Source: Haloterrigena salifodinae (GTDB lineage: Archaea; Halobacteriota; Halobacteria; Halobacteriales; Natrialbaceae). Taken from it: a stretch of DNA of 64,000 bases. A program made the translations under genes and the position numbers. Positions within the stretch are counted from its first letter, which is position 1, and every line of letters begins with the position of its first letter. Below are positions 1-64,000 of the stretch, piece by piece. A model generated the notes under the pieces. That model did no database searches, had not been told where the DNA came from, and worked only from the letters and a program-made list of their open reading frames with translations. The stretch covers positions 1,054,001-1,118,000 of the forward strand of contig NZ_RQWN01000002.1 in the NCBI RefSeq assembly GCF_003977755.1, read 5' to 3'.

Positions 1-859
1 GTCCGGCGGGTCGTTCGTCTACGTTCCAGAAGACGTCACCGTCGAGATGCCCGTTCAGGCCTACTTCCGCATGAACTCGGAAGGGATGGGGCAGTTCGAG
101 CACACGCTCATCATCGCCGAGGAAGGCTCCGAGGTCCACTACATCGAGGGCTGTTCCGCGCCCAAATACGGGACCCACAACCTCCACTCCGGCGGCGTCG
201 AGGTCTTCGTGGGCGAGGACGCTCACGTTCAGTACTCGACCGTGCAGAACTGGTCGAAGAACACCTTCAACCTGAACACCAAGCGTGCCATCTGCGAGGA
301 GAACGGCACGATGGAGTGGGTTTCGGGCAGCATGGGCTCGAAAGTGACCATGCTCTACCCGTGTACCATCCTCAAGGGTCGCGGCTCGACCGACACCCAT
401 ATCACCATCGCCCTAGCGGGCGAGGGCCAGGACATCGACACCGGCGCGAAGGTCTACCACAACGCGCCCGACACGAGCTCGACCATCGAGTCCAAGTCGA
501 TCTCCAAGGACGGCGGCCGCACCAACTACCGCGGCCTCGTCCACATCGCCGACGGTGCCGAGAACGCCTCGACCGCCGTCGAGTGTGACGCCCTGATGTT
601 CGACAACGAGTCGACCTCGGACACCATGCCGTACATGGAGATCGAGGAGTCGAAGGTCGACGTCGCTCACGAGGCGACCGTCGGCAAGATCGGTGATGAA
701 GATATCTTCTACCTCCAGTCGCGCGGACTGGACGACGACGACGCCAAGAAGATGATCGTCGCCGGCTTCATCGAGCCGATCACGGAGGAACTGCCGATCG
801 AATATGCGGTCGAACTCAACCGCCTCATCGAACTCGAGATGGAGGGTAGCCTCGGATAA
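1..859 (+). CDS. sufB: SufB, Fe-S cluster assembly scaffold (5' end missing)
   Basis: The reading frame is open from base 2, so the gene starts outside the window and only about 285 C-terminal residues are present. SufB is the scaffold of the cytosolic SufBCD complex, on which iron-sulfur clusters are built before transfer to apoproteins. The visible part is the SufBD core beta-helix, with the family features GSxGSKVTMLYP and the C-terminal stretch SRGLDDDDAKKMIVAGFIEP. It ends one base before the ATG of sufD, so the two are an operon; sufC is expected just upstream, off the window. The identification is firm; nothing looks truncated apart from the window edge. Confidence 0.95.
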   Translation, partial: SGGSFVYVPEDVTVEMPVQAYFRMNSEGMGQFEHTLIIAEEGSEVHYIEGCSAPKYGTHNLHSGGVEVFVGEDAHVQYSTVQNWSKNTFNLNTKRAICEENGTMEWVSGSMGSKVTMLYPCTILKGRGSTDTHITIALAGEGQDIDTGAKVYHNAPDTSSTIESKSISKDGGRTNYRGLVHIADGAENASTAVECDALMFDNESTSDTMPYMEIEESKVDVAHEATVGKIGDEDIFYLQSRGLDDDDAKKMIVAGFIEPITEELPIEYAVELNRLIELEMEGSLG

Positions 860-860
860 T

Positions 861-2081
861 ATGAGCGCAGGAACACAGGTACACGCCAATCTAACGGAAG
901 AACAGGTGCGCGAAATCAGCGGCGACCTCGACGAGCCCGAGTGGCTCCTCGAGACCCGTCTCGAGGCCCTCGAGGCGCTCGAAGAGCTCGACATGCCGGA
1001 CGTCATTCGGACGCCGGGTCGGGACTGGACGAATCTCTACGAACTCGACTTCGAGTCGCTGGTGGATCCGCTGAACGCGGCCGAGGACAAGGATCAAGTT
1101 GGTCCCGAGGAAGCCGACGTGCTCTCGTGGACTGATGCCGTCGATGAGCACGAAGAGCTCCTCAAGGAGCACTTCGGTAGCATCGTCGATCCCCAGGAGA
1201 ACTACCTAACGGCGCTCTCGACGGCGCTGTTTAGCACCGGGACGGTCATCTACGTCCCCGAAGGCGTCGACGCCGAGGACGTGACCATCCGGACCGAGCA
1301 GAACTCCCGCTCGCTGTTCAACTACACGCTCGTCGTCACCGAGGAGTCGTCCTCGGTCACGATCTTAGAGCGACAGTCGACCGGCGAGGAAGCCGAGGAG
1401 CAGTACTACAGCGGCGTCGTCGAAGTCGCCGCCGGCGAGAACAGCTACGTCCAGTACGGCAGCCTTCAAAATCTCTCGGAGGAGGCCTACAACTTCACCG
1501 TCAAGCGCGGCGTCGCCGACACCTACGCCACGATCGATTGGATCGAGGGCAACCTCGGAACGCAGCTAACCAAAACCGAGGTCTCGACGACGCTCAGCGG
1601 CGACTCCTCGGAGACCCAGATCGTCGGTGCCTTCTACGGTCACAACGACCAGCACTTCGATCTCGACGCGAAGGTCTGGCACCGCGCCGAGCACACGACC
1701 GCCGACCTCGTCACCCGCGGCGTCACCGACGACGTCGCCCGCTCGGTCTACGAGGGCGTCCAGGACGTCGGCGCCGACGCGTGGGACACCAGCTCCTACC
1801 AGCGCGAGAACACGCTCATGCTCAGCGACGAGAGCGAGGCCGACGCCTCCCCGAAGCTGATCATCAACAACCACGACACCGAGGCCAGCCACTCCGCAAC
1901 GGTCGGCCAGATCGACCAGGAGGACCTGTTCTACATGACCTCCCGCGGTGTCGACCCCCGCGCGGCCCGCAACATGCTCGTTGAGGGCTTCTTCGTGCCC
2001 GTCCTCGAGGAAATCGACGTCGACGAACTCCGCGACGATCTCGAGGAACTGATCGGCGCGCGTCTTCGCCAGCGCGACTAA
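861..2081 (+). CDS. sufD: SufD, Fe-S cluster assembly protein
   Basis: A 406-residue paralogue of SufB that forms the SufBC2D complex and helps bring iron to the scaffold. The SufBD core spans roughly residues 120-390 and ends in the family motif SRGVDPRAARNMLVEGFF. I chose the ATG at 861, one base after the sufB stop; a longer in-frame extension would run back into sufB and reads as its shadow. The acidic N-terminal 100 residues are the variable SufD helical region. A T-rich stretch follows the stop, consistent with the operon ending here. Confidence 0.95.
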   Translation: MSAGTQVHANLTEEQVREISGDLDEPEWLLETRLEALEALEELDMPDVIRTPGRDWTNLYELDFESLVDPLNAAEDKDQVGPEEADVLSWTDAVDEHEELLKEHFGSIVDPQENYLTALSTALFSTGTVIYVPEGVDAEDVTIRTEQNSRSLFNYTLVVTEESSSVTILERQSTGEEAEEQYYSGVVEVAAGENSYVQYGSLQNLSEEAYNFTVKRGVADTYATIDWIEGNLGTQLTKTEVSTTLSGDSSETQIVGAFYGHNDQHFDLDAKVWHRAEHTTADLVTRGVTDDVARSVYEGVQDVGADAWDTSSYQRENTLMLSDESEADASPKLIINNHDTEASHSATVGQIDQEDLFYMTSRGVDPRAARNMLVEGFFVPVLEEIDVDELRDDLEELIGARLRQRD

Positions 2082-2100
2082 CCGTCGGGCGATAGCGCGG

Positions 2101-2127
2101 CTTTTGCGTTCTTTCGCTTCTCTTTCG
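2101..2127 (+). terminator. T-rich tract after the suf operon
   Basis: About 20 bp after the sufD stop there is a pyrimidine stretch with repeated TTT/CTTT blocks and no clear hairpin. Archaeal RNA polymerase terminates on U-rich tracts, so this is a plausible terminator, but it is composition-based only. Confidence 0.35.
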
Positions 2128-2218
2128 CACTCCGAGCCGTCTCCGTGTTCCGTCGACTGCGACCGTCTTCGAGGTGTCTGACGACCACTTTTATATGATG
2201 ATCGGCTATCCGGAGACG

Positions 2219-3313
2219 ATGCAGGCCCTCTCCGTCGAACTCGAGGATGAGACCGTCGACGCGCTCGAGGCCGAGCGAGAACTGTTCGGCTTCGAGAGTC
2301 GACAGGCGTACGTCCGGTGGATCATCGAACACCGCGGCTCGATCGAGGCCGGAGCGGGGCCTGACCGCGGTCGGAAACGGGACCGGCTGCTGGCGGATCA
2401 CCGCGAGCGCATCGCCCGCCTCGAGGAGCAGGTGGCGACGCTCTCACAGGCGGTCGAGAGCGACCGCGCGGACGGTGAGCCGCGAGCGGCCGACGACTCA
2501 GCCACCGAGACTGCTGACGAGAGCGCCGAACGGGCACCCGACGGGGACGAGACCGAGTCGGCCGACCACGACCGACACCCCGACGGAACGCCGGTGAACC
2601 GCGAGCCGGTGCTCGAAGTCCACGGTTCGCCCCGAACGGTTCGACGGAGTCCCGACTCGAGGGTTCGATCGGACAGCGGCTCGAAATCGACGGGGGAACG
2701 CGAAGATGGAGCCTCGAGCGTGTCGAACGAGTCGGCGGGTTCGTCGGCTCGAGCGGAGTCGGCGGGCGGTGAAAGGGACCCAAATTCAACCGCGAACGAG
2801 CCGACCGAAGCCGAGTCGAACGGAGAGCAGCCCTCCGGCCTGTCGCCGGAGCGCGTCGCGCGCATTCGAGAGGACCCCGTCCACGAGGACGCCGGCGTGC
2901 TCGGCTCCGTCGAGACCGAGCGACTCGACGAACTCTCCCGGCGCGCGGTCGCGACCACGCGAAAGCGCCTGAACCGGGACGTCCAGACCGGGCTCGAATA
3001 CACGTCTTCGACCCGGTTGGCCGGCGACGGCGTCCGGCCAGGGGAGGACATCACCGATCTCGACGAACTGTCGATTCCGGGCCGCTCGGCCGAAACGATC
3101 GAAAAGCGCCGCCACGCCGTCGGGCGGGCGCTGGCCTACCTGCGGGACGAGGGCCAGGCGCGTCGCTCCGATTTCGTCGACGCGCTCTACGAGGAGTGTC
3201 CGGCGGGGTACGACACCAGTGACGGCTGGTGGCGCTGTATCAAGGAGGGTCTCAAACAGGTCGATGCCGTCGACGGCGGTGAGGGGACGCGCGTCTGGCG
3301 GTATCGCGGGTAA
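2219..3313 (+). CDS. Ribbon-helix-helix protein with acidic linker and C-terminal winged-helix-like domain
   Basis: A 364-residue protein of unknown target. Residues 1-40 (start MQALSVELEDETVDAL, then FGFESRQAYVRWIIEHR) read as a CopG/MetJ-type ribbon-helix-helix DNA-binding fold. A short coiled-coil-like segment follows (RLEEQVATLSQAVES), then about 130 residues of acidic, Ser/Glu/Asp-rich linker. The C-terminal 130 residues are ordered and tryptophan-containing (SDGWWRCIKEGLKQV), probably a winged-helix-like domain. GTG and ATG codons exist at 2174, 2195 and 2198, but a TATA-like box at 2190-2195 lies 26 bp before the ATG at 2219, so I chose 2219 as a leaderless start. Function is unknown; a DNA-binding regulator is inference. 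Confidence 0.75.
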   Translation: MQALSVELEDETVDALEAERELFGFESRQAYVRWIIEHRGSIEAGAGPDRGRKRDRLLADHRERIARLEEQVATLSQAVESDRADGEPRAADDSATETADESAERAPDGDETESADHDRHPDGTPVNREPVLEVHGSPRTVRRSPDSRVRSDSGSKSTGEREDGASSVSNESAGSSARAESAGGERDPNSTANEPTEAESNGEQPSGLSPERVARIREDPVHEDAGVLGSVETERLDELSRRAVATTRKRLNRDVQTGLEYTSSTRLAGDGVRPGEDITDLDELSIPGRSAETIEKRRHAVGRALAYLRDEGQARRSDFVDALYEECPAGYDTSDGWWRCIKEGLKQVDAVDGGEGTRVWRYRG

Positions 3314-3343
3314 GCCGATCGCGGGATGGGGAGCGGGCGACGG

Positions 3344-3658
3344 TTATCGGGACCGTGGTGATCCGTCGTCGGACTCTCGAGCGGGCCGACTTGCCGGCGT
3401 CGCGACTGCGTTTTCGATGCCGGCGGCGACGCCGTCGGCGATAACCTTGTACAGCATTCCGAGGAGTCCCGCGACCGTGCTTCCGGCGCCCAAGAGGAAA
3501 ATGAACCCGCCGATAACGAACGATCCGTCCGACTGGCCTCCGGTGAGAAAACCGGCGCCGAGAGCCGAAACGAGGAGTCCGAATCCGAGGACAGCGACGA
3601 GATAGCCGAGCAGCGAAAATCCGTATGCGACTCCCACAAACGCACTGACACGTTCCAT
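3344..3658 (-). CDS. Small membrane protein of unknown function
   Basis: A 104-residue protein with two hydrophobic hairpins (VAYGFSLLGYLVAVLGFGLLV and GGFIFLLGAGSTVAGLLGML) followed by a short charged tail. It resembles the many small haloarchaeal integral membrane proteins without assigned function. The minus-strand TATA-like box at 3681-3689 sits 27 bp upstream of the ATG at 3658, which supports this start over a longer in-frame one at 3733. Convergent with the preceding DNA-binding protein and divergent from the ferritin-like gene. Confidence 0.6.
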   Translation of the reverse strand: MERVSAFVGVAYGFSLLGYLVAVLGFGLLVSALGAGFLTGGQSDGSFVIGGFIFLLGAGSTVAGLLGMLYKVIADGVAAGIENAVATPASRPARESDDGSPRSR

Positions 3659-3792
3659 GCGTCTCGGTTCCGAAAACAACAGTAAATAACCCGTGGGTAT
3701 TCGATTCGCGCTCGCCGTTCGGACCCGTGTCACCGCCTGACCGAACCGATCGAGTAGGGACGGTTAAGTATCAGCGGCCCGGACGACCTGAT

Positions 3793-4287
3793 ATGAGTCT
3801 GGGACAGCGCGTCTCGAGCGATCACCAGCTAGCCCGATTGCTGCAGATCGGGGTCGTTCTGGAGGAGGTCGTCGAGTCACGCGCCGCCCACCACCTCGAC
3901 TCGCTGCCCCCCGAAGAGCGAGCGGCGATCGACGAGGAGGTGCGGGAGTTGCTCGAGGAGGCCGCCGACGAGTCGGCCGACCACCGCGAGCGGCTCGAGG
4001 CGCTGATCGACGATCTCGAGGCGGACACCGTCGCGTACGAGGAAATCAACGCGTTGGTCGACGCCCAGTATGGACCCCCAGAGGACACCGACGGCGTCCT
4101 CTACGACCAACTGGCGAACGAGGAAACGGCCTACAAGTTCTACGACGACCTTATCAATGCAATCGAGGCATCCGACAGCGAGTTCGCTATCGAACGCGAG
4201 CGCCTCCTCGAGACCCTCTACGAGATCCGCGAGGAGGAAAAGGACGGCGTCGAAGAAGTGACCGAGATCATGGAGCACAGAGCATGA
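3793..4287 (+). CDS. Ferritin-like / rubrerythrin-like four-helix protein
   Basis: A 164-residue, almost wholly helical and very acidic protein. Helices carry regularly spaced Glu/His residues (for example ADESADHRERLEAL and LANEETAYKFYDDLINAI) of the kind that bind a diiron centre in ferritin-like and rubrerythrin-like folds. The start at 3793 is supported by a TATA-like box at 3764-3771. It lies 122 bp before a DtxR/SirR metal-dependent repressor on the same strand, a neighbourhood that suggests iron storage, iron-linked oxidative protection or control by iron. The fold is a pattern-based call; the diiron ligands are not proven. Confidence 0.65.
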   Translation: MSLGQRVSSDHQLARLLQIGVVLEEVVESRAAHHLDSLPPEERAAIDEEVRELLEEAADESADHRERLEALIDDLEADTVAYEEINALVDAQYGPPEDTDGVLYDQLANEETAYKFYDDLINAIEASDSEFAIERERLLETLYEIREEEKDGVEEVTEIMEHRA

Positions 4288-4408
4288 TCGAGACGGCGGC
4301 AGTACGGTCCCCCGCAGATCGAACGCCGTCACCGCGCATCGAGTCCCGGACGCGGGGACGCCGGCGAGGAATCGACGCGACACCGAGCGGCACTAACGGA
4401 GGGATGCA

Positions 4409-4840
4409 ATGAACACTGCAGACCAATATCTCAAGGCGATCTATCTGGCTCAACGCATCGAGGACGGCCCCGCATCGACCGGCACGCTCGCGGACTTGCT
4501 CGAGGTCAGTCCGGCCAGCGTCAACGAGATGATCGGCAAACTCGAGGACCGGGGACTCGTCGACCACGAGAAGTACAAGGGGGCGAGTCTGACCGACGAG
4601 GGACTCGGGCGCGCCCACGACGCCCTCCAGACCTACTGTATCATCGAACGGTTCCTCGCGAACGTCCTCGAGGTCGAGGAGTACCAGGACGAGGCCCGCG
4701 CTCTGGAGAGCGTCATCGACGATACCGTCGCGGAGCGCCTCGACACGATCATCGACCGGCCGGGCGAGTGCCCCGACTGTTTCGACCCCGAACGGGACGC
4801 CTGCGAGCGACTCGAGGTCGGTGACGGCTGCGCGGACTGA
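4409..4840 (+). CDS. sirR: SirR/DtxR-family metal-dependent transcriptional regulator
   Basis: A 143-residue regulator that in this family represses iron or manganese uptake genes when loaded with divalent metal. The N-terminal winged helix (residues 1-60) holds the DtxR signature YLKAIYLAQRIEDG and SPASVNEMIGKLEDRGLV. The dimerisation/metal domain follows, with CIIERFLANVL and a Glu-rich helix. The usual His in the HxAxxLEH ligand motif is not visible (DEARALESVI), while the tail is unusually cysteine-rich (ECPDCF, ACERL, DGCAD), so the metal site may differ from the bacterial one. The adjacent ferritin-like gene is a likely target, but I see no clear operator between them. Confidence 0.85.
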   Translation: MNTADQYLKAIYLAQRIEDGPASTGTLADLLEVSPASVNEMIGKLEDRGLVDHEKYKGASLTDEGLGRAHDALQTYCIIERFLANVLEVEEYQDEARALESVIDDTVAERLDTIIDRPGECPDCFDPERDACERLEVGDGCAD

Positions 4841-4897
4841 CGCGGGGCGACCGGTTTTCGTAGACGGAATTTGGATGGCGACTGCATGACGCGACCC

Positions 4898-6766
4898 TTA
4901 CTGTGGATCGCCGAACCGAACGTACCGACGTCCGACCAGCGCTGCGAGGGCGAGCGCGGCGACGACGGCGAGGGCGACGCCGACGGTGATCGGCGACGAG
5001 ACGTCGTCACCCTGCCAGTCGGCCTCGAATACGTCGGCGTAGTAGCTCGCGATTTCCTCGCCGTGGAGCGCCAGTACGACCTCACGGTTGTTCTGGAGGG
5101 AGTTTTCGTTCCAGTTGGCGCTGCCGACGACCGCCACCTCGCGGTCGATTACGACCCCCTTGGCGTGGATTTTCTCGAATGCGTCCGTCTCCTCGACCAG
5201 TTCGACCTCGAGCGGCAGCGACTCGTCGTCGGCGATCCGTTCTAAGTCCTGCGCCAGCGCCGCGTTCTCGTCAGCGTTGTACTCCGCCGATCCGAGCAGG
5301 ATACGGACGTCGACGCCGCGGCGGGCAGCCTCGAGGGTCGACTTGAGCAACGACACGTCGTCGGCGATAGACGGCTGCAGGACGAGGATCTCGTCGTCGG
5401 CGCTCTCGAGTAACGAGTTGAGACGGCGTTCGGCGTTGTCCGGTGCGAGCAGGAGTTCGGCGGACTCGACGGGGACCGTCGACGGGCCGTGGGCCGTCGG
5501 GAACTCGGGATCGGGCGAAGAAAAGACGGGGCCGTCGTCCACGAACGAAGCGTTCCTGCGATAGGCCGCACCCGAGGTCGTATCGCGACCCTCGAAGTCC
5601 GCGTCGAAGACGGTCGCGAGATCGGCCGCGAGGGACTCGGACTCGAGGCGCACGCCCCAGCCGCGGCTGCTCTGGCCGCCGACGCCCGACGGCTTCCAGT
5701 TCTCGGTCGTGACCAGCACGCGGTCGTCGACCACCGCGTATTTGGGGTGATGATAGCGGTACCGCGAGTCGGCGCCGCCGATAACGCGAACGTCGACCCC
5801 GCCGTCGACGAGCGTCTCGAGGACGCTCTCGGTCGCCGCGGGCGTGCCGCCGACGGGGCTCGACTCGAAGAGCACCGCGGCGTCGACCCCGCGGTCGGCC
5901 GCGGCGACGAGTTCATCGGCGACCGCCTCGGACGTGACCGTGTAGCCGGCCAGCAGCAGGCGGTCGTCGGCGCCGCGGAGCGTCTCGAGGGGAACCGCGG
6001 GTGAGTCGGGAAGGACGAACGCCGTCGCGTTCGCGACGTCGGCCGTCGAGACTGGGAGGCAGGTCGCATCGCGGGGATGCCAGTCGCCGGTTTCGGGGTT
6101 GCCGGCGGTCAGCTCGTCGGTCTCGCTGCCGTTGCGGTACCACCGTTCCGCCGTCGGCGCTCGATCGTACGCGACCGCGTCGACGGTCGTCGTCTCGTTC
6201 CGGAGCTCCAGGGTGTCCCCGTCGACGGCGAGTCGCAGCGCCCCCTCGAGTTCGACCACCGGGTACTCGGTCAGTCCGCCAGTGACGTTCGGCGCCGTGC
6301 TCGCGGCAACGCGGCCGGCGACGGTCTCGTTCGGGAGTTCAGCCGTGGTATGGCCGTCGGTGAGCGTCCAGTTCTCGAGTCGAGTGTCCGGGGGGACCTC
6401 GAGGACGAGATACTCGCCGACGTTGTCGCGAATCGTGGGATTCGGGTAGAGTTCGACGATCCGAGGCGCGGTACCGGTCGCGTTCATCGGTCGCTCGCCG
6501 GTGTCGGCGTCGGGGACCGACCCGTTGCCGTCGGTTAGCTCGTCCGACGAGGGCGCCGATTCCATCGCACCGATCGGACACGCGAGGCTGGTTCCGTCGC
6601 CGTTAGCGTCGGCTCGAGAGAGCGTTGCGTTGCCTCGAGACGCCACGTCGCTGGGAGTTCCGTCGCTCGTCGCGGTGTCGACGGCGACGAGTCCGACCCC
6701 GATCAACGTGCCGGCGGCGAGGCCGACGCTCACGAGCGCGACGAGGACTGCGCGTCGGTACTCCAT
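4898..6766 (-). CDS. Surface-anchored phospholipase D-family protein with lamin-tail-like domain
   Basis: A 622-residue exported protein. It starts with a hydrophobic signal or anchor segment (residues 5-30) and ends with a C-terminal membrane helix (VALAVVAALALAALVG) and a short basic tail. Residues about 100-190 (RIVELYPNP, GEYLVLEVP, LENWTLTDG) resemble an LTD/lamin-tail fold, common in secreted nucleases. Two phospholipase D half-sites follow: HPKYAVVDD near residue 340 and HAKGVVID near 531, the second followed by GSANWNENSLQNN. Both HKD motifs are intact, so a phosphodiesterase on the outer face of the cell is likely; substrate (DNA, lipid or a cell-wall polymer) is unknown. Confidence 0.85.
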   Translation of the reverse strand: MEYRRAVLVALVSVGLAAGTLIGVGLVAVDTATSDGTPSDVASRGNATLSRADANGDGTSLACPIGAMESAPSSDELTDGNGSVPDADTGERPMNATGTAPRIVELYPNPTIRDNVGEYLVLEVPPDTRLENWTLTDGHTTAELPNETVAGRVAASTAPNVTGGLTEYPVVELEGALRLAVDGDTLELRNETTTVDAVAYDRAPTAERWYRNGSETDELTAGNPETGDWHPRDATCLPVSTADVANATAFVLPDSPAVPLETLRGADDRLLLAGYTVTSEAVADELVAAADRGVDAAVLFESSPVGGTPAATESVLETLVDGGVDVRVIGGADSRYRYHHPKYAVVDDRVLVTTENWKPSGVGGQSSRGWGVRLESESLAADLATVFDADFEGRDTTSGAAYRRNASFVDDGPVFSSPDPEFPTAHGPSTVPVESAELLLAPDNAERRLNSLLESADDEILVLQPSIADDVSLLKSTLEAARRGVDVRILLGSAEYNADENAALAQDLERIADDESLPLEVELVEETDAFEKIHAKGVVIDREVAVVGSANWNENSLQNNREVVLALHGEEIASYYADVFEADWQGDDVSSPITVGVALAVVAALALAALVGRRYVRFGDPQ

Positions 6767-6868
6767 CGGGCGCTCTGGCCGCGCGTTCGGATATAAAGGT
6801 CAGGTCGAAAACGGAGTGCGAGATTCAGAGGGGGGACGGAAATCGGGTCTATCCCGTTCGCGTCGCGT

Positions 6869-8215
6869 TTAGGCTGCGGGCTCGGTCGCGGCCTTCTCGG
6901 CTTCGGCCTGAACGAGATACGCGCGGTCGTCGCCGTAGTCGGCGACGATCTCGAGGGCCTCGGCGGTGCCGATCTGGTTTAACGCCCAGGCGGCGCTGGC
7001 GCGGACGCGGTCCTCTTCGTCGTCGGCCAGCACGTCCGCGAGCGGCTCGACGGCGCGGGTGTCGCCGATCAGGCCGAGCGCGCGTGCGGCCCAGCTGCGG
7101 ACGTCCGGCTCGTCGGCGACCAGCTGCTGGGCGATCGGCTCGACGGCGTCTTCGGCGCCGATCTCGCCGAGCGCGCGGAACGCAGGCCGCTGGAGGTTAG
7201 GGTTCGAGTCGACGTAGTCGACCAGCGCCTCGACGACCTCGTCGTCGGCGATCCCGATCTTGCCCAGGATGCGCATCGCGGCCTGGTCACGGCGGCCCGC
7301 CTTCTGGATCATGGGTTCCATGGCCTCCTCGGGACCCATGCGTTCTAAGGCCTCGAGGCAGTGTTCCTCCATGTAATCGGAGTCGAAGGTCTCGTAGGCC
7401 AGCAGGATCATATCGACGTTGCCGCGCTTCTCGTGGACCTTCAGCGCGTGCCACTCCGGTGGGAAGTCCTTGACGTGGTCGAGCACGTCGTAGAACCCTT
7501 CGCGGCGCAGTTGCTCGCGGATCTCGAGGTCGGTCCACTCGGTCGCGTCGTCGATATCGGAGTCGAGGTCGTCCGTGGCCTCGAGCAGGCCGGCGATCGT
7601 CTCGGCGTCGTCGTCGGCGTCGAGTTCGGCGTCCTCGACGGCCTCGGCCGCGCGGTCGAGAGTCGCATCAAGCTGGTCGGGGACCGCCTCGCCCTCGTTG
7701 CTCAGCGTGACCGAGGTGCCGAGCAGTTCGTTCAGGTCGTCGAGGAAGTCGTCGACGGCCTCGATCAGTTCGGCGTTACCCTCTTCGGTCCAGCGGGTGC
7801 CCGTGATCGTCCCGCTGGCACTGTTGATCTCGCTGACGACGTCCTCGCCGTAGGGACCGCGCTGGTCCTCCAGATCTGACTCGAGATCAGAGACGTCGCT
7901 CTCGATGTCGTCGTAGCGCTCCTGGAGTTGCTCCTCGGGCGCGGGTTCGGCGTCCTCATCCTCGTCTTCGTCCTCCTCGGTTTCTGGCGGGTCGGGGATC
8001 TCGATCTCCTCGAACTCCTCGCGGAAGGACTCGATGTCAGCCTCGACGACGTCGAGATCGTCCTCGGTCTCGGCGGCTTCGAGCTCGCTCTCGAGGGCTT
8101 CGACGTCGTCCTCGAAGGCCGCGAGCGCCTCGCGGATCGCCTCGAGATCGACCGGTTCGGACTCCTCCTCGGCCGGTTCGTCCGCTCCGTCCTCGGCTGC
8201 CTCGTCATCGCTCAT
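6869..8215 (-). CDS. HEAT-repeat protein with long acidic coiled-coil N terminus
   Basis: A 448-residue cytoplasmic protein. The first 130 residues are extremely acidic and coiled-coil-like (Asp/Glu-rich with heptad Leu/Ile). A globular region at about 240-290 includes the conserved stretch FPPEWHALKVHEKRGNVDM. From about 290 to the end there are at least four HEAT/PBS-lyase repeats, for example PAFRALGEIGAEDAVEPI and SWAARALGLIGDTRAVEPL. Such repeats bind partner proteins; no enzyme motif is visible and the partner is unknown. It sits alone between two genes on the same strand with about 80-100 bp gaps. Confidence 0.8.
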   Translation of the reverse strand: MSDDEAAEDGADEPAEEESEPVDLEAIREALAAFEDDVEALESELEAAETEDDLDVVEADIESFREEFEEIEIPDPPETEEDEDEDEDAEPAPEEQLQERYDDIESDVSDLESDLEDQRGPYGEDVVSEINSASGTITGTRWTEEGNAELIEAVDDFLDDLNELLGTSVTLSNEGEAVPDQLDATLDRAAEAVEDAELDADDDAETIAGLLEATDDLDSDIDDATEWTDLEIREQLRREGFYDVLDHVKDFPPEWHALKVHEKRGNVDMILLAYETFDSDYMEEHCLEALERMGPEEAMEPMIQKAGRRDQAAMRILGKIGIADDEVVEALVDYVDSNPNLQRPAFRALGEIGAEDAVEPIAQQLVADEPDVRSWAARALGLIGDTRAVEPLADVLADDEEDRVRASAAWALNQIGTAEALEIVADYGDDRAYLVQAEAEKAATEPAA

Positions 8216-8299
8216 GGTACCACCCGGTCCCGTCTCTGGACCCGGAGATGACGCCGACGCGTGGCAGTGTACATACCCTACGGTCGTCCCAGCAGCGCC

Positions 8300-9025
8300 C
8301 TAAGCGTTTCCATGCGCGTCGGGCGCCGTCGACTGGGCCTCCTCGCGCCAGTAGAACCAGGGGCTCAACGTCATGTACGCGATACCCAGCGTCAACAGCG
8401 CGTAGGGGAACGTGCGACCGGCGAACTCGGGAATTAGGATCGCCAGTGCGTGGACGACCCCCATGATGGCCGCATCGCGGGCGAGCAGGTCGGGGTACTC
8501 GATGCGTGAGACCATCAGGTAACAGAACGCGCCCGTCACCGCGAGGACGAGCCACGGGTTGGTCGTGCCGGCGAGGATCGCCGCGCCGATGATCGTCGCC
8601 GCCAGCGTCGTCTGGATACCCTCGGTGTAGTTACCGCTGACGTCGAAGGCCGTGTACATGCCGAGGCGGGTAACGGCCATCGCGACGAATAGCGCGCAGG
8701 TCCCGGTCGCCAGGAGGAGTTCGCCCGTTACTGCGTCGAACCCGAGCTCGAGGCCGTCGGTGATGACGACGAAGGCGACGATCGCGGGGGCGACCGCGAA
8801 GGAGGCGACATCGGCCAGCGAGTCGAGGTAGGGACCGACGTCGGTGCCGCCGTAGCGGCGGGCGAGGATCCCGTCTAACCCGTCCGCGATCGCCGCCAAC
8901 AGGATGAGGCGTGCGGCGAGCGCGATGTCGACGAAGGCGACGACGACGGCGACGAATCCCAGCGCGGCGTTAGCGATGGTCACCGCGTCCGCGACGCCCA
9001 GTCGCCCGACGAACCGGGGGAGCAT
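8300..9025 (-). CDS. pssA: Archaetidylserine synthase, CDP-alcohol phosphatidyltransferase family
   Basis: A 241-residue membrane enzyme predicted to join serine to CDP-archaeol. The CDP-alcohol phosphotransferase signature is complete near residues 60-85: DGLDGILAR, then G-P-Y-L-D-S-L-A-D (the D-G-AR-G-D-D pattern). Six or more hydrophobic helices follow. In haloarchaea this family is linked to the protein-sorting pathway in which archaeosortase replaces a C-terminal anchor with a lipid. I chose the ATG at 9025; a longer in-frame start at 9133 runs into the promoter region of the divergent copper protein, and a TATA-like box lies near 9052-9058. No archaeosortase gene is in the window. Confidence 0.85.
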   Translation of the reverse strand: MLPRFVGRLGVADAVTIANAALGFVAVVVAFVDIALAARLILLAAIADGLDGILARRYGGTDVGPYLDSLADVASFAVAPAIVAFVVITDGLELGFDAVTGELLLATGTCALFVAMAVTRLGMYTAFDVSGNYTEGIQTTLAATIIGAAILAGTTNPWLVLAVTGAFCYLMVSRIEYPDLLARDAAIMGVVHALAILIPEFAGRTFPYALLTLGIAYMTLSPWFYWREEAQSTAPDAHGNA

Positions 9026-9137
9026 ACTCCCGGATTCGGCGTGGAGGTCCCTTACGTGTTTTCGTTTCGCCACCAGCCCTCGAGGTTTCGACGATCGAAC
9101 CGGGGCGGTTATATTCGGATGCTCCAAAGCCACTGGT

Positions 9138-9578
9138 ATGAATCGGCGCGTCTATCTCGCCGCCGTCGGATCCACCGTTTCGGCCGGATTGGCGGGCTGT
9201 TCGGCCGTCACCAGCCCCTTCGAGAACGACGGTCCCTGCGACGGCCAGAGCTGTACCATCGGGATGAACCGGAACGCCTTCCTCCCTGACGAGTACGAGG
9301 CCAGCGTCGGCGAAACCGTCGTTTGGAAGAACACCAGCGAAGCCATTCACACGGTGACGGCCCGCGAGGCGAGCCTTCCCGAGGGAGCCGACTACTTCGC
9401 GACCGGCGGCTTCGAGGACGAACAGACAGCGATCGACGCCTGGCACGAGTCCCAGGGTGGGAAACTCGAGACCCGCGAGACGTTCGAGCACACGTTCGAG
9501 GTGCCGGGAACCTACACCTACATCTGCGAACCCCACGTTACTGCTGGAATGACCGGCAAGATCATCGTCTCCGAGTGA
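9138..9578 (+). CDS. Halocyanin/plastocyanin-like blue copper lipoprotein
   Basis: A 146-residue exported lipoprotein. The N terminus has a basic stretch, a hydrophobic core and a lipobox (LAGCS), so it is anchored on the outside of the membrane. The cupredoxin ligands are visible: His in AIHTVTA, Cys and His in YICEPHVTAGM, and Met in the same loop. Halocyanins carry electrons in haloarchaeal respiratory chains, but the partner here is unknown. A TATA-like box at 9108-9116 supports the ATG at 9138. The gene is divergent from archaetidylserine synthase. Confidence 0.9.
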   Translation: MNRRVYLAAVGSTVSAGLAGCSAVTSPFENDGPCDGQSCTIGMNRNAFLPDEYEASVGETVVWKNTSEAIHTVTAREASLPEGADYFATGGFEDEQTAIDAWHESQGGKLETRETFEHTFEVPGTYTYICEPHVTAGMTGKIIVSE

Positions 9579-9937
9579 GACGGTCCGACGGACGCGTTTT
9601 CTGCCATCGTTCTGGGGCCGCCCTCGAGCGCACGTCTCTCGAGAACCGATCCGGGTGTGGCCCATCGATCCGGATGTAGCCTGTCGGCGCTCGTCGATAC
9701 GACCCTGTGAGAGGGATCGGTATCGAACCGATTGCTCCCGAGTAGAAATTATTTCGCTCCCGAGTATCTTTCTCCTTCGTATCTGATTTCATACGGTTCT
9801 CGGGAAGTCGGAGAATCTACCCCTCGCCGCCACTGCGGTCCGAAATCGGCGCTCGCCCACAGTGATTGGTGAAGACGTGACACACAGCGAGAAGAATCCT
9901 CCATGTTTATACATTGCGGCGATGGTGAGTTACGTAT
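9579..9937. other. Intergenic region before pckA
   Basis: No convincing gene in 359 bp. It holds a tandem pair of 11-bp direct repeats (9734-9744 and 9756-9766, listed separately) around an AT-rich core. A likely TATA box for pckA is TTTATA at about 9905-9910, some 30 bp before the start codon. Two imperfect copies of GATCCGG(G/A)TGT are at about 9648 and 9668. Confidence 0.6.
9734..9766 (+). repeat. Direct repeat pair GCTCCCGAGTA, 22 bp apart
   Basis: The 11-mer GCTCCCGAGTA occurs at 9734-9744 and again at 9756-9766. The spacing of 22 bp is close to two helical turns, so two proteins could bind the same face of the DNA. It lies about 170-200 bp before pckA, a gluconeogenic gene that is usually regulated. 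A regulator site is inference. Confidence 0.45.
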
Positions 9938-11449
9938 ATGTCCGAAACCGGGGCGGAGACCCGTCCGCTGGTCCGAGAGCTTCCCGACCCGACGACAGCG
10001 TCGAACGTGCGGTACGACCCGTCGTTCGAGGACCTCCGCGACCTCGCGGCCGGCGACGAGACGATGACCGAGTTCGGATCGCCGTCGTACGTCAGCGAAA
10101 CGCGATCCCGCAGCGCCGATCTGACGAAAAACGCCGTCGACGCCGCGTTCGACGAGCGCGACCACGAGCTCGTCGACGACGCGATCGCCCGCGCGGGCGA
10201 CCGCGAGATGGTCTGCGTCGATCGGCTGATGGGACGCCATCCCGACGCGACTTTCTGTTGCCGACTGTTCATCCCCGCCGAGCACGCCCACATCGCGCTG
10301 GGCTGGCGGGACCTGTTCGAACCGTCGGACGGTCGAGAACCCGACCTCTATACGGTCATGGACCCCGACTACAACGAGACCGCAATCCGCGTCCTTCCCG
10401 ACGAAGGCTTTACCGCCGTGCTGGGGACCGACTACATCGGCGAGGCAAAGAAGTCGTTCCTCCGGCTGTACATGTACTGGATCAAGGAACAGGGCGGCCT
10501 CGGTCTCCACGCGGGAAGCAAGCGCGTGCGCGTTCGTAACGAGGAGGGCGACCTCCAGACCGTCGGCCAGGTGTTCATGGGCCTGTCGGCGACCGGCAAG
10601 TCGACGCTCACCTCCCACGGCTGCTGGCTCGAGGACCCCGAAGACGCCACGATGCTCCAGGACGACGTCTGCGGCCTCCTGCCCGACGGCACCGTCGCCG
10701 GCAGCGAGGGCGAGGGGCTGTTCATCAAGACCATCGGCCTCGACGCCGAGGAACAGCCCGAACTCTACGAGGCCGCAACCCACGAGTCGGCCGTCTTCGA
10801 GAATGTCGCCGTCGACGACGACGGGACGGTCCACTTCGACGAGGATCGCTACACCTCGAACTCCAGGGCGGTCGTCCAGCGTGACCAACTCGAGAGTGCC
10901 GACGAGGAGATCGACTTAGAGCGGATGGATCAGGCCTTCTTTATCACCCGGAATCCGCTGATGCCGCCGGTCGCGAAGCTCACGGACGACCAGGCGGCCG
11001 TCGCCTTCATGCTCGGCGAATCGATCGAGACCAGCGCCGGCGATCCGTCCCGCGCGGGCGAGTCGATCCGCGTCGTCGGGACCAACCCCTTCATCATCGG
11101 GCCCGAGGGTGAGGAGGGCAACATCTTCCGGGACCTCATCGAGGTGCTGGACATCGAGTGTTACGTCATCAACACGGGTTATCTCGGCGAGAAGTCCGCG
11201 GACGTCGGCGTTGAGGAGTCCGTCACCATCCTCACCGAAACCGCCCGAGGGGCGATCGAGTGGACCGACGACGACCGCACCGGGCTGACGATCCCCGAGA
11301 GCGTGCCCGGATTCGACATCGGCGAGTACTACGTCCCCGACCACATCGAGAACTACGACGAGGCCGTCGCGGAGCTGCGAGCCGAACGTCGCGACTACCT
11401 CGAGCAGTTCGACGAACTCCGCGAGGAGATCAAAGACGCCGTCTACTGA
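9938..11449 (+). CDS. pckA: Phosphoenolpyruvate carboxykinase (ATP)
   Basis: A 503-residue cytosolic enzyme that converts oxaloacetate and ATP to phosphoenolpyruvate, the entry to gluconeogenesis. The ATP-type signature is visible: the P-loop GLSATGKST near residues 214-222, the metal-binding LQDDVCG, and GSEGEGLFIKTIGLD. The Arg-rich substrate loop is represented by the RNPLMPPVAKLTDDQ region. Length is close to the usual 520-540 residues. It stands alone with its own promoter, followed by 250 bp without a gene but with a T-rich stretch (CTCGTTTTC) that may end the transcript. Confidence 0.93.
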   Translation: MSETGAETRPLVRELPDPTTASNVRYDPSFEDLRDLAAGDETMTEFGSPSYVSETRSRSADLTKNAVDAAFDERDHELVDDAIARAGDREMVCVDRLMGRHPDATFCCRLFIPAEHAHIALGWRDLFEPSDGREPDLYTVMDPDYNETAIRVLPDEGFTAVLGTDYIGEAKKSFLRLYMYWIKEQGGLGLHAGSKRVRVRNEEGDLQTVGQVFMGLSATGKSTLTSHGCWLEDPEDATMLQDDVCGLLPDGTVAGSEGEGLFIKTIGLDAEEQPELYEAATHESAVFENVAVDDDGTVHFDEDRYTSNSRAVVQRDQLESADEEIDLERMDQAFFITRNPLMPPVAKLTDDQAAVAFMLGESIETSAGDPSRAGESIRVVGTNPFIIGPEGEEGNIFRDLIEVLDIECYVINTGYLGEKSADVGVEESVTILTETARGAIEWTDDDRTGLTIPESVPGFDIGEYYVPDHIENYDEAVAELRAERRDYLEQFDELREEIKDAVY

Positions 11450-11700
11450 TCGGGACCGCCAACAGAGCGAGTCTCGCGTCAGTGTCGGTACTGCCGGTTT
11501 CAGTTCGGACCCTCGTTTTCGGAACTTCCGTTTCGTAACTGCGGGTACGCGGTCGTCTGCCTGCTACCCACAGGTGCGCGACCGCCAATGCTCTCTCTCT
11601 CGTCGGGTCCGAAACCACACGGGTCAAAACCCGCTCGAGACGGAGTCAACAGCCCGATCCTAACCGGAAGACTATTTACTCATAGCCGAGTATCTATTGC

Positions 11701-12033
11701 ATGTATTGGCACGATCTCGTCTTTCTCGGCGGCAGTTTACTCACCGTCGTCGCGTTGCTCCCGACGCTGCGCGACCTCGACGCGCGAATCCCGCTGGCGA
11801 CCAGCGTCCCCAAGTTCGCGCTCGCCGTGATCTACACCGGGACCTTCTACTCGCTTGGGATGACGTTCTCGGCGATCGGACTGCTGGGGACCGCGGTCAT
11901 GTGGTCGCTCGTCGTTCGATACCGCTCTCCGACGGGGCGATACCTCCCGACCGGTCAGTCGGAGCCGCCGGTCGATGGTGCGACGGTGGCGGAACCGAGC
12001 CAGCGTCTCGGCACTGATGGCGACCGGCTCTAA
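11701..12033 (+). CDS. Small conserved haloarchaeal membrane protein
   Basis: A 110-residue protein with three hydrophobic stretches (LVFLGGSLLTVVALLPTL, FALAVIYTGTFYSLGMTF, IGLLGTAVMWSLVV) and a hydrophilic tail. The N-terminal MYWHDLVFLGGS and the short loops suggest a compact membrane bundle. A TATA-like box TATTTACT at 11676-11683 lies 25 bp upstream, consistent with a leaderless single-gene transcript. Function unknown. Confidence 0.65.
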   Translation: MYWHDLVFLGGSLLTVVALLPTLRDLDARIPLATSVPKFALAVIYTGTFYSLGMTFSAIGLLGTAVMWSLVVRYRSPTGRYLPTGQSEPPVDGATVAEPSQRLGTDGDRL

Positions 12034-12185
12034 GTCCCGCTCGGCGTTTCCCGCGACCCACGCCGATTGCTCGAACGCTGTTATCGGCCCGCTAATTTTA
12101 AATCCTCCAAAAATCGTGAACGAATCCGGGGCAGAAGTTGCCGCACACGGATAGTGTTATATGCGTTCAGTTCCCACGGTCGACA

Positions 12186-12383
12186 ATGAGCTCGCAAGTA
12201 CAACCGCCGACTGCCCGCGTCTGCGAACGGTGCGATCGAACCGAGCGATGGGACGACAACCTCGAGGCCTGGCAGATCGCCCGCGAAGACGGCGAAAAGC
12301 AGGTCGGAAATCCACACTGCATTCACGAGTGGGACATTAACGGAACGTTCAATCCCGTCTCCGGTAACGTGAACGCGGACTGA
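12186..12383 (+). CDS. HEWD family small protein
   Basis: A 65-residue protein with CERC near the N terminus and the hallmark IHEWDINGTFNP near the C terminus, the motif that names this haloarchaeal family. The CxxC plus a later Cys-His pair (HCIHEW) could bind a zinc ion. A TATA-like box (GTTATATG, 12153-12162) supports the ATG at 12186. Function is unknown for the family. Confidence 0.8.
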   Translation: MSSQVQPPTARVCERCDRTERWDDNLEAWQIAREDGEKQVGNPHCIHEWDINGTFNPVSGNVNAD

Positions 12384-12484
12384 CGAGGGCGTGGCCGCCC
12401 GGATCGACCTCTCTAGAGCCCTGCGGTCGTCCCGCGACATCGTCATGGGACTTTTCTCCGTCTCGAGCGTAGCCGGCGACACGA

Positions 12485-12787
12485 ATGCCAACGGTCTACA
12501 TCACGGTTCCGCCGTCCGAAGCGGATAGAATCGCCGAGACGCTTGTCGAGGACCGACTCGCGGCCTGCGTCAACCGACTGTCGACGACCTCCACCTACCG
12601 TTGGGAGGGCGAAATTCACCGCGACGACGAAGCTGTTCTGCTCGCAAAGACGACCGCCGACGCCTACGACGACCTAGTCGACCGCGTCGAAGCGATCCAC
12701 CCGTACGACGTCCCCTGTATCGAACGCTTCGACGAGGCCCACGTCCTCAAGTCATTCGCCGAGTGGCGGACCGAAAGCGTCGAGTAA
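12485..12787 (+). CDS. cutA: CutA divalent-cation tolerance protein
   Basis: A 100-residue protein with the full CutA1 pattern: MPTVYITVPPSEADRIAETL, ACVNR, YRWEGEI, and HPYDVPCIE. CutA forms very stable trimers with a ferredoxin-like fold; it was named for copper tolerance, but its role is unsettled. Length is typical. It is a stand-alone gene between the HEWD protein and ribosomal protein L11. Confidence 0.93.
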   Translation: MPTVYITVPPSEADRIAETLVEDRLAACVNRLSTTSTYRWEGEIHRDDEAVLLAKTTADAYDDLVDRVEAIHPYDVPCIERFDEAHVLKSFAEWRTESVE

Positions 12788-12877
12788 CGGCCGGGCCGCG
12801 AGGCGTACGACACCGTATCACAGACCTCACTGCCCGAATTAGCAACCCTTAAAACTCGCGCACGGGTTGTGACGGGT

Positions 12878-13366
12878 ATGGCTGGAACCATCGAAGTGCT
12901 CGTTCCGGGTGGCCAGGCCAACCCTGGCCCGCCGCTCGGTCCCGAGCTCGGACCGACCCCTGTCGACGTGCAGGCGGTCGTACAGGAGATCAACGACCAG
13001 ACGGAAGCGTTCGACGGCACCGAAGTCCCCGTCACCGTCGACTACGAGGACGACGGCTCCTTCGAAATCGACGTCGGTGTCCCGCCGACGGCCGAACTGA
13101 TCAAGGACGAAGCTGACTTCGAGACCGGCAGCGGCGAACCCCAGAAGGACTTCGTCGCGGATCTGTCGGTCGAACAGGTCAAACAGATCGCCGAGCAGAA
13201 ACACCCCGACCTGCTCGCCTACGACGCGAAAAACGCCGCGAAGGAAGTCGTCGGCACCTGCGCCTCGATGGGCGTCACCATCGAGGGCAACGACGCTCGA
13301 GAGTTCAAGCAGCGAGTCGACGACGGCGAGTACGACGACGTGCTCGTCGACGAAGCGGCAGCGTAG
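12878..13366 (+). CDS. rpl11: Large-subunit ribosomal protein L11
   Basis: A 162-residue L11 of the GTPase-associated centre. The N-terminal domain begins MAGTIEVLVPGGQANPGPPL, where the proline-rich loop contacts factors; the C-terminal domain binds 23S rRNA. The ATG at 12878 gives the usual archaeal length and lies 27 bp after a TATA-like box (CTTAAAA). In Halobacterium L11 is transcribed separately from L1-L10-L12, which agrees with the separate promoter here. The last codons (V-D-E-A-A-A) form part of the first hairpin of the repeat array downstream. Confidence 0.95.
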   Translation: MAGTIEVLVPGGQANPGPPLGPELGPTPVDVQAVVQEINDQTEAFDGTEVPVTVDYEDDGSFEIDVGVPPTAELIKDEADFETGSGEPQKDFVADLSVEQVKQIAEQKHPDLLAYDAKNAAKEVVGTCASMGVTIEGNDAREFKQRVDDGEYDDVLVDEAAA

Positions 13367-13710
13367 TCGACGAGCGCCTGAAGTACGAGCGTCGCGAGTA
13401 CTTCTTCGTTCTTGTGGGCGAAGCGGCAGCGTCGTCCACAAGAGCTCGGAACACGAGCACGGCGAGTGTTCCGTTGTACTTCTCGACGAAGCGGCAGCGT
13501 AGTCGACGAGCGTGTTATCGTTCTTGCAGTCGACGCGAACGTGTAGTTGCGAGTGCTCGGAACACGAGCAGAACGGACGTTCCGGTGTGTCCTCGTCGGC
13601 GAAGCGACGGCGTGTTCGACGAGTCCCCGAACCGGGAACGCACCGAGTATTCTTCGTTCGTCCCGACGACCGATAGCGTAGCCACGGTGGTCGAACGCAC
13701 GCCGTTTACT
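13342..13710 (+). repeat. Array of alternating hairpin repeats (A and B) after rpl11
   Basis: Two hairpin types alternate with a 68-bp period. Type A has 9-10 bp arms around a 14-nt core GAAGCGGCAGCGTA: A1 13342-13375, A2 13411-13442, A3 13479-13510, A4 13592-13623. Type B is 25 nt with 5-7 bp arms around an 11-nt loop beginning GAGC: B1 13380-13404, B2 13448-13472, B3 13559-13583. Arms change between copies but mostly keep pairing: A1 CTCGTCGAC/GTCGACGAG against A2 CTTGTGGGC/GTCCACAAG, and B1 GAAGTAC/GTACTTC against B2 GGAACAC/GTGTTCC. A3 and B3 have one or two mismatches. A decayed further pair may run to about 13710. The array starts inside the rpl11 coding end. Confidence 0.75.
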
Positions 13711-13877
13711 CGGTGACTACGGCTGTTTTGCCGGTCCCTATCCGCTTCCGGACGCCGATTCACGGGACGTCGACGGTGGACGAGGGAGCCGTAGCTGTGC
13801 CCTATCCCGCGTTCGGGAGCGCGTACCATCCCATATTGTGATAATAACAAATGATTCATGGCTGTTGGAGCCTCGGT

Positions 13878-15287
13878 ATGCGAGTGACCTATCTCGAGTC
13901 GGCAGCGATTCTCGTCGAAGACGAGCAGACGTCGATTCTCTGTGATCCCTGGCTGGTGGACGGCGCGTACTACGGCTCGTGGGCCCACTACCCCGAACCC
14001 GAGTTCGACCCGGAGGACTTCAACGACGTCGACTACATCTATATCTCGCACATCCATCCGGACCACTTCGACCCCGACACGCTCGAACGCATGGACAGGG
14101 ACATTCCGGTGCTCATCCACGACTACCGGTGGGACTATCTCCACGACGCCGTCGCTGCGCTGGGGTTCGACGTGATCGAGCTGTCCCACGGCGAGCGCAC
14201 GCCGCTCGAGGGCGACATGCACATCAACGTGCTCGCGGCCGACGGCTGCGATCCGGAGCGCTGCGGGAACTACTTTGGGTGTACGTGGTACGACGACGAC
14301 GCGGAGGAACCGGGCTCGACGCAGGTCGACTCGATGGCGGTCATCGACAACGGGGAGCAGACGGTCGTCAACACCAACGACGTGCCGTTTTCGATCGCCG
14401 AGTCGGTCTGTCGAACCGTCACCGACGAGTACGGGACGATCGATCTCCTCTGTCACCAGTACAGCGCGGCGCAGTTCTACCCCCAGGCCGTCACCGACTA
14501 CAGCCACGAGAAGAAGCTCCGCGAACGCGACCGCGTCATCCAGGAGAAACACGAGCGGGCGCTCGAGTTCATCGACATCTTCGAACCCCGTTTCTACATG
14601 CCATTCGCCGGCGAGTACGTGCTGACGGGCGACCTCGCCCACCTCAACGAATACACGGCGAATCCGCCCCGCGAGGAAGCGCTCGAGTTCTTCACCGACG
14701 CCGTCGACCCCGACGACCACGAATGCGTCTTCTTGAACTCCGGCGAACACATCGACCTCGAGACCGGCGAGCGATCCGCGCCGTTCGAGCCGGCGGATCC
14801 AGACGCGAAGCGCCGCTACATCGAGGAAGAGCTGGCGTCGCGATCGTTCGAGTACGAGGCCGACCCGATGCCGACGCTGTCGGAGCTCCAGGCGTACGTT
14901 CCCTACGCCTACGAGAGCTTAGAGGAAAAGCGCGAGCGAATCGGGTATAGCACCGAGACGACGGTCCTGATCTCGCTGGTCGACGACGTCTATCTCGAGC
15001 TCTCGATGAACGGCGGCGGCTACCGGTACGTGTCCGATCCCCGCCCCGTAGAGTACGACGGCTACGTGAAACTCGAGGCCGACGCGCGGCTCGTAAAGCG
15101 GCTGTTCGAAGGCCCTCACAGCGCCTACTGGGCGGACGCGAAGATCGGCTCGCACCTCGGGGTCCAGAAGGAGCCGGACATCTACGAACGCGGGTTGTTC
15201 CTCTGTCTCGGGTCGTTCCACACCCACGGCTACGACGTGCCCGTCGAGGCGGACGCGACGGCGAGTGCGAAAGCGACACAGGACTAG
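13878..15287 (+). CDS. Metallo-beta-lactamase-fold hydrolase, UlaG/CMAH-like
   Basis: A 469-residue protein. The first 250 residues are a metallo-beta-lactamase fold with SILCDPWLVDGAYYGSW and the metal motif SHIHPDHF (HxHxDH). This opening resembles UlaG-like lactonases and the metallo-hydrolase part of CMP-N-acetylneuraminate hydroxylase-type enzymes. The C-terminal half has conserved aromatic residues (YVPYAYESLEEKRERIGY, FHTHGYDVP) with no domain I can name. I prefer the ATG at 13878, which begins MRVTYLESAAILVEDE, over one at 13851. The neighbours give no pathway clue: it lies between rpl11 and rpl1. Substrate unknown. Confidence 0.75.
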   Translation: MRVTYLESAAILVEDEQTSILCDPWLVDGAYYGSWAHYPEPEFDPEDFNDVDYIYISHIHPDHFDPDTLERMDRDIPVLIHDYRWDYLHDAVAALGFDVIELSHGERTPLEGDMHINVLAADGCDPERCGNYFGCTWYDDDAEEPGSTQVDSMAVIDNGEQTVVNTNDVPFSIAESVCRTVTDEYGTIDLLCHQYSAAQFYPQAVTDYSHEKKLRERDRVIQEKHERALEFIDIFEPRFYMPFAGEYVLTGDLAHLNEYTANPPREEALEFFTDAVDPDDHECVFLNSGEHIDLETGERSAPFEPADPDAKRRYIEEELASRSFEYEADPMPTLSELQAYVPYAYESLEEKRERIGYSTETTVLISLVDDVYLELSMNGGGYRYVSDPRPVEYDGYVKLEADARLVKRLFEGPHSAYWADAKIGSHLGVQKEPDIYERGLFLCLGSFHTHGYDVPVEADATASAKATQD

Positions 15288-15352
15288 TCATGGCGTCTGG
15301 CGACGTTCAGGTGTGACGTCTCGTTGATCTCGTCCGTCGGTCGACCGCCGGG

Positions 15353-15907
15353 TTAGATCTTGTTCGCGGGGGGGACGGTGCGATCGTCGGGCCGGGACGT
15401 CCCACCGGTAGCCATAATCACGCGCACGCCCGCGCCGATTCCGAGGGCGCCGGCGAAACCCGCTACGACAACGGTCAGCGCAAGCGAGAAACCGGCGATG
15501 CCAGCGAGCAGACTACCGAGGAAGATACCGACCGAGAGGCGGTCGCGGCCGAGCCGCGCCGCGATCGACCGTCCGAACGCGACGAAACCGAGGGCGGTGA
15601 ACGCGGGCACGATCGTCCCGCCGAGGACGATCATCGGAATCCCGAAGAACGGCCCCAGATCCGTACCGAGTATCAGGTGCCCCGTACTGCCGAGTCCGAC
15701 GACGACGAACAGTCCCGGCAGGCCGACGCAGATCGAAATAACCGGGCTCCGGCGAGCCTTCGTTACCGTTCGCGGGGCGTACCCCTGAAGCAATCCGAGC
15801 ACCACGGCCGCGAACACGAACGTCCCGGCGAACAGGAGCCCCGCCCGCTCGAGCGGGCTGATCGTTTCCAGCGTTTCGAAGCCGAGTCCGCCGATCGTCA
15901 GCGGCAT
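15353..15907 (-). CDS. Multispanning membrane protein of unknown function
   Basis: A 184-residue protein with about five hydrophobic helices (AGLLFAGTFVFAAVVLGLL, ISICVGLPGLFVVVGLG, IPMIVLGGTIVPAFTALGF, IFLGSLLAGIAGFSLALTVV). It is convergent with the hydrolase gene. I chose the ATG at 15907; a TATA-like box on the minus strand (ATTTATA, about 15941-15948) implies a short leader of about 10 nt. No family recognised. Confidence 0.55.
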   Translation of the reverse strand: MPLTIGGLGFETLETISPLERAGLLFAGTFVFAAVVLGLLQGYAPRTVTKARRSPVISICVGLPGLFVVVGLGSTGHLILGTDLGPFFGIPMIVLGGTIVPAFTALGFVAFGRSIAARLGRDRLSVGIFLGSLLAGIAGFSLALTVVVAGFAGALGIGAGVRVIMATGGTSRPDDRTVPPANKI

Positions 15908-16175
15908 AACCGACCCGATTCCCGTCGCCCCACTAACACTATATAAATCTGATGGCCACATACAGGAAATATACACTATCAGGTAATATAATATTTTCGC
16001 TCGCTGAACGTATTCCTGCGCTTCCCAGCGAGACGGACGTTCGCGTTTCCCGAGCGAACCAAAAAGCGCGCGGTTCGTCAGTTGATAGTTCGAACGGTAC
16101 AGAGACGCACGCGTATCGAGGAAGTCAGCGCTGGCAGTTCGACGGGTTTAAGTTCGCCATGGCACTCCGTTCAAA
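15908..16175. other. Divergent promoter region between membrane protein gene and rpl1
   Basis: No gene seen. It holds the minus-strand TATA-like box near 15941-15948 for the membrane protein, an AT-rich patch at 15960-16000, and the rpl1 TATA-like box GTTTAAGT at 16146-16153. Its AT-rich middle contrasts with the flanking genes. Confidence 0.55.
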
Positions 16176-16239
16176 GGAGACAGGCCTAGCCTGTTTCACT
16201 GACCCGTAGGAGCACTCCTGCGTACTACGGAGGTGAACG
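16176..16239 (+). promoter_or_regulatory. Structured leader of the L1-L10-L12 operon, probable L1 autoregulation site
   Basis: From the TATA-like box at 16146-16153 transcription should start near 16176, giving a leader of about 64 nt, unlike the leaderless genes around it. The leader contains a perfect 6-bp hairpin (ACAGGC/GCCTGT, 16180-16194), a second stem around GTAGGAG/CTCCTGC (about 16206-16221), and a strong Shine-Dalgarno GGAGGTGA at 16229-16236. Archaeal L1 is known to repress its own operon by binding mRNA, and Halobacterium has a comparable leader. That this one binds L1 is inference. Confidence 0.6.
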
Positions 16240-16872
16240 ATGGCAGATTCGGATATTGAAACAGCAGTCGCTCGCGCACTCGAGGACGCCCCCGATCGGA
16301 ACTTTACCGAGACGGTCGACCTCGCGATCAATCTGCGCGACCTCGACCTAAACGAACCGTCGAACCGAGTTGACGAGTCTATCGTCCTGCCGTCCGGAAC
16401 CGGCCAGGATACGCGAATCGTCGTCATTGCCGAGGGAGAAACCGCCGTCCGCGCCGAAGAGGCAGCGGACGAGGTTCTCTCGGAAGACGACGTGGCCGAT
16501 CTGGACGATGACGAGGCCAAGGACATGGCCGACGAGACGGACTTCTTCATCGCCGAAGAGGCGATGATGCAAGATATTGCCCGGCACCTGGGTACCATTC
16601 TCGGTCCCCGAGGGAAGATGCCGGACCCGCTCGCGCCCGACGACGACGTCGTCGAGACCGTCAACCGGCTCAAAAACACCGTGCAGCTTCGCTCCGGCGA
16701 CCGACGAACGTTCCACACGCTCGTCGGCGCCGAGGACATGGATGCGGAGAACATCGCCGACAACATCGACGTCATCCTGCGTCGCCTGCACGCCGACCTC
16801 GAGAAGGGGCCCCAGAACATCGACGCCGTCTACGTGAAGACGACGATGGGGCCGTCTGTGGAGGTGGCCTAA
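16240..16872 (+). CDS. rpl1: Large-subunit ribosomal protein L1
   Basis: A 210-residue L1 of the ribosomal stalk that helps release deacylated tRNA from the E site. Family marks are [17 protein letters not shown] at the N terminus, [13 protein letters not shown] in the middle, and [14 protein letters not shown] at the end. It is the first gene of an operon with rpl10 (1-bp gap) and rpl12. The start is fixed by a strong ribosome-binding site 3 nt upstream. Confidence 0.96.
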
Positions 16873-16873
16873 T

Positions 16874-17926
16874 ATGAGCGCACAGGCTGAACGCAAGACC
16901 GAGAACCTTCCCCAGTGGAAGCGAGAGGAAGTCGACGAGCTCCAGGAGATCATCGAGAGCTACGACAGCGTCGGCATCGTCGGCATCACCGGCATTCCGA
17001 GCAAGCAGCTCCAGGACATGCGCCGTGGTCTGCACGGTACCGCTGAGCTCCGCGTCAGCCGCAATACCCTGCAGGTCCGTGCACTGGAGGAGTCCGGCCT
17101 CGAGGACCTCGTTGATCATATCGAGGGCCAGGTCGGGATCGTCGGTACGAACGACAACCCGTTCACGCTCTACAAGGAGCTCGAGGCGTCGAAGACGCCC
17201 GCCCCGATCAACGAGGGCGAGGTCGCCCCGAACGACATCGTCATCCCCGAGGGTGACACCGGGGTCGACCCGGGACCGTTCGTCGGCGAACTCCAGAGCA
17301 TCGGTGCCAACGCACGGATCGAAGAGGGTTCGATTCAGGTCATGGAGGACTCGACGGTCCTCGAGGCCGGCGGCGAAGTCTCTGCTGATCTGGCGAACGT
17401 CCTCAACGAGCTCGGGATCGAGCCCAAGGAGGTCGGACTCGACCTTCGCGCCGTCGTCGCTGACGGCGTTCTCTTCGACCCCGAGGACCTCGACATCGAC
17501 GTCGAGGCCTACGAGAGCGACGTGTCGACCGCCGCCGCACGCGCACGGAACCTCGCGATCAACGCGTCGTTCCCGACCGCGTCGACGGCGCCGACGCTCA
17601 TCGCCAAGGCCACGGGCGAGGCCAAGAGCCTCGGCCTGCAGGCCGCGATCGAGGACGAAGAGCTGATGCCCGACCTCGTCAGCAAGGCCGACGCACAGCT
17701 GCGTGCGCTCGCGGCCCAGATCGACGACGAGGAGGCCCTGCCCGAGGAACTGCAGGGCGTCGACGCGGCCGCTGAACCGGCCGCCGACGAGGGCGAGGAC
17801 GAATCGGCTGACGAACAGGACGACACCGAAGCTGACGCCGACGAGGCCGACGCCGACACCGACGATGACGACGAAGACGAAGACGACGGTGACGGCGGGG
17901 CCGGTCTCGGCGAGATGTTCGGATAA
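16874..17926 (+). CDS. rpl10: Large-subunit ribosomal protein L10 (P0)
   Basis: A 350-residue stalk base protein that holds the L12 (P1) dimers. The N-terminal rRNA-binding domain holds [18 protein letters not shown] and [17 protein letters not shown], followed by the archaeal/eukaryal insertion and the helical L12-binding spine. About 60 residues of Ala/Glu/Asp-rich hinge precede the conserved tip [10 protein letters not shown], which recruits elongation factors. Length is normal for haloarchaea. Confidence 0.96.
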
Positions 17927-17947
17927 TCACTACTGGAGGACACTACA

Positions 17948-18298
17948 ATGGAATACGTTTACGCTGCACTCATCCTGAACGAATCGGGCGAAGAGATCAA
18001 CGAAGACAACCTGACCGACGTGCTCGACGCTGCCGGCGTCGACGTCGAGGAGTCCCGAGTCAAGGCGCTCGTCGCCGCGCTCGAGGACGTCGACATCGAC
18101 GAGGCAGTCTCCGAGGCCGCCGCGGTCCCCGCAGGCGGAGCCGCCGCAGGCGGCGCCGCGGCCGGTGACGCCGGTGGCGACGAAGGCGACGAAGAGGAAG
18201 AGGCCGAAGAGACCAGCGACGTCCCGGACACGACGGACGAGGACGACGACGAAGACGACGACGCCGGCGGCGAGGGCCTCGGCGAGCTCTTCGGCTAA
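17948..18298 (+). CDS. rpl12: Ribosomal stalk protein L12 (P1)
   Basis: A 116-residue acidic stalk protein. The N-terminal dimerisation helices start [17 protein letters not shown]; an Ala/Gly hinge follows, then a long Asp/Glu run and the tip GEGLGELFG, matching that of L10. Third gene of the L1-L10-L12 operon, 21 bp after rpl10 with its own Shine-Dalgarno (TGGAGGA). Confidence 0.96.
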
Positions 18299-18386
18299 GT
18301 CGCGACGCGACGGTTTCAGCAATCCCGATTTTCTTTCGACGCGACGGACGAACAGCTACTTCTCCGCGCCGCGAGACGAACGGCGT

Positions 18387-19082
18387 GTGACGACCGCCGT
18401 CTACTTCGACCTCGACGGAACGCTGTGTACCTACGCGGTCCCGTTCGCGGACCTGTTCGAGGCGACCGTCTCCCCGTACGGCGAGTTGACCGACGCCGCC
18501 TATGAGACGTACGTCGACCGCCTGCTCGAGGCCCTCGAGCGCTGCGAGGCCGACCCGTACCGCGAGGCGTTCGAGGCGGTCGCGACCGCGACGGAACTCG
18601 ACGCGGCGCCGGAGACGCTCGCCCGGGAGTACCGCGAGCGGGAACTCGGGGCTACTACTGTGCCGGCCACGGCGACGCGGACCGTCGAGCGGGTCGCTGA
18701 GACCTGTCCGACCGGAATCCTGACGAACGGCGACGGGCGACAGCAGCGGGCGAAAGTCGAGCGCCACGGATTCGACGAATCGATCGACGAAATCGTCGTC
18801 TCGAGCGACGTCGGCGCGTGGAAACCCAATCGACGGATCTTCGACGCCGCGATGGAGCGGCTGCCGGCCGACGAGTACGTGTTCGTCGGCGACGACTACG
18901 AGGCCGATATCGTCGGCGCGTGCGACGCCGGATTCCGGACGGTGTACGTGACAGGAGATAACGATCCCAAGGGCGACGAGCCCGCAGCGGCCGCCGACGC
19001 CGTCGTCTCGAACGTCAAGGAGTTACTCGAGCCCGAATCCCTTCCGGCACCCGTTCGGACTCCGTTCGAGTCGTCGCGCTGA
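18387..19082 (+). CDS. HAD-superfamily hydrolase
   Basis: A 231-residue phosphatase-like enzyme with all four HAD motifs: nucleophile DLDGT at residues 8-12, Thr motif LTNGDG, Lys in WKPNRRIF, and acidic GDDYEAD. The helical cap between motifs I and II is about 80 residues, as in subclass I. The start is GTG at 18387, the first plausible start after rpl12. It is 88 bp downstream of the ribosomal operon and may be read through from it. Substrate cannot be told from sequence. Confidence 0.85.
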   Translation: MTTAVYFDLDGTLCTYAVPFADLFEATVSPYGELTDAAYETYVDRLLEALERCEADPYREAFEAVATATELDAAPETLAREYRERELGATTVPATATRTVERVAETCPTGILTNGDGRQQRAKVERHGFDESIDEIVVSSDVGAWKPNRRIFDAAMERLPADEYVFVGDDYEADIVGACDAGFRTVYVTGDNDPKGDEPAAAADAVVSNVKELLEPESLPAPVRTPFESSR

Positions 19083-19134
19083 GCCGACCAGCCGGAGGCG
19101 ATAGAGTGACGCCGGAACCGTTCGGAGAAACGAC

Positions 19135-19239
19135 ATGATCAGCTACGTCGGGCTCGACTGGGCTGGGAACGGCTGGGGCTCAGTGACCCGACTGGAGACG
19201 GCGCCGATCGCCGATACGACGTCGCGCTCACTCCGATAA
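19135..19239 (+). pseudogene. Remnant of a DUF429-like gene
   Basis: A 34-codon open frame starts MISYVGLDWAGNGWGSVT, which strongly resembles the beginning of DUF429-family proteins (YVGxDWAxxxW, an RNase H-like fold entry strand). The frame stops after 34 residues and nothing further of the family can be followed before the next gene at 19325, so most of the gene appears deleted. No TATA box or ribosome site was obvious. Confidence 0.45.
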
Positions 19240-19324
19240 TTCTGAACGCCGTAGCGATCGGTATCTCGTCCCGTCGTTCGATCAACCCTCGAGTTTATCC
19301 GACGAGCCGCGGCCAGAGAGAGCG

Positions 19325-20572
19325 ATGACCGCTGTCCCCGCGTCGGTCGAGATCCTCGCCGAGCCGTCGCTGACGCTGGGACTGCTCGCGTGGCTCCTGG
19401 CCGGCGCGGCGCTGGGCTGCTGTAGCGGGCTCGTCCCGGGGCTCCACGCGAACAACTTCGCCCTCCTGCTCGCCGGCTTCGCGCCGTCGATCCCCGGCCG
19501 GCCGCTGTTCGTCGGCTGTGCGATGCTCGCGGTCGGCGTCGTCCACACGTTCGTCAATGCTGTCCCCGCGATGGCGCTCGGGGTGCCCGACGCCGAGATG
19601 GCCATCACCGCGCTGCCGGGTCACCGGCTGGTCCTCGAGGGCCGGGGCTACGAGGCGATCCGGCTCTCGGCGCTGGGCAGTTTACTCGCGGTCCTCGCGG
19701 CGGTCCCACTGGCCGTGCCGGTCACGCGGGGCGTGACGGCCGCGTATCCGACGATCCAGGCCCACCTCTCGCTCGTGCTGGCGATGGTCGTCGTCGCGCT
19801 GATCGCGTCGGAACGGACGTGGCGGACCCGCCTCGGCGGCCTCGTTTCGTTCGCGCTCGCGGCGACGCTCGGCGTGCTGACGCTCGATCTCGCGACGGAT
19901 GCGCCCCTCGAGGCCGGCGGGATGCTCGCGCCGCTGTTCGCGGGCCTGTTCGGCGCGCCGGTGTTGATCGACGCGATCCGCGGCGGCGGGGTACCGCCCC
20001 AGCGCGATGAGTCGATCGCGATGTCCCGACCGCTCGTCGGCGTGACGGCGATCGCCGGAGCGCTCGCGGGCGCCGTGGTCGGCTACATTCCGGGCATCTC
20101 GGCGGCGATCGCCGCTGTCGCGGCCCTCGTGGTCGTTCCGGGTCGATCGGGCGATCGCGGCTACATCGTCGCGACGAGCGGCGTCGACACGGCGAACACG
20201 ATCTTCGCGCTGTTCGCCCTGGTCGCCATCGGCCAGCCCCGGACCGGCGTAATGGTCGCTTTCGACACCGTAAACGCACCCCTCGAGTTGCCGGTACTGG
20301 TCGCCGGGATCGTCCTCGCCGGCTGCGTCGGCTTCGTCCTCGTGATCGTCGTCGGGGACGCCTATCTCGACCTCGTCGGTCGGACGGACTACTGGAAAAT
20401 TTCGGTTGCCGTCCTCGCGCTCCTGTGCTGTCTCTCGTATCTCTTTACCGGGTTTATCGGTGTCGGCGTCCTCGCCGTCGCGACCGCGGTCGGACTGGTT
20501 CCGATTCGCGTCGGCGCCCGCCGCGTCCACCTGATGGGCGTGCTGATCGGCCCGCTGATCGTCGGCGCGTGA
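19325..20572 (+). CDS. TctA/DUF112-family tripartite-type permease
   Basis: A 415-residue membrane protein with about ten to eleven helices. The TctA pattern is clear: GLVPGLHANNFALLLAGF near residue 38, the related half-site VVGYIPGISAAIAAVAA near residue 250, and the intervening FVNAVPAMALGVPDAEMA. In bacteria TctA works with TctB and a periplasmic TctC to import tri- or dicarboxylates; haloarchaea often carry TctA alone, as here. It ends 97 bp before a lactonase/dehydrogenase operon on the same strand and could move its substrate or product, which is inference. Confidence 0.85.
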   Translation: MTAVPASVEILAEPSLTLGLLAWLLAGAALGCCSGLVPGLHANNFALLLAGFAPSIPGRPLFVGCAMLAVGVVHTFVNAVPAMALGVPDAEMAITALPGHRLVLEGRGYEAIRLSALGSLLAVLAAVPLAVPVTRGVTAAYPTIQAHLSLVLAMVVVALIASERTWRTRLGGLVSFALAATLGVLTLDLATDAPLEAGGMLAPLFAGLFGAPVLIDAIRGGGVPPQRDESIAMSRPLVGVTAIAGALAGAVVGYIPGISAAIAAVAALVVVPGRSGDRGYIVATSGVDTANTIFALFALVAIGQPRTGVMVAFDTVNAPLELPVLVAGIVLAGCVGFVLVIVVGDAYLDLVGRTDYWKISVAVLALLCCLSYLFTGFIGVGVLAVATAVGLVPIRVGARRVHLMGVLIGPLIVGA

Positions 20573-20668
20573 CCGCCGCCGGCAAAAGTGCTCGCCACCA
20601 TCTCTGGGTGTGATCCTCACGCAAACATTTTTTCGCGAAATCAGTGTAGGAACTCGCGGTGTCTTCAA

Positions 20669-21475
20669 ATGGTTGACGCGACCGTCGATGTGATCCACCG
20701 GGGTGGCCTCGAGTGCGACCAGAACTACATGATCGAGGGCCAGACCCTCGGAACCCACGACGAGCCGAATCCGGACCTCGATTACGAGGAAATCCCGGTC
20801 TGGAACCTCGTTATCGACCACCCTGAGGCGACGATCCTCTGGGACACGGGCTCTCACCACGAGGCCCTCGAGGGCCACTGGCCGGAGGCGCTCTCGCAGG
20901 CATTCTACCCGCACGACGCCCACGAACATCGGCTCGACGACGACCTCGAGGCGGCAGGATACCGCCTCGACGACATCGATGCGGTGTTCCAGACGCACCT
21001 GCACCTCGACCACGCCGGCGGACTCGAGTTCTTCGACGGGACGGACGTCCCGATCTACGTCCACGAGCGGGAACTCAAGTTCGCCTACTACAGCGCGAAG
21101 ACCGACAAGGGCAGCGGCGCGTACATCCTCGAGGACTTCGACCACGACCTGAACTGGGAGGTCGTCCACCGCGACCGCGAGGAGCATTTCACCGACGTCG
21201 AGTTCGTCCGGTTCCCCGGCCACACGCCCGGGTTGACGGGCACGGTGGTCCACCTCGACGACGACGGGACCCTCGTCTTCACCGGCGATCAGGTCTATCA
21301 GGCGCCGAACTACGAAGCGGAGGAACCGCTCGGCGCAAGTCTTCTCTGGGGAAAAACCGAGTGGTTCGACAGCCTCCAGCGGATCAAAGAGCTCGAGCGC
21401 CGCCACGACGCCGAGGTCGTCTACGGCCACGACACCGAGCAGTTCTCCGAGATCGAAGACGGGTGGGGGAACTGA
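20669..21475 (+). CDS. AiiA-family metallo-lactonase
   Basis: A 268-residue metallo-beta-lactamase-fold lactone hydrolase of the N-acyl-homoserine-lactonase group. The binuclear metal site is complete: THLHLDHAGG (HxHxDH) near residue 111, His in FPGHTPGLTG, Asp in FTGDQVY and His in VYGHD. I chose the ATG at 20669 (MVDATVDVIHRGG), which matches family starts; an earlier in-frame ATG would add 27 unlike residues. Its stop overlaps the ATG of the iron alcohol dehydrogenase, so both are made from one message. Members open acyl-homoserine lactones or gamma-butyrolactone; the partner gene favours the latter. Confidence 0.85.
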   Translation: MVDATVDVIHRGGLECDQNYMIEGQTLGTHDEPNPDLDYEEIPVWNLVIDHPEATILWDTGSHHEALEGHWPEALSQAFYPHDAHEHRLDDDLEAAGYRLDDIDAVFQTHLHLDHAGGLEFFDGTDVPIYVHERELKFAYYSAKTDKGSGAYILEDFDHDLNWEVVHRDREEHFTDVEFVRFPGHTPGLTGTVVHLDDDGTLVFTGDQVYQAPNYEAEEPLGASLLWGKTEWFDSLQRIKELERRHDAEVVYGHDTEQFSEIEDGWGN

Positions 21476-22797
21476 TGTCGGGTTACGACCGCTCCGTGTC
21501 GGCGCCCGAACACGACCTCGGGCCGGAGACGGTCTGGCACCTCCAGATGCCCCAGATCCGGTTCGGCCGCAACGCAGTCGAAGAACTGGGCTTTCAGCTC
21601 TCCGATCTGGGTGTCGACGCCGCGGACGACCCACACGGTCTCGTCGTCACCGACGAGACGCTCGCGGACGTCGGCCACGTCGACCGCGTCACGGATCACC
21701 TCGAGGACGCGGGCTACGACGTCACCGTCTGGGACGGCGCCGAACGCGAGCCGTCGATCGAGAACGTCGACCGCTGCATCGAGTTCGTCCGCGCGAACGA
21801 GGGCGAGGCGGGCTACGACTTCTACGTCGGCTTCGGCGGCGGCAGTTGCATCGACGTCGCGAAGGCCACCCGCGCGGTGATCGCCAACGGCGGGCAGGTA
21901 CTCGACTACATCGCGGAGCCGACCGGCGCGGGCGAGTCGCTCACCGAGTCGGGCCCGCCGCTGGTACTCGTGCCGACGACTGCCGGGACCGGTGCCGAGA
22001 TTTCGCCGGTCGCCATCCTCTCGGTCGAGGAGAAGGATATCAAGGAGGGGATCTCGAGCAACCACATCCGTGCCGACGCGGCCGTACTCGATCCGACGTT
22101 CACGACGACGCTCCCGCCCGAGACAACGGGGAAGACGGCGATGGATGCGCTCGGCCACGCTATCGAGGGGTACACGACCCATACGTTCGACGGCCTCCTG
22201 CGGGCGTCGGATCCGGAGACACGGCCCGTCTACGCCGGTCGGACGGAACTCACCGAGATGTTCTCCGAGAAGGCCATTCAGTTGCTCTCGAGCAACGTCC
22301 GGACCGCGGTCCACAACGGCGACGACCTCGAGGCGCGGGCGGCGATGCTCAAGGGCGCCCTCTTCGGCGCCATCGCCGGGCTCACGGCGGGCGCGAGCCT
22401 CTGTCATGCGATGGCCTACCCCGTCGGGAACCGGTATCACACCTACCACGGCGAGACGATCGCGGTCCTCACGCCCGCGAGCACGCTGGGGTACAACGTC
22501 GCCAGCGACCCCGAGCGGTTCGTTCGCGTCGCGGAGATGCTGGGCGCCGACACCGACGGGCTCGGGACGCGGGCGGCCGCCGACCGCGCTCGAGAAGAGT
22601 ATGTCCGCCTCCAGCGGGACCTAAACGTGGTCCCCAGCGGACTGAACGAACTCGCCGGCGTCACCGAGGAGGACATCGACTGGCTTGCGAGCCAGACCGT
22701 CGAGACCCAGCAGCGACTGCTGCGCTGTAACCCGCGACCGGTGACGGAAGCCGACGCGGCGGAGATCTTCCGGGACGCGCTGTACAACTGGGAGTAG
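21475..22797 (+). CDS. Iron-containing alcohol dehydrogenase, hydroxyacid-oxoacid transhydrogenase type
   Basis: A 440-residue group III alcohol dehydrogenase. The N-terminal nucleotide domain has GFGGGSCIDVAKATRAV; the C-terminal metal domain supplies ligands in MDALGHAIEGYTTHTF and SLCHAMAYPVGNRYHTYHGE. The long insertion with DPETRPVYAGRTELTEMFSE and overall length match the ADHFE1-like hydroxyacid-oxoacid transhydrogenases, which oxidise 4-hydroxybutyrate to succinic semialdehyde. The start codon overlaps the lactonase stop (TGATG). Assignment to the family is firm, substrate is inferred from kinship and the lactonase partner. Confidence 0.85.
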   Translation: MSGYDRSVSAPEHDLGPETVWHLQMPQIRFGRNAVEELGFQLSDLGVDAADDPHGLVVTDETLADVGHVDRVTDHLEDAGYDVTVWDGAEREPSIENVDRCIEFVRANEGEAGYDFYVGFGGGSCIDVAKATRAVIANGGQVLDYIAEPTGAGESLTESGPPLVLVPTTAGTGAEISPVAILSVEEKDIKEGISSNHIRADAAVLDPTFTTTLPPETTGKTAMDALGHAIEGYTTHTFDGLLRASDPETRPVYAGRTELTEMFSEKAIQLLSSNVRTAVHNGDDLEARAAMLKGALFGAIAGLTAGASLCHAMAYPVGNRYHTYHGETIAVLTPASTLGYNVASDPERFVRVAEMLGADTDGLGTRAAADRAREEYVRLQRDLNVVPSGLNELAGVTEEDIDWLASQTVETQQRLLRCNPRPVTEADAAEIFRDALYNWE

Positions 22798-22821
22798 AGC
22801 CGTGTCGGCCGGCCGGAAACG

Positions 22822-23667
22822 TCAGTCTGCACTCGAGTCCGCGACCCGCGCGGCCACGAGGTCCCCGACGCGCTCGCTCGAGACGGGGTTCGTCGTCTCG
22901 CCGTCCTCCTTCAACGCCGTGCCGACGATGACGCCGTCGGCGCCGGCCGCGAAGCAGTCGGCGACGGTGTCGGTCGTGACGCCACTGCCGACGAAGACGG
23001 GCGGTTCGGAGTCGTCACTGCACCGCTCGGACAGGGCGTCGGCGACCCACTCGACGTCCTCGAGTGCGGTCTCGGCGCCCGTACCGGGCCCGGAGATGAT
23101 CACGCCGTCCGCGCGGCCGCGCTCGAGCGCCTCGAGGGCGGCCCGCTCGATCGATCGGTTGCCGATCGGCGTCGCGTGTTTGACGTCGACGTCCGCGAGG
23201 ATCGCCACGTCGGCGTCGATCCGGTCGCGAAGCCGGAGCGTCTCGTGGGCCCGTCCCTCGAGAACGCCCTGATCGGTCGAGGCGGTGCCGACGTGGACGT
23301 TGACGCGGACGAAATCGGCGTCAACCGCCGCGGCGATCGAGAGGGCGGCGTCGGCGTCGTTGCGCAGGACGTTGATCCCGACCGGGACGTCTACGGCGTC
23401 GGTTACTTCGGTCGCGACAGCGGTCATCTCGGCGACGGTGTGTTTCGGGACGTCGTCGGGGTGAAAGGGCGCGTCGCCGAAGTTCTCGAGGACGAGTCCG
23501 TCGATCCCGCCGCCCTCGAGACGGCGGGCGTCCTCGAGGGCGCGCGTGCGGACGGCGTCGCGGTCGCCGTCGAACTCCGGTGCGCCCGGCAAGGGCGGGA
23601 GGTGGGCCATTCCGACGACGGGTCGGTCAGCGTCGAAGCGCGTTCGGAGCGGCGTAGCCGTGGGCAT
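22822..23667 (-). CDS. BtpA/SgcQ-family protein
   Basis: A 281-residue TIM-barrel protein with the BtpA opening PVVGMAHLPPLPGAPEF and the segments GLVLENFGDAPF, VPVGINVLRNDADAAL and FVRVNVHVGTASTDQG, ending with a barrel phosphate-type loop (PVFVGSGVTTDTVADCF, ADGVIVGTALK). BtpA was described as a photosystem I biogenesis factor in cyanobacteria, which cannot apply here; the family's biochemical role is unclear. Start at 23667 rather than 23700 or 23709, because the TATA-like GATAAATC at 23691-23698 lies 27 bp upstream. It follows bluB on the same strand, 80 bp away. Confidence 0.85.
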   Translation of the reverse strand: MPTATPLRTRFDADRPVVGMAHLPPLPGAPEFDGDRDAVRTRALEDARRLEGGGIDGLVLENFGDAPFHPDDVPKHTVAEMTAVATEVTDAVDVPVGINVLRNDADAALSIAAAVDADFVRVNVHVGTASTDQGVLEGRAHETLRLRDRIDADVAILADVDVKHATPIGNRSIERAALEALERGRADGVIISGPGTGAETALEDVEWVADALSERCSDDSEPPVFVGSGVTTDTVADCFAAGADGVIVGTALKEDGETTNPVSSERVGDLVAARVADSSAD

Positions 23668-23747
23668 AGCGGCGCTGGCACCGCCAGCGAGATAAATCAT
23701 CGCGGACATCGTTAGCGCGACCGGAGTCGGCGGCTGCTGACGGAGGG

Positions 23748-24443
23748 TCAGTCGCTCGTCCTCGAGTGCGACTGCGGTGGCGTCTCCGGAGTTTTGTCGG
23801 GATTCCACCGACCCTCGTGTATCAGCTCGTCGCCGTCGATGCGCTCGCGCCAGCCCTCGCGTTGCAGGACCGGTTCCCGCGGAAATCCGTCTTCGGGGTA
23901 GCCGACACAGAGGTACGCGACCGGACGGATGTGCGGCGGAACGTCCAGTACGTCGCGGAGTTCGTGGGGATAGAGAAAGGACACCCATCCGACGCCGACG
24001 CCTTCGGCGCGAGCGGCGAGCCAGAGGTTCTGGACGGCCAGACACGTCGAATACACGTCCATCTCCTGCATCGTGTTGCGACCGAGGACGTGGGGCGCGT
24101 CGCGGGTCGGGTCACAGGTAACGCAGATATTCACCGGTGCGTCGGTGATCCCCTCGAGTTTCAGCCGACCGAAGTCTGACTTCCGCGGTTCCCGATACCC
24201 TTCGCGCGCGGCGGCGATCGCCCGTTCGGCGATCGATGCGATCTCGGCCTTCGTGCCGTCGTCTCGAACGACGACGAAGTCCCAGGGCTGCGAGAAGCCG
24301 ACGCTGGGCGCGTGGTGTGCAGCGTCCAGCAACCGCGATAACACCGCATCGGGAATCGGCTCCTCGCTGAAGCGTCTGATATCTCGGCGCGCGTAGATGG
24401 ATTTGTAAATCGCCTCTCGTTCGCTCGAACTGAATTTAACCAT
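23748..24443 (-). CDS. bluB: BluB-like 5,6-dimethylbenzimidazole synthase
   Basis: A 231-residue nitroreductase-fold flavoprotein. The FMN-binding start IYARRDIRRFSEEPIPD, then HHAPSVGFSQPWDFVVVRD and the late WVSFLYPHELRDVLDVP, match BluB, which uses FMNH2 and oxygen to make the lower ligand of vitamin B12 by fragmenting the flavin. Most archaea were thought to use other lower ligands, so the substrate deserves a check; a related nitroreductase is the alternative. It is divergent from the SDR gene, with the promoter in 24444-24577. Confidence 0.8.
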   Translation of the reverse strand: MVKFSSSEREAIYKSIYARRDIRRFSEEPIPDAVLSRLLDAAHHAPSVGFSQPWDFVVVRDDGTKAEIASIAERAIAAAREGYREPRKSDFGRLKLEGITDAPVNICVTCDPTRDAPHVLGRNTMQEMDVYSTCLAVQNLWLAARAEGVGVGWVSFLYPHELRDVLDVPPHIRPVAYLCVGYPEDGFPREPVLQREGWRERIDGDELIHEGRWNPDKTPETPPQSHSRTSD

Positions 24444-24577
24444 AGTCGCGGTAGTAAAGATGTACTTGTATATCGGTTTTGGGTGTGGGACCGCGGCGAG
24501 CGTAGCGGGCCGGTCGCTTTTCTCCCGCCGAATCGAGTGACAGAGGGCTTAACTGGACGACCGGGCTCTCTTCGAGC

Positions 24578-25321
24578 ATGCAGATCGAGGGAACCGCACT
24601 CGTTACCGGCGGATCCGGCGCGGTGGGACGCGCGATCGCGGCGGAACTGGCTCGAGCAGGCGCCGACGTCGCGATCGGCTACCACACCGACGAGGGCGGC
24701 GCGGAGCGGACCGCCGACGTCGTCGAGTCTCGCGGGCAAACGGCGACGGTCGTCGGCGGAGACGTCGCCGATATCGACGACGCACGGACGCTGGTCGACG
24801 GCGCCGCCGAACTGGGTCCGTTGTCGACGGTCGTCAACGCCGCCGGCGTCGTCGCCCCGGGGCCGGCCGAGTCCGCGCCGTCGCGAGTCGGCGACGTCCT
24901 CTCGACCAACCTCGAGGGGGCGATCAACGTCGCGGCGGCCGCGGTCGATCCGCTTCGCGAGACCGAGGGAGCGATCGTCAACGTCGGCAGCGTCGCGGCC
25001 GAACTCGGGACAGTCGACGTCACGTACGCGGCCTCGAAAGGGGGCCTCGTGGGAGCCACGCGAGCGCTGGCCCGCGAACTCGGGCCTGACGGGATTCGCG
25101 TGTCGGCGGTCGCACCCGGCCCCGTCGACACGCCGATGAACGACGAGATCACCGAATCGCTCGAGGAGCGCCGCTTCCGGGGCCATCACACCGTCGACAC
25201 GCTCCTCGATCGCTACGAGGCGACGCCGGCGGAGGTCGCGACGGCGGTCCGGTTCCTCGCGGCCCACGAGTTCGTGACGGGCGAGGTGCTCCGCGTCGAC
25301 GGCGGTATGTCGATCGACTGA
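24578..25321 (+). CDS. Short-chain dehydrogenase/reductase (FabG-like)
   Basis: A 247-residue SDR. It has the Rossmann motif TGGSGAVGRAIA, the NAAGVVAPGPAE strand, catalytic Ser in VNVGSVAAELG, the YAASKGG catalytic Tyr-Lys pair, and the ending GEVLRVDGGMSID. NADP(H) use is likely from the family. It is leaderless (TATA-like TTAACTGG at about 24548-24554) and convergent with a LuxC-like reductase, 16 bp apart. Substrate is unknown; beta-ketoacyl reduction is one possibility. Confidence 0.88.
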   Translation: MQIEGTALVTGGSGAVGRAIAAELARAGADVAIGYHTDEGGAERTADVVESRGQTATVVGGDVADIDDARTLVDGAAELGPLSTVVNAAGVVAPGPAESAPSRVGDVLSTNLEGAINVAAAAVDPLRETEGAIVNVGSVAAELGTVDVTYAASKGGLVGATRALARELGPDGIRVSAVAPGPVDTPMNDEITESLEERRFRGHHTVDTLLDRYEATPAEVATAVRFLAAHEFVTGEVLRVDGGMSID

Positions 25322-25336
25322 GCGGAGCCGGCGGCG

Positions 25337-26713
25337 CTACGCCGGATCGTAGGTCGTCGTCTCGTAGAGGAACGACGCGAGGTACGTCTCGTGGGTCTCC
25401 CGGAGGTCGACGCTCGCGGGATAGCCGCCGCCGTAGACCTTTCTGAACGCGGGCGAGCGAACCAGCCGCCGCTCGAGGCCGTCGTCGCCGATCGCGACCG
25501 CGAGATAGGCGCCCTCGAGGCAGTCCGGCAGCGCCGACCGCTCGCGTTCGGTCACGCCGACGAACGGGAACGGGAACTCGGGCACGAGTTCGTCGGTTCG
25601 GAGGACAGTCGGTAGCAGTCGGGCGGCGCCGTCCCGCTCGACGAGGCGCGTCTCGCGGTCGGCGGCGGTGACGTCCGACCCGTCGATGGCCGCGATCGCG
25701 TCGTCGATTCGGACAGCCGCCTCGCGTTCGACGAACCCGGGAACGTCGGTGCGGTCGTCGTGAAGCGGGCCCGCGTCGGCACCGACCAGCCGATCCGCCA
25801 CTCCCTCGGCGAGGGCGTCGGGATCGCAGTCCCCGGTCGCGACGATCCGGGTGAGGTTGAAGCAGGCCCGTCCGCCGGCGCGACGGACGCCGCGGGCCAG
25901 TGCGTCCAGTTCCCGGTCCGTCGGATCGCGGCCGACGATCGCGACGCTCTCCCCGGGCCCGTACGTCTCAACGGCGGGATCGTCGCGAAACGGCGCGACC
26001 GCTTCCGCGCCGCCGAACGCGAGGGCGTGGTCGGCCTCCCGGCAGATCGTCTCGCCGACGGCCCGATTCCCCGGCAGGACGTGAACCGCCGACGGCGGGA
26101 TCCCGGCGGCGAGCAACGCTCGAGCCAACCGGATCGCGGTGAACGGCTCCCGGTCCGAGGGGCGGAGGACGATCGGAATCCGCATCCCGAGCGCCAGCGC
26201 CGGCCATGCGTAGACGGTGGGGTCGTTGGCCGGCATCGACGCGCCGAGAACCCGAACTCGAGGGGTAAACGCGAGTCCCACGGTCGTCTCCCGCGTGAAG
26301 GTCGGGTCGTCGTAAACGTCGAGTCCGCCGGTCGGCGACTGCGCCCGGAGCGACTCGGCGGCGTGTCGGAGCCCGACGGCGAGCCAGTGGGCGCTGGTTC
26401 GGACCCAGCCGGCCGGCAGCCCGGTCGCCTCGGTAACGCGTCGGCGGTACGTCTCGAACGGCTCGAGCGAATCGGTGCTGGCTGACGGTGCACCCTCGCC
26501 GAGGAACAACGCGCCCGCGGTCGCGAGGCGGTCGAGCAGTTCCGCGATCGGGACGTCCGCGAGGGCGTCGAACCCCTCCTCTCGAGCGGTCGAGAGCGCA
26601 TCGCGGACGCGGACAGTCGGCGCTCGCGCCACCTCGGCGACGGGGCCATCGATCCCTGCGACCGTCGTCGACCGGACCGTCTCCCGCTCGCCGTCGGAGA
26701 CGACCGGGAGCAC
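25337..26713 (-). CDS. LuxC-like acyl-CoA reductase
   Basis: A 458-residue protein of the aldehyde dehydrogenase superfamily. ALDH-like features are TFTRETTVGLAFTPRVRVLG, RIPIVLRPSDREPFTAIRL, GPGESVAIVGRDP, and a catalytic Cys in GGRACFNLTRIVATG near residue 282. The overall length and pattern resemble LuxC acyl-CoA reductases, which release an aldehyde from an acyl-thioester. The start codon is GTG, one base after the stop of the adenylate-forming gene, so translation is almost certainly coupled. The reaction (acyl to aldehyde) is family knowledge; the acyl group is unknown. Confidence 0.75.
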   Translation of the reverse strand: MLPVVSDGERETVRSTTVAGIDGPVAEVARAPTVRVRDALSTAREEGFDALADVPIAELLDRLATAGALFLGEGAPSASTDSLEPFETYRRRVTEATGLPAGWVRTSAHWLAVGLRHAAESLRAQSPTGGLDVYDDPTFTRETTVGLAFTPRVRVLGASMPANDPTVYAWPALALGMRIPIVLRPSDREPFTAIRLARALLAAGIPPSAVHVLPGNRAVGETICREADHALAFGGAEAVAPFRDDPAVETYGPGESVAIVGRDPTDRELDALARGVRRAGGRACFNLTRIVATGDCDPDALAEGVADRLVGADAGPLHDDRTDVPGFVEREAAVRIDDAIAAIDGSDVTAADRETRLVERDGAARLLPTVLRTDELVPEFPFPFVGVTERERSALPDCLEGAYLAVAIGDDGLERRLVRSPAFRKVYGGGYPASVDLRETHETYLASFLYETTTYDPA

Positions 26714-26714
26714 G

Positions 26715-27800
26715 TCAGTACACCCCTTCGACGGCGTCCTCGCTCGCCCGGTCGCTCGTGCCCGGCGTGCGGACCCAGTCCCACGGCAGGTCGCCCGCCC
26801 CTTCGATCCGGATCGCCGCGTCGCGCTCCGGCAGCAGCGGGAGGAAGAACTCCTCCGTCAGGACGGTGAGTCGCACCGTTCCCCGCTCGCCGTAGGGGAC
26901 GACCTCGCCGTCGTCGTCGACGATTTCCGGGACGAAGTACGGGTAGCAGGGGACGTAATCGAGGTGGTACGCCCGCTCGGACGGCGCGCGGAGCGACGGC
27001 GGCGCCTCCGGGGCGACGCCCATCAGCGTGTTGCCGTACTCGCCGGCGAGGGCGACGTCCGCGTACCACTCCTCGCGGAAGACGCGGTGGGTGTCCCGGT
27101 CGAGCGCGGTGCCGCCGTGGACGATTCCCTCGATCGAGGAGTCGGCGACGAGGTCTCGAACCCGCGGCCGCTCGAGCAGACGCGCCGTCGTGAACAACAC
27201 CGTGACCGGCTGGCTCTCGAGGACGCGCTCGGCCTGCTCGAGGAGGTGGTCGACGTACTCGTCGAACTCGCGATCGTCAGGTCGCTCGGAGAGGTGCTTG
27301 ACCCACCGGGGGTCCATCGTCACGTGGTACGGCAGCGCGTCCCACTCGTGGGCGAGGTGCTGGACGAACGTGCCGGCGTTGTTCGCGCCGCCCGGTGGGG
27401 CCAGTCCGAGGACGTTCCCGGTCGGGAACTCCCACTCCGCAAGCAGGCGGGCCGTCCAGCGAGCCTGCTCGCGCCAGTAGTCTCGCATGACGACCCGCTT
27501 CGGCGCGCCGGTCGTCCCGCCGGTCTCGTAGACGCGCCGATCGCCCTCGAGCGACTGCGGCGCGAACTCCGTGGCGGGGAGCGTTCGGAGGACGTCTTCG
27601 TCGAACGGGTCGAAGACGTCTCGGAGGTCCGCGAACGAGTCGACGCGTTCGTGAACGTCGATTCCGCGGTCGTCCTGCCACTCAAGCCAGTAGGGGGTGC
27701 CGCCGTCGGGATCGAAGTGGGTCGCGACCACGGTTTCGACCCACTCGTCGAGCGTGGCGTCGGTCGATGCGTGCGGGTTCGTGTACGTCGTCTCCATCAT
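26715..27800 (-). CDS. Adenylate-forming enzyme, LuxE/EhpF/F390-synthetase-like
   Basis: A 361-residue protein with the AMP-binding loop YETGGTTGAPKRV at residues 91-103, and later GIVHGGTALDRDTHR, LAGEYGNTLMG and the acidic GERGTVRLTVLTEEFF. Size and order match the short adenylate-forming enzymes related to LuxE acyl-protein synthetase, phenazine EhpF and phenylacetate-CoA ligase, which lack much of the C-terminal lid. It likely activates a carboxylic acid with ATP and hands it to the downstream LuxC-like reductase, from which it is separated by one base. An ATG three bases further in is an equal alternative start. Confidence 0.7.
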   Translation of the reverse strand: MMETTYTNPHASTDATLDEWVETVVATHFDPDGGTPYWLEWQDDRGIDVHERVDSFADLRDVFDPFDEDVLRTLPATEFAPQSLEGDRRVYETGGTTGAPKRVVMRDYWREQARWTARLLAEWEFPTGNVLGLAPPGGANNAGTFVQHLAHEWDALPYHVTMDPRWVKHLSERPDDREFDEYVDHLLEQAERVLESQPVTVLFTTARLLERPRVRDLVADSSIEGIVHGGTALDRDTHRVFREEWYADVALAGEYGNTLMGVAPEAPPSLRAPSERAYHLDYVPCYPYFVPEIVDDDGEVVPYGERGTVRLTVLTEEFFLPLLPERDAAIRIEGAGDLPWDWVRTPGTSDRASEDAVEGVY

Positions 27801-27840
27801 GATGGTGAGTGTGATCGTCTGTTCGTGACGTGAGGTGGAG

Positions 27841-29280
27841 TCAGGACCTGTTCGTCGCTACGAGCGCGGTCGTCTTCGACTGCGCTGAAAGCAGCGATCC
27901 GGCGACGAGGGCGCCGCAGGCGACGGCCAGCGCGGGAACGAACGGGAGGAACGCGAACGACGGCGCGGGACCGAACTCCGCCGCGACGAAGTACGCCTGG
28001 CCGCAACACACCGACGCCAGCGCGCCCCACGCGGAGGCCCGCCGCCAGTACAGCGCGCCGAGGAACGCCGGAAGCAACAGCGCGTTCCCCTGAATGAAGT
28101 AGACCGCGAGGTCGATGATCGTCCCCTGCTGGACGAGCGCGATCGCCAGCCCGAAGCCCAACAGGACGACCGCGGTCAGCCGGCCGACCCACGTCTCCCT
28201 GCCACTGCTCGCGTCCGGATTCAGGTGGGCGCGATACAGGTCTCGAGAGACGATCGACGACAGCGTGAGCACGAGGCTGTCGGCCGTGCTCATCATCGCC
28301 GCGAGGGCGCCGCCCATGACGACGCCGAAGATCCACGGCGGCGCGTGCGCCGAGAGCAGCGCCGGCAGGATCGCGTCCGGATCCTCGAGGCCGGGCATCG
28401 TTGCGGCGCCCCACACGCCGAGGAGGACGGGGACGAGCGCTGCGACGACGACCATCACGGGCCACCAGACGAGCAGCGACCGAAACGCGCGCTCGTCCTC
28501 CGCGGCGAGGAACCGCTGGAACATCTGCGGGTAGGCGATCATCGCCATCGCGTTCATCAACAGGAACGAGACCCACACGCCGGGGGTGAAGAAGCCGAGT
28601 TCGCCCGCCGGCGTCAGCAGCTCAGTGTCGCTCGCCAGCTCCGCCGTCACCGCGGTGGGCTCGAGCGCGGGGATTAGGTAACCGACCGCGCCGCCGAGGA
28701 GGACGACGACCGCGATGCCTTGCAGGACGTCGGACCAGGCGACGCTCCGAAGGCCGCCGAGCGTGAGGTAGATCCCGGTGACGACGGTGAGCAAGACCGC
28801 ACCCTGCGTGAACGTGATCGCCCCGTCGGTGATGGACTCGAACAGCAGGCCGCCGCCCATCGCCTGGATCGCGAGGTACGGAATCGCCCAGACGAACTGC
28901 GCGACGAGGACCGCCAGCTTCACCGCGTCGCTGTCGTAGGCCGCGCCGATTAGTTCCGTCGGCGTGAGAAAGCCCCGATCACGTCCGACCCGCCACACGC
29001 GGAGGCCGATCAGCGCGAGCGGGATCCCGGCGACCGCCTCGACGCCGAGGAGCGCGAACCACCCCATCCCGTGCTGGTATCCCCAGCCGGCGCTCCCGAG
29101 GAAGATGAAGGCGCTCATCAACGTCGCGAACATCGTCAGCGGAAAGACGACTCGTCCGAGAGTCCCCCCCGCGAGGAAGTACTCGGCCGGCGTCGCCCCC
29201 GTTCGAACGTATCCGTACCAGCCGATCGCTAGCGTCGCGACCAGATAGAGGCCGACGATGGCGAGGACCGTTCCGTTCAT
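27841..29280 (-). CDS. Sodium:solute symporter (SSS family)
   Basis: A 479-residue transporter with about thirteen hydrophobic helices. SSS signatures include YFLAGGTLGRVVFPLTMFAT near the N terminus, GGLRSVAWSDVLQGIAVVV in the middle and GGALAAMMSTADSLVLTLSS with the sodium-site Ser/Thr residues. The start overlaps the stop of a DUF3311 protein by ATGA, a pairing typical of this transporter type. It is 40 bp downstream of nothing else on its strand and upstream of the LuxE-like gene, so it may feed a carboxylic acid to that module; this link is inference. Confidence 0.88.
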   Translation of the reverse strand: MNGTVLAIVGLYLVATLAIGWYGYVRTGATPAEYFLAGGTLGRVVFPLTMFATLMSAFIFLGSAGWGYQHGMGWFALLGVEAVAGIPLALIGLRVWRVGRDRGFLTPTELIGAAYDSDAVKLAVLVAQFVWAIPYLAIQAMGGGLLFESITDGAITFTQGAVLLTVVTGIYLTLGGLRSVAWSDVLQGIAVVVLLGGAVGYLIPALEPTAVTAELASDTELLTPAGELGFFTPGVWVSFLLMNAMAMIAYPQMFQRFLAAEDERAFRSLLVWWPVMVVVAALVPVLLGVWGAATMPGLEDPDAILPALLSAHAPPWIFGVVMGGALAAMMSTADSLVLTLSSIVSRDLYRAHLNPDASSGRETWVGRLTAVVLLGFGLAIALVQQGTIIDLAVYFIQGNALLLPAFLGALYWRRASAWGALASVCCGQAYFVAAEFGPAPSFAFLPFVPALAVACGALVAGSLLSAQSKTTALVATNRS

Positions 29281-29492
29281 CGTCCCTCACTCGGCCAGCC
29301 GTAGCCGATCCCCGCGATCCCGGCGACGACGACGGTCGCGAGCATCGCGAGCAACGCCACCATCGACCAGAGCGGAAACACGCCGACGATCGGTTCGACG
29401 GGCGCGTACACCGACGCGGCCATCACCGCAAACAGTCCGCCGAAGACGATCCAGAGACCGCGCTCGAGGCGGTCGTCGGTCGAATTTTTCAT
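29277..29492 (-). CDS. DUF3311 small membrane subunit
   Basis: A 71-residue protein with two membrane helices (GLWIVFGGLFAVMAASVYAP and PLWSMVALLAMLATVVVAGI). The P-x-x-G-x-F-P-L-W turn between them is typical of DUF3311, a partner gene of SSS symporters. Its stop overlaps the symporter ATG (ATGA), so the two are translationally coupled. It probably helps assemble or stabilise the symporter. Confidence 0.8.
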   Translation of the reverse strand: MKNSTDDRLERGLWIVFGGLFAVMAASVYAPVEPIVGVFPLWSMVALLAMLATVVVAGIAGIGYGWPSEGR

Positions 29493-29745
29493 AAGTGGGT
29501 TGTATAACCGCGTTTGGGCGGTTTGAATCTGTTGAACGGCGCGTCGATCGATCGCTCCCGCGGAACGGACGTACGGTCGTCGCGGCCGCGAGACCGGCGA
29601 ATACACACTGTGCTCGGACCACGTCACGGCGATACCTCCAGACGGTAGAAATCGGCTCGCGCCGCCGCGCCGCCGGTCCTTCGAAACGGGCAATCCCCGC
29701 TCCCTCCGCGGTCGTTTTCCCGTCGCCGTGATTACTACCGCGCCG

Positions 29746-30852
29746 ATGTCAGAGCTGTTCTCTCCGCTTTCGCTGCGCGATCTCGAGGTACCCAACCGAC
29801 TCGCCGTCTCTCCGATGTGCCAGTACTCCTGTGACACCGACGGACTCCCGACCGAGTGGCACCGCATCCACCTCGGGAGCCGGGCCGTCGGCGGGGCCGG
29901 CATCGTGATGACCGAAGCGACCGCCGTCGAGCCCCGCGGGCGGATCACGCCCCACGACCTCGGCATCTGGAGCGACGAGCACGCTGAGGCGCTCGAGCCG
30001 ATCACCCAGTTCATCCGCGAGCAGGGTGGGGTTCCCGGCATCCAGCTCGCCCACGCGGGCCACAAGGCCAGCAAGCGGCGCCCGTGGGACGGCAACGTTC
30101 CGATCGCGCCGGACGAGACCGACCCCGACGGCGCGGAAGGCTGGGAAGTGCTCTCGCCGTCGCCCGACGCCTACCCGCCGTTCGACGGCGATCGGCCGGC
30201 GATGCGGAAGGCCAATTACGACGACGTCCAGACCGTGATCGACGCCTACCGCGAGGCGGCCGAACGCTCGCTCGCGGCCGGCTTCGAAATCGCCGAAGTC
30301 CACGCGGCCCACGGCTACCTGCTCCACGAGTTCCTCTCGCCGGCGACGAACCGCCACGAGGACGAGTACGGCGGGAGCTTCGAGAACCGCACACGACTGG
30401 TCCGCGAAGTCGTCGAGGCGGTCCGCGAGGTCTGGCCCGACGACAAGCCCGTCTTCGTCCGCATTTCGGGCACCGACTGGCTCGACGACCGCGAGTCCTG
30501 GGACATCGACCAGTCCGTCCGGCTGGCCCGGGAGTTCGCCGACCTCGGCGTCGATCTGGTCGACGTCAGTTCCGGCGGGCTCCACCCCGATCAGCGGGTT
30601 CCCGGCGGGCCGAACTTCCAGGTCCCCCTGGCGGAAGCCGTCCGCGAGGGAAGCGACGTCGCCGCCGGCGCCGTCGGCGGCGTCACCGAACCCGCACAGG
30701 CCGACGCCATCGTGCGAAACGGCCGAGCGGACCTCGTCCTCGTCGGCCGGCAGTTCCTCCGGGACCCGTACTTCGGCCTGCGCGCGGCCGCCGAACTCGA
30801 GGACGACGCCGCCCCGCACTGGCCCGTCCAGTACCGGCGCGCGGTCCGGTAG
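29746..30852 (+). CDS. NADH:flavin oxidoreductase, old yellow enzyme family (YqjM-like)
   Basis: A 368-residue FMN-dependent ene-reductase with a TIM barrel. Marks are LAVSPMCQYSCDTDGLPTEW at the N terminus with the Cys/Tyr typical of the thermophilic-like YqjM class, the active-site pair in GIQLAHAGHKASKR, EVHAAHGYLLHEFLSP with NRHEDEYGGSFENR, and the FMN phosphate loop LVLVGRQFLRDPYF. It reduces activated C=C bonds using NAD(P)H. The start is taken at 29746 (MSELFSPL). Divergent from the symporter genes. Confidence 0.92.
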   Translation: MSELFSPLSLRDLEVPNRLAVSPMCQYSCDTDGLPTEWHRIHLGSRAVGGAGIVMTEATAVEPRGRITPHDLGIWSDEHAEALEPITQFIREQGGVPGIQLAHAGHKASKRRPWDGNVPIAPDETDPDGAEGWEVLSPSPDAYPPFDGDRPAMRKANYDDVQTVIDAYREAAERSLAAGFEIAEVHAAHGYLLHEFLSPATNRHEDEYGGSFENRTRLVREVVEAVREVWPDDKPVFVRISGTDWLDDRESWDIDQSVRLAREFADLGVDLVDVSSGGLHPDQRVPGGPNFQVPLAEAVREGSDVAAGAVGGVTEPAQADAIVRNGRADLVLVGRQFLRDPYFGLRAAAELEDDAAPHWPVQYRRAVR

Positions 30853-30984
30853 TCGACCGGTCTGAGAGCCGTCGCGTTCGATCCCCCTCGTACCGCGCCC
30901 GAACATAGTCGGACGTACTCCCACCCCTCGGGAATATACGTCTCGCTCAATGTCCCCTGGTCGGTACTGTTCGGTGAAGCTACC

Positions 30985-31455
30985 ATGACCGAACACACTC
31001 GACGGACCGTGCTGAAGGCCGCCGGTGCATCGACGCTCGCCGTCGCCGTTGCCGGCTGTACGGGCGGTGACGACGACAGCGACGACGACAGCAACGACGA
31101 GAACGGTGACGAGAGCGGCGACGACACCTACGAGATCGACGCCGGCGAGACGATCATGCTCGAGGGACAGGTGAGCGGCTGGAAAGGGCTCCAGCCCGCC
31201 GCGATCGAAGGCATCGAGAACCCGACGCTCGTCCTCGAGAAGGGTGCCGAGTACGAAATCGGCTGGGAGGCGGGCGACAGCGCGTCGCACAACATCGAGC
31301 TCTGGGACGAAAACGAGGAGCTCGTCGACGAAGCGTACAAACTCGAGCTGACCAGCGACCCTGACGAGACCCTCTCGTTTACGGCCAGCGAGGATATCGC
31401 GTACTATCGCTGTAACCCCCACAGCAACATGCAGGGGGAGATTCAGGTCGAGTGA
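30985..31455 (+). CDS. Twin-arginine cupredoxin lipoprotein
   Basis: A 156-residue exported protein. It starts with a twin-arginine signal (HTRRTVLKAAG) and lipobox (VAGCT), then a 25-residue Asp/Ser/Asn-rich spacer. The cupredoxin domain carries His in ASHNIELWDE, and Cys, His and Met in YYRCNPHSNMQGEI, a type 1 copper site. It is probably an external electron carrier, distinct in sequence from the one at 9138. Stand-alone gene. Confidence 0.87.
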   Translation: MTEHTRRTVLKAAGASTLAVAVAGCTGGDDDSDDDSNDENGDESGDDTYEIDAGETIMLEGQVSGWKGLQPAAIEGIENPTLVLEKGAEYEIGWEAGDSASHNIELWDENEELVDEAYKLELTSDPDETLSFTASEDIAYYRCNPHSNMQGEIQVE

Positions 31456-31584
31456 CGATCTCGACCGCGACCCGTCCGCCTGCCGTCCGCTGGGTTTCGT
31501 CGCGATCTGTCGTCGGTCGAATCCCGTTTTCCGACCGTCCATCGCATCCGTTCTCCGACCGTCGGCCCGCTCGAGCCTGCCGGT

Positions 31585-32739
31585 TCAGTCCTCGAGCGGC
31601 GAGACCGCGCTCCCGCGATCGATGCCGCCGTCGACGGGGAAGCTCTCCTCGCGCGGCGCGTGGACGCGGTGCGGGTAGGGGATGTCGATCCCCTCGCGAT
31701 CGAACGCCGTCATTATTGCCTCGATGACGGCCGTCCGCGCCTGGTGCCTGCGCCGCATCGTCGGATCGGCGATCCAGACGCGACACTCGAGCAGGATCGC
31801 TGACTCGCCGAACTCCCTCGCGATCACCTGCGGATTCGGCGCGTTCTTGACCGTCTCGAGGTCCTCGGTCGCGTCGACGACGATCGATCGGGCACGGTCG
31901 ATATCGGTGTCGTAGTCGACGCCGACCTCAACGTCGACGCGGAGTTGGTCGTTCTGCGAGTAGTTGACCAGCTGGCTGTCGGTCACCTCGTCGTTCGGAA
32001 CGAGGACGTGTTTGTCGTCGAAGGTCTGGATCTTGGTAGTGAAGATGGTGACGTCGGTGACGATCCCGGTGGTCTCGTTGACCTCGATCCAGTCGCCGAC
32101 GTAGAACGGCCGCGAGAACAGTAGGATGAAGCCGGCGAGCATCGCCGTCAGCGTCTCGCGGGCCGTCAGCGCGACGACCGCCGTGATCGCCCCCGCGCCG
32201 ATGAAGATGTTCGTCAGGTCGATCCCCCACAGCGCCAGGATCATCGTGGCGGCGAAGGCGACGATCGCGACGTCAGAGACGTGGTAGGCCACCTCGCTCT
32301 GGTGTTTCGTGAGCGCCCGCGTCTGCGCGAGTTTGTCGATCGATCGGTTGACGAACCGCATCGCGAGGTAGGCAGAGAGGACGATCGCCAGCGTGACCAG
32401 TTGCTGGGCGGCCAGCCACCGGTCGATCATCATCGCTGAAAGGGTGTACTCGAGAATGTACGTGACCCGCCAGATGACGCTGAAGCCGTAGACGCCGCCG
32501 GTGACGAGGCCGCCGAGGACGAACACGTAACTCGCCTCGGCGATCTGTCGGCCACGCCGTCGGCGGGCGAGGTCTCGCACCCGGGAGGCGACGCCGATTC
32601 CGGCGACGAGAAGCACCGTGAGGAGCGCGGTCGCGAGCAGTTGGCTACTCAACAAGTCGAGATACGTTCGCTGCAGATCGAGGATCGGCTTGGGTCGAAG
32701 CGTAAGCCCGACGAGAAGGATCGAAGCGAACCAGACCAT
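31585..32739 (-). CDS. MscS-family mechanosensitive channel
   Basis: A 384-residue membrane protein with about five helices ahead of the MscS pore helix (IFIGAGAITAVVALTARETL) and beta domain (RPFYVGDWIEVNETTGIVTD, LVPNDEVTDSQLVNYSQ). Such channels open under membrane tension to release solutes after osmotic downshock, which matters for a cell that keeps molar salt inside. The C-terminal cytoplasmic domain ends in a short acidic tail. Confidence 0.9.
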   Translation of the reverse strand: MVWFASILLVGLTLRPKPILDLQRTYLDLLSSQLLATALLTVLLVAGIGVASRVRDLARRRRGRQIAEASYVFVLGGLVTGGVYGFSVIWRVTYILEYTLSAMMIDRWLAAQQLVTLAIVLSAYLAMRFVNRSIDKLAQTRALTKHQSEVAYHVSDVAIVAFAATMILALWGIDLTNIFIGAGAITAVVALTARETLTAMLAGFILLFSRPFYVGDWIEVNETTGIVTDVTIFTTKIQTFDDKHVLVPNDEVTDSQLVNYSQNDQLRVDVEVGVDYDTDIDRARSIVVDATEDLETVKNAPNPQVIAREFGESAILLECRVWIADPTMRRRHQARTAVIEAIMTAFDREGIDIPYPHRVHAPREESFPVDGGIDRGSAVSPLED

Positions 32740-32913
32740 TCGTCGTCGGTGATAGGAATGCGAGCGTTCTTAACGGACGCCCGGCAGGCGCAACCCGCCG
32801 TCGGAGTCAGGTTCGCAACCGCCCGGAACGATCGTCCGATCCGACCGACGATCAGTCGGTTGTCCGATACGGTTAGTCGTCAGGTAACCGTCTCGAGTGG
32901 TCGGTCGATACGA

Positions 32914-33483
32914 TCAGTTGTCGATCCATTTGATCGAACAGCCCTGCGACGGCTTCCACTCAAGGTCGACCGACTCGCCGGCCAGCACCGAGTTGATGGC
33001 CTCCCGGATCTGGAACCGCGTCGGTTCGTCGTCGGGGCTCAGCGCGTCGTCGAGGCGGCCCTGATAGACCAGCTGGAACGCCTCATCGGCGTCGGACCAC
33101 GCGAAGAGGAACGGATCCGGCGTACAGACCGCGCCGTACGATCGAGCGACGGCCTGACTCTCGTCGCGCAGATAGGCGTCGTACTGGATCGTGCCGTCCT
33201 CGACGTACTCCCGCATCTTCTCGAGAGAGTCGTCGGGGTACTCCTCGGCGTCGTTGGGGTTGATGCCGACGACGGCGACGTCGTCGTACTCGTCGGCCAG
33301 CTCGTTCAGCAGGTCGAACTTCGCCTTTGCGTAGGGACAGTGATTACAGGTGAAGACGACCAGCAGCGCCTCGTTGTCGGCGAACTCGTCGAGCGCGTGC
33401 GTCTCGCCGTCGGCGCCCTCGAGTTCGAAGTCGGGGGCCGGATCGCCGGCCTCGAGTTCGGTGTCGGACTCCTTGAGTACCAT
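32914..33483 (-). CDS. Thioredoxin-fold protein, peroxiredoxin-like AhpC/TSA group
   Basis: A 189-residue soluble protein with the redox motif FTCNHCPYAKAKF (Cys46 and Cys49) and, later, GAVCTPDPFLF with the cis-proline after Cys-Thr. This CNHCPY group is widespread and annotated as thioredoxin family or redoxin-domain; it probably works as a thiol-disulfide reductant or peroxidase. No signal peptide, so it is cytoplasmic. Start at the ATG with VLKESDTELEAGDPAPDFEL. Confidence 0.85.
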   Translation of the reverse strand: MVLKESDTELEAGDPAPDFELEGADGETHALDEFADNEALLVVFTCNHCPYAKAKFDLLNELADEYDDVAVVGINPNDAEEYPDDSLEKMREYVEDGTIQYDAYLRDESQAVARSYGAVCTPDPFLFAWSDADEAFQLVYQGRLDDALSPDDEPTRFQIREAINSVLAGESVDLEWKPSQGCSIKWIDN

Positions 33484-33684
33484 ATCTGATAGTTCGGTTT
33501 CCCGGCCCTTAACGGTCCCGTTCGTCGCAATCTGCGGGGCTGGAGGCCCGGCAGTGGCCGGCAGCCAGTGATCGGCCTCGTCTCGAGGAGCGACCGGAAC
33601 GGCGGCCTCTCGTCTCGGCGCGCTCGAGGCGCGAACCGATCACGACGACTTACATATTTGTACCCCCGGCTGCATCGACTGCAT

Positions 33685-34371
33685 ATGCAAACGCTCGAGG
33701 TCACCGACGAACAGTACGCGGTCATCCAGCAGCTTCGCGAGGAAATCTCCGAACAGGTCGTCGGCAAGTACGGCTTCGTCCGCGAACGCGACGCGGTCCA
33801 GTTCCTGATCGACAATCTCGAGGGCAACCCGGACCTCGACGTCGATATCGATACGGAGCTGGACTCCTCGGCGACCGACGACGTCGCCGCCTCGGTCGGC
33901 GCTGCCATCGACGGCGAGTCGGCTTCGGACGACCTCGAGGCGGTCTCCTACATCGAAGACGACTCCGTCGACGGCGACGACGAGTCGGCGCCCGGCGCTG
34001 CGACGGACGCGGACGTCGTCGACCCCGACTCCGAGTCCGAACCGGAGCCCGACGACGAAGATGAGAGCGACGGGACGGAGGAATCGACCGACTCGAGCGA
34101 CGAGGACGCCTCAAGCGAGAGCGACACCGCCGACGCGACGGACGCTGACAACGGCGACGACGCGAATGACGACTCGAGCGACAGCGACGGCTCGGCCGAC
34201 GACGACGACATGCTCGATGAGATGATGAGCCTGCTCGAGACCCACGACGACAAGTGGACGGAATCGAACGCCGCGGACTACCGCTACGAGGTCGAACTGC
34301 CGGACGGCACGACGGAGCAGGTCCAGACGAAAGACGACGTGCGGGCGCTCCTGTTCAAGAATTACCGCTAG
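33685..34371 (+). CDS. Two-domain protein with long acidic linker, unknown function
   Basis: A 228-residue protein with an ordered N-terminal 50 residues (MQTLEVTDEQYAVIQQLREE, KYGFVRERDAVQFLIDNLEG), about 115 residues of Asp/Glu/Ser linker, and an ordered C-terminal 55 residues (DDKWTESNAADYRYEVELPD, VRALLFKNYR). The N-terminal part looks like a small helical DNA-binding or dimerisation module. A TATA-like box at 33651-33659 supports the leaderless ATG at 33685. No family name is certain. Confidence 0.65.
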   Translation: MQTLEVTDEQYAVIQQLREEISEQVVGKYGFVRERDAVQFLIDNLEGNPDLDVDIDTELDSSATDDVAASVGAAIDGESASDDLEAVSYIEDDSVDGDDESAPGAATDADVVDPDSESEPEPDDEDESDGTEESTDSSDEDASSESDTADATDADNGDDANDDSSDSDGSADDDDMLDEMMSLLETHDDKWTESNAADYRYEVELPDGTTEQVQTKDDVRALLFKNYR

Positions 34372-34551
34372 GATGATACTACCGGGAATCTATCGTCAGC
34401 CGTGACCCTCCGTAATCCGCGTCCCGCCGACGATTGAACCTCGGAGCCGCCGCCCCTATTCAGTTCTCGTGACTAACCCGCCGTGCGGATAGTCTCCACC
34501 GCTTACGACGTAACTTATGGTAGTAGTCGGTGTTCGTTCGAACGGATCTCT

Positions 34552-34665
34552 ATGGATCGAGCATACCAGTTTCAGTTGGAGGAGGAAATTACCTGTCCCG
34601 CTTGCGACCGACGCGTCCCGATGCACTCGCGAATCTGCCCCAAGTGCGAAACCGCGCTCCACTAG
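34552..34665 (+). CDS. Mini zinc-ribbon protein (37 residues)
   Basis: A 37-residue protein containing two CxxC knuckles, CPAC and CPKC, 14 residues apart (ITCPACDRRVPMHSRICPKC), the layout of a single zinc ribbon. Such micro-proteins are common in haloarchaea and often control gene expression or bind partners. I prefer the ATG at 34552 (MDRAYQFQLEEE); a longer in-frame start at 34483 begins inside the TATA-like region. Function unknown. Confidence 0.6.
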   Translation: MDRAYQFQLEEEITCPACDRRVPMHSRICPKCETALH

Positions 34666-34738
34666 GTCGCCGATCGAACCGCCGCTCCGGTGAGCGAACA
34701 ACGTTAGAACTTTACTCACGGTTGCGCTTCGCGTTGGT

Positions 34739-35224
34739 ATGAGCGAACGCGAGGTGCTCGAGTTGCTTCGTGAGAACGCGCGGTACTCGACGGCCGATAT
34801 CGCGCGAATGACCGACCTCGAGGAGGACGAGGTCGAAGCAGCCATCGAGGAACTCGAGGCAACGGGCGTCGTCTGCGGCTATCAGGCGGTCGTCGACTGG
34901 GACAAGCTCGAGGACGAGCGCGTCCGCGCCGAGGTCGAGTTGAACGTGCGCCTCGACCGCGAGACGGGCTACGACGACATCTCCCAGCGCCTCGCACGGT
35001 TCCCGCAGGTCAAAGCGCTGCGGCTGGTCAGCGGCGACTACGACTTCGACATGGAGGTCGAGGGCGACTCCATCCGCGAGGTCTCGCAGTTCATCAGCGA
35101 GAAGGTCGCGCCCGTCCCCGAGATCACCCAGACGGTCACCCACTACGTGATGACCTCCTACAAGGAGAACGGGATCGAGCTCGGCGACGGCGAAGACGAC
35201 GAGCGACTCTCGTTCTCACCCTGA
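34739..35224 (+). CDS. Lrp/AsnC-family transcriptional regulator
   Basis: A 161-residue regulator with an N-terminal AsnC-type helix-turn-helix (VLELLRENARYSTADIARMT, then AAIEELEATGVVCGYQAVVD) and a C-terminal RAM ligand domain (ISQRLARFPQVKALRLVSGD, DYDFDMEVEG). It lies 2 bp before an aminotransferase gene, a conserved haloarchaeal pair, so amino acids are likely ligands and the aminotransferase a likely target. A TATA-like TTTACTC box lies about 26 bp upstream. Confidence 0.9.
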   Translation: MSEREVLELLRENARYSTADIARMTDLEEDEVEAAIEELEATGVVCGYQAVVDWDKLEDERVRAEVELNVRLDRETGYDDISQRLARFPQVKALRLVSGDYDFDMEVEGDSIREVSQFISEKVAPVPEITQTVTHYVMTSYKENGIELGDGEDDERLSFSP

Positions 35225-35226
35225 CC

Positions 35227-36384
35227 ATGACGTTCGAACTGTCCGATCGCGTCCAGACGGTGCCGCCCTCGGGGATCCGGCGGTTCTTCGAGATCGCCGA
35301 GGAGCGCGACGACGTCATCTCGCTGGGCGTCGGCGAACCCGACTTCGCGACGCCGTGGGCGGCCCGCGACGCCGCGATCACGTCCTTGGAGCAGGGGAAG
35401 ACCTCCTACACGGCAAACCGCGGCCGACGTGACCTCCGCGAGGCGATCGCCGACTACGTCGCCGACCGGTTCGATCTGGGCTACGACCCCGACGAGGAGA
35501 TCATCGTCACCGCCGGGGCCAGCGAGGCCGTCGATCTGGCCTTCCGAGCGTTCGTTGACCCTGGCGACACGGTCGCCATCGCCCAGCCGTCGTACATCTC
35601 CTACGAACCCGGCGTGATCTTCGCCGGCGGCGAGGTGCTTCCCGTGCCGACCTACGAGGAGGACGACTTCCGGCTCACCGTCGAGGGACTCGAGGAAGCG
35701 GGCGCCGACGAGGCCGACATGCTCGTCCTCTGTTATCCGAACAACCCGACGGGCGCGATCATGCCCGCGGAAGACCTCGAGCCGATCGCCGAGTTCGCCC
35801 GCGAGCACGACCTGACGGTCCTCTCCGACGAAATCTACGCCGAACTGACCTACGACGGCGAACACACATCGATCGCGAGCTTCGAGGGAATGCGCGAGCG
35901 GACCATCGTCTTCAACGGCTTCTCGAAGGCCCACGCGATGACCGGCCTCCGACTCGGCTACGCGCTCGGCCCGGCCGACGCCATCGCCGCGATGAACAAG
36001 ATCCACCAGTACACGATGCTCTCGGCGCCGACGACGGCCCAGTACGCCGCCCTCGAGGCCTTGGATTCCTGCGAGAACGACGTCCGGGAGATGGTGAGCC
36101 AGTACGACCGGCGCCGCCAGTTCGTCCTCTCGCGGTTCCGCGAGATCGGGATGGACGTCTTCGAGGCCAAGGGCGCCTTCTACTGCTTCCCCGAAGTGCC
36201 CGAGGGCTTCACCGCCGAGGAGTTCGCCGAGGAAGTCCTCCGCGAGCAGGGCGTCGCCGTCGTCCCCGGCGACGTCTTCGGCGCCGGCGGCGACGGCCAC
36301 CTGCGGATCTCCTACGCGACCGGCCTCGACGACCTCCGCGAGGCGCTAGCCCGGATCGAGGCGTTCGTCGACGAACACGCCTGA
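35227..36384 (+). CDS. Class I/II pyridoxal-phosphate aminotransferase
   Basis: A 385-residue fold-type I enzyme. Visible sites are VTAGASEAVDLAF, LCYPNNPTGAIM, LSDEIYAELTYDG (the Asp and Tyr that hold the cofactor) and the Schiff-base Lys in NGFSKAHAMTGLRLGYALG. The closest groups are aspartate/aromatic aminotransferases of the archaeal AspC type. It is co-transcribed with the Lrp regulator just upstream. Exact amino acid donor unknown. Confidence 0.9.
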   Translation: MTFELSDRVQTVPPSGIRRFFEIAEERDDVISLGVGEPDFATPWAARDAAITSLEQGKTSYTANRGRRDLREAIADYVADRFDLGYDPDEEIIVTAGASEAVDLAFRAFVDPGDTVAIAQPSYISYEPGVIFAGGEVLPVPTYEEDDFRLTVEGLEEAGADEADMLVLCYPNNPTGAIMPAEDLEPIAEFAREHDLTVLSDEIYAELTYDGEHTSIASFEGMRERTIVFNGFSKAHAMTGLRLGYALGPADAIAAMNKIHQYTMLSAPTTAQYAALEALDSCENDVREMVSQYDRRRQFVLSRFREIGMDVFEAKGAFYCFPEVPEGFTAEEFAEEVLREQGVAVVPGDVFGAGGDGHLRISYATGLDDLREALARIEAFVDEHA

Positions 36385-36510
36385 GACCGGTGTCGTCCGT
36401 TCGATCGCCCGCTGTCGGTCCCGCTCGACGCTCGAGGCCGACACGGTAACCGACTACCCCGAACTACGCACTCGGTAGATTTTTGCACTCAGAATGGTTA
36501 GATAACTGCT

Positions 36511-36792
36511 ATGAGACCCTCGTTACGCCGCGAAGCGTACCTCTACCACCTTTCGGTGGCTATCTGCGGTTGTTCTCTCGGCCTCATCGGCCTCTCCGGA
36601 CTGCGCTCGAGCGGCCTCGGCGTCGTCCCCGTCCTCCTGACGATCAGCGGCTTCGGAATGGTCGCCGGGTCGGTCTTCGAGGCGTTCTGGAGGACGCCGG
36701 CCGAATCGGTTCCGGATCGACGGCTGCTCTGGCTCACCGTCGGCGGTGCCGCCCTCGCGATCGTCGGTGGCGCGTTGACACTGCTGGACTGA
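36511..36792 (+). CDS. Small membrane protein of unknown function
   Basis: A 93-residue protein with three hydrophobic helices (YHLSVAICGCSLGLIGLSGL, VVPVLLTISGFGMVAGSVFE, LLWLTVGGAALAIVGGALTL). An AT-rich promoter-like element lies at about 36477-36486. No family recognised. Confidence 0.55.
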   Translation: MRPSLRREAYLYHLSVAICGCSLGLIGLSGLRSSGLGVVPVLLTISGFGMVAGSVFEAFWRTPAESVPDRRLLWLTVGGAALAIVGGALTLLD

Positions 36793-36880
36793 CGGCCGGT
36801 CGGGTGGAGCGTTCGCGAATCGGTCGCGCAGCGATTCGCGATCACGAAGGGTTTTCTGGGTCGCCCTCGCTCACGTTCGC

Positions 36881-38110
36881 ATGGTCGACTACCGTCCCAT
36901 CCCGGACGAACGGGACGTCTTCCACGAGTACCGTAGCTACGCGTTCAGCCCGGAAGAGGGCCTCCCGGCGTACGATCCGGACGAACACGAGACGCCGCGG
37001 GCGACGCTTGGCTCCCGGCGCGGCCTCTACGCGAGCGAGGCGGCCGACGACGCCGATCCCCGCTGTGTCTGTCGGCACTACTGGCTCGAGTCACACGTCC
37101 GCGGCGACCGCCACCGAACCGCTGGGCTAGCGTCGGTCTCGACACCCCCCGAGTACCGCCGACGCGGTCACGTCCGGCAGTTGCTCGCCCGCTCGCTGGC
37201 TGAGTACCGCGACCGTGACATCCGCTTTTCGGTGCTGTGGCCGTTCCGCTACCGCTTTTATCGGCAGTACGGCTGGGATACCGCTAACCGGGTCCGCACC
37301 CACGAGTTCGAGCCGTCGCTGCTGTCGGTCGCGACCAGGGAGACGATCGATGGCGGACGGTTTCGTCGTCTCGAGGCCGACGAGTACGACCGCCTCGAGT
37401 CGGTCTACGCGACCCACGCGAACCGGTACGGGCTGGCCCTCGAGCGCGACGCGGACTGGTGGCGCTACCGCATCTTCGGCGGCAGCGACCGCGATCCGTT
37501 CGTCTACGCGTATGAGCGCGACGGCGACGTCGCGGGGTATCTCGTCTACGCGATGGAGGGCGGACAGGGCGACCGGCGGATGGACGTCTCCGAACTCGTC
37601 TTTGCCGACCGCGAGGCCCTGCTCTCGCTGCTGGCGTTTTGCTACAGACACGAGTCGCAGGTCCAGCGCGTCCGCTTCGACCTTCCCGCGGACGTCCCGA
37701 TCCGTGATCTCGTCCGTGACCCCGACGAGGTCGAGACGACGGTCTCGGACGGCCCGATGGTCCGCATCGTCGACGTCGCGGAGACGCTGTCCGCGCTGTC
37801 CTATCCCGACCACGACGCTAGCCTGATGATCGCCGTCGAGGACCCGCTGGTCGACTGGAACGACGGGACGTTCGCCCTCGAGGTGACCGACGAAACCGTG
37901 ACGTGCGAGCGCGTCGGCGACGGCACCGGCGCGGTCGACATCCGCCTCGAGATCGGTGCGCTCTCCCAACTCGTCGTCGGCACCCGGTCGGTACGGGATC
38001 TCGAGCGAACGGGCCGACTCGAGGTCGGCGATTCGGCGGCGCCCGAGGCGTTCGAGACGCTCGCAGCGCTATTCCCCGAGACCGACGTCTACCTCGGCGA
38101 ATTCTTCTAA
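36881..38110 (+). CDS. Eis-like GNAT N-acetyltransferase
   Basis: A 409-residue protein in the three-part layout of Eis enzymes: an N-terminal GNAT domain with the acetyl-CoA pyrophosphate loop STPPEYRRRGHVRQLL near residue 90, a second GNAT-like domain (DVAGYLVYAMEG), and a C-terminal sterol-carrier-like domain (GAVDIRLEIGALSQLVVG) ending in YLGEFF, where the C-terminal carboxylate is catalytic in Eis. Eis acetylates amines such as aminoglycosides in mycobacteria; the natural archaeal substrate is unknown. Confidence 0.88.
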   Translation: MVDYRPIPDERDVFHEYRSYAFSPEEGLPAYDPDEHETPRATLGSRRGLYASEAADDADPRCVCRHYWLESHVRGDRHRTAGLASVSTPPEYRRRGHVRQLLARSLAEYRDRDIRFSVLWPFRYRFYRQYGWDTANRVRTHEFEPSLLSVATRETIDGGRFRRLEADEYDRLESVYATHANRYGLALERDADWWRYRIFGGSDRDPFVYAYERDGDVAGYLVYAMEGGQGDRRMDVSELVFADREALLSLLAFCYRHESQVQRVRFDLPADVPIRDLVRDPDEVETTVSDGPMVRIVDVAETLSALSYPDHDASLMIAVEDPLVDWNDGTFALEVTDETVTCERVGDGTGAVDIRLEIGALSQLVVGTRSVRDLERTGRLEVGDSAAPEAFETLAALFPETDVYLGEFF

Positions 38111-38186
38111 AGGCGAGTCGCCGGCGGCCGACGATGGCGGCCGCCGTCGCGTCCACACTGAAGTACTCGAGCGCATATGCTCGACT

Positions 38187-39188
38187 ATGGTTCGTGTGCT
38201 GTCGGACGACGACGTCGCGTCGGTCCTCGACCTCGAGGAACTGCTGCCGGTCGTGGCCGACGCCTTCGAGAAGCAACGCGCGGGCGACTTCGAGCGACCC
38301 GAGCGACCCCACTACCCGATCGGAACGGGACTCGACCCGGACGCCCCCGACGATCCCGCCGGAACCGGACTCTGCATGCCAGCGTACGTCCACGGCGCCG
38401 ACTACGCCGCGACGAAGCTCGCGACCGTCGTCGAGGACAACCCCGAGCGCGGACTCCCGACGGTTACGGCGCAGATCGAGGTGATCAACGCCGAGACTGG
38501 CCAGTCGGTCGGCTATCTCGCCGGGAAGCGAGTTACCAGCGCCCGGACGGGCTGCATCGGCGGGCTGGCCGCCCGCGAACTCGCCGTCGACGGCGAACTC
38601 GAGGTGGCGGTCATCGGCGCCGGCACGCAGGCCCGCTGGCAGACGCGAGCTATCGCCGCCGCGGTCAGCGTCGACCGCCTCGAGTCGATCCGGGTCACCT
38701 CGCCGAGCGACTCCCGGATCGACTGCGCCCGGGACCTCGAGGCGGAACTGGGCGTCCCGGCGGCGCCGGTCGAGAGTCCGCGGGAGGCCGTGACGGACGC
38801 CGACGTCGTCATCACGGCGACGACAAGCACTGAGCCAGTCTTCTCGGGCGGAGCCCTCGCCGACGGAGCGCTCGTGATCGCCGTGGGCGCGTACACGCCC
38901 GGGATGCGCGAACTGGACGACGAGACGATCGACCGCGCGGCTCGCGTCTTCGCCGACGTTCCCGACGAAGCCCGCGAAACGGGCGACCTGCGCGGGCACG
39001 AGGGGATCGGCGTTCGCCCGTTCGGGGACGTACTGGCCGGCGCCGACGGCCGCGAGTCGGCGGCGGAGATCGTCGTCCTCGAGAGCGTCGGGACGGCGGT
39101 TCTCGACGCCGCGACCGCCGAATTCGTCTTCGACCGGGCCGTCGATCGCGGCCTCGGAACGACGGTTTCGCTGTACGAGCGGGAGTGA
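38187..39188 (+). CDS. Ornithine cyclodeaminase / alanine dehydrogenase-type (mu-crystallin family)
   Basis: A 333-residue NAD(P)-binding enzyme. It has the family's N-terminal substrate domain with TKLATVVEDNPERGLPTV, the catalytic-loop region KRVTSARTGCIGGLAARELA, and the Rossmann loop VAVIGAGTQARWQTRAI. Archaeal members act as alanine dehydrogenases, others cyclise ornithine to proline or reduce ketimines, so substrate is open. The ATG at 38187 follows the acetyltransferase by 76 bp. Confidence 0.87.
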   Translation: MVRVLSDDDVASVLDLEELLPVVADAFEKQRAGDFERPERPHYPIGTGLDPDAPDDPAGTGLCMPAYVHGADYAATKLATVVEDNPERGLPTVTAQIEVINAETGQSVGYLAGKRVTSARTGCIGGLAARELAVDGELEVAVIGAGTQARWQTRAIAAAVSVDRLESIRVTSPSDSRIDCARDLEAELGVPAAPVESPREAVTDADVVITATTSTEPVFSGGALADGALVIAVGAYTPGMRELDDETIDRAARVFADVPDEARETGDLRGHEGIGVRPFGDVLAGADGRESAAEIVVLESVGTAVLDAATAEFVFDRAVDRGLGTTVSLYERE

Positions 39189-39254
39189 TGTGCCGTTGTT
39201 CGGCCACGACACTGAAATATGCGGTCCGCAAAGGAAGAGAACAACTGGCTGTCG

Positions 39255-39344
39255 ATGATCGCAACGAGGAAGCGGGTCGATCGTCCCGCAGTGGGGGATG
39301 TCATCGCGCCGGCACCGACCGGCGCGGGGGGTGACCAGCCGTGA
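39255..39344 (+). CDS. Putative 29-residue micro-ORF overlapping the sensor-kinase start
   Basis: An ATG at 39255 opens a 29-codon frame (MIATRKRVDRPAVG...) whose TGA overlaps the GTG start of the next gene (GTGA). A TATA-like GAAATATG at about 39213-39220 would place transcription start near 39244. This may be a coupled upstream ORF that lets ribosomes reach an otherwise poorly marked GTG. In a GC-rich genome a 29-codon frame can be chance, so confidence is low. Confidence 0.3.
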   Translation: MIATRKRVDRPAVGDVIAPAPTGAGGDQP

Positions 39345-41239
39345 CGCTGCGATCCGTCCCGATCGTCGACCGAGTGACCGACGCCTTCTTCGCGCTCGAT
39401 ACGGACTTTCGCTTCACGTACGTAAACGAGCGCGCCGAGACGCTACTGAAACGCTCCCGCGAGGAGTTGATCGGACGGGTCATGTGGGACGAGTTCCCCC
39501 AGACCGTCGAGACGCAGTTCCCCGACGGCTTCCACCGCGCGATGGACGAACAGGTCTCCGTCTCCTTCGAGATCTACCACGCGCAACTCGAGACCTGGTT
39601 CGAGGCGCGGGCCTACCCCTCCGAGAGCGGCCTCTCGGTCTACATGCGCGACGTCACCGACCGGAAGGTCCAGGAGACCACTCTGGCCCAACACGCCGCC
39701 GTCGTCGAGGCCGTCAACGACGCCGTCGTCACCCTCGATCGGACCCGAGAGATCGTCACCGTCAACGACGCCACCGAGACGGCCCTCGGCATCGACCGTT
39801 CGGAACTCGTCGGCGAACACGTCGAACGGCTCATCGACCGCGCGGGAATCACCGCCGAGGACGCCGTCGAGATCGGACGAGCGATCACCGATATCGACAT
39901 CGGCAGCGCGGTCGAGCGGACCGTCGAGGTGCCGTTTACCGACGCCGACGGCGTCGATCGGATCGGCGAGTTCCGCTTCGTCCCGATCGAAGACGACGTC
40001 GCGACCGTCGCCGCCGTGATCCGCGACGTCACCGACCGCCGCGAGTACGAGCGCGTCGTCACGTCGCTCCACGAGGTGACCCGTTGGCTGCTCGAGTCCG
40101 ACGATCCCGAGGAGATCTGCGCGATCGCGGTCCACTCCGGGAGCGACCTGCTCGAACTACCGATCAGCGGCGTCTGGCTGTTAGAAGAGGAGAAAGGCTA
40201 TCTCGAACCCGTCGCCGGGACCGCAGGGGCCCACGACGAGTTCGGCGGCCTCCCTCGCTTCAATCCGGGCGAGGGGCTCGTCTGGGACGTCTTCGAGTCC
40301 GGCGAGATCGAGCGGTTCGACGACCTCCGGGAGGTCGAGGACATCTACAATCCGGACACGCCGATTCGGTCGGAGATCATCGCGCCGATCGGCACCCACG
40401 GCGTCCTCATGACCGGGTCGCTCGAGCCCCATCGGTTCGACGAGACCGACGTCGACCTCATCTCGACGCTCGTCGAGAACACTCGGGCGGCCCTCGACCG
40501 GGCCGACCAGGAGCAAGTCCTCCGGGAGCGGACCGCCGAACTCGAGCGCCAGACCGAACGCCTCGAGTCGGTCGCGAACGTCCTCTCGAGCGATCTGAAA
40601 GCCCAGCTATCGACCGTCGCCGACGCCCTCGAGAGCGACGGCACCGCCCGTACCGGCGCCGGCGGTGAGACTCACGAGGAGTGGGAGTTCCCGCTCGCGG
40701 AGGATTCCGTCGAGGCGACGCTCGATCGGGCCGAACGGCTCGTCGACGACATCCGCGAGTTCGCACGCAATGCCTCGACCGTCGGCACCCGCAGCCGGAT
40801 TTCCCTCGAGTCGGCGATCGACGAGGCGCTGGAGCGCTCCCGACTCGATTACGACTCGGTCGTCGTCGAGGAGCCGGCGACACTGCGGGCCGACGCCGAC
40901 CGGTTCGTCCACCTCCTCGAGACGGCGTTCGACGACGCCGCGGCCCGCGCCGACAGCGAGGTGACGATCCAGGTGGGGCTCGTCGGCTTCGAGAACGGGG
41001 AGCGTTCTCGCGGATTCTTCCTGCTCGACGACGCCGCCGAGATCCCGCCGGCCGCTCACGAGCGGGTCCTCGATCCGACGACCGAGACCGACGACGGGGC
41101 CGCGACCGACGGGCTGGGGCTGGCCCTCGTCCGGGCAATTGCCGAAGCCCACGACTGGGTGCTGTCGGTCGACAACGGCAAGAACGGCGGCACGCGACTC
41201 GAGGTCCGGGACGTGACGACCCTCGAGCGCGACGCCTGA
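39341..41239 (+). CDS. PAS-PAS-GAF sensor protein with degenerate histidine-kinase core
   Basis: A 632-residue soluble sensor. It starts with a PAS domain (FFALDTDFRFTYVNERAETL, ending VYMRDVTDRK), has a second PAS (AVNDAVVTLDRTREIVTVND, ending AVIRDVTDRRE) and a GAF domain (residues about 240-390). The kinase part is worn: the phospho-acceptor helix reads VLSSDLKAQLSTV near residue 414 with no His where the H-box is expected, the N box reads HLLETAFDDAAARA without its Asn, the G1 box reads LDDAAEIPP, while GLGLALVRAIAEAH (G2) is kept. It may sense without phosphorylating. Start is GTG at 39341. Confidence 0.85.
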   Translation: MTLRSVPIVDRVTDAFFALDTDFRFTYVNERAETLLKRSREELIGRVMWDEFPQTVETQFPDGFHRAMDEQVSVSFEIYHAQLETWFEARAYPSESGLSVYMRDVTDRKVQETTLAQHAAVVEAVNDAVVTLDRTREIVTVNDATETALGIDRSELVGEHVERLIDRAGITAEDAVEIGRAITDIDIGSAVERTVEVPFTDADGVDRIGEFRFVPIEDDVATVAAVIRDVTDRREYERVVTSLHEVTRWLLESDDPEEICAIAVHSGSDLLELPISGVWLLEEEKGYLEPVAGTAGAHDEFGGLPRFNPGEGLVWDVFESGEIERFDDLREVEDIYNPDTPIRSEIIAPIGTHGVLMTGSLEPHRFDETDVDLISTLVENTRAALDRADQEQVLRERTAELERQTERLESVANVLSSDLKAQLSTVADALESDGTARTGAGGETHEEWEFPLAEDSVEATLDRAERLVDDIREFARNASTVGTRSRISLESAIDEALERSRLDYDSVVVEEPATLRADADRFVHLLETAFDDAAARADSEVTIQVGLVGFENGERSRGFFLLDDAAEIPPAAHERVLDPTTETDDGAATDGLGLALVRAIAEAHDWVLSVDNGKNGGTRLEVRDVTTLERDA

Positions 41240-41265
41240 TCGGTCCGACTCCTGAAGACGCGTAC

Positions 41266-41859
41266 TCAGTCCGATTCTTGGAGGATCGAATCCCGCGTGA
41301 TATCCTGACAGAGCTGTCGATACCCGTTCTGCTCGAGGAGTTCCTCCATCGTGTCGTTGACCTGGACGCGAAGCACCGCGAGTCGATCCCGGAGCCGCGC
41401 GTACTCCTGGCTGGATTTGAGCTCGGCGTCGGTCTTCTGGGCGTCCAACAGCGCCTTCTTCGAGGCGAGCGCGAAGAACTCCTGCAGTTGTTCGTCGTAG
41501 CTCGCGCGGAGGGTGAGCTGGTCGACGATCCGTTGGAGCTCGTCCTTCGAGACGGGTTTGACCAGATAATCGTCGAAGCCCATCTCGATGATGTCGAAGT
41601 CCGGTTCGACGGCCGTGACCATCGCGACCCGGCAGTCGAGCCCGCGGTCGCGGATCGTCGTGAGGATCGTATCGCCGGACAGTCCCGGCATCCGCCGGTC
41701 GAGAAGGACGATGTCGACCGTCTCGTCGATGGCGTCGAGCGCGGCCTCGCCGTCGTAGGCCGTCTCGAGGTCGCAGGTGTCGCCGAGCCACGCGGCGTAG
41801 AGGTTCGCGAGATCGGGCTCGTCTTCGACGATCAGGACGGACGGGGTATCAGTGGCCAT
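41266..41859 (-). CDS. HalX-type response regulator
   Basis: A 197-residue regulator. Residues 5-120 form a CheY-like receiver: acidic pocket VLIVEDEPDL, phospho-acceptor Asp in DIVLLDRRMPGLSG, Thr in AMVTAVEPD and Lys in DYLVKPVSKDEL. The C-terminal 70 residues are the helical HalX domain (QLTLRASYDEQLQEFFALAS), seen mainly in haloarchaea and without DNA-binding motif. It converges with the degenerate sensor gene, 26 bp apart. Start chosen at 41859 (MATDTPSVL). Confidence 0.9.
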   Translation of the reverse strand: MATDTPSVLIVEDEPDLANLYAAWLGDTCDLETAYDGEAALDAIDETVDIVLLDRRMPGLSGDTILTTIRDRGLDCRVAMVTAVEPDFDIIEMGFDDYLVKPVSKDELQRIVDQLTLRASYDEQLQEFFALASKKALLDAQKTDAELKSSQEYARLRDRLAVLRVQVNDTMEELLEQNGYRQLCQDITRDSILQESD

Positions 41860-41978
41860 TGACGGATCCTCCGGTAGCGATTCGTGGAAGCAATTGTACC
41901 GGGAGTATATCAAGATACCGGCAGACCGCAGGAACGGAGCGACCTCCGACCTGACCCGACGGGCTCGAGACGGCCGGC

Positions 41979-44138
41979 TTACTCGAGTTCGCGCTCGATC
42001 GTCTCGCGTCGCTCGCGGATCGCGGCCGCGTCGGTCGCGATCGTTCGGTCGCCGACCGTCACCTCGAGTCGACCGTCGTCGGTCACCGAGCCGAGTTCGA
42101 CGACGGGCGCGACGCCGTCGAACGCCTCGCGGGCCGCGTCGGGCGAGTCGGTCTGGATCAGGGTGCGCCCGGGCTGTTCGTGGAACAGCGCCGCCGCGGC
42201 GACCGTCTCGTCGGCCGATTCGGGGACGGGAATCGAGACCTCGAGGCCGGCGTCGTCGGAGACCATCTCCGCGAGGGCGACCGCGAGACCGCCGTGGCTG
42301 ACGTCGTGGACCGCGCGGGTGGCGTCGTCGTCGGCCACGGCGGCGAGCGTCTCGATCAGGGCCGCGGGGTCGTCCGGGAGCGCGGGGAACCGATCGCTGC
42401 CGTCGAACTGCGCAAGGTACTCGGAGCCGCCGAGGCGGGCCTCGCCCTCGAGGCCGAGGTCGCCGACGAGCAGGAGGGTCGCGCCGTCGTCAGCGTCGGC
42501 CGTGACCGACAGCGGCGGCGCGTCGTAGCCGTCTTTCGTCCCGACCAGCGCGAGCGTCGGCGTCGGCGGGATCGGCCCCGCCACGGAGTCGTTGTACAGC
42601 GAGACGTTCCCGCCGACGACCGGCGTCGACAGCGTCTCGCACATCTCCGCGAGGCCGTCGACGATTCCCGTAAATCCGCCGTAGACATCGGGCTTTTCGG
42701 GGTTGCCGCCGTTCAGGCAGTCGACGGCTGCCAGGGGCGTCGCGCCCTTGGCCGCGACGTTCGTCGCGTTCTCGAGGGCCACCGCGCGGGCGCCCTCGTA
42801 GGGTGCGGTGTCGGTCCAGTTCGGCGCGGCGCCCGACGAAATCGCGAGCCCTTGCTCGGCCTCTCGAATCGCGATAATGGCCGCGTCGTCGCCCGGTCCG
42901 ACGCTCGTGCGGACGCCGACCTCGTGATCGTACTGCCGGTAGACCCACCGCTTCGAGGCGGTGCTCGGACTCGAGACGACGGCGTCGAAGGCCTCCTCAA
43001 GGTCGACGTCAGGGATGTCGGTTTCGGGCTGTTCGGGCTCCTCGCTTGGGAGGTCGTTCATCGGCGCGCCCTCGCCGAGGAAGTAAGCGTCGACGTCGAC
43101 GACGGTCTCGCCCTCGAAGGTGCAGGTGTAGTTGCCCTCGGTGACCTCGCCGATGACCGAACAGCCGAGGTCGAACCGCTCGGCGATCTCCGCTACGCGA
43201 TCGACGTTCTCGGGCTCGACCTCGTAGCACATCCGCTCCTGGGACTCAGCGAGCAGGATCTCGAGGGCGTTCATGTTCGGTTCGCGCTGGTGGACCCGCT
43301 CGAGTTCGATCTCCGCGCCGAGGCTGCCCTTGGCGACGAGTTCGCTTGAGGCACCGCCGAGACCGGCGGCGCCGAGGTCTCGGGCGGACTCGATCAGGCC
43401 TTCGTCGACGAGTTGCTCGTTGGCCTCGATGAGCAGTTTCTCGGTGTAGGGGTCACCGACCTGCACGGCGGGTCGGTCCTCGGTCTCGGCGTCCTCCGCG
43501 AGGTCCTCGCTGGCGAAGGAGGCGCCGCCGAGGCCGTCGCGACCGGTGCCGTTCCCGACGAGGACGAGTTTGTTGCCCGGCTCCTGCGCTTTGGCGGTGA
43601 CGAGTCGCTCCTCGTTCGTCAAGCCAACGCAGGCGACGTTCACGAGCGGGTTCCCCTCGTAGTCGGGGTGGAAGTCGGCGCTGCCCGCGACCGTGGGCAC
43701 GCCGATGCAGTTCCCGTAGTGGCTGATCCCCTCGACGACGCCCTCGAGGAGGTACCGAGAGTGATCGGCGTCGAACTCGCCGAAGTACAGCGAGTCCGCC
43801 AGCGCGATCGGGTAAGCACCCATCGAGAGCGTGTCCCGGACGATCCCGCCGACGCCCGTTGCGGCGCCGTCGAACGGGTCGACGTAGGAGGGGTGGTTGT
43901 GGCTCTCGATACCCATCGTGATGTAGGTCTCATCATCGAGTGCGACGACCGCCGCGTCGTCGCCCGGCCCGACGACGACCTGCTCGCCCTCGCTGTCGAA
44001 CGCGGAGAGAAGGGGTCGCGAGGAGCGGTACGCGCAGTGTTCGCTCCAGAGGTTCTCGAACAGCGCCGCCTCGGCCGGGGTGGGCTCCCGGTCCAGTTCC
44101 TCGACGACGAGTTCGCGGTCCGAATCGGCAAGACTCAT
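41979..44138 (-). CDS. purL: Phosphoribosylformylglycinamidine synthase subunit PurL
   Basis: A 719-residue ATP-dependent enzyme of step four of purine synthesis, which converts FGAR and glutamine-derived ammonia to FGAM. The size is that of the stand-alone PurL that works with PurS and PurQ. Motifs include [16 protein letters not shown] at the N terminus, [36 protein letters not shown] and the second-half [17 protein letters not shown]. The promoter is on the minus strand with a TATA-like box near 44161-44169, facing a TetR gene. Confidence 0.95.
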
Positions 44139-44318
44139 TCACGTCAGTGGTGGAAGTCGGGGAGTAAAGGGGTTTCCATATACACGTTCGTGCATCGATT
44201 CGGCTGCGAGGGCGAGCGAGACCGAGCGACTGACGGGCGTCGAACGCCTCGAGCCGCCGAATCGCGCCGCTCGCGGATGGAGAAACCGATTTATGGCTCC
44301 CTCGCTACGATTGACGAC

Positions 44319-44933
44319 ATGAGCGATTCGGACGAGCAGGTCGAGCCTCGAGACACCCGAGACGTGATCATGGAAGCCACTTTTCGGGCGCTGAACGAGC
44401 ACGGCTACTCGGACCTGCGAGTCCGCGATATCGGCGAGGAGATGGACCTCTCGCGGCAGGTTATCCACTACCACTACGATGGGAAGTACGACCTCCTGTC
44501 GTCGTTTCTCGAGTACGTCATCGACCAGTACGAGGGGAGCGTCGAGGTCGACGCCGACACGGATCCGCGGTCGGAACTCGAGACGCGGATCGACCGCTGT
44601 CTGTTCGGGCCGGAGTTCGATGACTTCACCCACTGGGACCGGATGAAGGTGTACCACGAACTGTACGCCCACGCCCAGAACGACGAGGAACACCGGGAGC
44701 TGTTCAACGAGCACTACGCCCGGCTCCGCGGGAGTATCGTGACGGTCATCGAAGACGGCATCGAGCAGGGCGTGTTCCGTGAGGTGGACGCAGAACTGAT
44801 GGGACAGCACATCACCGACAGCATTCACGCGGCGCGAGAACGGCGGCTCTCGCTTGGGCACGAGGACGCGCCCGAAGAAGCGCGCCGGGCCATCCGCGAG
44901 TTCATCCTCGACTCGCTGTACCTCGAGTCATAG
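44319..44933 (+). CDS. TetR/AcrR-family transcriptional regulator
   Basis: A 204-residue repressor-type protein. The N-terminal helix-turn-helix is clear (VIMEATFRALNEHGYSDLRV, then GEEMDLSRQVIHYHYDGKYD), and the rest is an all-helical ligand domain (HWDRMKVYHELYAHAQNDEE). I chose the ATG at 44319 because a TATA-like TTTATGG lies 27 bp upstream. It is divergent from purL with 180 bp between; other targets are not evident. Confidence 0.88.
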   Translation: MSDSDEQVEPRDTRDVIMEATFRALNEHGYSDLRVRDIGEEMDLSRQVIHYHYDGKYDLLSSFLEYVIDQYEGSVEVDADTDPRSELETRIDRCLFGPEFDDFTHWDRMKVYHELYAHAQNDEEHRELFNEHYARLRGSIVTVIEDGIEQGVFREVDAELMGQHITDSIHAARERRLSLGHEDAPEEARRAIREFILDSLYLES

Positions 44934-45024
44934 CGGTAGTTGGTAGCGCGATTTCTGTATTCAGAAATCAGATGAAACTGAGGTAGACGGTTCGGTAAGT
45001 ACGTGTGCGAATATTTTGATTCTG

Positions 45025-45489
45025 TTAGCAATTCCCCCACGAGGGATTATCGTCTCTGAAAAGAATGTCTGTAACTTCCTCTTCGCATAGCAGAGAAATA
45101 TTGATACAATCACTGGGTTCGCTCTGCTGATCGTCATAATCCTCAGGCAGAGAGAACTGCTCTATCCGTTCCGTCCCCTGGGCGGTGAATAAAATCGTGT
45201 ATTGTGCGGGCTCAGACGGCCAGGATTGCTCAATGAGTTCGTAAGCACCCTGGTTAGATCCGTCATCGCTGTACCCGTCTAATTCGATCGTGTTCTGATA
45301 CACCGTCGTTCCGTCTCGGTCAAGTCGGAGTGTGAGTGCTACAGGGTCCCTCTGCAAGTTCTTGATCTCGATGTTCCCAACTTGGATTCCTGTTTCAGAA
45401 TTGAACGGGAGTTTCCCGGCACACCCAGCTACGCCGGCGATTCCCAGTGTCGCAAGAAGATGACGGCGGGACCCAGAGATATATTCCAT
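45025..45489 (-). CDS. AT-rich predicted lipoprotein, unknown function
   Basis: A 154-residue exported protein with a SRRHLLATLGIAGVAGCAG signal and lipobox. The mature part is a predicted beta-rich domain (GIQVGNIEIKNLQRDPVALT, VYQNTIELDGYS) with late cysteines (DCINISLLCEEE). Its DNA is visibly less GC-rich than neighbours and its codon use is different, a sign of recent transfer. A TATA-like box at about 45513-45521 supports the ATG at 45489. Confidence 0.65.
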   Translation of the reverse strand: MEYISGSRRHLLATLGIAGVAGCAGKLPFNSETGIQVGNIEIKNLQRDPVALTLRLDRDGTTVYQNTIELDGYSDDGSNQGAYELIEQSWPSEPAQYTILFTAQGTERIEQFSLPEDYDDQQSEPSDCINISLLCEEEVTDILFRDDNPSWGNC

Positions 45490-45671
45490 ATGAACAGTTC
45501 GTGGAATCCACACATAAACGTACTGCTGAGATTGTTACGTGCGTAACCGATACTAAACACGAATCTCGAGGACAACGTTGAGGGAAAAGTCAGATCAACA
45601 ACTACTGATGGCGCTGCTGGTGTCGGGCGTCGAAAAATCGGCGTCTCGAGATCGGTCGTCGTGGTGCCGGC

Positions 45672-46232
45672 TTACAGTTCCGGCACGTCGGACGGCATAT
45701 CGAAGTCGTGGTAGTACTCGCCCTTCTCCTTCGAGAGGATATCGAGGACGGCGGCGGCGCCGTCGCCGGCCGCGATGACCGCTTGCCACTTCTCCGCGCG
45801 ACCCATCGCGCCGGTCGCGTACACGTTCTCGACGGTCGTTTCCATATCGACGTTCACGTCGACAACCTCTTCGTCGGTGAACTCGCAGCCGAGGTCCTCG
45901 GCGAGGCTCCGGTCGCCGCCGGTCGCGAGGACGACGTACGCCGCGGAGTACTCGTCTTCCTCGGTCCGCACGACGAATCCGTCGTCGGTCTCCTCGACGT
46001 CGGTCACTTCCTCCTCGTGCAGCGTCGCGCCGCGGTCGCGGGCCTGTCCGCGGGAAATCTGGAGGAATTCGTCGCCGCTGATGCTGCGAACCGCGGGGTA
46101 GTTGAAGAGGTGCGCCTTGTGCATCCACGACTCGTCCGTGTCGAAGGCGATCGTCTCGAGGTCGTTCTTCGCTGCGTACAGTGCGGCGCTCAGGCCGGCG
46201 GGGCCGCCGCCGACGATAGCTACGTCTGCCAT
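45672..46232 (-). CDS. Short FAD-binding oxidoreductase (thioredoxin-reductase-like, single domain)
   Basis: A 186-residue flavoprotein. It has the FAD Rossmann loop IVGGGPAGLSAALYAAKND at the start, YVVLATGGD in the middle and the late FAD site VYATGAMGRAEKWQAVIAAG. It lacks the NADPH-binding domain and the CxxC redox pair of thioredoxin reductase, so it is half the usual size. It is last in a minus-strand cluster with pirin and an HxlR regulator, and its promoter carries a perfect palindrome that overlaps the TATA box. Confidence 0.8.
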   Translation of the reverse strand: MADVAIVGGGPAGLSAALYAAKNDLETIAFDTDESWMHKAHLFNYPAVRSISGDEFLQISRGQARDRGATLHEEEVTDVEETDDGFVVRTEEDEYSAAYVVLATGGDRSLAEDLGCEFTDEEVVDVNVDMETTVENVYATGAMGRAEKWQAVIAAGDGAAAVLDILSKEKGEYYHDFDMPSDVPEL

Positions 46233-46262
46233 ACGCGAAGAGAACGGTCACGCATAGAAGTA

Positions 46263-46280
46263 TTTTACCATCTGGTAAAA
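46263..46280. promoter_or_regulatory. Palindromic operator TTTTACCA-TC-TGGTAAAA
   Basis: A perfect 8-bp inverted repeat with a 2-bp centre, 31-48 bp upstream of the flavoprotein ATG at 46232. It overlaps the likely TATA element (TAAAATAC on the minus strand), an arrangement typical for a repressor site. A very similar site precedes the pirin gene. Confidence 0.65.
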
Positions 46281-46306
46281 CGCGATCGACGCGGGCTCGT
46301 CACTGC

Positions 46307-47065
46307 TTAGAGGACGAACGGACCGCGCTGCCGGATCGCTTCGCCGTGGGGTCGCCCCGAAACGGCGACGACGCGAAGCGTCCCGTCGCTCCGGAGGTCG
46401 ACGCTCCGCGCGTCGGTGACCGGGAGCACATCGCCCTCGGTGAACGCCGCCCCGTCGACCGTTCCCTCGCCGGCGACGCCGTAGAGGAATCCCGACCACC
46501 CGTCGGGGACGGTCCACGTCCACGCGTCGGCGACGGAGACATCCAAATATTCCATCGGCGTGCGGAGGTCGATCGGCGAGCCCTCGCCGATGACCGTCGT
46601 GATCGTCGTTCCGTCCTCGACGGACGTCGGGAGTTCGTCGGCCGTCGCGTCGACGTAGTCCGGTTCGACATCCTTCTCGGCTTGAGGCAGATTCACCCAG
46701 AGCTGGAGTCCGCTACAGCCCTGCCCGTCCGCGGGGAACTCGGAGTGACGGATGCCGCCGCCGGCCGTGATACGCATGGCGTCGTTCTCGTATGCGGTGT
46801 TCGCGACGCCAAGCGAATCCTCGTGTGCCATCCCGCCGTCGATCATATACGAGACGATCTCGAACCCGCGGTGGGGGTGCATCGGGAACCCCTCGTCGGG
46901 GTCGATGTAGAACCGCTCGAACAACACGAACGGATCGAGGTTGGACGGATAGCTGTTCGTCGGGAACGCGCGGTTCGAATTCACGCCCGTCCCGTGGCGG
47001 ACGACTTCCCCGGAAATCGGGCCATCTGGCGTTCCGTGGGACTCGGGTGAGACCATACCTGCCAT
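46307..47065 (-). CDS. Pirin-family bicupin
   Basis: A 252-residue cupin protein. The N-terminal cupin has the metal motif GFPMHPHRGFEIVSYMIDGG and later GGGIRHSEFP, and the second cupin holds GTTITTVIGEGSPIDLRTPM. Pirins include quercetin dioxygenases and redox-sensing regulators. The ATG at 47065 begins MAGMVSPESHG; longer in-frame starts would cross the operator palindrome at 47069-47084. It is controlled with the neighbouring flavoprotein, probably by the HxlR regulator upstream. Confidence 0.87.
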   Translation of the reverse strand: MAGMVSPESHGTPDGPISGEVVRHGTGVNSNRAFPTNSYPSNLDPFVLFERFYIDPDEGFPMHPHRGFEIVSYMIDGGMAHEDSLGVANTAYENDAMRITAGGGIRHSEFPADGQGCSGLQLWVNLPQAEKDVEPDYVDATADELPTSVEDGTTITTVIGEGSPIDLRTPMEYLDVSVADAWTWTVPDGWSGFLYGVAGEGTVDGAAFTEGDVLPVTDARSVDLRSDGTLRVVAVSGRPHGEAIRQRGPFVL

Positions 47066-47068
47066 TCG

Positions 47069-47084
47069 TTTACCGACCGGTAAA
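47069..47084. promoter_or_regulatory. Palindromic operator TTTACCG-AC-CGGTAAA
   Basis: A perfect 7-bp inverted repeat with a 2-bp centre lying 4 bp before the pirin ATG, so over the likely transcription start of a leaderless message. It shares TTTACC-N4-GGTAAA with the site at 46263-46280. The two sites flank genes next to the HxlR-type regulator, which is the likely binder. Confidence 0.6.
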
Positions 47085-47279
47085 ACCTGTCGGAGGTGGG
47101 GGTTTGCTGCGAGCACACTCGAGTCGCACCCGCTGAGAACACGATCGCTACCGAATCGGTACTGACTCCACTCGCGTGCGGAGCGGTCCGCACTGTTCAG
47201 GGACACAACTCGCTCGATCGGTAGGCTAGCCGGCCGTTGACCGGTCGGCAAAAGTGACGTTCTTGCTCGAAACGCTATC

Positions 47280-47639
47280 TTAGTCCTCGCACTCCTCGAG
47301 CCACGAGCCGGCCCAGCACTCGATCTCGTCGAAGACCGGTTCCAGGGACTCGCCCTTGGCGGTCAGGCTGTAGTAGGTCGCGATCGGGGCATCCTCCTCG
47401 AGACGGCGTTCGACGAACCCCATCTCGCCTAAGTCGTCGAGCACGCGCGAGAGGGTGCGGGCGTTCGCGCCGGTCGAGCGCTTGAGTTCGTTGAACCGCT
47501 GTTCGCCGGAGAGCAGTTCGTGGAGGACCGCGAGCCGCCACTGGGAGCCGATCTGTTCGAGCGATTCGATGACCGGGCAGGCATTGGGACCGTCGGTCTC
47601 GGGCGTCTCGTCGCGGGGTTGGGTTTGGGGCGAAGACAT
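47280..47639 (-). CDS. HxlR-family winged-helix regulator
   Basis: A 119-residue regulator of the HxlR (DUF24) group. It has the family's N-terminal Cys in ACPVIESLEQIGSQWRLAVL, the winged helix with RFNELKRSTGANARTLSRVL and the wing PIATYYSLTAKG. HxlR proteins often respond to aldehydes, quinones or oxidants through that Cys. It sits upstream of pirin and the short flavoprotein on the same strand, with TTTACC palindromes before both, so it probably controls them. Confidence 0.88.
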   Translation of the reverse strand: MSSPQTQPRDETPETDGPNACPVIESLEQIGSQWRLAVLHELLSGEQRFNELKRSTGANARTLSRVLDDLGEMGFVERRLEEDAPIATYYSLTAKGESLEPVFDEIECWAGSWLEECED

Positions 47640-47776
47640 TCGCGTCGACTTTCGGCGCGGACCGCTTTAGCAGTTCGGGTTCGAACCAGCTAACACGACG
47701 TTAGTAGCTTCGGCGAGTGCACTCCACTGCCGGTGCCACCTGAAGAGATTATCCCGCTCGATCACTGAGGACCGAT

Positions 47777-47863
47777 ATGCAGTGGTGCGACCAGCCGACG
47801 AGACCGACCGGGAGTGAGGGCGTGAGGATCCGCGCCCGAACCACGGAGGCGGAAGTAGCGTGA
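47777..47863 (+). CDS. Putative 28-residue micro-ORF overlapping the rnhA start
   Basis: An ATG at 47777 opens 28 codons (MQWCDQPTRPTGSEG...) ending in a TGA that overlaps the GTG start of rnhA (GTGA). A TATA-like AGATTATCC at 47746-47753 lies 27 bp before this ATG, the position expected for a leaderless transcript, whereas it is 110 bp from the rnhA GTG. The message may therefore begin with this micro-ORF. No homology recognised. Confidence 0.35.
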   Translation: MQWCDQPTRPTGSEGVRIRARTTEAEVA

Positions 47864-48513
47864 CCGACGACCCCCTCCCGGCCGAACACCTCTCGCCGCT
47901 CGCCGCGCTCGTCGACGAGGTACTCGCGGGCGTCGGCTACGAGGTGGCGGCCGCCACCGACGTCATCGACGACGCCGTCCCCGGCTACGGCGGTCTCTTC
48001 GACCCCGAGACCTCCCCGGACGAGCTACGTTCTGCGCTCGAAAGCCTGCTAGAGTCGGGACTCACCCGGCCACCCGTCCCCGAGTCGACGAGCGACGCGT
48101 TCGTCCTCTACGTCGACGGCAGTTCCCGCGGCAATCCCGGACCCGCAGGTGCGGGCGCCGTCATCATGGACGCTACGGAGGACCAACTCGCCCGTCTCGG
48201 CCGCCCCGTCGGCTCCCGGACGGGGAACAACACCGCCGAATACGTCGCTCTCCAACTCGGGCTCTCCGAACTGTTGGCTCGCTACGAGCCGCGCAGAGTG
48301 GAAGTGCGCATCGATTCGATGACGGTCATCCGAGACGTCTGGGGTGGCGACGACCCGACGGAACCGGGCGTCGAGGGGTACAGCGAGGCCGTCGCGGCGG
48401 CGCTGGCGAGCGTTCCGGAACACCGGTACACGCACCTGGCCGACAGCGACCCGAACCCCGCCGACGCGCTGGCGACGGTGGGCGCCGATATCGCGGCCTT
48501 CGGACCGGGATAG
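47860..48513 (+). CDS. rnhA: Ribonuclease HI (archaeal type)
   Basis: A 217-residue enzyme that cuts RNA in RNA-DNA hybrids. The N-terminal 70 residues are a haloarchaeal extension (EHLSPLAALVDEVLAGVGYE). The RNase H domain has the catalytic acids in LYVDGSSRGNPGPAGAGAVI, NNTAEYVALQLGL and VRIDSMTVIRD, with a late Asp in DSDPNPADALA. Start is GTG. Present downstream of the HxlR cluster but transcribed away from it. Confidence 0.9.
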   Translation: MTDDPLPAEHLSPLAALVDEVLAGVGYEVAAATDVIDDAVPGYGGLFDPETSPDELRSALESLLESGLTRPPVPESTSDAFVLYVDGSSRGNPGPAGAGAVIMDATEDQLARLGRPVGSRTGNNTAEYVALQLGLSELLARYEPRRVEVRIDSMTVIRDVWGGDDPTEPGVEGYSEAVAAALASVPEHRYTHLADSDPNPADALATVGADIAAFGPG

Positions 48514-48608
48514 GAGCGGTACGCCGCTTACAATTCGGCACGCGATTCGCGGCGGCTATCGGTGAGATCCAATCCCGCTCCGTCACCGACTCGACCTCTA
48601 CCGATTGG

Positions 48609-49043
48609 TCACTCCTCGTTCGATTCGGCGACGCGCTCCTCGAGCAATTCCTCGAGTCGCTCGAGTGCGCGCAGACAGACGGGCGCGTAGCCGGTCGCAG
48701 TCGGGGGAAGTTCGAAGGCGATCCGACAGCGGTTCGCGCCGAGGTCGTCGACGCGGTGGTCGGCACCCGGCAGTTTGAGAACGCGCCAGCTCCAGCGCCG
48801 TTCCGCGGGGACGTACGCCGTGATGCGAAACGGGACCCACGCGCCGGGGATCCGAACGCGACCGCTCGTGTCGAGTCGGAGCCGTCGCTCGGTCGCCTCG
48901 ACGCCGGTCACGAGAGGCGACCACTCCGGCCAGCGGGCGGTATCCACGAGCAGGTCCCACGCCTCGGCCGGGGGTGCGTCGACGACGTGCGAGACCTCGA
49001 GTCGCCGACCGTCGGGTGTTCGCGTCCGCCGGAGACGAGTCAT
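48609..49043 (-). CDS. SRPBCC/START-like lipid-binding fold protein
   Basis: A 144-residue protein with the SRPBCC opening VSHVVDAPPAEAWDLLVDTA and PEWSPLVTGVE, and the strand pattern of a Bet v1-like pocket (RIPGAWVPFRITAYVPAERR). It probably binds a small hydrophobic ligand or acts in a cyclase-type reaction; nothing more specific can be said. Divergent from the ABC transporter operon. Confidence 0.8.
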   Translation of the reverse strand: MTRLRRTRTPDGRRLEVSHVVDAPPAEAWDLLVDTARWPEWSPLVTGVEATERRLRLDTSGRVRIPGAWVPFRITAYVPAERRWSWRVLKLPGADHRVDDLGANRCRIAFELPPTATGYAPVCLRALERLEELLEERVAESNEE

Positions 49044-49140
49044 CGTACGCGACGGTACGGCGGCCTCGGCAATGGGGTTTGCCCGGGACCTTCAGGGGCC
49101 ACTAGACTTTACTGGGGTGGCTCCCTCCCTCGGGTAACGA

Positions 49141-50159
<1,019 letters not shown>

Positions 50160-50163
<4 letters not shown>

Positions 50164-52088
50164 GCGACGAGACCGACCAGAATCCGGACCGTCGGTCGCG
50201 GCGTCGCCGACTCCGCGGCGCACTGGCGAGGACGGCTCGGATCTCCCGCTGGGAGGTCTCCCGGAGCGCGGGCACCGTCGATCGGAAGACGGTGCTCGTG
50301 CTGGCGGCGCTGGCGCTCGTCGTCGGCCTCGTGGGCGTTTCGGCCGCCGGCGAAGGGGTCGGCCTTGAGGACGAAATCTACGTCGTCGCGGTCGACGAGG
50401 ACAGCAAGTACCACGACGTCGCCGTCGAGAGCGAGGCGTTCAGACCGATGCCACTCGACGAACTCGTGGTCGAGAGCGGCGACGAGGCCAACGCCGACGT
50501 GGTGGTGACGCGAAACGGCGAGCTCGCCCGCTACGGACCCCACGGAGAGGCCGCCCACGACGCGTTCGTCGAGGCGATCGACGCGTACAACGAGGAGCGC
50601 TTCCGCCAAGAGGCCAACGAGACGGCGGCCTACCCGGTCCACGTCGAACTCGACTACCAGGAGCGCAATTTCGACCGGACGAGCGAACAGGGCGAACGTG
50701 GTGGACCGTCGAACGGCGATTCTGACGGCGGGACCGGAACCGGTCCGGCCGAGAACGGAACCGGCGACGACTCGACGGCTGACGGAACCGGTGGCGAGGG
50801 CTCGAGCGACGACGGATCCGGCGACGCCACCAGTGGAAGCACCGACGGGACCGATCGGAACGACGGGGCTACCGATGACGGAGACGGCCGACTGCAGGTG
50901 CCGAACATCGGCGGCGCCGGCGGCGCAGTCGACGGAACTGTCGGGCCGCCAGGATCGATCTCACCGCCGTTTCCCTTCCAGTCGCTGCTGCTCGCGTTCC
51001 TGTTTGTCGTCCCGATGAACTTCGTCATCCAGGCCTACGGGAGCACGATCATGGACGAGCGGGTCAAGCGACGCGGCGAACTGCTGCTCGTCTCGCCGGC
51101 CTCGAGGCGCGAGATCGTCGCGGGGAAGACGCTACCGTATCTGCTGGGGCTGGTCGCCATCGCGGTCGGGATCACCGTCGCGGTCCGGGGTGGCCTCCTC
51201 TCGGTCGCCGCGGCGATCCCGATCGCGCTGCTGTTTCTCGCGGCGACGTTCGCCGGCGCGATGCTCGCCCGCTCGTACAAGGAGCTGACGTTCGTGACGG
51301 TCACGATCAGCGTCTTCCTCACGACGTACACGTTCATTCCGGCGGTGTTCACCGACGTAAACCCGATCGCGCTGATCTCGCCGCTGACGCTGATCGTGAC
51401 GGATCTGCAGGGCGAGTCGGTCTCCCTCGGTGAGTACGTCTTCTCGACCGGGCCGTTCTACTGCAGCGCCGCGGTCTGTTTCCTGCTCGGGATCGGCGTC
51501 TACCGCGAGGAGGACATGTTTGCCCAGAAGGCGCTCCCGGCGAAGGTGCTCGACGCGATCGCGAGCCGCCTCCATAGCTATCGGAGCGTGGCCATCCTGA
51601 CGATCCTGTTCATCCCCTTCGTCTTCGCCGGCCAGTTGCTCGCTGTGGCCCTGCTGTTCGCCGTCCCAGAGCAACTCGCCGTGCCGCTCATCGTCGTCCT
51701 CGCGGCGGCTATCGAGGAGGTCGCCAAGAGCGTCCACGTCTATGCCGGCTTCGTCCGCTCGCGGTTCGAGGCCTCCCTTCGCGTCGCCGCCGTCCTCGGC
51801 GTCTGCTCCGGCGCCGGCTTCTTCCTCGGCGAGAAGGTCACACACATCGTCCAGTTCGTCGGCCTCCCCGAGTTGACCGTCGGCGCCGCCGCCTTCGGTC
51901 CCGAGCTCTCGGGCGATCCGCTGCTGGCCGCGGCGGTCTTCCTCGCGCCGCTGGTCTTGCACGTCGTGACGGCCGTGATCTCGGCGATCGGCGCGAGTCG
52001 CAGTCGGATCGACTACGCGCTCACCGTCGTTCTGGCGACACTCGTTCACGCGATCTACAACGTGGGGGTGATCGCCCTTGTCGCGTGA
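50160..52088 (+). CDS. ABC-2-type permease fused to a PrsW-like intramembrane protease domain
   Basis: A 642-residue membrane protein. The first part is an ABC-2 exporter permease: one helix at about 40-60, a large outer domain with a Gly/Ser/Asp/Thr-rich stretch at about 185-260, then helices after residue 280 and the coupling loop IMDERVKRRGELLLVSPASR. From about 475 to the end is an extra block of helices with AAAIEEVAKSVHVYAG (an EExxK motif near residue 520), LHVVTAVISAIG and LVHAIYNVG (HxxxN near 630), the pattern of PrsW/CPBP-type glutamic proteases. It overlaps the ATPase (GTGA) and the next permease. Export substrate unknown. Confidence 0.8.
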
Positions 52089-53235
52089 TCGCTCGAGCGA
52101 CGACTCAACGCCGGTCCGACGCGGACCGAACCCGCCTGAACCGGCCGACGGCGGCGACTCCCGGTTATCCCTGCCGTTCGGCCCGCGCTGGGCCGTGGCC
52201 CGCCGCGAACTCGGGTCGCTGCGCTCCGAGAAGACGATCGTCCTCGCGCTGGCGATCCAGCTGGTCATCGCGGCCTTCTCCTCGTTTCTGGTCGTCGGGC
52301 TCGTCTCGCTGTACGATCCGGGCTCCGTCGACGACTACGACAATCGGGTCGCGATCACCGGTGCCGACGAAGCCGATATCGAACGGCTCAGCCAGCTCGC
52401 CACCGAACAGGACGGCCTCGAGCCGACGGCCGCCGAGTCCAGAGCCGACGCGTTCGCGGCCTTCGACGAGGGGCAGGTCGCGGCCGTCCTCGAGGTGACC
52501 AGGGACACAGACGGGCGACTGGTCGTCGACGCGACCGTTCCCGACGGGGGGCTGGAGACGACGCTGCTGATCGTCCAGCTCCAGGAGCTCCTCGAGACCC
52601 TCGAGCACGAGGAGCGACTCGCCAACGCCGACGCCCTGGAGGCGCCGCCGCTCGACGTCCCCGACGAGGTTGGCGCGAGCCCGTACCTCGAGTTCACCTA
52701 CACGATCCTCGTCCCGCTGTTGCTGTTCCTGCCGGTGTTCATCAGCGGCTCGATCGTCGTCGACTCGCTGATCGAGGAGCGATCCCGCGGGACGCTGGAG
52801 CTGCTCCGAGTCAGTCCGCTCTCGCTCGTGGACGTGGCCGACGCGAAGCTTCTGACGATCGCCGCGCTGGCGCCGCTACAGGCGGTCGCCTGGCTGCTTC
52901 TTCTCGCGTTCAACGGGACGGTGATCGCCGCGCCGGCGGCGCTGATCGTTCTGGTCGCGGCGTTGGCGCTCGCCGTCACCGCGGCCGGGGCGGGCGTCGC
53001 GCTCGTCGCCCCCGACAGGCGACAGGCCCAACTCGCCTACTCCGGCGGGATCGTCGGCGCGCTGGTGCTGGCCACGTTGCTCCCCGAGCACCCGGCCAAC
53101 ACCGTCGCCAAGTTCGCCATCGGCAGCGCCACGGCGACGACGTGGCTGTCGCTGGCGACCTACTGTCTCGTCGCGGTCGGCGGCTGTCTCGCGGTCAGGG
53201 CCGGTATCGAGCGGCTGAACACGGACTCGCTCTGA
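52078..53235 (+). CDS. ABC-2-type transport permease
   Basis: A 385-residue permease of the NatB type. It has a first helix at about 55-80, an outer domain of about 150 residues (residues 85-210), and five to six helices after it, with the coupling loop SLIEERSRGTLELLRVSPLS. It completes the three-gene export operon with the ATPase and the PrsW-fusion permease. The frame begins with TTG at 52078 inside the preceding gene (11 bp overlap); an in-frame GTG near residue 40 is the only other obvious start, so the exact start is uncertain. Confidence 0.87.
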   Translation: MSRDRSSDDSTPVRRGPNPPEPADGGDSRLSLPFGPRWAVARRELGSLRSEKTIVLALAIQLVIAAFSSFLVVGLVSLYDPGSVDDYDNRVAITGADEADIERLSQLATEQDGLEPTAAESRADAFAAFDEGQVAAVLEVTRDTDGRLVVDATVPDGGLETTLLIVQLQELLETLEHEERLANADALEAPPLDVPDEVGASPYLEFTYTILVPLLLFLPVFISGSIVVDSLIEERSRGTLELLRVSPLSLVDVADAKLLTIAALAPLQAVAWLLLLAFNGTVIAAPAALIVLVAALALAVTAAGAGVALVAPDRRQAQLAYSGGIVGALVLATLLPEHPANTVAKFAIGSATATTWLSLATYCLVAVGGCLAVRAGIERLNTDSL

Positions 53236-53522
53236 CCGTCTGTCGCCACGGCTCCGGCTCTCGGCGCGGTTCCGAATCCGGTTCCGATTCGCGCGGCAAC
53301 CCGGCTATTGGCCGTGACGTCCGACGAAAAAACGATGAAACCGAACGGAAACGGCGATGGTGGCGTCCGGTTCAGTCGGAGCGACTGAACACGCGCTTGA
53401 TCCGCGAGACGATCGCACTAAAATAACGTGAATCTAACCTGTGGCCCGCCGTGATGGTCGTCCCGGCGACCGTCAATTGCCCCGGTACGTACTGTTTTTT
53501 CGCCGGCGGCCGTTCGCCCGGT

Positions 53523-54497
53523 ATGGAGTACACGACGCTCGGTTCGACCGGCATGGAAGTCAGTCGCCTCTGTCTGGGCTGTATGAGCTTCGGCTCGAGC
53601 GACTGGCGCGAGTGGGTCTTAGACGACGAGGAGAGCACGGAAATCATCGATCGGGCGATCGACCTCGGGATCAACTTCTTCGACACGGCGAATATGTACT
53701 CGAAGGGCGAGTCCGAGCGAATCCTCGGCGAGGCCCTCGAGGGCTACCGGGAGGAGTCGGTCGTCGCGACGAAGGGCTACTTCCAGATGCGCGAGGACGA
53801 TCCGAACTCGGGCGGCCTCTCCCGGAAGGCGATCGAGCAGGAACTGGAAGCGAGCCGCGAACGCCTGGGGATGGACACGATCGACCTCTACCAGATCCAT
53901 CGCTGGGACGACGACACGCCGATCGAGACGACGATGCGGGCGCTGGACGACGCCGTCCGCCGGGGTCACGTTCGCTATCTCGGCGCCTCCTCGATGTGGG
54001 CCCACCAGTTCGCCGAGTCGCTCCAGACGAGCGATCGGCTGGGCCTCGAGCGGTTCGTCACGATGCAGAACCACTACAACCTCGTCTACCGCGAGGAAGA
54101 GCGAGAGATGCTGCCCCTCTGCAAGACGGAAGACGTCGGCGTCGTCCCGTGGTCGCCGCTGGCGCGGGGCTACCTCACCCGACCCCACGAGGAGATCGAC
54201 GCGACGACCCGCGGCGAGAACGAGGAGCACCTGTACGATCACCCCTACCGCGAGGGCGGCGGCCGGGAGATCAACGAGCGCGTCGCCGAAATCGCCGCCG
54301 ACAAGGGCGCGACGATGGCCCAGATCAGCCTCGCGTGGCTGCTCCACAAGGACTGGGTCGACGCCCCCATCGTCGGGACGACAAGCGTCGAACACCTAGA
54401 GCAGGCCGTCGAAGCGCTCGAGATCGATCTCTCCGCATCCGATATCGCCTACCTCGAGGAACCGTACGAACCGGTGCCGGTGTCGGGCCACAGCTGA
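53523..54497 (+). CDS. Aldo/keto reductase
   Basis: A 324-residue NADPH-dependent TIM-barrel oxidoreductase. The tetrad region is visible as INFFDTANMYSKGESERILG with Asp and Tyr, VVATKGYF with Lys and LYQIHRWDDDTP with His; the NADPH loop at the end reads APIVGTTSVEHLEQAVEAL. It belongs to the YajO/AKR13-like branch common in haloarchaea. Start at 53523 (MEYTTLGSTGMEV). Substrate unknown. Confidence 0.92.
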   Translation: MEYTTLGSTGMEVSRLCLGCMSFGSSDWREWVLDDEESTEIIDRAIDLGINFFDTANMYSKGESERILGEALEGYREESVVATKGYFQMREDDPNSGGLSRKAIEQELEASRERLGMDTIDLYQIHRWDDDTPIETTMRALDDAVRRGHVRYLGASSMWAHQFAESLQTSDRLGLERFVTMQNHYNLVYREEEREMLPLCKTEDVGVVPWSPLARGYLTRPHEEIDATTRGENEEHLYDHPYREGGGREINERVAEIAADKGATMAQISLAWLLHKDWVDAPIVGTTSVEHLEQAVEALEIDLSASDIAYLEEPYEPVPVSGHS

Positions 54498-54530
54498 GGC
54501 TGTGACTGGGAGGACGATGCCATCTCGGGT

Positions 54531-55079
54531 TCACGGAATCTCCGCGACGGCCTCGTGCAGTTCGTCCCCGGTCCGCCACTCGTACAGCCGCCCCTCGGAT
54601 TCGAACAGCTCGAAGACGCCGTCCTCCATCCAGCCGTAGGGGTGGTGTGCCTCGGGGTACTCGCGCTTGAGCACGTGGGTTTTCTCGAAGTACTCCTCGG
54701 TGCCCGCGAGCAGCCCCTGTTCGACGAGGAAGCCGCTGGGCTCGTTCTCGGCGACGCCAACGACGTGGCTCACGAGGTCCGCGAGCAGGCAGAACTTCGC
54801 GATGCCGTTCTCCCAGTCGCCGCGGACGTCGCTCATAAGAAACGCGTAGGCGTCGTCGCGCCGGTTGAGGCGGTTGACGACGAGATCCAGCCGGCCCATC
54901 GGTCCGGGATCGTAGTTCCCGAGGACGAAATACGAGCGCTCGGTCTCGTAGATCGGCGTCAGATCGCTCAGCGCGCGGAGCAGTTCCTCGTTGTCCGCGA
55001 GCGAGCGCTCCTCGACCTCGAGGCGCTCCGTCGCGCTCGTGAGCACTGCCTCGGGAACGGGCGGCGACTCGTCGGTCAT
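54531..55079 (-). CDS. Conserved haloarchaeal protein of unknown function
   Basis: A 182-residue soluble acidic protein. Ordered segments include YFVLGNYDPGPMGRLDLVVN, NGIAKFCLLADLVSHVVG and HHPYGWMEDGVFELFESEG. No enzymatic motif or membrane helix is visible. I chose the ATG at 55079, which has a TATA-like box near 55102-55110; an earlier in-frame start would extend into the promoter. It is divergent from a winged-helix regulator. Confidence 0.6.
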   Translation of the reverse strand: MTDESPPVPEAVLTSATERLEVEERSLADNEELLRALSDLTPIYETERSYFVLGNYDPGPMGRLDLVVNRLNRRDDAYAFLMSDVRGDWENGIAKFCLLADLVSHVVGVAENEPSGFLVEQGLLAGTEEYFEKTHVLKREYPEAHHPYGWMEDGVFELFESEGRLYEWRTGDELHEAVAEIP

Positions 55080-55180
55080 ACCCCACGGTTCAAAGGAGAC
55101 GACAATAGGGTTTGCTCCACGGTTTCCGTTTCCGAAACGCGACTGGCCCCTTGAGAGCACCCGTGGGAAAACACTCCAGA

Positions 55181-55204
55181 GTAGTTTACTCCAGAGTAAA
55201 CTAC
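55181..55204. promoter_or_regulatory. 24-bp perfect palindrome GTAGTTTACTC-CA-GAGTAAACTAC
   Basis: Two 11-bp arms with a 2-bp centre, lying 28-51 bp before the ATG at 55232 and overlapping its TATA region. The half-motif ACTCCAGAGTA also occurs as a direct repeat at 55173-55183 and 55188-55198. Position suggests autoregulation by the winged-helix protein that follows. Confidence 0.65.
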
Positions 55205-55231
55205 TTTGCGGAGGGGTCCGTAGGGCCTTGC

Positions 55232-55645
55232 ATGAGTACCGACGTGGGCGCGGCCGACGGGGCAGCGGGGCGCGAACTCCTCCACTTCGTCACCCAGGAG
55301 ACCCGGTTCGCGATCGTCGCCAACATCCTTCAACACCCCGAGGGGCTGCCCTCGATGTATGAACTCGAGGAGCTGAATCCCAGCGTCAGCGACGCGACCG
55401 TCTACAAACACGTCCAGAAGCTGATCGACGCCGGGATCGTCGAGGCGGTCGCGCTGCCCGACGACGAGCGCCGGCAGGGCTATCCCTGGAAGTTCTACGG
55501 CCTGACCGACGAGGGCCGGGCGTTCCTCGAGCGACACAACCTGCTGCAGGCCGAGGCGACGCTCGAGCGGATTTACGGAACGATTTCCGATAAATCCGAG
55601 AAGATGGTCAAATACGAGAACGCGCCGCGTCCCAACCGAAACTGA
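55232..55645 (+). CDS. Winged-helix transcriptional regulator (ArsR/PadR-like)
   Basis: A 137-residue regulator. The winged helix spans residues 15-95 (FVTQETRFAIVANILQHPEG, then NPSVSDATVYKHVQKLIDAG and a wing FYGLTDEGRAFLERH). The C-terminal tail is short and helical. The ATG at 55232 follows a 24-bp palindrome, so self-control is likely. Targets beyond its own gene are not evident. Confidence 0.85.
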   Translation: MSTDVGAADGAAGRELLHFVTQETRFAIVANILQHPEGLPSMYELEELNPSVSDATVYKHVQKLIDAGIVEAVALPDDERRQGYPWKFYGLTDEGRAFLERHNLLQAEATLERIYGTISDKSEKMVKYENAPRPNRN

Positions 55646-55676
55646 GTCCAGACTCGAGTTCGGGTCGTTTCTCTCG

Positions 55677-56771
55677 TTACCCCTCAGCCGCTGTCTCCGC
55701 CAGCACGGTTTCCAGCGCGTCGATCTGTTCGGGGAGCCGGTCTCTGTACGCCTCGGCGCGCTCGCGCCCTCGCTCCGCGAACCCCTCGTAGACGTCCGGA
55801 TCGTCGAGTTTTTCGATCGCTTCGGCCCAGGCGTCCGGATCGGTGTACTCGTCGACGAGCAGGCCCGCGCCGCTGCAGGCCTCCGGTAGCCCGCCGCGGT
55901 GGCTCGCGACGACTGGAATGCCGTTCCACATCGCCTCGAGAACGACGCGGCCGAACGCCTCCGCCCAGACAGACGGGACCAGCAGCACGCCCGTCTTCGC
56001 GTAGACCTCCAGAATCCCCGGCTCGCTCGTGAACGCGACGTTCTCGAGGTCGTCGAACGCCACGTCGGTCGGGCCACGCTCCAGGATCTCCGCCTCGGGA
56101 ACGTCGGACGGGGCGCCGTGGAACGTGCTGCCCTGGAGGTGCAGCGCCTCGACGTCCCAGCTGAAGTCGTCGTTTCGGAAACTGTACCAGCCACCCTTCG
56201 CCAGGAACTCCCGGTCGGGGAACCGCTCGGCGACCGCTCGGAAGGTGTGCCCGCCCTTCATGTCGATCGGATTGATCATTGAGATCCGATCCGACGGTCC
56301 CTCCGGCGCGGTGTAAAAATCGAAGTCGATGTGCGGGTAGACGAGCGTCGAGTCGCGCCCCCAGACGCTCGTGATCCACTGCTGGGTGTACCGCGAGTTC
56401 GCGACGAACCGCGTCGGCGAGAGGTCGGCGACGACTTCCTCCGTCGCGTGGGTCGTCGTCAGCGAGAGAACGGTCGGGACACCGTGCTCCGCGGCCGCCT
56501 CGAGCGCGATATCGGCCCAGAGGTCTTGTACGAGCGCGACGTCGTACTCCCCGTCCGTTAGCCGTGCCGCGATTTCGTCGCGCGGCTCGAAGCCGGACAG
56601 TTCCGTGATCTCGATCCCGTCCTCGACGCGCGAGGCGTCCGATTCGCCGTGGCAAATGACGTCGATATCGACGCCCCGTTGGCGAAGTTCGTCGATCCAC
56701 TTGTCAACCGTGTTCGCCGCGCCGCCGATCGAACTGATCGGGTTCGACGCGCTGATGTATGCTATCTTCAT
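55677..56771 (-). CDS. GT4-family glycosyltransferase
   Basis: A 364-residue GT-B enzyme. The N-terminal domain shows SNPISSIGGAANTVDKWIDE and the C-terminal domain the retaining-type acidic motif EAFGRVVLEAMWNGIPVVAS (E-x7-E) and later VDEYTDPDAWAEAIEKL. Such enzymes move sugar from a nucleotide donor to a glycan or lipid. It is a solitary gene near the urease operon, so acceptor is unknown. Start at 56771 (MKIAYISASNPIS). Confidence 0.88.
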   Translation of the reverse strand: MKIAYISASNPISSIGGAANTVDKWIDELRQRGVDIDVICHGESDASRVEDGIEITELSGFEPRDEIAARLTDGEYDVALVQDLWADIALEAAAEHGVPTVLSLTTTHATEEVVADLSPTRFVANSRYTQQWITSVWGRDSTLVYPHIDFDFYTAPEGPSDRISMINPIDMKGGHTFRAVAERFPDREFLAKGGWYSFRNDDFSWDVEALHLQGSTFHGAPSDVPEAEILERGPTDVAFDDLENVAFTSEPGILEVYAKTGVLLVPSVWAEAFGRVVLEAMWNGIPVVASHRGGLPEACSGAGLLVDEYTDPDAWAEAIEKLDDPDVYEGFAERGRERAEAYRDRLPEQIDALETVLAETAAEG

Positions 56772-56869
56772 GCTATCGGGGGCCGAAGTAAACGGCGAAC
56801 GCGAATAGGACGTTCCCTCAGCCGTCCGGCAGTTTATAACCCCTCGAGAGTCCATGCTGGAGCGGCCAC

Positions 56870-57676
56870 TCAGCTCATGAACAGCCGCCGCCCCGCGCGC
56901 TCGTGGCACATCCCCATGATCTCGGCCAGCGGCGCGAACGAAACCATCGCTTCCGGCTCGTCGTCGACGTGGCGCTCGCAGACCGCGGCGATCACGGGCT
57001 CGAGGGCCGCGAGCACCGACTGGATCTCCGTGTGACCGAACCGGCCGAGCCGTTGGGCCGCGCCCAGCAACCCTGTCACGAACGCGTGGGCGTGGGCCAG
57101 GCAGGCCTCGCGTCGCGAGAGCCCCCGCGCCTGCGCGACGACGCCGAAGGCGACCGGGTAGTGGCCCGGGGTCTCGTCGGCCGCGACGGCATCGGCGACG
57201 GCCGACTCGAGGTCGGATACGTCGGACTCGGTTTCGTCAGAACCCTCGGCGCCGTCCTTGGTATCGGTCTCGGCCAGTAGCTCGCAGAGCTTCGCCCCGG
57301 CTTTCGTCGAACTCTCGCGGAACTCGCGAGGCATGGTTACCGCGTGAAGGCGTTCGTCGACCGCCAGCAGCGCCTCGACGTCCCCTGCCGCGCTCGCTGC
57401 GTGGGCGTTGGCCAGCGCCACGGTCTCGCAGGGGCCGACCACGCGTCGGAGGTAGGCCGCGATCAACTCCCGCAGATCGTCGCCGTCTTCGATCCGGTCT
57501 TCGTTTATGTACTGCTCGAGGCCGTAGGAGGCCGTGTATCCGCCGACCGGCAGGAACGAGTCCGAGAGCCGAAGTGCGGATAGGAACGCGCTCGCATCTG
57601 CACTCGAATCCGGTGTCCGGTCCGAGTCCGCGTTCGGTTCCGGAGACTCCGGCTCCGTGTTCCGTTCAGTGGTCAT
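56870..57676 (-). CDS. ureF: Urease accessory protein UreF
   Basis: A 268-residue helical chaperone that controls UreG GTPase activity during nickel insertion. Marks are SFLPVGGYTASYGLEQYIN, the central AVTMPREFRESSTKAGAKLC, and LLGAAQRLGRFGHTEIQSVL. I chose the ATG at 57676, which overlaps the ureE end by about 11 bp; in-frame starts at 57700 and 57736 are possible but fall within ureE coding for the His tail. Last gene of ureBCAGDEF. Confidence 0.88.
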   Translation of the reverse strand: MTTERNTEPESPEPNADSDRTPDSSADASAFLSALRLSDSFLPVGGYTASYGLEQYINEDRIEDGDDLRELIAAYLRRVVGPCETVALANAHAASAAGDVEALLAVDERLHAVTMPREFRESSTKAGAKLCELLAETDTKDGAEGSDETESDVSDLESAVADAVAADETPGHYPVAFGVVAQARGLSRREACLAHAHAFVTGLLGAAQRLGRFGHTEIQSVLAALEPVIAAVCERHVDDEPEAMVSFAPLAEIMGMCHERAGRRLFMS

Positions 57677-58313
57677 GGTCGTATTCGTGAGAGTGACCAT
57701 TGCCGTGTTCGGCGGAGTCGTGACCCTGTCCGTCATGCCCGTGAGTATGCCCGCCGTGTTCGTGGGTGTGGCCGTGGTCGTGATCCCCCTCGTGGCCGTG
57801 ATCGACGCCGCGAGCGCCGGCGTCGTCGATATCCGTCACGAACAGGTCCGCCTCGACGGTCGTCTCCCACACCTCCGAGCCCGGGACGACGTCGGCGACG
57901 ACGCGCTCGACGATGTGGCGGTCGGCCTCGAGCGGAACATAGACCGTCCCGCCTTCGACCGCCAGATCCCAGTGCTGGTTGCCGATGCGGTGGCCGAGTT
58001 CGACCGCGGCCTCGAGCGCCTCGTCGGTCGCGTCGGGCAGCGAGACGGCCAGCACGTCCCGCGGTTCGAAGGCGACGACGATCATCCGATCGTCCTCGAC
58101 CAGCAGCACGTCGCCGGCCGAGACCGCGGCCGTGTCGACGATAACGCCGACGTCCGTCCCGGCGTCGGTCGTCGCGCGGAACCGCGAGCGCCGCCGCTCG
58201 TCCGCGTCGATGACGACGCGCTCGAGGGTCCCGCGCTCGTCGTGCTCCGCACGTAACGCGGCCAGTTCGTCGTCGGCGTGGACGTTGCCGACGACGCCGT
58301 CGATGCGCTCCAT
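57666..58313 (-). CDS. ureE: Urease accessory protein UreE with His-rich tail
   Basis: A 215-residue nickel metallochaperone. The core includes DVLLVEDDRMIVVAFEPRDV and GHRIGNQHWDLAVEGGTVYV; the C-terminal 50 residues are a His/Gly/Asp-rich nickel store (repeats such as HGHTHEHGGHTHGHDGQGH). The ATG at 58313 overlaps the ureD stop (ATGA). A longer in-frame start at 58373 would lie wholly within ureD. The His tail is longer than in many UreE proteins. Confidence 0.9.
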   Translation of the reverse strand: MERIDGVVGNVHADDELAALRAEHDERGTLERVVIDADERRRSRFRATTDAGTDVGVIVDTAAVSAGDVLLVEDDRMIVVAFEPRDVLAVSLPDATDEALEAAVELGHRIGNQHWDLAVEGGTVYVPLEADRHIVERVVADVVPGSEVWETTVEADLFVTDIDDAGARGVDHGHEGDHDHGHTHEHGGHTHGHDGQGHDSAEHGNGHSHEYDHDH

Positions 58314-59302
58314 CAGTACCGCCGGTCGGCAGGTGCGCCGACCCCCAGTAGCCGCCGTCTGGTTTCGTCCCATGCGGCCCGCAGCGTCTCGGTCACGTCG
58401 GCCTCGCGGTCGCCGAGAATGCGAACGATCGCGCCGGCCTCATGCGGAAGTGTGGAGACGCCCGCTTCGACGCCGTCGCGGTCCGAGAGCCGCTCGTGGA
58501 TGCCCTCGATCAGCGACTCGAGGGTGGCCGGTTCCGGGTCGGTCTCCGGAGCGGCAGCGGTCGCCCCCGCGATCTCGTCGCTCGAGGCGGGCGCGAAGAC
58601 GTACAGCGAGCCGACGACGCCGTACTCGCCGACGCTGGCCGGATCGCGCGGCTCGCGCTCGCTCGGCCGGAGATCGACGGCGTCAGCACAGACCAGTCGA
58701 CCGTCGCGTTCGGCCTCGACGCGCGCGTGGTAGTGGTCGAACCCGAACGGCTCGTGGTCGGTCAACCCGTCCGGGACCAGCACGTCCGCGACGACGACGC
58801 AGGCGTCGTCGGCGAGGGCGACGTCGATCGTCTGGAGACACCGCGCGTCCTCGTTGACGATCGTCGGACCCGGCACGTACTCGAGGTAACTCCCCGATTC
58901 CGCTCGGAGCGAGGCATCGAGGTGGGCGTAGTTGGCGTCCATGCTGTGAACCTTCGTCGCGCTCTGTGTCGTCACGTGCGCGCGAGCCCCCTCGCGGGTT
59001 TCGATCCACAGCCGGTGGCGGTCGCCCTGTGCCACGCCGCCGGTGGGTTCCTGCGCGAGGAGGGTCGTCAGCCCCGGCGCCGGATCGGTCTCGAGGGTGC
59101 CCGTCAGGTGGTAGGGGACCTTCACGCGATCGCGGATCAGCCGAGTCGGACCGTCGTCCCGCCGGGCGAACGCCGCCTCGAGCAGCCCGTTCTTCCCCGG
59201 GCCGCCGGCCGGTGCCTGCGCGAGCGACTCGTCGGCGTAGCCCTCGAAAGCCGGCGGCAGGGACGTCCCCTCGTCCGGCATCGAAGAGCGCCCCGCGCTC
59301 AC
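58313..59302 (-). CDS. ureD: Urease accessory protein UreD (UreH)
   Basis: A 329-residue scaffold that binds apo-urease and channels nickel from UreG. Family segments are [40 protein letters not shown] and [18 protein letters not shown]. The start is GTG, overlapping the ureG stop (GTGA). N-terminal 20 residues ([11 protein letters not shown]) look like a poorly conserved extension, so a start at the ATG eight codons in is possible. Confidence 0.88.
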
Positions 59303-59919
59303 GCGAACAGCACCTCCCGCTCGACGTGCTCGAGCACCGCGTCGACCCCCTCGGCGTCCTTGCAGTTGGTGAAGACGAAGGGGTCGTCGCCGCGCACCTC
59401 GCTGGCGTCCGCTTCGATCACGTCCAGATCGGCGTCGACGTGGGGCGCGAGATCAGTTTTGTTGACGACCAGCAAATCGGCCTGCGTGACGCCGGGCCCT
59501 CGCTTGCGCGGGATGTCCTCGCCCTCGGCGACCGAGATGACGAACAGGAAGTAGTCGGCCAGTTCGGGGTTGAACGTCGCGGCGAGGTTGTCGCCGCCGC
59601 TCTCGATCAGGACGACGTCCAGTTCGGGATGGCGCTCGGTGAACTCGTCGATGGCGGCGAGGTTCATCGACGGGTCCTCGCGGATACCGGTGTGCGGACA
59701 GGCGCCCGTTTCGACGCCTTCGACGAGGTCCGCGGGCAGCAGATCGGCAAACGACTCCCGGAAGACGTCGGCGTCCTCCTGGGTCATGATGTCGTTGGCG
59801 ATGACGCCGACCTCGTAGTCGCGCTCGACGAGTTCCGGCACGAGTCGCTTGACCAAGGCCGTCTTCCCGGAACCGACGGGACCGCCGAGGCCGACCTTCG
59901 CGACGTCTCGGTACCCCAT
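59299..59919 (-). CDS. ureG: Urease accessory GTPase UreG
   Basis: A 206-residue SIMIBI GTPase that supplies nickel to urease. P-loop [17 protein letters not shown] at residues 11-26, the CPH nickel site in [20 protein letters not shown], and the base site [14 protein letters not shown] are all present. Its ATG shares a base with the ureA stop (TAATG). Confidence 0.95.
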
Positions 59920-60296
59920 TATTCCACCTCCCCCTCGAGGTCCTCGCCGGGGTCCGGATCGACCGTCTCGAGTTGCTCGGGGCCGTCGGCTCGGATCGGG
60001 TCGTGGATCGTCACGAGCTTGGTGCCGTCGGGGAAGACGGGTTCGATCTGGATCATGTCGACCATCTCGGGGACGCCGTCCATCACGTCCTCGCGAGTCA
60101 GTAGTTGGGTCGCCTCCGAGCGGATCTGCGAGACGGACTTACCCTCGCGAGCGGCCTCGCAGGCCCAGTCGGAGATGTAGGCGACCGTTTCGGGGTGGTT
60201 GAGCTTCACGCCGCGGTCCTTGCGTCGTCGGGCGAGTTCCGCGGCCATGAACACCGTGAGCCGTTCCATCTCCTTCGGCGAGAGGTTCATCCCCAT
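59919..60296 (-). CDS. ureA: Urease gamma subunit UreA
   Basis: A 125-residue structural subunit, starting [20 protein letters not shown] (or with MG in front) and including [20 protein letters not shown] and [20 protein letters not shown]. It forms the (alpha-beta-gamma)3 urease with UreB and UreC. It lies 115 bp after ureC, an unusual gap inside the operon that holds a possible small ORF. Confidence 0.95.
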
Positions 60297-60409
60297 CGGC
60301 CCACCTCCGTCGGGCGGCTCGAGAGCGGACGTGTTGGTCGAGATCGCGGTTGCGTCGCCGGTATGGTCGGAATCGTCGTCAGGGTCGAGGCTGTGTCTTC
60401 GGAATCCAT
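60287..60409 (-). CDS. Possible 40-residue ORF between ureC and ureA
   Basis: An ATG at 60409 opens 40 codons (start [18 protein letters not shown], rich in Thr/Pro/Ser/Arg) ending in a TGA that overlaps the start region of ureA. It would bridge the only gap in an otherwise overlapping operon, so translation coupling is possible. No homology recognised and composition is not typical of haloarchaeal proteins; it could be non-coding. Confidence 0.25.
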
Positions 60410-60411
60410 AT

Positions 60412-62118
60412 TCAGAGCAGGTATCGCTGTGCGAGCGGCACTTCCTCGGCTGGGTCGCAGGTAACGTGTTCGCCGTCCACTTCGACCTCGAACGTCTGGG
60501 CGTCGATCTCGATGTCGTCCGGACAGTGATCGTTGTGCAGCATGTCGGACTTTCGGACGTCTCGAGTGCCCTCGACGGGGCGGACGGGCGTTTTCAGGTC
60601 GTAGGCGTCGCCGACCTCGTTCTCGTCGGCGGCCTCGCTGACGAACGTCACCGAGAGGCCGTGTTTCGCCCGGCCCTGCGCGCCGGCGCGCTCGCGACCG
60701 ATCACGGGTTCGCAGGTCATCAGCGAGCCGTTGGCCTCGCCCATCTGAGACCAGACCGGGAAGCCGCCCTTGATCACGGCCTTCGGCTTGACGCCGAAGA
60801 AGGCCGGATCCCACAGGGCGATGTCGGCGAGTTTGCCGGGCTCGAGCGAGCCGACGTAATCATCGATTCCCGCGGTGATGGCGGGGTTGATCGTGTACTT
60901 CGCGACGTACCGTTTGATACGGGCGTTATCGGCGTCGGTTCCCTCGTCGGCCTCGAGCGGGCCGCGCTGAGCCTTCATCTTATGGGCGGTCTGCCACGTG
61001 CGGCTGATCAGTTCGGCCATCCGCCCCATCGCCTGCGAGTCGGTGGTCATCATCGAGATGGCCCCCGTGTCGTGGAGGACGTCCTCGGCGCCGATCGTCT
61101 CGGCGCGGATACGTGACTCGGCGAAGGCTACGTCTTCGGGGATGTCCGGATCGAGGTGGTGACAGACCATCACCATGTCCAGGTGTTCGTCGAACGTGTT
61201 CTCGGTGTAGGGCATCGAGGGGTTCGTCGACGACGGCAGCATGTGCTCGTGGCCGATCAACTCGAGGACGTCCGGCGCGTGGCCGCCGCCGGCGCCCTCG
61301 ATATGGAAGGTGTGGATCGCGCGCCCGTCGATGGCGTCGAAGGTGTGCTCGACGAAGCCCGACTCGTTCAGCGTGTCCGTGTGGATACAGACCTGGACGT
61401 CCTCCTCGTCGGCCACCTCGAGACAGGTGTCGATGGCAGCGGGCGTCGACCCCCAGTCCTCGTGGAGCTTCATCCCGCAGGCGCCGGCCTCGATCTGCTC
61501 GACGAGCGCCTCGGGCCGGCTGCTGTTGCCCTTCGCGTAGAAGCCGACGTTGACCGGCCAGTCCTCGGCGGCCTGGAGGAACCGCTGGATATTGCGGGGA
61601 CCGGGGGTACAGGTCGTCGCACCGCCCCCGAAGCCGCCGCCGAGCATCGTCGTGACGCCGGCGCCGAGGGCGTGTTCGACCAGCTGCGGGCTGTTGAAGT
61701 GGACGTGAATGTCCAGCGCGCCGGGGGTCGCGATCAGCCCGTCGGCGGGGATAGTGTCGGTGCTCGGCCCGATCACCATGTCGACGCCGTCCATGGTGTC
61801 GGGGTTGCCGGCCTTCCCGACGCCGACGATCTTCCCGTCGCGGACGCCGATGTCGCCCTTGCAGATCCCCAGCACGGGATCGATGATCACGACGTTCGTG
61901 AAGGCCCAGTCGAGGGTCCCTTCGGCCTGGGTTGTGCCCGACTGCATCCCCATCCCGTCGCGCATCGTCTTCCCGCCGCCGAAGACGGCCTCCTCGCCGG
62001 GGACGCCGTAGTCGGTCTCGATCTCCGCGAAGAGATTCGTGTCTCCGAGTCGGAGGTGATCGCCCTCGGTCGCGCCGAACAGTTCCGCGTACTCCTCGCG
62101 GGGGAGGTCGCGGCTCAT
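60412..62118 (-). CDS. ureC: Urease alpha subunit UreC
   Basis: The 568-residue catalytic subunit, hydrolysing urea to ammonia and carbamate at a dinuclear nickel site. Nickel ligands and catalysis: [18 protein letters not shown], the carbamylated Lys in [12 protein letters not shown] near residue 217, [32 protein letters not shown] and the flap with [20 protein letters not shown] (the flap Cys and catalytic His). Length is standard. ATG overlaps the ureB stop (ATGA). Confidence 0.97.
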
Positions 62119-62525
62119 TCGTCGCCCTCCGTTGTTTCGTCGACCGCCGGATCCGCGATGTAGCCGCGCTCTCGAGCGCGCTCCATGGCGCGCGTTTTCA
62201 CGGCGTCGTCGTCGAGGTCGCCCTCGACGAGGCCGCCCATGCCATAGACGGTGCGGTCGCCGCCGATCGCGACGAGGTCGACCTCGCGTTCGCAGCCGGG
62301 TTCGAATCGGACCGCGGTTCCCGCCGGAACGTCGAGTCGCATCCCGTAGGCGGTTTCACGATCGAACGCGAGCCCGGGGTTGATCTCGAAGAAGTGAAAG
62401 TGCGAGCCGACCTGCACGGGTCGATCGCCGGTGTTCTCGACGGTCACCGTCGCGGTCTCGCGACCCTCGTTGAGTCGAACCGGCTCCTCGGCCGGGCGCA
62501 GTTCGCCCGGGACGAACTCGCTCAT
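62115..62525 (-). CDS. ureB: Urease beta subunit UreB
   Basis: A 136-residue subunit and the first gene of the operon. Marks are the opening [40 protein letters not shown] and [20 protein letters not shown] minus-strand TATA-like CTATTTAC at 62606-62613 implies a leader of about 57 nt. Gene order ureBCAGDEF is the usual haloarchaeal one. Confidence 0.96.
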
Positions 62526-63466
62526 CGATCGATCACGTCGGTCCTCGAACCGACAGCCGTGCGAAAACGATAGCTCATCACGACGCCAGATAGGCGGACG
62601 AACAACGTAAATAGATCCGTGGATGACAATACTTGCTCAACTAATTTCGAGGTTCTAGCAGAAGGTGCACGAAACCGGATTATACAAACTTCGGTTGATA
62701 AATGACCCACAAGGACCGAATATTCGTTCGATTATTCGCTCGCCCACGCGGATCGACACCCGCCTTCGGCGTCGTCCGCGGCACACAGGTCGATCCGCCG
62801 TTGCGGTGTCGCCCTACGGTCATCGCCGAGCCGATTCTTCGTCCCCGACCGCCAAACGGCCGCTCGAGTCGTCGTCCCCGATGATCCGCTCGGAACTTGA
62901 CGAGTCGGCAAAATAATACGGGATTGAGAATCGAATACGACATCGTTATCATAAAACGGTATCGGCGGTCGCGAACTGACGGCGCAACGCGGCGACTCGA
63001 GAACGGTGCCCATTCGTCGAGCAATATCGAGATGGTCCAACGTTCACAAACATCGTTACGGTAGAAGTCGTCGCATTCTATTTCGGTTCGAATGTGAACG
63101 TTTGCTAAATTCGAGCGTAGAGCCGGAGCACCGTCGAAATATCTCGGATTTCCGGAACCGAACGAGGACATAATATCCGATTCTGAGAGGTTCGTGTTGG
63201 AGAAATATCGTCGGTAACGACCTGCTCTGGAGCCTTCAGTGAAACCCCCCGTTCGTCGATCTGCGGAATATCGCTCTTCGACGCCGCTATTCGATGAATT
63301 CGGCGACCGTTTGCAGCTATACGCGGGAGAAATCGGATATTCGTCCGAAGTACTAGGGACTACAGTCCCATTTCGGATGATTACCCACTACCCGAGACAA
63401 CTATAGCGATTGTACTCTCTTGAGATAACCCTTTTATACCTGCTCTATTTTCAAGCACTCAGACAT
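62526..63466. other. AT-rich spacer between urease operon and the ABC transporter gene
   Basis: About 940 bp without a convincing gene. Longer open frames here are Arg-rich and overlap one another, so I do not call them. It holds the ure promoter (62606-62613), a 6-bp inverted repeat GGGACT-AC-AGTCCC at 63356-63369, a run TTCAGTGAAACCCCCC at about 63235-63250 loosely like an origin recognition box, and the transporter promoter TTTTATA at about 63432-63438. Its low GC suggests either a large control region or a decayed insertion. Confidence 0.5.
63432..63438 (+). promoter_or_regulatory. TATA-like box TTTTATA of the transporter operon
   Basis: The sequence CCTTTTATACC is the clearest promoter box in the spacer. 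It lies about 30 bp before the first micro-ORF ATG at 63467 and 168 bp before the transporter GTG, so the message likely begins just before the micro-ORFs. Confidence 0.5.
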
Positions 63467-63556
63467 ATGATCGGACAATCGTGGTCCATTAGACGAGATA
63501 CGTCCGGGAAGGACCAAGGAACTCGACCGACGGCCGACAGAGGGCAACTGAGATGA
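63467..63556 (+). CDS. Putative 29-residue micro-ORF 1 before the transporter gene
   Basis: ATG at 63467 opens 29 codons (start MIGQSWSIRRDTSGKDQG); its TGA overlaps the ATG of micro-ORF 2 (ATGA). It lies about 30 bp from a good TATA box, so it would be the first translated frame. No homology recognised; possibly a leader peptide. Confidence 0.35.
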   Translation: MIGQSWSIRRDTSGKDQGTRPTADRGQLR

Positions 63557-63606
63557 GCGCACCGACCGATCCGACGGGTGCGACCGGCGCCGGTGATCGC
63601 ACGTGA
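63553..63606 (+). CDS. Putative 17-residue micro-ORF 2 before the transporter gene
   Basis: ATG at 63553 opens 17 codons (MSAPTDPTGATGAGDRT) and its TGA overlaps the GTG of the substrate-binding gene (GTGA). Together with micro-ORF 1 it makes an unbroken chain of stop-start overlaps from the promoter to the transporter gene. Confidence 0.35.
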   Translation: MSAPTDPTGATGAGDRT

Positions 63607-64000
63607 CCGGACGTCAGTGTTCCCGACGCGACGTTCTCGCCGGAGGCTCCGCGAGCGCCCTCGCCGGACTCGCCGGCTGCGTCGCGGAAGGCGGCCTCGT
63701 CGGTCTCGGCGACGGCTCGAGCGGGCCGACGGTCGCCATCCTCGAGGACCGCTCCGGGACGTTCGCGCTGACGGGGACTGCCAAGTACCGAACGACGAAG
63801 CTGGCCATCGAGGAGATCAACCGCGACGGCGGGATCCTGGGCGAGGAGATCGACGTCTTCGCCCCGGACCCGCAGTCGGACAACATGCGCTACCAGGACC
63901 TCTCCCGGTACGCGATCTACCGGGAGGACGTCGACGTCATGTGGGCCGGCTACTCGAGCGCGACCCGGGAGGCGATCCGGCCGATCGTCAACGAACACGA
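63603..64000 (+). CDS. urtA: Urea/amide-type ABC transporter substrate-binding lipoprotein (3' end missing)
   Basis: A GTG at 63603 starts a frame that runs off the window after 132 codons. It begins with a twin-arginine signal (QCSRRDVLAG) and lipobox (AGLAGC), so the protein is exported and lipid-anchored. The mature part matches the Leu/Ile/Val-type periplasmic-binding fold of UrtA/FmdD: VAILEDRSGTFALTGTAKY, TTKLAIEEINRDGGILGEEI, DPQSDNMRYQDLSRYAI and WAGYSSATREAIRPIVNEH. Beside a urease operon, urea is the likely ligand; short amides are the alternative. The rest of an urt operon should follow outside the window. Confidence 0.75.
   Translation, partial: MTGRQCSRRDVLAGGSASALAGLAGCVAEGGLVGLGDGSSGPTVAILEDRSGTFALTGTAKYRTTKLAIEEINRDGGILGEEIDVFAPDPQSDNMRYQDLSRYAIYREDVDVMWAGYSSATREAIRPIVNEH

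Follow-up and report, generated by a model that had tools for sequence, protein, structure and literature searches.

Two palindromes stand at the promoters of a pirin gene and of a gene for a half-size flavoprotein in the 64,000-nucleotide stretch of Haloterrigena salifodinae DNA that was analysed here (the window), and the question raised by this locus is which protein reads them and to what effect. The original prediction regarded them as an operator shared by both genes and assigned it to the product of the HxlR gene next door, as part of a small redox or quinone response regulon. A check of the sequence places both palindromes, with the 16-mer TTTACC-N4-GGTAAA in common, exactly where they had been reported (Table 1), and comparison among genomes supports a predicted shared operator in promoter position that would unite pirin and the half-size flavoprotein in one small regulon. 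As for the regulator, we propose that both palindromes are operators of a TetR-family protein encoded in the same locus, acting as a ligand-released repressor of the pirin and flavoprotein promoters, and we put the probability of this reading at about 0.87.

Table 1. Features of the locus, in window coordinates
Feature	Position	Strand	Remarks
TetR-family regulator, 204 aa; proposed cognate repressor	44319-44933	+	PF00440, PF13977
Half-size FAD protein, 186 aa	45672-46232	-	PF07992; like the FAD domain of thioredoxin reductase, without the NADPH domain
Operator 1 (predicted)	46264-46279	no strand	-47 to -32 relative to the ATG of the flavoprotein; with its flanks 18 bp long (46263-46280), TTTTACCATCTGGTAAAA / TTTACCATCTGGTAAA
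Pirin-family protein	46307-47056 (alternative in-frame ATG at 47065)	-	PF02678, PF05726
Operator 2 (predicted)	47069-47084	no strand	TTTACCGACCGGTAAA; overlaps the probable pirin TATA element
Possible degenerate third operator	47237-47252	no strand	TTGACCGGTCGGCAAA; 2 mismatches; between the HxlR and pirin genes, upstream of pirin
HxlR-family regulator, 119 aa	47280-47639	-	PF01638, 70.4 bits; probably not the binder of the 16-mer
Candidate HxlR operator, CTAAC-N5-GTTAG	47690-47704	no strand	50 bp upstream of the HxlR ATG

The motif is not scattered, a point for which a genome search had been suggested: its two exact copies in the window are the only ones in the whole genome (4.96 Mb in 11 contigs), where a reversed-pattern control gives none. 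With up to two mismatches the window holds four matches against 0.25 expected, and none of 100 shuffles reached four. The possible third operator is weakly conserved, a similar sequence being found in two close relatives only. Among 392 genomes of the order the exact motif occurs in 94, at 138 sites, whereas the reversed control occurs at 8 sites in 7 genomes. When the central spacer is restricted to RNNY and two mismatches are allowed, the genome of the window yields 13 sites against 11 for the control, so that no further targets can be claimed and the evident regulon in this species consists of just two promoters.

Inheritance of the site with a TetR gene

The proposed repressor, whose gene lies 0.7 kb beyond that of the flavoprotein, has an N-terminal TetR_N helix-turn-helix (36.5 bits, cut-off 24) and a C-terminal TetR ligand/dimer domain (34.5 bits, cut-off 27). 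The best choice of start codon is 44319, at which position most of the relatives listed have a Met and, after it, a short leader that is acidic or rich in Ser. The protein stays below both equivalog cut-offs of the choline regulator BetI (41.7 bits against 118, and 39.7 against 201.3). The closest solved chain by sequence is PDB 3crj ("Transcription regulator"; E 1.1e-26 over residues 12-195), which we take to be a TetR protein of Haloarcula marismortui, and the AlphaFold model of the window protein is poor, with a mean pLDDT of 51.9.

By protein search, orthologues of this TetR protein (at least 230 bits, the next group reaching 157 bits at most) are present in 121 of the 392 genomes, at 57-100% identity, and they travel with the site. 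The exact motif and the orthologue occur together in 80 genomes, TetR alone in 41, the motif alone in 14 and neither in 257 (p 1e-37). The association is sharper for TTTACC-RNNY-GGTAAA, which is found in 76 of 121 TetR-positive genomes and in 1 of 271 TetR-negative ones (p = 9e-48 by a Fisher test, which, like the previous one, ignores phylogeny and treats as independent genomes that are not). A count at the level of genera gives the RNNY site in 20 of 30 genera with the orthologue and in 0 of 65 without it (p 2e-13).

The spacer itself distinguishes the two groups of genomes: purine-N-N-pyrimidine is present in 112 of 124 sites in TetR-positive genomes and in 1 of 14 sites in TetR-negative ones. 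The remaining 12 and 13 sites, with other spacers, mostly look like another element or chance, and at least three of the 12 lie at promoters of the regulon described below, namely those of the flavoprotein (G080), of an aldehyde dehydrogenase/winged-helix pair (G272) and of an amidohydrolase (G088, locus L138). The sole RNNY site of a TetR-less genome (G186) is probably due to chance, since it is found between the genes of a NOG1-like GTPase and a thiamine gene.

Upstream of the TetR gene itself the site is present in 32 of 78 distinct sequences; the other 46, that of the window included, have none within two mismatches, and there is consequently no sign of autoregulation in the window. For the flavoprotein, 44 of the 392 genomes are listed with an orthologue at 75% identity or more, and every one of the 44 also has the TetR orthologue; relatives at E 1e-40 are found in 360. 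The flavoprotein paralogue, where listed, is 70-74% identical over its length, and no site was seen by eye in any of the eight paralogue upstreams shown. A second copy, 70% identical, at G000:C1:141972-142526, has an upstream region (L164) without the operator.

Predicted target promoters in the window and in relatives

Pirin carries the Pirin (73.7 bits) and Pirin_C (42.4 bits) cupin domains, both above the cut-off, and matches human-type pirin chains at E 4e-41. The flavoprotein falls below the thioredoxin reductase equivalog cut-off (97.8 bits against 343.45), TRX_reduct aligning best over profile positions 2-111 of 300; its nearest solved chains, 2cvj/2ywl ("thioredoxin reductase related protein", 180 aa), are half-size like it and cover residues 1-177 of 186 (E 5e-19), and we presume them to be a Thermus thermophilus protein. 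Between the TetR and flavoprotein genes a short open reading frame (45025-45489) has a signal-like start with a Cys and no match in Pfam or NCBIfam; to judge from its sequence, the product is perhaps a lipoprotein.

The placement of the two palindromes had been described as one over a TATA box and the other over a start site, and this description needs to be corrected in part. Site 1 does occupy a promoter position, but it lies directly upstream of an AT-rich element near -28 and not over a TATA box. Site 2 is indeed near a possible start, 3 bp upstream of the in-frame ATG at 47065; however, 47056 is the likelier start, because an ATG is present at that position in 24 of 26 distinct pirin upstreams and at the 47065 position in 5 (the pirin promoter profile was filtered for an ATG at 47056, and the starts were counted again without that filter). 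Counted from 47056, site 2 spans -28 to -13 and its left half coincides with the T-rich element of the pirin promoter (-29 to -25). These T-rich and AT-rich elements stand, relative to the start codon, where the TATA box of a leaderless haloarchaeal transcript is expected.

In relatives the arrangement is maintained with a fixed spacing. A site within two mismatches precedes the flavoprotein gene in 48 of 49 distinct upstreams, the gap to the ATG being 31 bp in 47 of the 48 and the single exception (L167) being a fragment of the paralogue. At pirin, 24 of 26 distinct upstreams have a site within one mismatch, and 20 of the 26 have it at the position seen in the window, 2-3 bp before the codon matching 47065. 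An amidohydrolase gene divergent from that of TetR has a site within two mismatches 34-35 bp before its start in all 42 distinct upstreams (31 from motif-bearing genomes and 11 from genomes chosen for lacking the exact site). Composition-shuffled upstreams reach two mismatches in 0.26% of 2340 trials. The bases flanking the sites are little conserved, except for the AT-rich element near -28 of the flavoprotein promoter and, in the amidohydrolase promoter, TTTTA at -33 to -29 and a stretch around -27 to -14. Amidohydrolase promoters, for example that upstream of 6592 in L080, have another conserved stretch, approximately TGGTCAAAC, which follows the TATA element at -22 to -14 and could be an extra half-site.

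The raw promoter counts are biased, as many loci were fetched for carrying the motif, and two subsets are fairer. Loci fetched by the flavoprotein alone (L031-L048) have the site upstream of 17 of 18 flavoprotein genes and of 13 of 14 pirin genes. The second subset (L099-L118) represents 20 of the 41 TetR-positive genomes from which the exact site is absent; there a degenerate site is found in all 11 amidohydrolase upstreams and all three flavoprotein upstreams, in two of four for pirin and in one of two for aldehyde dehydrogenase. Five of these 20 regions (L100, L102, L103, L111 and L113) have no site within one mismatch, L102 and L103 having two-mismatch sites at the flavoprotein and amidohydrolase genes; no site within two mismatches is present at pirin in L102 and L113, nor at the aldehyde dehydrogenase in L110.

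The set of genes preceded by the site changes between lineages. Many genomes have the TetR gene divergent from that of the amidohydrolase with the site in between, and a gene of the FAH hydrolase family often follows the amidohydrolase; 2 of 26 FAH-family promoters have an exact site and the other 24 none within two mismatches, which suggests that the FAH gene is co-transcribed with the amidohydrolase or is not a direct target. One large genus of family f5 has the site before a CoA-transferase gene near that of TetR, followed by a thiolase gene in the one case scanned (L080), and also before an aldehyde dehydrogenase/winged-helix gene pair that is unlinked. In other genomes the genes for aldehyde dehydrogenase, pirin and flavoprotein form a cluster. 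Far from the TetR gene, the site is found at aldehyde dehydrogenase/DUF7347-DUF7351 gene pairs (L083-L090). Second pirins also have it (L134-L136), and two genomes (G113 and G247) keep a degenerate site at a flavoprotein gene unlinked to TetR. Such unlinked targets speak for recognition of the sites in trans and against mere inheritance with a neighbour. In L083-L090 the DUF7347/DUF7351 winged-helix gene is divergent from that of the aldehyde dehydrogenase, and the site lies 12-13 bp before its start, which suggests a regulatory cascade.

On this basis a mechanism can be outlined in which a TetR dimer would bind TTTACC-RNNY-GGTAAA at the flavoprotein and pirin promoters. The bound dimer would cover or abut the BRE/TATA element, blocking TBP/TFB and thus repressing transcription, and it would be released by a small molecule, probably some intermediate in the breakdown or detoxification of the compound on which the regulon acts. 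The same TetR protein might instead act as an activator at site 1, drawing in TBP/TFB from a position immediately upstream of the BRE. This possibility is suggested by the fact that site 1 ends 31 bp and the amidohydrolase site 34-35 bp before the ATG, beside the TATA element and not over it. At pirin, the second pirins and the DUF7347/DUF7351 gene, however, there is overlap between the site and the T-rich element or start region, as fits repression, and most of the TetR-family members investigated are repressors, according to a study (PMC3511530) that also names AtrA, an activator, as the one exception among nine tested; we therefore regard activation as unlikely. That study also states that a streptomycete regulator of the TetR type most likely regulates a divergent gene from which it is separated by less than 200 bp, mostly as a repressor (PMC3511530).

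The HxlR neighbour and other explanations

If HxlR were to bind both palindromes and run a redox or quinone regulon, as initially envisaged, the proximity of its gene would be meaningful, and some HxlR-type regulators do sense redox state. The protein is a genuine member of its family and is weakly similar to the NCBIfam models RrpB and RrpA (55.5 bits with a cut-off of 175, and 29.7 bits with one of 185). The distribution of the gene speaks against this assignment, which we judge very improbable: HxlR is present in 360 of the 392 genomes, with or without the motif, and the motif in 94, so that the 16-mer is not co-inherited with it; and among the loci examined HxlR adjoins pirin and flavoprotein genes only in the genus of the window. 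Another genome of that genus (G240) represents a "natural deletion", in which HxlR is conserved at 92-95% identity together with the far-side homologues of RNase H and of a polyketide-cyclase-like protein, with no TetR orthologue, no exact motif and neither pirin nor flavoprotein beside HxlR; the closest relative of the flavoprotein in the whole of that genome ranks with the paralogue (E 1.9e-72). At this locus (L091) a 1071-aa open reading frame lies beside the conserved HxlR gene where the TetR-flavoprotein-pirin cassette is absent.

The promoter of HxlR also differs. The 16-mer is found within two mismatches in 0 of 7 distinct HxlR upstreams, and HxlR promoters mostly carry another inverted repeat, CTAAC-N5-GTTAG, an exact copy of which stands in 6 of the 8 distinct upstreams that were scanned (7 of 10 of those listed, by eye). 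The repeat, with GGTTCGAACC or a variant of that sequence after it, recurs before HxlR in the family. It has one exact copy in the genome, that upstream of HxlR; the reversed control also gives one. HxlR thus probably regulates itself through a sequence other than the 16-mer, and on these grounds, together with its presence irrespective of the motif, it was rejected as the binder.

Elsewhere in the window, a perfect 12-bp inverted repeat, AGTAGTTTACTC-CA-GAGTAAACTACT (55180-55205), lies just upstream of a PadR/HTH_20-like gene (approximately 55232-55645, with Pfam matches slightly below the cut-off) and is probably an autoregulatory operator. In six genomes of family f1 a 16-mer site with a spacer other than RNNY is located about 4-12 kb from the HxlR gene, and these sites are perhaps the same element as that repeat.

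A third candidate binder is the winged-helix DUF7347/DUF7351 protein, whose gene has an exact site in 9 of 9 distinct upstreams, all nine loci being from regions chosen for the motif. We consider it highly improbable, since the protein has no match at E 1e-60 in the genome of the window, for which it was rejected, nor in G252, G329 and G374, all with exact sites; at the same threshold it is present in 243 of 392 genomes, and copies at 68-70% identity occur without the exact motif in six of them (G049, G062, G070, G075, G123 and G143). Finally, archaeal promoters commonly have a T-rich TATA element, but that the palindromes are a chance or promoter-sequence artefact of AT-rich TATA regions is hardly credible given two exact sites in 4.96 Mb, both here, 138 sites against 8 in the control across the order, and a site that is conserved while its flanks diverge.

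Relation to known systems and biological meaning

The TetR regulon proposed here is of a known kind, and as a regulon it is new and well supported; searches of the open-access content of PubMed Central brought up no description of it among the papers listed. TetR repressors of divergent enzyme genes resemble it in their TetR_N domain and, as in many relatives of the window, in a palindrome between the regulator and a divergent enzyme gene. They differ in that the promoter is here an archaeal BRE/TATA promoter instead of one with -35 and -10 elements, and in that the TetR gene of the window does not diverge from the genes proposed as its targets and lacks an operator of its own within two mismatches. 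The boxes of two E. coli members of the TetR family, RutR (TTGACCA-N2-TGGTCAA) and NemR (TAGACC-N4-GGTCTA), have the core ACC-N4-GGT in common with the 16-mer of the window. Neither regulator is among the ten NCBIfam models matched by the window TetR protein, and their target genes differ. RutR binds a palindrome of about 16 bp, similar in length to that of the window, and represses the rutAG operon, according to one study (PMC10891134).

Taken at face value, the enzymes encoded by the wider regulon (amidohydrolase, CoA-transferase with its thiolase neighbour, and aldehyde dehydrogenase) point to the breakdown of a small organic compound more than to a redox or quinone response, and suggest that this breakdown passes through an aldehyde and CoA esters; that pirin and the flavoprotein are oxidation enzymes of the same breakdown is speculation. 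Tentatively, and with considerable doubt, we would extend this to a TetR switch that controls, across much of the haloarchaeal order, a single, so far unrecognised pathway of catabolism or detoxification, the pieces of which have been redistributed among lineages, with amidohydrolase and CoA-transferase/thiolase in some and pirin, the flavoprotein devoid of an NADPH domain and aldehyde dehydrogenase in others, pirin and flavoprotein then performing one oxidation step on the inducer substrate.

The locus also illustrates a common annotation trap, in which the regulator next door is probably not the right one. With the present analysis a haloarchaeal TetR-type protein gains a concrete candidate operator and a testable list of targets, and two poorly understood proteins, the archaeal pirin and the half-size thioredoxin-reductase-like flavoprotein, gain a regulatory context.
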